A DNA stretch of 22,093 nt, from IMG/VR virus record IMGVR_UViG_3300009076_000057, positions 1 through 22,093 of that record. One strand, given 5' to 3'. The stretch comes from a virus. The notes under the pieces are model-generated. The model did no database searches and was not told the DNA's origin. It was given only the letters and a program-made list of their open reading frames with translations. Below, one piece after another: positions 1 to 22,093 of the stretch; position 1 is the first letter of the stretch; each line of letters starts with the position of its first letter. A program made the position numbers and the translations under genes.

Positions 1-1
1 A

Positions 2-442
2 CACAGTGTTGCCATGCTTGCTGCGGCCTACGCCGCAAAAGGGCATAAGGTACTATTGGTGTCTGATCGAGTCGCGTTTTTAAAGAGCTGCGCCGAACTG
101 ATCGGTGAAAAAGCAGTATGTGTTACGGGTGAGGTATCGCATGAAAACAGAGAAACACTAGTGGATGAGATATTGTATGGAGATAAGACTGTATTATGCG
201 GAACACAAGCAATTTTCAGTGAGGGTATCTCTGTAAATAGTCTCAGCTGTTTAATACTAGGGACTCCTATCAATAATGAGCCTCTACTGACTCAGCTCAT
301 AGGTCGTGTTATCCGTAAGCAAGAGAATAAAATTGATCCAGTAATCATAGATATACACTTAAAAGGCAAGACAGCCTCAAGACAAGCCTCTAATAGAATG
401 GGCTACTATATAAAACAGGGGTATGAAATAAAACAAATATGA
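2..442 (+). CDS. SF2 helicase, C-terminal part (UvsW-like), partial
   Basis: The reading frame is open to the left edge, so the first ATG in view (14) is probably internal and the gene starts outside the window. The 147 visible codons are the second RecA-like domain of a superfamily 2 helicase. A motif IV-like strand (KVLLVSDR) comes first, then a motif V-like stretch (GTQAIFSEGISV) and motif VI (QLIGRVIRK, the QxxGRxxR arginine-finger pattern). In T4-like phages this position and architecture fit UvsW, the branch-migration helicase that remodels R-loops and recombination intermediates, and the recombination genes that follow agree. Another phage DEAD/DEAH-type helicase is possible because motifs I-III lie outside the window. 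The stop overlaps the next start (ATGA, 439..442), which suggests translational coupling. Confidence 0.85.
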   Translation, partial: HSVAMLAAAYAAKGHKVLLVSDRVAFLKSCAELIGEKAVCVTGEVSHENRETLVDEILYGDKTVLCGTQAIFSEGISVNSLSCLILGTPINNEPLLTQLIGRVIRKQENKIDPVIIDIHLKGKTASRQASNRMGYYIKQGYEIKQI

Positions 443-1233
443 AAAGACCAGAATTTACATTTGAGGACTTAATACACCCTCTAACAGACGCAGCCTTTCA
501 AAGCACAGTTAAAGGCAAAAAACCAATAGTAATTAGGGGCAGTTCTTTTAAGAATAACTTCTTTGGAGATATTACTTCTTGGAGTGATATATCAAAGTAT
601 GTATCTAATGATAGAGCCGTAGCGGGGTTACAGATGATTCAGCCGGACGGAAGTAAATTATGTATGGAAAAGAATAATTTACACCGAAAGAACAAGCCTG
701 GCTGGACTAGAGACGACTGGTATGAAAAGGCATTTGTATCTGATATATGGAGAAATGGAGGCAGTATGATACTTACTAAAGCCTCTATGCTTAGTCCTAA
801 TATATCTGCCATTGCTTCTTGTTTGGAGCAGAGGTATGAGAATAGTAATGCAGATGCGCACTTTTATTGTTCCCCGAAGAGAAGTGCAGTATCTTTTGAA
901 TGCCATGCGGATCAAGACGATAACTTTTTAATTCATGCAATCGGTTCCGTACATTGGAAAGTCTACAACGTCCATGCACGCAGTGAGAAAGATGCAGAAG
1001 GCAGAAAAAGATTCACCAGTAGGATGACAATGACTGCTGAGGAAGAACAGAAGCACGAACCCATAATTGATACTATACTAAAGACAGGAGATTTGCTATA
1101 CATTCCTGCAGGCATGTTTCATAAAGCAGTACCTGATAGCGCACGAGTCTCTATCTCGGTTCCTCTTGCTGAGATGAGTTCAGCACGATCAATAGATAGA
1201 GATTATTATGACTTCACAAAAAATATTTCTTGA
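439..1233 (+). CDS. JmjC/cupin-type Fe(II) and 2-oxoglutarate oxygenase
   Basis: This 264-aa protein has the layout of bacterial JmjC (cupin_4/cupin_8) hydroxylases. An N-terminal helical part carries KPIVIRGSSF and WSDISKYV, followed by a double-stranded beta-helix core. The HxD iron ligands are H156 and D158 (SFECHADQDDNFLIH), with HWKVY close behind. The distal histidine is H228 in GDLLYIPAGMFHKAV, the usual position of the third iron ligand. Family members hydroxylate protein side chains, for example ribosomal proteins (YcfD type); the substrate here is unknown. It sits between a helicase and replication genes and starts on the helicase stop codon, with no strong Shine-Dalgarno sequence, so coupled translation is likely. 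All three metal ligands are present, so it should be active. The fold call is firm; the substrate is not inferable. Confidence 0.85.
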   Translation: MKRPEFTFEDLIHPLTDAAFQSTVKGKKPIVIRGSSFKNNFFGDITSWSDISKYVSNDRAVAGLQMIQPDGSKLCMEKNNLHRKNKPGWTRDDWYEKAFVSDIWRNGGSMILTKASMLSPNISAIASCLEQRYENSNADAHFYCSPKRSAVSFECHADQDDNFLIHAIGSVHWKVYNVHARSEKDAEGRKRFTSRMTMTAEEEQKHEPIIDTILKTGDLLYIPAGMFHKAVPDSARVSISVPLAEMSSARSIDRDYYDFTKNIS

Positions 1234-1258
1234 CAAATAGCGGATAGTTTGATATAAT
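1230..1258 (+). promoter_or_regulatory. Perfect sigma70-type promoter
   Basis: TTGACA (1230..1235) and TATAAT (1253..1258) both match consensus exactly and are separated by the optimal 17 bp. The -35 box contains the stop codon of the JmjC gene, and the -10 box directly abuts the ATG at 1259. Transcription should start near 1265, inside the next ORF. The promoter therefore probably serves the SSB gene and the genes after it, giving extra transcript for a protein needed in large amount. Confidence 0.8.
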
Positions 1259-1657
1259 ATGCTCTTATTCAATTGGAAGAAGATATATAGGATTACTAAT
1301 GGAAATGCTTACGATTGCGTCCTGATCTTCAAAATGCTAACGAAGGGCTTAGTGCCTAAAAATCGTTACGATAGAATTTATAAATTCTACATGAAAGATT
1401 ACAGTGGCGATTCATTCATAGCGCATCCTGAAGTTTTGTTATATAATTTGGATAAATATACAAAAATAGAGGTAGGTCAATACCTCGCACTAGCATCTCT
1501 TCGATCGTTGGCAGCATATTACGCTACGGGAGATACAACCTTAGACCTGTTCCATAATTCTATAGACAGGTCATTATTTATAAACAATAGACTACTAAGT
1601 ATTGAGGGTGATATAATGACTTTCAAATACGAAGAAGTCCCTACGGAGAAGCACTAA
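1259..1657 (+). CDS. Conserved-looking phage protein of unknown function, upstream of SSB
   Basis: A 132-aa protein that I do not recognise by function. It is rich in Tyr, Lys and Leu, has no signal peptide or clear membrane span, and contains a motif-like stretch NRYDRIYKFYMKDYSG followed by PEVLLYNLDKYTKIEVGQYL. Its stop lies one base before the SSB start, so the two are co-translated. T4 encodes gp59 (helicase loader) and gp33 (late co-activator) next to gene 32, but I see no convincing resemblance to either. The start at 1259 is uncertain: it lies upstream of the expected start site of the overlapping promoter and lacks a Shine-Dalgarno sequence. It would therefore be made from readthrough mRNA or from an internal start such as the ATG at 1334, which would remove 25 residues. 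Confidence 0.75.
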   Translation: MLLFNWKKIYRITNGNAYDCVLIFKMLTKGLVPKNRYDRIYKFYMKDYSGDSFIAHPEVLLYNLDKYTKIEVGQYLALASLRSLAAYYATGDTTLDLFHNSIDRSLFINNRLLSIEGDIMTFKYEEVPTEKH

Positions 1658-1658
1658 C

Positions 1659-2285
1659 ATGGCATTATCATTTGCAAAATCAAAAGGCGCAGCACAAAAA
1701 TCATCAATCAGTTCTTTCGTTTACCGAGATGGAGACAACTCAGTACGTTTAGTGGGCGATGTACTCGCTCGTTATGTATACTGGATAGAAGGCAAGAACG
1801 GTAAGAACATTCCTTTCGAGTGTCTTTCATTCGACCGTAACGAAGAGCGTTTCAACAACATGGAAAAAGACTGGGTTCGTGAATACTACCCAGACTTGAA
1901 GTGTGGCTGGAGCTATGCAATGCAGTGCATTGACAACGGCGAAGTCAAAGTAATTAACCTCAAGAAGAAGCTGTTTGAGCAGATCATGACCGCTGCTGAA
2001 GATCTTGGCGACCCTACTGATCCAAGTACTGGCTGGGATGTTAAGTTCAAGCGCAGCAAGACTGGCCCACTAGCCTACAATGTTGAGTATCAGTTGCAAG
2101 TACTGAAGTGTAAGCCTCGTGTACTAGAAGGTGCAGAGCTGGCTTTACTTGATAGTTTGAAATCTATGGATGATGTAATGGCTCGTCCTACACCAGATGC
2201 TCAGAAGACTTTGCTTGACGAGATTCGTGAAGCTAATGTAGAAGAGATGGACGGTGACTTGGATGCCGAGTTCAATATCGGATGA
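1659..2285 (+). CDS. 32: gp32-like single-stranded DNA-binding protein
   Basis: A 208-aa protein resembling gp32-type SSBs of T4-like marine phages. It has a short basic/polar N-terminus, an OB-fold-like core, and a stretch FEQIMTAAEDLGDPTDPSTG followed by GWDVKFKR. The C-terminal segment (DEIREANVEEMDGDLDAEF) is strongly acidic, as expected for the SSB tail that recruits partner proteins. It is shorter than T4 gp32 (301 aa). Cysteines at 55, 82 and 90 do not clearly reproduce the His/Cys zinc site of T4 gp32. SSB coats ssDNA at forks and recombination intermediates and works with the recombination nuclease encoded next. The upstream GGAG lies about 10 bases before the ATG. The stop overlaps the gp47 start (ATGA). 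Confidence 0.85.
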   Translation: MALSFAKSKGAAQKSSISSFVYRDGDNSVRLVGDVLARYVYWIEGKNGKNIPFECLSFDRNEERFNNMEKDWVREYYPDLKCGWSYAMQCIDNGEVKVINLKKKLFEQIMTAAEDLGDPTDPSTGWDVKFKRSKTGPLAYNVEYQLQVLKCKPRVLEGAELALLDSLKSMDDVMARPTPDAQKTLLDEIREANVEEMDGDLDAEFNIG

Positions 2286-3241
2286 TATTATTTACGGCAG
2301 ACTGGCACATTAAGCTAGGTCAGAAAAACGTACCACGCGAGTGGGCACTAAATCGCTATAAGCTGTTCTTTGAACAGCTTTATGCTCTCGAAGACCAGTG
2401 CAGTATGCACATTATTGGAGGAGATTTATTTGACCGTCTGCCTAATATGGAAGAGCTGGAGCTTTACTTTTCGTTTATTCGGAAAGTAAAGATTCCAACC
2501 ATAATCTATGATGGAAATCACGAAGCTACTAAAAAGAACAAGACATTCTTTACTCAGCTAAAGCAAGTCTCTAGGGATATAAATCCCTTAATAAATGTAG
2601 TAGATATATCGTATATTGATGAAGATTTAGGTTATGGCATTCTACCATATGCTGATTTACATAGAGCAGATAGTATAGAAAAGTTTAACATTAAGAAGCC
2701 TCTATTCACGCACGTTCGTGGAGAGATTCCTCCTCATGTTAAGCCAGAGATTGATTTAGATAGGTTTGAGGACTTCCCTGTAGTATTTGCAGGCGACTTA
2801 CACTCACACAGTAACACGCAGCGAAATATAGTATATCCAGGATCGCCTATGACAACTTCTTTTCATAGGAATGTAGTTGAGACAGGTTATCTTCTAATTA
2901 ATGAAGAAGACTGGTCTTGGTTCTGGGAGAGATTTGAACTACCTCAGTTGATTCGTAAGACTGTCACTGACCCCGTAGATATGGTAGCAACAAACTACCA
3001 CCACACCATCTACGAGATAGAAGGTGATATCCAAGAGTTAGCAGGTATTAAGAATACAGAGCTACTAGATAAGAAAGTAGTAAAGAGATCTTCAGAAGCT
3101 GCGCTAGTTATAGAAAAAGATATGAGCATAGAGGAAGAGTTAGTAGAGTATCTAACTTATATCCTAGAAATAAACCAAGAACGTATACCGGATATTATAG
3201 GAATTTTTAATGATTACGCTTCAAAAGTTGAAATGGAGTAA
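2282..3241 (+). CDS. 47: Recombination endonuclease subunit gp47 (Mre11-like)
   Basis: A 319-aa calcineurin-like metallophosphoesterase with the motifs of SbcD/Mre11 nucleases in order: TADWHIK (D7, H9), GGDLFDR (near residue 47), DGNHE, THVRGEIPPH, and FAGDLHSHSN. These supply the two-metal active site. T4 gp47 is 339 aa, so the length fits a full protein. It partners with gp46, encoded immediately downstream and overlapping by 32 bp, to resect double-strand ends for recombination-dependent replication. The C-terminal third, after the phosphoesterase domain, is probably the gp46-binding and DNA-capping region. The ATG start shares bases with the SSB stop. Confidence 0.95.
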   Translation: MILFTADWHIKLGQKNVPREWALNRYKLFFEQLYALEDQCSMHIIGGDLFDRLPNMEELELYFSFIRKVKIPTIIYDGNHEATKKNKTFFTQLKQVSRDINPLINVVDISYIDEDLGYGILPYADLHRADSIEKFNIKKPLFTHVRGEIPPHVKPEIDLDRFEDFPVVFAGDLHSHSNTQRNIVYPGSPMTTSFHRNVVETGYLLINEEDWSWFWERFELPQLIRKTVTDPVDMVATNYHHTIYEIEGDIQELAGIKNTELLDKKVVKRSSEAALVIEKDMSIEEELVEYLTYILEINQERIPDIIGIFNDYASKVEME

Positions 3242-5009
3242 CTGCTTCAGCTACGGTGCGGACAATGAGTTAGACCTCTCAGACAGTACATTGACACAGA
3301 TAATTGGTACTAACGGTATGGGTAAGTCATCCATACCGTTAATTATTGAAGAGGCTTTATACAATAAAAACTCAAAGGGCATTAAGAAAGCAGACATACC
3401 GAATAGGTATGTAAACAATGGATATAGCATAGACTTATCCTTTACTAAAGATTCGGAGAATTATACAGTTATAATTAACCGAAAAACTAACATCAAGATT
3501 CAGTTGTTACACAACGGAGAAGATATAAGTAGCCACACTGCTACGAACACTTACAAGTCTCTGCAAGAGATACTTGGTATTGACTTTAAGACATTTACGC
3601 AGTTAGTATATCAAAATACAAATACTAGCCTACAGTTCCTTACTGCAACAGACACAAACAGAAAAAAGTTTCTGATAGATTTGTTACACCTAGAGAATTA
3701 TGTACACTTATTTGATATATTTAAAGAAGCAGCCAAGAGCAGTACAGCTAGTCTTACAGCGATTGAAGCTAAAATGGCAACTATTGAGAAATGGTTACAA
3801 GACAATAAACTTAGTGATACTACCGTACTGCCACTGTCTGAAATACAAATTAATACGGAAGATGATGAGAAAGAGTTACGTTCTTTATCTATAGAACTTC
3901 AAAATATCTCAGAAATAAATAAAAAAATCTCTACCAATAATCAATATAAGACTATGTTGAGCAAGATAGATTTAACTAATGTGCAAAACATTACAGCTAC
4001 AGGACTTAAGTCTTACGATACTATACAGGCAGAGCGAGGTGGTCTTACACAAATCGCAGCGGGGTCAAAGCAAGCCATCGAGAAGATGTTGAAGCTAGGC
4101 ACACACTGCCATACTTGTGAGCAATCTATTGACCAAGAGCATATGCAAGAGTTGGTACAAGCAGAACAGTCTAAGATTGATGTTGCAAAAGCAAGAGTAG
4201 TTGAGATAAAGAGCGAGATTGAAGAGATTATGGAAAATAATCGTCAATTCGAGCTAAAAATATCAATGCAGAAAGAGTGGGAAGATTTGTATCGAAGTAT
4301 AGATAACAGTATCCCTACAGACCCTCTATCTGCCTCTTCTCTTGAAGATAGAATAGAGTCATTGCGTACAGCACTACAAGAAGCGAAAGACAGTATAAAT
4401 ACGATTGCAAAAGAAAACGAGAAGAGAACTAGAAGGAATACTCGTATTCAGGTAATTCAAGAACAGACAGATGGATTTATCGCGGACTTGGATGAATGTA
4501 CTGCGCTGTTTAATGAAGAACAAAGCATCGCATCTAACTTAGAAGTATTAAAGAAGTCTTTCAGCACTAATGGGCTACTGGCATATAAGATAGAAAACTT
4601 AGTAAAAGAGCTAGAAGAACTTACTAATACATATCTTGCAGAGCTTTCAGACGGACGATTCACACTTGAGTTCGTAGTTTCAAATGATAAGTTAAATGTT
4701 CAAATTACAGATAATGGGAACGTAGTTGATATTCTAGCTCTTTCGAGTGGAGAGCTAGCGAGAGTTAATACTGCTACACTTATTGCGATTCGTAAGTTAA
4801 TGAGTAGTATTTCGAAGTCTCAAATCAATATACTGTTCCTAGATGAAGTAGTAAACGTGTTAGACGATACAGGCAGAGAAAAGCTGGTAGAGGTACTCTT
4901 GCAGGAAGAAGGTCTTAATACTTATATAGTGAGCCATGGTTGGACACATCCCCTACTTGAGAAAGTAGAAGTGGTCAAAGCTGGCAATGTTAGTAAACTG
5001 GAGAAATAG
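3210..5009 (+). CDS. 46: Recombination endonuclease ATPase subunit gp46 (Rad50-like)
   Basis: A 599-aa SMC/Rad50-family ATPase. Walker A is GTNGMGKSS (residues 33..41). A long coiled-coil arm follows, interrupted near residue 300 by a zinc hook, THCHTCEQS (CxxC). The ABC signature LSSGELARV lies near residue 511, Walker B is NILFLDEVVNVLD near 542, and the H-loop is YIVSHGW. T4 gp46 is 560 aa. Together with gp47 it forms the phage Mre11-Rad50 complex, where ATP binding controls nuclease access to DNA ends. The start at 3210 lies inside the gp47 gene and is preceded by AGGAA at good spacing. The gene ends in TAG, whose last base begins a GTG start for the next small ORF. Confidence 0.96.
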   Translation: MITLQKLKWSNCFSYGADNELDLSDSTLTQIIGTNGMGKSSIPLIIEEALYNKNSKGIKKADIPNRYVNNGYSIDLSFTKDSENYTVIINRKTNIKIQLLHNGEDISSHTATNTYKSLQEILGIDFKTFTQLVYQNTNTSLQFLTATDTNRKKFLIDLLHLENYVHLFDIFKEAAKSSTASLTAIEAKMATIEKWLQDNKLSDTTVLPLSEIQINTEDDEKELRSLSIELQNISEINKKISTNNQYKTMLSKIDLTNVQNITATGLKSYDTIQAERGGLTQIAAGSKQAIEKMLKLGTHCHTCEQSIDQEHMQELVQAEQSKIDVAKARVVEIKSEIEEIMENNRQFELKISMQKEWEDLYRSIDNSIPTDPLSASSLEDRIESLRTALQEAKDSINTIAKENEKRTRRNTRIQVIQEQTDGFIADLDECTALFNEEQSIASNLEVLKKSFSTNGLLAYKIENLVKELEELTNTYLAELSDGRFTLEFVVSNDKLNVQITDNGNVVDILALSSGELARVNTATLIAIRKLMSSISKSQINILFLDEVVNVLDDTGREKLVEVLLQEEGLNTYIVSHGWTHPLLEKVEVVKAGNVSKLEK

Positions 5010-5182
5010 TGCAACGAAGGAATATAGCTAGACAAATGCAGCAATTATCTGCAAGGCGTAGAGTCGCGTTTCATCACATAAAACCAGAGCTTTTAGCTAA
5101 GGCGGAGAAATCCGAAGAGGACGAAGAAATAAATAATGGTAGATTCAAGAGCGAAAGGAGCGAGGGGCGAGTATCTAATTAG
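5009..5182 (+). CDS. Small overlapping ORF, 57 aa, unknown function
   Basis: This ORF starts with GTG at 5009, sharing its G with the gp46 stop (TAGTG), and has a well-placed GGAG 6 bases upstream. An internal ATG at 5036 is an alternative. The peptide is basic in its first half (RRNIARQ, SARRRVAFHH) and acidic later (AEKSEEDEEI), with no membrane segment. It fills the otherwise empty interval between gp46 and the nuclease gene and overlaps the latter by 47 bases in another frame. The Shine-Dalgarno sequence, the stop-start overlap and the filled gap support it as real. No function can be assigned. Confidence 0.55.
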   Translation: MQRRNIARQMQQLSARRRVAFHHIKPELLAKAEKSEEDEEINNGRFKSERSEGRVSN

Positions 5183-5579
5183 AGATATGCTTAGGGATGC
5201 TACAGGACATAAGTTTGAGAGAGTGCCCGCATCGGGCGCTCTCGAGTACTTAAAAGGTGATTTATATGTACCACACGCAAAGAACCGTTTCTGTATCGAA
5301 GTAAAGAATTATGCAGAGTCACCCCTAAATGACTCTATGTTTACAGCCCAGAAGACGAACAACCTAATACGTTGGTGGAAGAAAGTAGAAGTACAAGCAA
5401 AAGGCGGTAACCAGGAGCCTTTATTGTTTTTTAAATATAACCGGTCTAAACCATTTGTAGTTACTGCAATAGAACCAGAAAACATTAATTATATGTATAT
5501 TAACTGGCTAGGGTGTTACGTTTCACTAGCTGCAGAATGGTTACAACAAGAGAAGGTGGAATTTCTAGATGGCATTTAG
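5136..5579 (+). CDS. PD-(D/E)xK nuclease, Holliday-junction-resolvase-like
   Basis: A 147-aa protein with the order of catalytic residues of Hjc-like resolvases: E12 in KGARGEYLIRDML, D42 in YLKGDLYVP, and E55/K57 in CIEVKNYAE. The segment FERVPASGA between the first two is typical of the family. Enzymes of this fold cut four-way junctions, and the flanking helicase, gp46/47 and exonuclease genes make branch resolution the most likely job (the role of T4 gp49, which has a different fold). A more general nuclease of the same fold cannot be excluded. The ATG at 5136 lies within the preceding small ORF and has only a distant purine-rich site. The 3' end overlaps the exonuclease gene by 11 bases. 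Confidence 0.8.
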   Translation: MVDSRAKGARGEYLIRDMLRDATGHKFERVPASGALEYLKGDLYVPHAKNRFCIEVKNYAESPLNDSMFTAQKTNNLIRWWKKVEVQAKGGNQEPLLFFKYNRSKPFVVTAIEPENINYMYINWLGCYVSLAAEWLQQEKVEFLDGI

Positions 5580-6414
5580 TTTTAACGAAAAGCTTACCGT
5601 AGAAAAACGTAACGCCACGCTAGTAATAGATGCTTTAAACTTGGCATTCAGATGGAAGCATCAAGGTCGTAATGACTTTAGATATGACTTTCAGAGAACT
5701 GTTCAGAGTTTAGCACAGTCGTATGACTGTCAGCACATTATTATAACGGCAGATTGGGGTTCGTCTACATATAGAAAGAATATATGTGCGGAGTATAAGC
5801 AGAACAGAAAAGAAAAGTTTGCAGAGCAGACAGAAGAAGAAAAAGTTGCATTTGAGGAGTTCTTTGAAGAGTTTGAAGAGTCACTTAATGTGTTAGCAGA
5901 GGACTACTTGGTTCTTCGTTACAAGGGTGTAGAGGCAGATGACATTGCAGCGCATCTAGTGAAAGAGAAAGATAAGTATGGTTTAGAGTATGTATGGCTA
6001 GTATCTAGCGACCGAGATTGGGATTTGCTTATACAAGAAAAGGTTTCTAGATTCTCTTATGTCACACGAAAAGAAGTAACACTAGAGAACTGGTCGGAGC
6101 ATTATAATGTATCTGTAGACCAGTATATCTCTCAGAAGTGTTTAACAGGTGATAAAGGTGATAATGTTGCAGGCATACCTGGCATTGGACCTAAACGAGC
6201 AGAACAGCTTATAAAAGAGTACGGCGATGCAATGGATATATACAATATATTACCTCTTACGAGCAAGTATAAGTATATTCAAGCTTTGAACGAGAATGCA
6301 GAGCAGTTACTAGTAAACTATGAGTTGATGGATTTAATAACATATTGTGATGATGCAATCGGTGCCGATAATGTGGCAGATATAGGACGGAGAATGAATG
6401 AACGTAACAATTGA
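5569..6414 (+). CDS. rnh: 5'-3' exonuclease / flap endonuclease (T4 RNase H-like)
   Basis: A 281-aa FEN-family nuclease. The metal-binding acidic residues are visible in order: D21 in LVIDALNLAF, the aspartate of ITADWGSS, the cluster VEADDIAAHL, and SSDRDWDLL. A helix-hairpin-helix (H3TH) DNA-binding region follows (TGDKGDNVAGIPGIGPKRAE). The enzyme removes RNA primers and 5' flaps from lagging-strand fragments, acting with the SSB; T4 RNase H is 305 aa. A lysine/arginine-rich stretch (RKNICAEYKQNRKEK) occupies the position of the FEN arch. The start overlaps the resolvase gene, and the 3' end overlaps nrdA by 17 bases, so expression is coupled on both sides. Confidence 0.93.
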   Translation: MAFSFNEKLTVEKRNATLVIDALNLAFRWKHQGRNDFRYDFQRTVQSLAQSYDCQHIIITADWGSSTYRKNICAEYKQNRKEKFAEQTEEEKVAFEEFFEEFEESLNVLAEDYLVLRYKGVEADDIAAHLVKEKDKYGLEYVWLVSSDRDWDLLIQEKVSRFSYVTRKEVTLENWSEHYNVSVDQYISQKCLTGDKGDNVAGIPGIGPKRAEQLIKEYGDAMDIYNILPLTSKYKYIQALNENAEQLLVNYELMDLITYCDDAIGADNVADIGRRMNERNN

Positions 6415-8173
6415 TTATAGAAGAGATAAATATCTTTCAGAGTTTAGCCACAAGACACTACAGGATAGATATTTAGTAAACGGAGAGACCTCCCCACAAG
6501 AAGCCTTTGCTAGAGCTGCTATGGCTTTCGCAGATGATGAAGCACACGCACAGCGATTGTATAACTATGTTAGTAAGTTGTGGTTTATGTTTTCTACTCC
6601 TATTCTTAGTAACGGCGGCACCAAGCGCGGTCTACCTATTAGTTGTTTTTTGAACTATGTGGAAGACAGTCGTCAAGGTATTACAAGTCATTACACAGAA
6701 AATGCGTTTCTTTCTAGTGTAGGTGGTGGTATTGGCGGTTGTTGGAATGATATCCGTTCTGTTGGTAGTAAAACCTCAGCGGGGTCAGAGAGTACTGGAG
6801 TAATTCCATTCCTGAAAGTAGTTGACGCAGAAATGCTTGCTTTCTCACAAGGTGTTACAAGACGCGGTAGCTACGCAGCTTACCTAGAGATGTCCCACCC
6901 AGAGATAGAAGAGTTTCTTGATATACGTAAGCCTACTGGTGGTGATGTTAATCGTAAGTCTACCAACTTACACCACGGTGTTGTTGTTCCTGATGCTTTC
7001 ATGGAATTGATTGAGAAGGCTACAGTTACAGAAGGTTTTGATGATTCGTGGGATTTGATTGATCCGAATAGTGGTAACGTAACAAAAACTGTATCAGCTA
7101 AGACTCTTTGGGTAAAATTGATCCAAAACCGTGTGGAAACTGGAGAGCCTTATATTATGTTCGGTGATACCGTACAGGCAGGATTACCACAGTGTCAGAA
7201 GGACTTAGGCTTGCAAGTACACCACTCTAACTTATGTAGTGAGATTACACTTGCTACAGACAAAGACCGCACCGCTGTATGTTGTTTATCTAGTGTGAAT
7301 CTGGAAGAGTACGATGAGTGGAGTAATGATGAGAAATTTATTCCTGATTTAGTGCGGATGCTAGACAATGTTTTAACACACTTTATCAGCAATGCACCTA
7401 CAGAGCTAGAACGAGCAAGATATAGTGCAGAAAGAGAACGTAGTATTGGACTAGGAGCAATGGGATTCCATGCGTATTTACAAAGACATAATATATCGTT
7501 TGAAAGTGCTATTGCAAAAAGTCGCAACATGGCAATATTCAAACACATTAAACTCGCTGCGGTTAAAGCTAGTAAGCAACTTGCAGTGGAAAGAGGTGAA
7601 GCACCGGATGCTGCAGGTACTGGAATGCGCAACTGTCATCTTATGGCTATTGCTCCTAATGCTTCCAGTAGTATTATTTGCGGCAACACTAGTCCTAGTA
7701 TCGAGCCTTATCGAGCTAACGCTTATACTCAGAAAACGAAGTCAGGATCGAGCCTGATGAAGAACGAGTACCTTGAGCATATTCTTCAAGACTTGGACCA
7801 AGATACAGATGATGTATGGAAAAGCATTGTAACAAAGGGCGGTAGTGTGCAACACCTTGAGTTCCTTGATGAGTGGACAAAAGATGTATTTAAAACGGCA
7901 GTAGAGATTGATCAGCGTTGGGTTATTGATATGGCAGCAGATCGTCAGAAAGAAATCTGTCAGGGCCAGTCTCTAAATGTATTCTTTCCTGGAGATGTAT
8001 CCAAGCAAGAGCTGCATACCGTACATATGATGGCTTGGAAAAAGAAAGTAAAAACATTGTATTACCTACGAAGTGAGGCACTGAAGCGAGCTGAGACAAT
8101 ATCAGATGAAGTGTTAAGACAAAATATGTTCGATAGTATTGATGAAAACGCTTGTTTAGCGTGTGAGGGTTAA
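6398..8173 (+). CDS. nrdA: Class I ribonucleotide reductase, large subunit
   Basis: A 591-aa catalytic subunit that reduces ribonucleotides to deoxyribonucleotides. Visible sites are C83 (PISCFLNYVED), N278/C280/E282 in SNLCSEI (active-site Asn, radical Cys and Glu), the partner cysteine at 295/296 (AVCCLSSVNLEEY), APNASSS, and Y555/Y556 in LYYLRSEALKRAE for radical transfer. The C-terminal pair is C586/C589 (CLACEG), which passes electrons from thioredoxin to the active site. The chain starts directly with the catalytic region: the N-terminal ATP-cone of roughly 90 residues found in many NrdA proteins is absent, so overall dATP feedback inhibition is probably lost. The ATG at 6398 has GGAG just upstream and overlaps the exonuclease gene. 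The genes for its reductant and radical subunit follow. Confidence 0.96.
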   Translation: MNVTIDYRRDKYLSEFSHKTLQDRYLVNGETSPQEAFARAAMAFADDEAHAQRLYNYVSKLWFMFSTPILSNGGTKRGLPISCFLNYVEDSRQGITSHYTENAFLSSVGGGIGGCWNDIRSVGSKTSAGSESTGVIPFLKVVDAEMLAFSQGVTRRGSYAAYLEMSHPEIEEFLDIRKPTGGDVNRKSTNLHHGVVVPDAFMELIEKATVTEGFDDSWDLIDPNSGNVTKTVSAKTLWVKLIQNRVETGEPYIMFGDTVQAGLPQCQKDLGLQVHHSNLCSEITLATDKDRTAVCCLSSVNLEEYDEWSNDEKFIPDLVRMLDNVLTHFISNAPTELERARYSAERERSIGLGAMGFHAYLQRHNISFESAIAKSRNMAIFKHIKLAAVKASKQLAVERGEAPDAAGTGMRNCHLMAIAPNASSSIICGNTSPSIEPYRANAYTQKTKSGSSLMKNEYLEHILQDLDQDTDDVWKSIVTKGGSVQHLEFLDEWTKDVFKTAVEIDQRWVIDMAADRQKEICQGQSLNVFFPGDVSKQELHTVHMMAWKKKVKTLYYLRSEALKRAETISDEVLRQNMFDSIDENACLACEG

Positions 8174-8174
8174 G

Positions 8175-8417
8175 ATGAAAGTATTAAAGTTTAGTGCAAG
8201 CTGGTGCCAGCCTTGTAAAATGTTAGCAAAAACTCTAGAAGGTATGGAAGTGCTTTATGAAATTACAGAGATAGATATTGATGACCAGCCTGAACAGGCT
8301 GGGAAGTATCAAGTGAGAGGAGTACCTACAATGGTACTTGTAGATGATAAAGGAGCCGTAGTTAGTCGGCTAGTTGGTATGCAAAGTGCTACCAAAATAG
8401 GAGAGTGGTTAGCATGA
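8175..8417 (+). CDS. Small thioredoxin
   Basis: An 80-aa thioredoxin with the active site W10-C11-Q-P-C14 (SASWCQPCKM) and the cis-proline loop GVPTMVLVD. It is shorter than E. coli thioredoxin (about 108 aa) because the first beta-alpha unit is trimmed. The ATG at 8175 is preferred because GAGGG lies 5 bases upstream; a GTG at 8163 would add four residues. Its position between nrdA and nrdB, starting 1 base after the nrdA stop and overlapping nrdB by ATGA, indicates that it serves as the dedicated electron donor to the NrdA C-terminal cysteines. A glutaredoxin such as T4 NrdC is less likely given the WCQPC motif. Confidence 0.93.
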   Translation: MKVLKFSASWCQPCKMLAKTLEGMEVLYEITEIDIDDQPEQAGKYQVRGVPTMVLVDDKGAVVSRLVGMQSATKIGEWLA

Positions 8418-9376
8418 GTAATTTACTAGAAGAAAGAGAATATTATAAGCCGTTTAATTATCCGTGGGCTTTTGAGCACTACAAGTCTCAGCAGCATATG
8501 CATTGGCTGCCTGACGAAGTAAACCTTGCAGACGACTTAAAAGACTTTCGAGAGAACCTGAGCGACGGCAATAAGCTGCTGCTTTCTAATATCTTTCGAT
8601 TCTTTACCCAGGCTGACGTAGATGTGTGTTGTGGCTATGCTAAACACTACTTACCTACTTTTAAACAGCCTGAAGTAAGAATGATGCTAGTAGCTTTTGC
8701 TGCGATGGAAGCAGTGCATCAAGAGGCGTACTCTCTGTTGCTAGAAACATTAGGGTATGGAGACAATGAGTATCAAGAGTTCATGAAGCATAAAGCGATG
8801 ATGGATAAGCATGAGCACTTGAGCAACTTTGGTATGAGCACTAAGATGGATATTGCTAAAACAATGGCTATCTATAGTGGTTTCACAGAGGGAGTTCAGT
8901 TGTTTAGTAGTTTTGCTATTCTACTTAACTTTCCACGACATAACCTTATGAAGGGTATGGGTCAGATTGTTACTTGGTCGATCCGAGATGAGAGTCTTCA
9001 TGTTGAAGGTATGTCACAACTATTTCGCACTTTTATTCAGGAGAACCCAGAATTATGGAATGATGACCTAAAGTATGAGATTTATTGTGCTGCAGAGCGT
9101 TCAGTCGAGCTAGAGGATGCTTTTATTGACTTATGTTTTGAAGGTGCTGATGTACCTAACTTAACCCCTGAAGACGTAAAAACATACATCCGCTATATCG
9201 CAGATCGAAGACTACTAGGACTAGGCTTGAAGAAGATTTTTGGCAGTGATAAAAATCCTTTAGACTGGCTAGACTATATGTTGAATGGCGTTGAACACGC
9301 TAACTTTTTCGAAAACAGAGCCACCGAATACTCAAGAGCGAGTACTACCGGTAATTGGCAAGACATATTTAAATAA
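8414..9376 (+). CDS. nrdB: Class Ia ribonucleotide reductase, radical subunit
   Basis: A 320-aa di-iron protein. The metal ligands and radical tyrosine are all present with family spacing: D68 (FTQADVDV), E99 and H102 (MEAVHQEAY), Y106 as the radical tyrosine, E159 (FTEGVQLF), and E193 and H196 (RDESLHVEGM). The intact tyrosine places it in class Ia rather than the tyrosine-free types. The C-terminal tail (GNWQDIFK) would dock onto NrdA. The start at 8414 overlaps the thioredoxin stop (ATGA); a GTG at 8405 is possible but less likely. Together with nrdA and thioredoxin it forms a self-contained dNTP-supply cassette in the replication operon. Confidence 0.96.
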   Translation: MSNLLEEREYYKPFNYPWAFEHYKSQQHMHWLPDEVNLADDLKDFRENLSDGNKLLLSNIFRFFTQADVDVCCGYAKHYLPTFKQPEVRMMLVAFAAMEAVHQEAYSLLLETLGYGDNEYQEFMKHKAMMDKHEHLSNFGMSTKMDIAKTMAIYSGFTEGVQLFSSFAILLNFPRHNLMKGMGQIVTWSIRDESLHVEGMSQLFRTFIQENPELWNDDLKYEIYCAAERSVELEDAFIDLCFEGADVPNLTPEDVKTYIRYIADRRLLGLGLKKIFGSDKNPLDWLDYMLNGVEHANFFENRATEYSRASTTGNWQDIFK

Positions 9377-9386
9377 GGAATATAAA

Positions 9387-9611
9387 ATGACAGATATAAA
9401 AGCAGTAGAGTACGAAAAGCAAGAAGTAACCATTGACGATGAGACATACTTCTTTGAAGACTTACCTCAAGAAGTGCAGCATAGCTTGAGTCAAATCTCA
9501 CAAGTTAGATCTAGGAAAGAAAGAGCAATTCTGGAGGTTCAAGAAATTGAGATGATGGAAGCAGGTTATGTCAATATGCTCAAAGAAGCAATGATAGAGT
9601 TCAAGAAGTAA
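9387..9611 (+). CDS. Small acidic protein, DUF6447-like
   Basis: A 74-aa protein with an N-terminal short beta-like part (VTIDDETYFFEDLPQEV) and a C-terminal helical part (ILEVQEIEMMEAGYVNMLKE). This layout, a 'x-I-D-g-x-x-Y-x-x-x-d-L' opening followed by a helix ending in a Tyr/Leu/Lys-rich stretch, resembles small phage proteins grouped as DUF6447; that match is from memory and not tested. The ATG at 9387 is chosen because AAGGAA lies upstream at normal spacing. It is the last gene of the rightward operon and is followed directly by the terminator. Function unknown. Confidence 0.7.
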   Translation: MTDIKAVEYEKQEVTIDDETYFFEDLPQEVQHSLSQISQVRSRKERAILEVQEIEMMEAGYVNMLKEAMIEFKK

Positions 9612-9618
9612 AAACAGT

Positions 9619-9644
9619 AAAAAGCCCCTTAATCGGGGCTTTTT
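9619..9644. terminator. Bidirectional intrinsic terminator between convergent operons
   Basis: AAAAAGCCCC (9619..9628) and GGGGCTTTTT (9635..9644) form a perfect 10-bp stem with a 6-base loop (TTAATC). The A tract on one side and the T tract on the other give a U-run on transcripts from either direction. It lies 8 bases after the rightward 74-aa gene and 7 bases after the leftward 175-aa gene. Confidence 0.92.
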
Positions 9645-9650
9645 ATTGAC

Positions 9651-10178
9651 TTAAAATAAGTAAGTAATTGTTCTTATGGTTGGGCGTAAATCATTTACAG
9701 GATCTTCAGTTATGCTAGAGTGTAGTCCTAGCACTGGCTTATTCAACTTATGATAATTATACATTGTGGACTCATAGAGTGTATCCAACTTATAGCCCAC
9801 AACATCAAACGCTAGAAAATACTCACGAATAGCCGTCAAGTGCTCGGTCATTATAGTGTTATCATAAAGCCAGGCCCTAGAGCCGTTATAGTTATTGTAC
9901 AAAGAGTAGTATATTTTAAATAACCCCTCTACTACCTTACCGGAAAACATACTAACGGTGGTGCCGTCAATTACCACACGAACTACTACGCCATCATTAT
10001 TGAGTGTATTAAAGAACATCTCTGTAAATATAGGCTTTTTATTTGCATCAGAAGGAGTAGCTACCACAGACCAAGGATTATTATCCTGGTTGAGATATAC
10101 CTCAGATGAGTCATAAAGCTCATTAAAGATAGCTTCTACTGATTCAAAGCTTTCTACATTTTCTACTGTTAGTGCCAT
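9651..10178 (-). CDS. Unknown protein, last gene of the tail operon
   Basis: A 175-aa soluble protein without recognisable motifs. It is rich in Asn, Thr, Tyr and Val; notable stretches are VVVRVVIDGTTVSMFSG and RAWLYDNTIMTEHLTAI. AAGGAA lies 8 bases before the ATG at 10178. As the last gene after two putative sugar-modifying proteins, it may belong to the same decoration cassette, but nothing in its own sequence shows this. I considered an acetyltransferase fold because of the alternating strand/helix pattern, but no acetyl-CoA loop is visible. Confidence 0.75.
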   Translation of the reverse strand: MALTVENVESFESVEAIFNELYDSSEVYLNQDNNPWSVVATPSDANKKPIFTEMFFNTLNNDGVVVRVVIDGTTVSMFSGKVVEGLFKIYYSLYNNYNGSRAWLYDNTIMTEHLTAIREYFLAFDVVGYKLDTLYESTMYNYHKLNKPVLGLHSSITEDPVNDLRPTIRTITYLF

Positions 10179-10191
10179 TATTAATTCCTTG

Positions 10192-10905
10192 TTAGTTCTT
10201 TAGTTCTACTAAAGCTTTGCGAAGTTTACTCGCACGAATACGGGTTTTTTCTGCTAATTTTAATACTTGGGTCTTCCTATGTTCTGGTAAGCCATCTACA
10301 TAGTCTGCTAATTTATCAAAACAGTATGCAAAAGTTTCTATAGGAGTAGCCTTGCCACTTAATAAGTGAGGCAAGTAGTTGTATACTGCTGCAGTTTCTC
10401 CCGCCATCCCGTACTTAAACGCCTCGTAGCTTCCTATGCAGCTATCTAGTATAGGGTCTGATTTGTGATTAATATACCTGGGCATATATAAGCATTTTTT
10501 ATCCCCTAAAATACCTGAATCTTTTGTAGGTAGCTCATACCACTTATCAGGGTTTATTATAAATATAGATAAATCTACAAAACCTTTATTAATAGGGCTG
10601 TTAATTAGTGCGTAAGACTGGCTATGCTTTGGATGATCTACATAAACGCCTTCCCTGCTGAGAGCTAGCGCGTATTGACTCAACTTACTATCTGGAGGTA
10701 AGTCCCCCTGTTTAATATTAAGGACAAGACCACTTGTAACCACCAAAGAAAGCCCTGTTGCATTAGCTAGTGCAGTACCTACTTTATTTTTTGCCTTAGA
10801 GGGTATAACCCTATACTTAGCTCTTGGCATATTTTTCTTTATTGAGTTGACCGTGAGGGCGGTCAAGTCATTACATTCAAGGATTAGGATTTCTAGGGCT
10901 GACAT
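10192..10905 (-). CDS. Putative GT-A-like protein downstream of tail fibres
   Basis: A 237-aa soluble protein. The N-terminus (LEILILECNDLTALTVNSIK, then AKYRVIPS) and the following GTALANATGLSLVVTSG resemble the first beta-alpha units of GT-A nucleotide-sugar transferases, where a strand, a helix and an 'N-x-G' region precede the metal site. A clear DxD is not visible at the expected place, so this is only a weak fold guess. The C-terminus is basic and helical (KTRIRASKLRKALVELK). The start at 10905 lies inside the preceding GT-B-like gene (29-base overlap), with AAGG about 8 bases upstream, implying coupled production of the two. It could equally be an unclassified phage protein. Confidence 0.6.
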   Translation of the reverse strand: MSALEILILECNDLTALTVNSIKKNMPRAKYRVIPSKAKNKVGTALANATGLSLVVTSGLVLNIKQGDLPPDSKLSQYALALSREGVYVDHPKHSQSYALINSPINKGFVDLSIFIINPDKWYELPTKDSGILGDKKCLYMPRYINHKSDPILDSCIGSYEAFKYGMAGETAAVYNYLPHLLSGKATPIETFAYCFDKLADYVDGLPEHRKTQVLKLAEKTRIRASKLRKALVELKN

Positions 10906-11752
10906 GAGGTAGATCCTTATAATGGTTGAAAAATGCGTCTATATACTCTTGGGGAGTATCAGATGCTACTGGTATCATGCCTGAGTATTTAGCAGATAAT
11001 ATAGATCTTAACTTATTTACATCTGCTTTACCGCCTTTCCATATTGTATTATATAATGCACTGTAAGTTAAGTGTTTATGTCCGCTACCAAATAAGTATG
11101 TAGTTTTTCCTTGTGCTAAAGCTACTATACCCATCTCTGAGTTTTCACAACAGCCTACAATACTCGCTTCTCTCATTAGCTGGTGACCAGATATCTTTTT
11201 ATCTATTATATTCTCTTCACCATACTTATGCTTTAAATTAGCTACTAGTCCTGGAGCCGTTATAGGGTGGCATTTAAGTTTCGCACCTTGCTTAATTGCA
11301 TTCTCCATTTTATCCCAATTAAGTGCGTCATTAATAATATTAGTACCTGGTAGAAATATTACAAAATCGTGTTTAGCTTTTGCTTTACGAAGTCTATACT
11401 TATCTACACTATTGTTCGCTAGATCCTCAAAGATTCTCTGACCTTCATCAGTTATCTTTTCTTGCGACGCTTCTCGCATTATTTTATGGCTAAAATGCGC
11501 TCCAGCAGCTCGTAGGTAAATAAACTTAGCCATTGCATCAGTATATACATACCCATGAATATTGTCTGGATCGCCCATATCATACCAAACATCATACTCT
11601 ACGCGTGTTCCTTTAGGGCCATTGTCTGGCAACAAAAGCCTTAATTCTGCTAACTCTTGAAGCTCATTACCTCTAGTAATATTTCCAGACTTAAAGAAGT
11701 GTGCTGCTGCATTGCCCAGCTCATCTTTTTCAGCTAATCTTTCCAAGGCCAT
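10877..11752 (-). CDS. Putative GT-B-like glycosyltransferase (capsule-synthesis-like)
   Basis: A 291-aa protein whose second half has the pattern of the nucleotide-sugar half of capsule-type transferases (KpsC/CapS or CDP-glycerol transferase-like). It shows a strand HDFVIFLPG near 128, then KCHP (H162-P163) after a basic strand, a spacer helix, HQLMREASIVG near 190, and ENSEMGIVALAQGKTTYLFG (203..222), the loop that normally holds the donor phosphates. No signal peptide or membrane segment is present. It lies directly downstream of the giant Thr-rich fibre gene, so glycosylation of that fibre is an attractive but unproven role. The start at 11752 has GAGGAG 8 bases upstream, inside the small coiled-coil ORF. 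The fold call is moderate; activity and acceptor are inference. Confidence 0.6.
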   Translation of the reverse strand: MALERLAEKDELGNAAAHFFKSGNITRGNELQELAELRLLLPDNGPKGTRVEYDVWYDMGDPDNIHGYVYTDAMAKFIYLRAAGAHFSHKIMREASQEKITDEGQRIFEDLANNSVDKYRLRKAKAKHDFVIFLPGTNIINDALNWDKMENAIKQGAKLKCHPITAPGLVANLKHKYGEENIIDKKISGHQLMREASIVGCCENSEMGIVALAQGKTTYLFGSGHKHLTYSALYNTIWKGGKADVNKLRSILSAKYSGMIPVASDTPQEYIDAFFNHYKDLPHVSPRNPNP

Positions 11753-11891
11753 TCTTTAACTCCTCTATTGTATCTTCAAGTTCTTCTATTCTATCTTCTG
11801 TTTCACGGAAGTGTTCCATGATTATTTCAAGAGTAACTTCTAGTCTATGCGACATACTCTTTACTTCTTGTTCTATTAAGCTTCTGTCCAT
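11730..11891 (-). CDS. Small coiled-coil protein, 53 aa
   Basis: This ORF runs from an ATG at 11891, inside the last codons of the giant fibre gene, to a TGA inside the start of the next gene, so it fills the 120-base gap. The peptide is almost entirely predicted helix with heptad-like spacing of Leu, Ile, Met and Phe and dense charge (RETEDRIEELEDTIEELKNG), which indicates a coiled coil. It overlaps the fibre gene by 16 bases and the transferase gene by 23. The Shine-Dalgarno sequence is weak, so translation probably depends on coupling. A small oligomerisation or chaperone factor for the fibre is possible; nothing proves it. Confidence 0.7.
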   Translation of the reverse strand: MDRSLIEQEVKSMSHRLEVTLEIIMEHFRETEDRIEELEDTIEELKNGLGKIS

Positions 11892-14800
11892 TGTGATCCA
11901 TCCCAGTAACGTGTATTATGTGCCGAGCCTGAAGCAACTTCTGTTTGAACCGCACTACCTGTCAATCTTTCATAGATTACAGTGTCAGTAACATTAGAGG
12001 TTGCTGTTGCCAGCGTAGTTATCGCTAGAGTTTCAAATACTGTCGTTATAGACGTATCGGTAGCTCTATTAGTAGCCTGCGAGGTGGCGTAAGCAGTAGT
12101 GTATGCAGTAGTCGTACTTAGTGTAGTAGCTGCATTTGTTCCATACACTGTACTAAATACTGTAGTAGTAGCTCTTAATGTAGTATTAGAAGTATTAAAT
12201 ACAGTATCAAAAACTGTGCTGCTAACTCTTGTAGTATTGCCTACAGTGTTATAAACTGTGTTAGTGGCCTTTATAGTATCAAAGGCAGTAGTAAATGCCG
12301 TCGTAGTGCTAAGCGTGGTTTCAACACTGGTGCCAAATACTGTAGTAAACGCTGTAGTAGTGCTTAAAGAAGTATTAAATACTGTGCTAGTGTTGAATAC
12401 GGTATTCGTAGGCTTGCTTGTGTTAAATACCGTAGTAGTATTAAACGTAGTAGTTCTTGCAGTGCCTAGTGCCGTATCAAAAGCAGTAGTAAACGCCGTA
12501 GTAGTATTAAATACTGTGCTAGTGCTAAAAGCAGTAGTAGTGGCTCTGGTTGTGTTAAATACCGTAGTAGTATTAAAAGCAGTAGTAAACGCTGTAGTAG
12601 TGCTTAAAGACGTGTTAAATGTGGTGCTGGTGCTCCTATCTGTAGCAATACTTGTCTGTGTAGCTGGAGAAGTATCAAACAAAGTATTTGTAACCAGAGT
12701 AGTAGTCTTGCTAGTATTAAATACGGTGGTAAAGGCCGTAGTAGTTGCTCTACTTGTAGCAGTGGCCTTACTAGTGCTAGTTGCTCTGCTAGTCAATGTG
12801 CCATTAGAGGTGGCGTATACTGTATTTGTACTACCAACAGTGGCAATACTAGTAGTAAACACAGTAGTAAATGCAGTAGTGGTTGCCTTACTGGTGCCTG
12901 TTGCTCTACTCGTAACAGTATTTCTGCTAGTTTCAGTTGCTAGTGCGGTATTATATACCGTGGTGGTAGCTTGGCTAGTTCCTCTGCTTGTAATAAAAGT
13001 AGTAGTAAACGCGGTGCTAGTACTTAAGCTTGTAGCAGTGGCATAGGTAGTAGTAGTGGCTCTACTCGTATTAGTGGCTTTAGATGTATTATATACAGTG
13101 CTAGTCGAACGATTTGTAGCGATACTAGTAGTGTAGACGGTGGTAAACGCTGTGGTAGTGCCAAATGTTGTTGTAGTGCCTCTATTTGTGGCTGTGTTTC
13201 TGTTAGTCTCCGTTGCACGAGCAGTATTATACGAAGTAGTGGTATTACGATCTGTAGCAATGCTTGTGTTAAAAGAGGACACAAAAGTAGTAGTAGTAGC
13301 AAAAGTCGTACCAGTTGCCTTACTAGTGCCAAAGACGCTAGTAGTAGTTTTTGTTGTTCCTATACCTGTATTATAAGAGGTGGTATATGCAGTAGTAGTA
13401 CCAAACGCAGTGGTTGTTGCTTTTGCAGTATTATACGAAGTAGTAGTATTACGAGCAGTACCGATACTTGTAATATAGGTAGTAGTAAACGAGGTAGTAG
13501 TAGCTCTACTTGTGCCCGTTGCTTTTGCCGTATTATACGAAGTAGTAGTATTACGGTTTGTAGCTATAGCAGTAGGTACGACAGTTACTGTATTGAAAGT
13601 AGTTAAGGTAGCCTTAGCGGTATTAAATACAGTAGACGTAGTATAGTTAGTAACTGTAGCCTTACTTGTTCCCGTAGCCCTAGAGGTAGCCGTATTTTTG
13701 GAGGTACCTGTCGCTTTCGCAGTATTATATGCAGTAGTAGTATTACGGCTTTCTGCAGTATTACGCGCGGTATTAGGTGCTGTATTTTTAGAAGTATTAA
13801 ATACAGTATTGAACGTAGTACCAAACGTAGTAGCAGTAGTATATGCGGTATTAGTAATATAGGTAGTAACAAAAGTAGTACCAGTAGTATATGCAGTAGT
13901 AGTAGTATAACTAGTAAGAGTAGCTCGGCTCGTCGGCTTGCTAGTATTCTTAGACGTCAATCTAGAGGTGCTGCGCGAAGTCAATCTAGAGGTATTACGA
14001 GAAGTAGAACGAGAGGTAGAACGAGTAGTACTACTTGTTCTTCTTCTCACATTATAGTAGTAGGTAATAACACCTTTATAGTCAAATGTCCACTGTAGTG
14101 TTCCTCGCTCATAATCAAAACCGCCGTTAGATACATATGTCGTGCTAGAGCCAGTTCCCCCGGTGACTTCGGTGGTTTCGTTCCATAGGATGTAGATGGG
14201 GTTGGTTTCGTTGGAGTTATATGACCAATAGTAGGTAGGATCATTTAGATCGTAGAAATAAGCACTCCAAGCATACGTAACAAGCGTATTAAAGGTCGTA
14301 TTAAAAGTAGTAACGAATGTTGTATTAAAAGCAGTGTTGAAAGTAGTAGCATAGGTGGTGACATATGTAGTATTGAAGGACGTAGTAGTATTACGACTTT
14401 CAGCAGTACCACGGCTTTCAGCAGTATTACGAGAAGTATTACGACCTTCAGAGGTGTTACGACTTTCTGCAGTATTACGCGCTGTATTACGAGAGGTAAG
14501 AAGACCAGTATTAAAGGTAGTAACGAAAGTAGTGACAAAAGTAGTAGCAGTAGTATACGCAGTAGCAGTAGCCTTGCTAGTAACAAAAGTAGTAGACGTA
14601 TTAAAAGACGTTACAGTATTAAATACAGTTGAGGTATTAAAAGATGTAGTAGTGTTACGGCTTTCAGCAGTGCCTATGCTTGTATTATAGGTGGTAGTGG
14701 TATTCTTAGACGTAGCAGTATTTCTAGTGCTATTAAAGCTAGAAGTATACGCAGTATTAGTAGCTTTGCTTGTTACAAAAGTAGTAGACGTATTAAAAGC

Positions 14801-16480
14801 GGTAGTAGTGCCTCTGGAAGTGCCTATGCTTGTATTAAAAGACGAGACAAATGCTGTACTAGTAGCTTTGCTTGTTACAAAAGTAGTAGTAGTGGCTCTG
14901 CTCGTAGTAGTGGTTTTAGAGGTGCCTATGCTTGTAACAAACGTAGTAGTATATGCAGTAGTAGTAGCAATACTGGTATTGAATGCGGTAGTAGTATCAC
15001 GTGCAGTAGCAGTAGCTCGTGCGGTGCTAATACTAGTACCAAAAGTGCTTATAAAAGCAGTATTAGTAGCTTTGCTTGTTACAAAAGTAGTACTTGTCCC
15101 AAAAACAGTGTTAGTATTAAAAGTAGTAGTAGTAGCGCGAGAAGTGCTAGTGCCTCTACTAGTGCCTATGCTTGTATTAAAGAAAGACGTATAAGCAGTA
15201 TTTGTTGCTTTCGCTGTATTGAAAGTAGTAGTGGTATTAAAATTAGTAGTAGTCGCTATACTCGTATTAGTATTAAATACTGTAGTAGTATCTCGCGCTG
15301 TAACAACACTTGTATTATAAGATGTGTTAAACGAAGTAGTCGTTGCCTTACTTGTGTTAAAAGTAGTAGTTGTGGCAAAGCCTGTGCCGGTAGTAAAGGC
15401 AGTAGTGGTTGTAAACGAAGTAGTAGTACCTCGTGATGTGCCTACGCTTGTATTAAAGAAAGACGTATAAGCAGTATTTGTTGCCTTAACCGTATTAAAT
15501 ACAGTTGAGGTATTGAAAGAAGTTGTAGTGTTAAATGTAGTTGTAGTTGCAAATACAGTACTAGTGCCTCTCGAAGTTCCGAGGGCTGTATTAAAAGTAG
15601 TAGTAAAGGCAGTAGTGGTATCAAAATTTGTACCAAATACAGTAGTGGTGTTAAAAGACGACACATACGCAGTGTTAGTACCGCGAGCTGTGTTGAAGAC
15701 TGTGTTAGTAGCTCTAGCTGTCCCACGACTGGTCTGAGTGGCTCTAGCAGTATTAAATACAGTTGAGGTGCCTCTGCTTGTGCCTGTCGCTCTGTTCGTA
15801 GAGGTAGCTTTGCTAGTGATCAAAGTAGTTTGGAATACGGTATCGAATACTGTACTACGAGAAGTAGAAGTCGCGATGCTCGTATTAAATACTGTGTTAG
15901 TAGAGCGAGTAGTGCTGGTAGCTCTAGCTGTATTAAATACTGTGGAAGTAGCCCTACTTGTTACTGCACTTGTATCGAAGGCAGTAACATATGCGGTTGT
16001 AGTAGCTCTGCTTGTTACAGCAGAAGTTAATAATACTGTAGTAGTACCAATTAAAGTTTCAAAAGTAGTAGTAAAGGCAGTCGTGGTACCCCTGTTAGTT
16101 TCTAGGGCAGTATTAAATACCGTGGTAAAAGCAGTTCCAGTACCTCTACTAGTAGATGCAACAGTGTCAAATACAGTACTAAATGTAGTTATGGTACTAA
16201 TGCTTGTAGGCGAGACGGTATCAAATACAGTTAGATACGCCGTGCTAGTGCTTATGGTAGTGGTTTGGCTAGTATTGAAGGTAGTCTCAAACGCTGTATT
16301 AGTATCGAATACCGTACTAGTAGATCGAGTAGTGTCATAAATAGCAGACCAAGAAGTGCTAAAAGTATTGGCACCTTTAGCCAGGACATAGTTAACCGCA
16401 CGAAGTGTACCCGCGCTACCTTTTACTACAATTTGGGAGGGCTCTACTAGGCCACTCCCTGTCCATACCTTGATTGTCAT
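11876..16480 (-). CDS. Giant threonine-rich repeat protein, fibre-like (1534 aa)
   Basis: The N-terminus (1..40; VWTGSGLVEPSQIVVKG, LRAVNYVLAKG) resembles the tail-associated 'V-x-G-G-x-W-R-x-V' strand repeats of phage tail proteins. Residues 41..732 and 815..1500 are low-complexity sequence, roughly two-fifths Thr. They read as tetrads xxxT, whose second residue is aromatic (AFNT), basic (SRNT) or aliphatic (SIGT), alternating with dyads xT (rarely xS or xE). All units have even length, so Thr and the bulky residues stay on one face of an extended chain and Ser, Ala, Asn and Gly on the other, as in beta structure. An aromatic domain (733..814) divides the two halves, and a non-repetitive tip (1501..1534, NTRYWDGSQWTEA) ends the chain. 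Many synonymous Thr codons show selection on the protein rather than the DNA. The start lies 2 bases after the stop of the 565-aa fibre gene without a good Shine-Dalgarno sequence, so it is coupled. A structural fibre or receptor-binding role is inferred from position. Confidence 0.88.
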   Translation of the reverse strand: MTIKVWTGSGLVEPSQIVVKGSAGTLRAVNYVLAKGANTFSTSWSAIYDTTRSTSTVFDTNTAFETTFNTSQTTTISTSTAYLTVFDTVSPTSISTITTFSTVFDTVASTSRGTGTAFTTVFNTALETNRGTTTAFTTTFETLIGTTTVLLTSAVTSRATTTAYVTAFDTSAVTSRATSTVFNTARATSTTRSTNTVFNTSIATSTSRSTVFDTVFQTTLITSKATSTNRATGTSRGTSTVFNTARATQTSRGTARATNTVFNTARGTNTAYVSSFNTTTVFGTNFDTTTAFTTTFNTALGTSRGTSTVFATTTTFNTTTSFNTSTVFNTVKATNTAYTSFFNTSVGTSRGTTTSFTTTTAFTTGTGFATTTTFNTSKATTTSFNTSYNTSVVTARDTTTVFNTNTSIATTTNFNTTTTFNTAKATNTAYTSFFNTSIGTSRGTSTSRATTTTFNTNTVFGTSTTFVTSKATNTAFISTFGTSISTARATATARDTTTAFNTSIATTTAYTTTFVTSIGTSKTTTTSRATTTTFVTSKATSTAFVSSFNTSIGTSRGTTTAFNTSTTFVTSKATNTAYTSSFNSTRNTATSKNTTTTYNTSIGTAESRNTTTSFNTSTVFNTVTSFNTSTTFVTSKATATAYTTATTFVTTFVTTFNTGLLTSRNTARNTAESRNTSEGRNTSRNTAESRGTAESRNTTTSFNTTYVTTYATTFNTAFNTTFVTTFNTTFNTLVTYAWSAYFYDLNDPTYYWSYNSNETNPIYILWNETTEVTGGTGSSTTYVSNGGFDYERGTLQWTFDYKGVITYYYNVRRRTSSTTRSTSRSTSRNTSRLTSRSTSRLTSKNTSKPTSRATLTSYTTTTAYTTGTTFVTTYITNTAYTTATTFGTTFNTVFNTSKNTAPNTARNTAESRNTTTAYNTAKATGTSKNTATSRATGTSKATVTNYTTSTVFNTAKATLTTFNTVTVVPTAIATNRNTTTSYNTAKATGTSRATTTSFTTTYITSIGTARNTTTSYNTAKATTTAFGTTTAYTTSYNTGIGTTKTTTSVFGTSKATGTTFATTTTFVSSFNTSIATDRNTTTSYNTARATETNRNTATNRGTTTTFGTTTAFTTVYTTSIATNRSTSTVYNTSKATNTSRATTTTYATATSLSTSTAFTTTFITSRGTSQATTTVYNTALATETSRNTVTSRATGTSKATTTAFTTVFTTSIATVGSTNTVYATSNGTLTSRATSTSKATATSRATTTAFTTVFNTSKTTTLVTNTLFDTSPATQTSIATDRSTSTTFNTSLSTTTAFTTAFNTTTVFNTTRATTTAFSTSTVFNTTTAFTTAFDTALGTARTTTFNTTTVFNTSKPTNTVFNTSTVFNTSLSTTTAFTTVFGTSVETTLSTTTAFTTAFDTIKATNTVYNTVGNTTRVSSTVFDTVFNTSNTTLRATTTVFSTVYGTNAATTLSTTTAYTTAYATSQATNRATDTSITTVFETLAITTLATATSNVTDTVIYERLTGSAVQTEVASGSAHNTRYWDGSQWTEA
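12671..13528 (-). repeat. Super-repeat array B (3 x 102 bp, then 4 x 138 bp)
   Basis: Residues 985..1270 of the giant protein. Unit starts fall at 13528, 13426, 13324 (34 residues each) and 13222, 13084, 12946, 12808 (46 residues each), with no offset. Units begin AKAT, SKAT, ARAT, ALAT or SNGT. The order of tetrad runs is 4, 2, 1 in the 34-residue units and 4, 2, 1, 1, 1 in the 46-residue units, the reverse of array A. Single tetrads here are often basic (NRNT, SRAT, SKAT), where array A has mostly aromatic ones. Confidence 0.85.
14039..14284 (-). other. Central aromatic-rich domain of the giant protein
   Basis: Residues 733..814 break the Thr repeat completely. The segment has four Trp and many Tyr (TYAWSAYFYDLNDP, TYYWSYNSNE, IYILWNETTE, TLQWTFDYKG, VITYYYNVRRR) and looks like a small beta-rich folded domain. 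Thr-rich sequence resumes immediately after RRRT. It lies near the middle of the chain, with regular arrays at similar distance on each side (162 residues before, 170 after), which suits an exposed tip domain. Confidence 0.75.
14771..15490 (-). repeat. Super-repeat array A (3 x 138 bp, then 3 x 102 bp)
   Basis: Residues 331..570 of the giant protein. Unit starts fall at 15490, 15352, 15214 (46 residues each) and 15076, 14974, 14872 (34 residues each). Each unit begins with a tetrad ending AT (VKAT, SKAT, AKAT, SIAT). Between dyads, a 46-residue unit has runs of 4, 1, 1, 1 and 2 tetrads, and a 34-residue unit has runs of 4, 1 and 2. The four-tetrad run typically ends in an aliphatic and then a basic tetrad (SIGT, SRGT). 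Nucleotide identity between copies is only partial. Confidence 0.85.
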
Positions 16481-16481
16481 A

Positions 16482-18179
16482 TTATACTATATACCATACA
16501 TAGCCAGCGGGCTTGCCTGTGCCATCCGTAGGGACAGTTGAAGTAACCTCCCACATATCATTAGTAAGATCAGATAAAGCATCTGGTGCAGCTGTTAAAG
16601 AGGTGTAATCTATAGCTAGACCTTCTACATAGCTTTTAGTTACCACACTTTGTACTCTGCCAGTAGTAAAGTATTGATTAGTTCCTTCTGCAAGATTAGT
16701 TGTAGTTTGATTGGCTAAAGAAGATACGGTACCTGTAACATTACCGGAAAGATTACCAGTTACGTTACCTGTTAGATCGCCACTTAGTGTAGTAGCTTCT
16801 ACGGAATCTATTACAAGCGTGCCCAACTCAAAGGAAGCGTGTGCTGTATTAATATCACCCTCAGGTTCTGGGTCATAGGCTTTGAAAACTTTGAATTTTT
16901 GATCTGTAATATCAAAGAACATACCTATGTGAGTATACCCTACACCGGTTGCTCCTGTATTTCTATTAGAGGCCCAGCCACTATCAACATTTAGAGGTGC
17001 TGCATCCCCGTCCCACTTGTCTCCAGAGGTGTGCCCCGTAGTTGCATTAAAATATATACTAATATTGCTAGCTAGTAGCTGTGCAGCACCAGTGATGTCT
17101 ACGCCAGTGGCTTCTGTAGTTGCAAAGTTATCAAAAGACCACTCGAAAGTATCTACGCCACCTGTGCCTGTGCCAACCCCGTCGATTCTTACATAGTAAT
17201 GCTTAGTAGTAGTACCTTCATAATGCCCCGTAAAGATAGCATCATCAAGGCCGCTACCTGTAAAAGCTGTGTTAGCAGCACCAATAGTATCGCCCGAGTT
17301 TAGGTAGATAAAAGTATCATCAACAGCTAAATTGCTAAGACTAACGGTTGATTGGTTGCCAAGAATAGACAAATCGCCCGCTACTGTGAGGTTGCCGTCT
17401 ACACGAGCGTCGCCCTCTACACGTAGAGTTTTAAACTCGTTTTCTTTTGTAGATACATAAATACAACCATTGCTGGCATCAGAAACAAGACAGATACCAA
17501 CTTCTGTATCCCAGTAAGGGTAAGTAGGTGCACCGGTTTGTAAAGTTCCAGGCGATACAGCTACATGAACAGGAGAACCGGCAGTGTAAGCAGAAGTATC
17601 AAGACCTTGTACAATACCTCTTGTAGTTACAAAACCATACGTAGCATTCTCAATAGTGTGTGTGGCTAGGCCTACTGCCCTTGCGTCGTCGTATGTAGTA
17701 GCATCAGCTAGTGCAATGGTGGGAACGTCACTAAAAGAACCAGATAACACTACGGGCGTACCATCAGAAATTGTACTACCGGTATTATTATATACTCGTA
17801 CCCACTCTTCTTGTCCTACCTGCAGAGTTATCTCCGCTTCGGAGTTATAAACAGCTAATGCTTTATTTGCATCGTCATAAAATATACGACCTTCTGAGTG
17901 AGCAGGGTTGCTAGTAGTGGTTAAATCAATATGATCAGTAGTAACAAGGGTAGCTAGAGCTGCATTGACACGCGCATCAGTATAATATAGATTACTGCCT
18001 TCTGTAAGTTCGCCTGTATTTAGAGGGTTCAGCTGTACAATATAATCGTCGCCATCATTTCTCTTAATGAAAACCTTGCCATCATACGTGTTGATAGCAA
18101 TTTCACCGAGTTGTAATTGGGCAGTAGTAGGTACGACACCCTGCACTGCAGAGCGTCGTAATTGAATTGTTTGTGCCAT
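16482..18179 (-). CDS. Tail fibre protein (565 aa)
   Basis: The N-terminus (MAQTIQLRRSAVQGVVPTTA, then LGEIAINTYDGKVFIKRNDG) is the common phage fibre attachment or head domain. After it come TEGSNLYYTDARVNAAL, a central beta-rich region (GSTISDGTPVVLSG, GFVTTRGIVQGLD), beta-strand repeats (VDGNLTVAGDLSILGN), a Gly/Thr-rich domain, and a short Asn-Gly-Thr repeat (LSGDLTGNVTGNLSGNVTG). The C-terminus ends KPAGYVWYIV. It is therefore a trimeric side-fibre-like or structural tail protein. The start at 18179 has AGGAGAG nearby in a leader containing a palindrome. Its stop lies 1 base before the start of the giant Thr-rich protein, which suggests the two are made together and may be parts of one fibre. 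Confidence 0.85.
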   Translation of the reverse strand: MAQTIQLRRSAVQGVVPTTAQLQLGEIAINTYDGKVFIKRNDGDDYIVQLNPLNTGELTEGSNLYYTDARVNAALATLVTTDHIDLTTTSNPAHSEGRIFYDDANKALAVYNSEAEITLQVGQEEWVRVYNNTGSTISDGTPVVLSGSFSDVPTIALADATTYDDARAVGLATHTIENATYGFVTTRGIVQGLDTSAYTAGSPVHVAVSPGTLQTGAPTYPYWDTEVGICLVSDASNGCIYVSTKENEFKTLRVEGDARVDGNLTVAGDLSILGNQSTVSLSNLAVDDTFIYLNSGDTIGAANTAFTGSGLDDAIFTGHYEGTTTKHYYVRIDGVGTGTGGVDTFEWSFDNFATTEATGVDITGAAQLLASNISIYFNATTGHTSGDKWDGDAAPLNVDSGWASNRNTGATGVGYTHIGMFFDITDQKFKVFKAYDPEPEGDINTAHASFELGTLVIDSVEATTLSGDLTGNVTGNLSGNVTGTVSSLANQTTTNLAEGTNQYFTTGRVQSVVTKSYVEGLAIDYTSLTAAPDALSDLTNDMWEVTSTVPTDGTGKPAGYVWYIV

Positions 18180-18183
18180 TTGG

Positions 18184-18215
18184 CTCTCCTAATCTTTTGC
18201 GTATATACGCAGGAG
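18184..18215 (-). promoter_or_regulatory. Leader with 14-bp palindrome next to the Shine-Dalgarno sequence of the 565-aa fibre gene
   Basis: TGCGTATATACGCA (18198..18211) is a perfect palindrome. On the transcript it is flanked by CUCCU upstream and AGGAG (the Shine-Dalgarno sequence, within 18184..18190) downstream. CUCCU and AGGAG are complementary, so the leader could fold with the ribosome site paired. It may alternatively be an operator. No promoter matching consensus is visible in the 49-base intergenic gap. Confidence 0.45.
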
Positions 18216-18228
18216 TTATATAAGGTTT

Positions 18229-19482
18229 TTAGAACGTTCCGCCGTCTACATTTGTGAGGGTTACAGCACCAGAGGTAACTGTGAACGAATTAGTATCAAA
18301 AGAAGCAATACCTTTAACAGAGGTAGTAGCAAGTGCTACACTATAAGTCACCGTACCAGCAGACTCTGCAACAGATAGGTTAGTGCCTGCAAAAGTAACA
18401 CTATTACCTGAACCAATGGCGGTAGTGTTGGAACCGTCTGTTACATTAAAGCTAGTATAAATATCGTATTCAGTAGGTAAAGGAATATTATAATGAGTGC
18501 CAGTACTATTAGTAAACTGCCAACGATCATCACCCTCGTCCCACACCAACTCTACATTACCTTCTGTACCTCGTTCAATCTCAATACCACCATTCTGCGT
18601 GGGGGTTCCGGCTTCGTCTGAGTTTAACGTAATTACAGAATCACCGATATTTACTGTATTTGAATTAACAGTAGTGGTAGTTCCGTTTACAGTTAGGTCA
18701 CCCTCTACGATAACATTGCCAGAGGTTGTAAGCGTTCCTGCCTGAATATCATCAGTTGTTAGCTGTCCATTAACAGCTATATCATTAAATGTAACGTTAT
18801 CTGTGGTGCCTACGGCCTGTCCAATAGAGAGGGTTACTTTATTGTTAGCAGAGTCTACGGCAGTTGTTACACCAGTGCCGCCTTCAAAAGTAAGGGTGTC
18901 ATCGGCTAAAGAAATTGTATCTGTACCAGTGTCACCGGCAATACCTAGATTAGTACTAATAGATGCGGAGCCCGCCGCGGTTAGACGACCCTTCGAGTCT
19001 ACCGTAAACGTAGGGATAGATGTAGCAGAGCCATAGTCGCCAGCAGTTACACCAGTATTTACCAAAGTAAGGCTAAGCTCTACACTACCAGTGCCATCGA
19101 AGTTTACTGAACCAGAAGTCGCATCTCCAGAAGTACTAAAAGCTCGTGCGGTTTCTAATGCTGTCGCTGTTGAGGCATTTCCTGTTACTTCACCTGTCAG
19201 AGGACCACTAAAAGCAGTTGCCGTGATAGTACCTGCTGAAAAATCACCAGAGCTGTCACGCAGTACAAGAGTACTAGCGGTGTTTGCAGATGCAGCATTA
19301 TCAACTATATCCGTGTAATACTTGCCGCCAATAACATCAATATCGCCTGAACTGCCACCAGGGCGTCCAATAAATAGTTTATGATCTCCCGCTACAACAG
19401 CAGAATATGCTAATTCACCTTGCGCTAGTGCTGTGGGTACAGCGGTGGCCGTACTGCGTTTGATTTTTATGATTTGAGCCAT
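18229..19482 (-). CDS. Tail fibre / structural protein (417 aa)
   Basis: The N-terminus (MAQIIKIKRSTATAVPTALA, then HKLFIGRPGGSSGDI) is a diverged copy of the N-terminal domain of the 565-aa fibre. It is followed by repetitive beta structure: FSAGTITATAFSGPLTGEVT, NVTFNDIAVNGQLTTDDI, VEGDLTVNGTTTTVNSNTV and GDSVITLNSDEAGTPTQNGG. Such 'LTVxG' repeats are usual in fibre and adhesin proteins of marine myoviruses. The C-terminus ends TLTNVDGGTF. GGAG lies upstream of the ATG at 19482. It belongs to the same leftward operon as the other tail genes and probably forms a fibre segment or a baseplate-linked fibre. Confidence 0.82.
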   Translation of the reverse strand: MAQIIKIKRSTATAVPTALAQGELAYSAVVAGDHKLFIGRPGGSSGDIDVIGGKYYTDIVDNAASANTASTLVLRDSSGDFSAGTITATAFSGPLTGEVTGNASTATALETARAFSTSGDATSGSVNFDGTGSVELSLTLVNTGVTAGDYGSATSIPTFTVDSKGRLTAAGSASISTNLGIAGDTGTDTISLADDTLTFEGGTGVTTAVDSANNKVTLSIGQAVGTTDNVTFNDIAVNGQLTTDDIQAGTLTTSGNVIVEGDLTVNGTTTTVNSNTVNIGDSVITLNSDEAGTPTQNGGIEIERGTEGNVELVWDEGDDRWQFTNSTGTHYNIPLPTEYDIYTSFNVTDGSNTTAIGSGNSVTFAGTNLSVAESAGTVTYSVALATTSVKGIASFDTNSFTVTSGAVTLTNVDGGTF

Positions 19483-19501
19483 TGTTTACTCCAATGCGGG
19501 C

Positions 19502-19867
19502 TTAAAAAGCCCCTGCGTCTAGCGTATCCGAATCCGGAGAGCTGTTACCTATCATTATAGGAACCCACTCGGAGGTTCCAGGACTTGTTTCGCGATAGAC
19601 TGAAAGTGTTTCTGTTGCGGTATTATACCAAGTATCTCCTTCTTCTATGTTATTTCCAGTTGGAGTTGACGATGAACGAAAGTCTTGAGAAGCTAATTGC
19701 TCAAGAGCTGCTTGTAGCGTTGAGGCTGTAATACTACCAGTAGGTGTTACGACTATCCCCGCCGCGTTAGCAATAGGAATAGCGAGAGAAGCTTCTACAA
19801 TAGTATTGCTGGGTGTTATATTTATAGAAGTACTATTGCTGGGTGTTATAGTTATAGAAATAGCCAT
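19502..19867 (-). CDS. Small tail-associated protein (121 aa)
   Basis: A 121-aa Ser/Thr/Ile-rich protein. It opens with a ten-residue repeat (SITITPSNSTSINITPSNTI) and contains LQAALEQLASQDFRSS and EGDTWYNTATETLSVYR, the latter typical of phage tail fibre linkers ('G-D-x-W-Y-x-x-x-x-x-x-L-x-x-y'). It ends DTLDAGAF, close to the NVDGGTF end of the 417-aa fibre. The ATG at 19867 overlaps the upstream stop (TAATG), so expression is coupled to the 112-aa gene. A fibre connector or minor tail component is likely; the exact role is unknown. Confidence 0.75.
   Translation of the reverse strand: MAISITITPSNSTSINITPSNTIVEASLAIPIANAAGIVVTPTGSITASTLQAALEQLASQDFRSSSTPTGNNIEEGDTWYNTATETLSVYRETSPGTSEWVPIMIGNSSPDSDTLDAGAF
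19804..19859 (-). repeat. 30-bp direct tandem repeat within the 121-aa gene
   Basis: Two 26-base copies (19804..19829 and 19834..19859) at a 30-base period differ at one visible position in the first 26 bases. They encode the doubled ITPSN-type strand at the N-terminus, so the duplication stays in frame. High identity suggests a recent event. Confidence 0.8.
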
Positions 19868-20205
19868 TATCTTGTAACTTCCTGTGTGACAGTAGCTTGA
19901 CCTTGTAGTAGTCTAGTTACATTACCGTCATTGGCTGTAAACAGCTCAAGGTCATAATAGTAGACTCCAGCAGCTAAACCTGTCGTAATAACATTACTCA
20001 TCTCCATCTGAATTACGCCATTAGAGGGAGTCAGAATGCTGACACTGAAGCTAGCAGCGGCTTCTATAGATGTCTTTTTTGAGCGCAGCTGAGCACGGCC
20101 AAAGTAGCCAGTCAAATCTTTAACGGCTCCGTCTTCGGTTAGTGCTAATTGAACGGCAAAGTCTGACCCTTGGTCAATTACTAGGTTGTATACAGCTGCA
20201 GTCAT
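19867..20205 (-). CDS. Baseplate/tail protein with N-terminal beta domain (112 aa)
   Basis: The sequence follows a pattern common in phage tail modules: YNLVIDQGSDFAVQLALTED, then DLTGYFGRAQLR, FSVSILTPSNGVIQMEMS, and GVYYYDLELFTANDG before a closing VTR. It resembles the small Ig-like or BppU-N-like proteins found beside fibre genes in many myoviruses. Such proteins act as adaptors between baseplate and fibres. It is the first gene after a perfect promoter, with GGAG 8 bases before the ATG at 20205 in a 5' leader of about 14 bases. It ends by overlapping the next start. Confidence 0.78.
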   Translation of the reverse strand: MTAAVYNLVIDQGSDFAVQLALTEDGAVKDLTGYFGRAQLRSKKTSIEAAASFSVSILTPSNGVIQMEMSNVITTGLAAGVYYYDLELFTANDGNVTRLLQGQATVTQEVTR

Positions 20206-20225
20206 TTTTATTTCTCCATTGTGAA

Positions 20226-20254
20226 ATTATAACCTCTGAGACATTTTATGTCAA
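20226..20254 (-). promoter_or_regulatory. Perfect sigma70-type promoter for the fibre genes
   Basis: Read leftward, TTGACA (20254..20249) and TATAAT (20231..20226) match consensus exactly with a 17-bp spacer. The expected start is near 20219, followed within 14 bases by GGAG and the ATG at 20205. It lies in the only gap of about 80 bases in the tail operon and should drive the 112-aa gene and all fibre genes to the terminator at 9644. Confidence 0.88.
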
Positions 20255-20287
20255 GATATATTTTTTAGTTGGTTATAGCATATATCG

Positions 20288-20629
20288 CTACTTAGGATAA
20301 GTGTCTTTAATAGCCTTAATAGCTGAATAAAAAGCACCTGTATTATCTAATGTACCATTGTGAATATCATGCCATAAAGAATCTAGCTGTGCGGCAAACT
20401 CTGGATAAGCATTCTGTCTAAGTTGTTTATAAGGTGTTGTAGGGCTGCCGTCTTTTCGCTGTACCACCGCATCTAAAAGCTCATCATATTCGACAACTAT
20501 ATACTCCCCCTCCTGTGGGGGAGCATATACAAATGATCGAAACTTTTTCCAAATATCACCGTTTTCTACTTTAACCTTTTGAGGCCCGTATTTTATTTTA
20601 CTGTTCTCAAAATCCCACGCTACGAACAT
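20288..20629 (-). CDS. Probable tail fibre assembly chaperone
   Basis: A 113-aa protein. The N-terminal part is a small beta domain (FVAWDFENSKIKYG, EGEYIVVEYDELLDAVVQRK). The C-terminal part has the pattern RQNAYPEFAAQLDSLWHDI with a closing KAIKDTYPK. The 'R-x-x-x-Y-P-x-x-x-x-Q-L-D-x-L-W-x-D' signature and the terminal 'K-x-x-Y-P-K' are seen in small phage tail assembly chaperones and XkdW-like proteins, which bind the C-terminal part of fibres during folding. GGGAG inside the end of the upstream gene serves as Shine-Dalgarno sequence, and the two genes are 2 bases apart. The assignment is by motif and position. Confidence 0.72.
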   Translation of the reverse strand: MFVAWDFENSKIKYGPQKVKVENGDIWKKFRSFVYAPPQEGEYIVVEYDELLDAVVQRKDGSPTTPYKQLRQNAYPEFAAQLDSLWHDIHNGTLDNTGAFYSAIKAIKDTYPK

Positions 20630-20631
20630 AT

Positions 20632-22093
20632 TTATCTTACTCCCATTATTATACCAGTAGTATTGAACATATAAACAGTATTACTAGTAGTCTCTTTTGC
20701 TAGTGTTATTTTCATTGTCACGATACCTGTTACATGGCTGCCGAGACTTCCTGTTAGTGCGAAAGGTTTTTCTTGGTTACTAGAACCTGTTCTACCACAT
20801 ACGGTTACAGCTGCTTGAACATAAGTATTTGCAGGTAATCCAGCAAATGCTTCTGGCCCTACAGTATAGTTGGGTGCAGGGATAGAGCCTATTGTTACAT
20901 ATGTAATACCTGTTCCATCGTAAAACGCTGACTGAACTTGTCCCGATACTGTACCTTGAGTAACAAAGTCACCAAAGCCTACTGCAGCAGATACATCTCC
21001 ATTAAAAGTAAGATCGGTAGTCCCTTTAAAAGCATCTACAAACACACTAGCTACATTACCTATACTAACTGACTGAGCTGTGTCCGTTTTAAAAAACATT
21101 CTTAGGTAGGTTTTTTCATCTACACCACTTTTTACATAACCACTAACTATGGCAGTAGGTATGTGTCCTCCGGCGTGTGAAGCTGCATCCAGAACAATAG
21201 CAAATGCATCCTGTTGTGCTGTTGTGCCTGTAGCAGAAGCCTGTGGCGCTTCAAAAGGTATTATGTCTACAACGTCTCCTACAATATTGTCTGCATTCAA
21301 AGTACCTTTAATAGTCAGGTTAGTACCATCATAAAGAATGTGCTGATCTGCATCGCCAAATACAAACCTTCCATTATCTAAGTCAATATGAGCACCTTTC
21401 TCACTGCCTGAAGGGGCACTGTTTGCGTCTGGTATTGAATTAGCTCCAGAGTTTTTCATTGTACCTGCTGTGATAGAACCTAAGTCAGCAGTGATTGCAG
21501 AAAGCTCGCCAACACTTAACTTGTTCGCGTCAATAGAATCTGTAGTAATCTTACCACCATCAATAGTAGTAACATTACTATTGATCACACTAGCTGGATT
21601 ATATGTAGAGGTTCCGTCTACAAGATTGGTTCCATCAAATGTAACTACGCCAGTAAAATTAGTGTGTATTATTACTGTTCCATAAGTTGCTACGCTTACT
21701 ATAGACCCCGCTGAGGTTTCATTTACAAGGTAAGGTACTGCATAGTATGTATTTGTACTAGTAGCATCCTGCTCTCTAGCCGAGTTTGTCCATGTGTTAG
21801 TAGCACTTGCAGGGTGAGTAATACCGGCACCTGTAACTACTCCAGCAGACCAAGTATATGTATTACCTACTGGGGCACTTGGAGCACCCGCTGTAGTTTT
21901 CTCATAATATAAATAGCCGTGAGCCGTTCGTAATCCCGCATCTCCTGGGTCTCCTGGGGTTCCATCAGTACCAACGAACTTAACGTATGTTAAACCCGTA
22001 GGTACTGTAGTGGGAGATGACCCCGTCCACTCATAGAAATTAACAAATTCTTGACTGCTATAAGTAAAAGTAGCATTAGCACCTGCAGCACTA
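20632..22093 (-). CDS. Host-specificity / tail fibre protein, partial (start outside the window)
   Basis: The frame is open without a stop to the right edge, well beyond the GTG at 21588, so that codon is internal and the gene begins outside the window. At least 486 residues are visible. In order they include FVGTDGTPGDPGDAG (a short collagen-like Gly-x-y stretch), YLYYEKTTAGAPSAP, TYTWSAGVVTGAG, TTIDGGKITTDSIDANKLSV (a pattern common in central tail tip/host-specificity proteins), HIDLDNGRFVFGDADQHILY, and a C-terminal beta domain ending TTGIIMGVR. This resembles the C-terminal half of gpJ-like or fibre proteins that contact the receptor. It is the most upstream tail gene visible and is followed 2 bases later by the chaperone-like gene. 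Confidence 0.8.
   Translation of the reverse strand, partial: SAAGANATFTYSSQEFVNFYEWTGSSPTTVPTGLTYVKFVGTDGTPGDPGDAGLRTAHGYLYYEKTTAGAPSAPVGNTYTWSAGVVTGAGITHPASATNTWTNSAREQDATSTNTYYAVPYLVNETSAGSIVSVATYGTVIIHTNFTGVVTFDGTNLVDGTSTYNPASVINSNVTTIDGGKITTDSIDANKLSVGELSAITADLGSITAGTMKNSGANSIPDANSAPSGSEKGAHIDLDNGRFVFGDADQHILYDGTNLTIKGTLNADNIVGDVVDIIPFEAPQASATGTTAQQDAFAIVLDAASHAGGHIPTAIVSGYVKSGVDEKTYLRMFFKTDTAQSVSIGNVASVFVDAFKGTTDLTFNGDVSAAVGFGDFVTQGTVSGQVQSAFYDGTGITYVTIGSIPAPNYTVGPEAFAGLPANTYVQAAVTVCGRTGSSNQEKPFALTGSLGSHVTGIVTMKITLAKETTSNTVYMFNTTGIIMGVR

Follow-up and report, generated by a model that had tools for sequence, protein, structure and literature searches.

A threonine-rich viral protein with two mirrored arms: a probable phage tail fibre that folds out and back

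The window analysed here is the whole stretch of 22,093 nucleotides in IMG/VR virus record IMGVR_UViG_3300009076_000057. An ORF at 11876-16480 on the minus strand encodes a protein of 1534 aa that contains 35% Thr and a single His. The features of this gene and its neighbours are as follows.

11876..16480, minus strand: whole gene of the Thr-rich, mirror-symmetric protein, a probable tail fibre, defined by the ORF, the parse and the mirror register
16337..16480, minus strand: N-terminal base, residues 1-48 (MTIKVWTGSGLVEPSQIVVKGSAGTLRAVNYV...), conserved in the family (52-94% identity in relatives)
14285..16336, minus strand: arm A, residues 49-732, proposed outgoing strand of 203 units by the parse, pairing with arm B at i+j=1554
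14039..14284, minus strand: head domain, residues 733-814, proposed tip and receptor-binding domain, placed by the mirror centre (777), homologous heads in relatives, a profile match to an insert of RL2RES_230 and a fold match in BFVD
11981..14038, minus strand: arm B, residues 815-1500, proposed returning strand of 203 units by the parse and the mirror register
11879..11980, minus strand: C-terminal base, residues 1501-1534 (VIYERLTGSAVQTEVASGSAHNTRYWDGSQWTEA), conserved in the family (68-73% identity), with a DUF2510-like YWDGxxW below the Pfam cut-off
16482..18179, minus strand: upstream tail-fibre gene (PHROG tail fiber 17885)
18229..19482, minus strand: upstream tail-fibre or structural gene, similar to cyanophage fibres
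10877..11752, minus strand: downstream gene of unknown function (phrog_26179), which adjoins the fibre gene in many relatives and is present in many contigs without the Thr-rich fibre
10192..10905, minus strand: second downstream gene, function unknown, conserved in both of the relatives that were aligned (L004 and L005)

The gene is encoded within a tail-fibre cluster, and a J-like tail tip protein is encoded upstream of the fibre in an orthologous contig (L002). This placement points to a tail fibre of a tailed phage, an assignment that we consider, jointly with the out-and-back fold described below, to be highly probable. Profile searches of the downstream genes against the PDB gave nothing meaningful. 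Vibrio T4-like phages (KVP40) carry phrog_26179 as well, and so do Caulobacter podoviruses, where it lies downstream of the tail fibre. In two near-identical contigs, the two downstream genes are followed by an ATP-grasp-like gene (395 aa, recognised by eye; L004 12778-13965, L003 4130-5317). A relative of the fibre is encoded in a prophage of SAR92 clade bacterium H921 (JAOALD010000003.1), flanked by a collagen-like gene immediately upstream and by a phrog_26179 homologue on the other side. This prophage gives a host for the fibre family.

The initial annotation had described the Thr-rich halves as dyads (xT) and tetrads (xxxT) that follow each other without a slip of register and without two dyads side by side. 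Both statements were upheld by a strict parse into xT or xxxT units, in which a T ending was free and S or E was tolerated as a rare ending. The parse spanned residues 49-732 and 815-1500 completely, with 0 register slips and 0 adjacent dyads in either arm. Arm A consists of 139 tetrads and 64 dyads (endings: 191 T, 7 S, 5 E), and arm B of 140 tetrads and 63 dyads (199 T, 3 S, 1 E). The annotated extent of nearly 1400 residues was right as a count, with an interruption by a non-repeat domain of 82 residues (733-814) that breaks the grammar into two stretches. A scripted parity test against shuffled controls, which had been suggested with the annotation, revealed no parity breaks. When the same even-position letters were randomly arranged, ~26-28 T-T-T runs per arm were obtained, compared with 0 observed, and 35-38 non-T runs per arm, compared with 12 in arm A and 4 in arm B. 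The Thr grammar is thus far from chance. Small residues (Ser, Ala, Thr, Asn, Val, Gly) occupy the face opposite the Thr face. Among relatives, the rule against adjacent dyads is strong but has exceptions: a count that ignored register gave 14 TxTxT in L005.

We scanned all values of c for a match between residue i and residue c-i. One clear solution was found, c=1554, at which the two arms match over the whole fibre with 0 indels. On the Thr face, 185 levels were T:T, 138 were non-T:non-T, and 16 were mixed. The correlation at this register was r=0.905, and that of the next best offset was 0.29. In 2000 control trials, the blocks of arm B were shuffled with the grammar preserved and the best offset was taken each time; the mean r was 0.20 and the maximum 0.373. 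The arms are equal in unit count (203 each) and nearly equal in length (~690 residues). As read from the sequence, an out-and-back register of the fibre chain is close to certain. Super-repeats of 46 residues occur at residues ~290-470 and ~1080-1260 (15071-15613 and 12701-13243), and are visible in arm A as DNA repeats of 138 bp. Secondary mirror peaks were located at multiples of 46 (1508, 1600 and 1646).

The non-T residues that face each other across the arms are complementary: an aromatic residue lies opposite Arg/Lys/His or an aliphatic residue, and almost never opposite its own kind. In the window fibre, Phe/Tyr was opposite Arg/Lys ~85 times and opposite Ile/Leu/Val ~33 times, whereas Phe:Phe occurred once and Arg:Arg never. 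Across 36 members, the Thr face showed 2897 T:T levels, 1515 aromatic:basic pairs (819 when shuffled) and 5 basic:basic pairs (282 when shuffled); partners were permuted within each protein, and the members are related, so that these counts are not independent. His was tallied as aromatic, and His:Tyr made up 122 of the 146 pairs scored as aromatic:aromatic. Phe favoured Arg and Tyr favoured Lys/His, with a stratified odds ratio of 11; 32 of 34 members agreed in direction. The spacing of non-T levels was 4 residues (1002 cases) or 6 residues (906) in nearly all cases. The family supplies a residue-pairing code that can be tested. Some subfamilies (L020, L018 and related members) often pair His with Tyr (117 Y:H vs 4 F:H family-wide), and such pairing is perhaps sensitive to pH or metal.

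Relatives were gathered from IMG/VR with the conserved ends and the downstream gene as queries. We analysed 39 complete proteins of ~310-1780 aa, including that of the window, together with an extra upstream-ORF set of up to 2084 aa; natural lengths ranged from about 230 to 2084 aa. One leading mirror constant was found in 39 of 39 complete proteins (z 3.7-8.8), and the mirror symmetry extended to the upstream-ORF set. The mirror correlation was 0.45-0.68 in all complete members except L021 (0.33), and at most 0.28 in control fibres (T4 gp37, gp34, three neighbours and the J-like protein). The z-values of family and controls (2.6-4.3) overlap, but the sizes of the correlation do not. For members with a start codon assigned by motif, subtracting the length from the constant left 20-23 at 311-1781 residues, with L021 as the exception, and 20 in the member of 2084 residues. 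Five proteins (L049, L052, L055, L059 and L147) had unplaced starts and hence gave different values. Two very short proteins of another subfamily (L154 and L157) had offsets of 16-17 and weaker mirror signals. Because the constant minus the length is stable at 20-23, arm lengths evidently co-vary, and it is the two ends that fix the register. The same register could be applied to two separate contigs of one metagenome, L002 ending in arm A and L010 starting in arm B. When they were paired by the end-derived register, 150 T:T levels, 110 non-T pairs and 13 mismatches were obtained, and at residues ~560-600 both patterns diverge from the window protein jointly in the two arms.

The gaps in the arms of close relatives were even in length in 297 cases and odd in 1 (protein pairs not independent), which supports the annotated view of a beta-type rod with strict in/out parity under strong selection. 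Most gaps came as equal-length pairs at mirrored sites of both arms. L022 and L023 differ by gaps of 14+4 in arm A (at 93 and 116) and 14+4 in arm B (at the mirrored 98 and 120); mirrored gaps were also found in L052/L049 (40 and 40), L076/L082 (12+8 and 12+8) and L028/L029 (2 and 2). Exceptions were L014/L172 and L107/L108. Against clean pairing, a few relatives (L021 and L108) have indels in one arm. In L021 the proximal half pairs at the standard register of 403 and the distal half at 423, as from a 20-residue indel in one arm. L107 and L108 are essentially identical except for 22 residues absent from arm B of L108, and the distal register shifts by 22; this gap represents either a natural intermediate or an assembly collapse. 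The first part of the fibre gene in L104 (4905-7880) is apparently out of frame and its mirror signal is lost, likely through a frameshift or an assembly error. How equal indels arise and persist at two sites up to thousands of bases apart is an evolutionary question raised by this family.

The head domain of 82 residues is homologous in many relatives, with the core GGxxYxRG; a minority carry other inserts. A profile of 25 heads matched RL2RES_230, a protein of 381 residues from Rhizobium phage RL2RES, at its residues 194-255, with 21 bits and E 1.9e-8 in a one-sequence search, but with an hhalign probability of only 15%. The matched domain is inserted between two glycine-rich halves. AlphaFold2 modelling of the window head with ~40 and 48 arm residues gave a mean pLDDT of 69, with the best head strands at 80-93 and the flanking arms at only ~44-69. 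The predicted strand borders (2-23, 26-43 / 126-140, 148-155, 158-168 of 170) fit a mirror at i+j=170, with low confidence in the arms. A PDB fold search with the head model gave nothing below E 0.001. In BFVD, the best viral Foldseek match (E 7.5e-5, probability 1.00, TM 0.33) was a 381-residue RL2RES protein named Gp38 receptor-recognising domain protein, which we identified by length and phage as RL2RES_230. The match to a Gp38-type adhesin gives moderate support to a receptor-binding role of the head. For L084, a full short relative of 335 aa, the AlphaFold2 monomer reached pLDDT 43.5, and a PDB fold search with this model gave no match.

Residues i and 1554-i come to lie at one level most simply if the chain runs out and then back. 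We regard such a tail fibre, with the head at its tip, as very likely the best explanation of the sequence pattern. Arm A would run from base to tip, the head would turn the chain, and arm B would return antiparallel alongside arm A. Every second side chain would lie on one face, and each level would hold T:T or a complementary bulky pair (Phe/Tyr against Arg/Lys/His or Ile/Leu). The two termini together would make up the base, by which the fibre would be attached to the phage, and the head in the centre would be displayed at the far end, where it would most likely bind a host surface receptor. The arms may form antiparallel beta structure with side-by-side hydrogen bonding, and by analogy with the T4 needle the fibre may be a trimer of hairpins with six strands. 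Its length would be about 200-225 nm if fully extended (~685 residues × 3.3 angstrom). The balance of the evidence leans towards an architecture that has not been described before: one chain whose halves, of up to ~1000 residues, complement each other as antiparallel beta strands through a code akin to base pairing (T:T, F:R, Y:K/H), vary freely in length and evolve by matched indels in both strands. Designers of beta fibres could use it as a model when a given length is wanted. The family also indicates where a large group of uncultured phages probably carries its host-recognition tip, and here a natural protein discloses its fold topology and register over some 1400 residues through its sequence alone.

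Arm A of one chain might instead pair with arm B of another in a strand-swapped or intertwined oligomer. Phage fibres are usually trimers, and interchain pairing satisfies i+j=1554 equally, so that the sequence does not separate the two arrangements; a hairpin within one chain is simpler, and interchain pairing still needs a chain that goes out and back. We consider it the less likely arrangement, with an appreciable chance of being correct. The initial annotation, which had missed the mirror between the halves, had favoured a continuous beta rod or solenoid, in which the mirror would arise by chance or from shared repeat units. Solenoids typically show units of even length and Thr columns, and the fibre does contain the 46-residue super-repeat; however, repeat units alone yield r=0.2-0.37, and the mirror extends over the full length without an indel, with complementary pairs and with indels in mirrored pairs. 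The strict-parity rod of beta type stands, but halves mirrored in one register are accounted for by an out-and-back hairpin and not by a single one-way rod or an ordinary solenoid. We regard the one-way form as very improbable.

Two further readings concern the origin of the pattern, and we give each almost no weight. An unstructured low-complexity expansion, such as a mucin-like or disordered linker, would fit the Thr content, the local tandem DNA repeats and the low AlphaFold2 confidence. It is contradicted by the mirror register, by complementary partners up to 1400 residues apart, by the strict parse without slips or adjacent dyads, and by codon diversity. Paired Thr codons had an identity of 0.367 (0.382 by chance), and, being no more alike than chance, they argue against recent DNA copying. 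The protein pattern might instead be a by-product of a hairpin-forming palindrome in the gene or its mRNA, and DNA palindromes are common in general. This was rejected, because no mirror or inverted repeat was present in the DNA of the fibre gene: reverse-complement identity at mirror positions was 0.339, compared with 0.334 (sd 0.009) elsewhere, and reverse identity was 0.286, compared with 0.279 at other offsets. Thus, no simple copying event made the protein pattern.

Searches of Pfam and PHROG gave no fibre family profile above the cut-off for the window protein, and a PDB sequence search gave no match to the gp37 tip or any other solved fibre. tblastn against cultured phages gave no match with the N-terminus, the C-terminus or the head, nor with the whole protein, for which the search was weakened by the low-complexity filter. 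We found no description of such a protein in the open-access literature. Two Pfam matches were rejected as relations: DUF2510, below the cut-off and confined to the C-terminal 14 residues, and coronavirus nucleocapsid, which reflects low complexity. The annotated statement that no described fold has this grammar held in so far as no family with the sequence grammar was found; an out-and-back fibre fold is, however, known from the needle of T4 gp37, on a small scale.

The phage spikes T4 gp5, gp12 and S16 gp37 have trimeric beta-helices that run one way, with octapeptide or other repeats and without a mirrored second half. Like the proposed window fibre, they are long beta fibres of tailed phages. 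The likeness to RL2RES_230, a Gp38-domain adhesin, is modest and confined to the sequence and fold of the head; its body is glycine-rich and lacks Thr arms and a mirror, whereas the window arms are Thr-rich. Tentaclins, a phage receptor-binding family named from metagenomes, have C-lectin and Ig domains (PMC10743442). They share with the window fibre the word 'hairpin' and a metagenome origin, but are unrelated. In the T4 gp37 needle, the chain runs out to a receptor-binding head and then returns, and its arms are ~50 residues long. The tips of T4 gp37 (long tail fibre) and lambda Stf are elongated needles of six-stranded antiparallel beta structure (PMC7291167). Judged from its sequence register, the window fibre would share the out-and-back layout with equal arms around a head. 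The T4 needle is held by HxH iron motifs, which the window fibre lacks, and its short arms contrast with family arms of up to ~1000 residues built of Thr ladders and aromatic:basic pairs. T4 gp37 showed no comparable mirror of a Thr pattern when tested. Because of the absence of detectable homology and of HxH, the longer arms and the different pairing code, we keep the family apart from that of T4 and file it as a putative out-and-back fibre in its own right.
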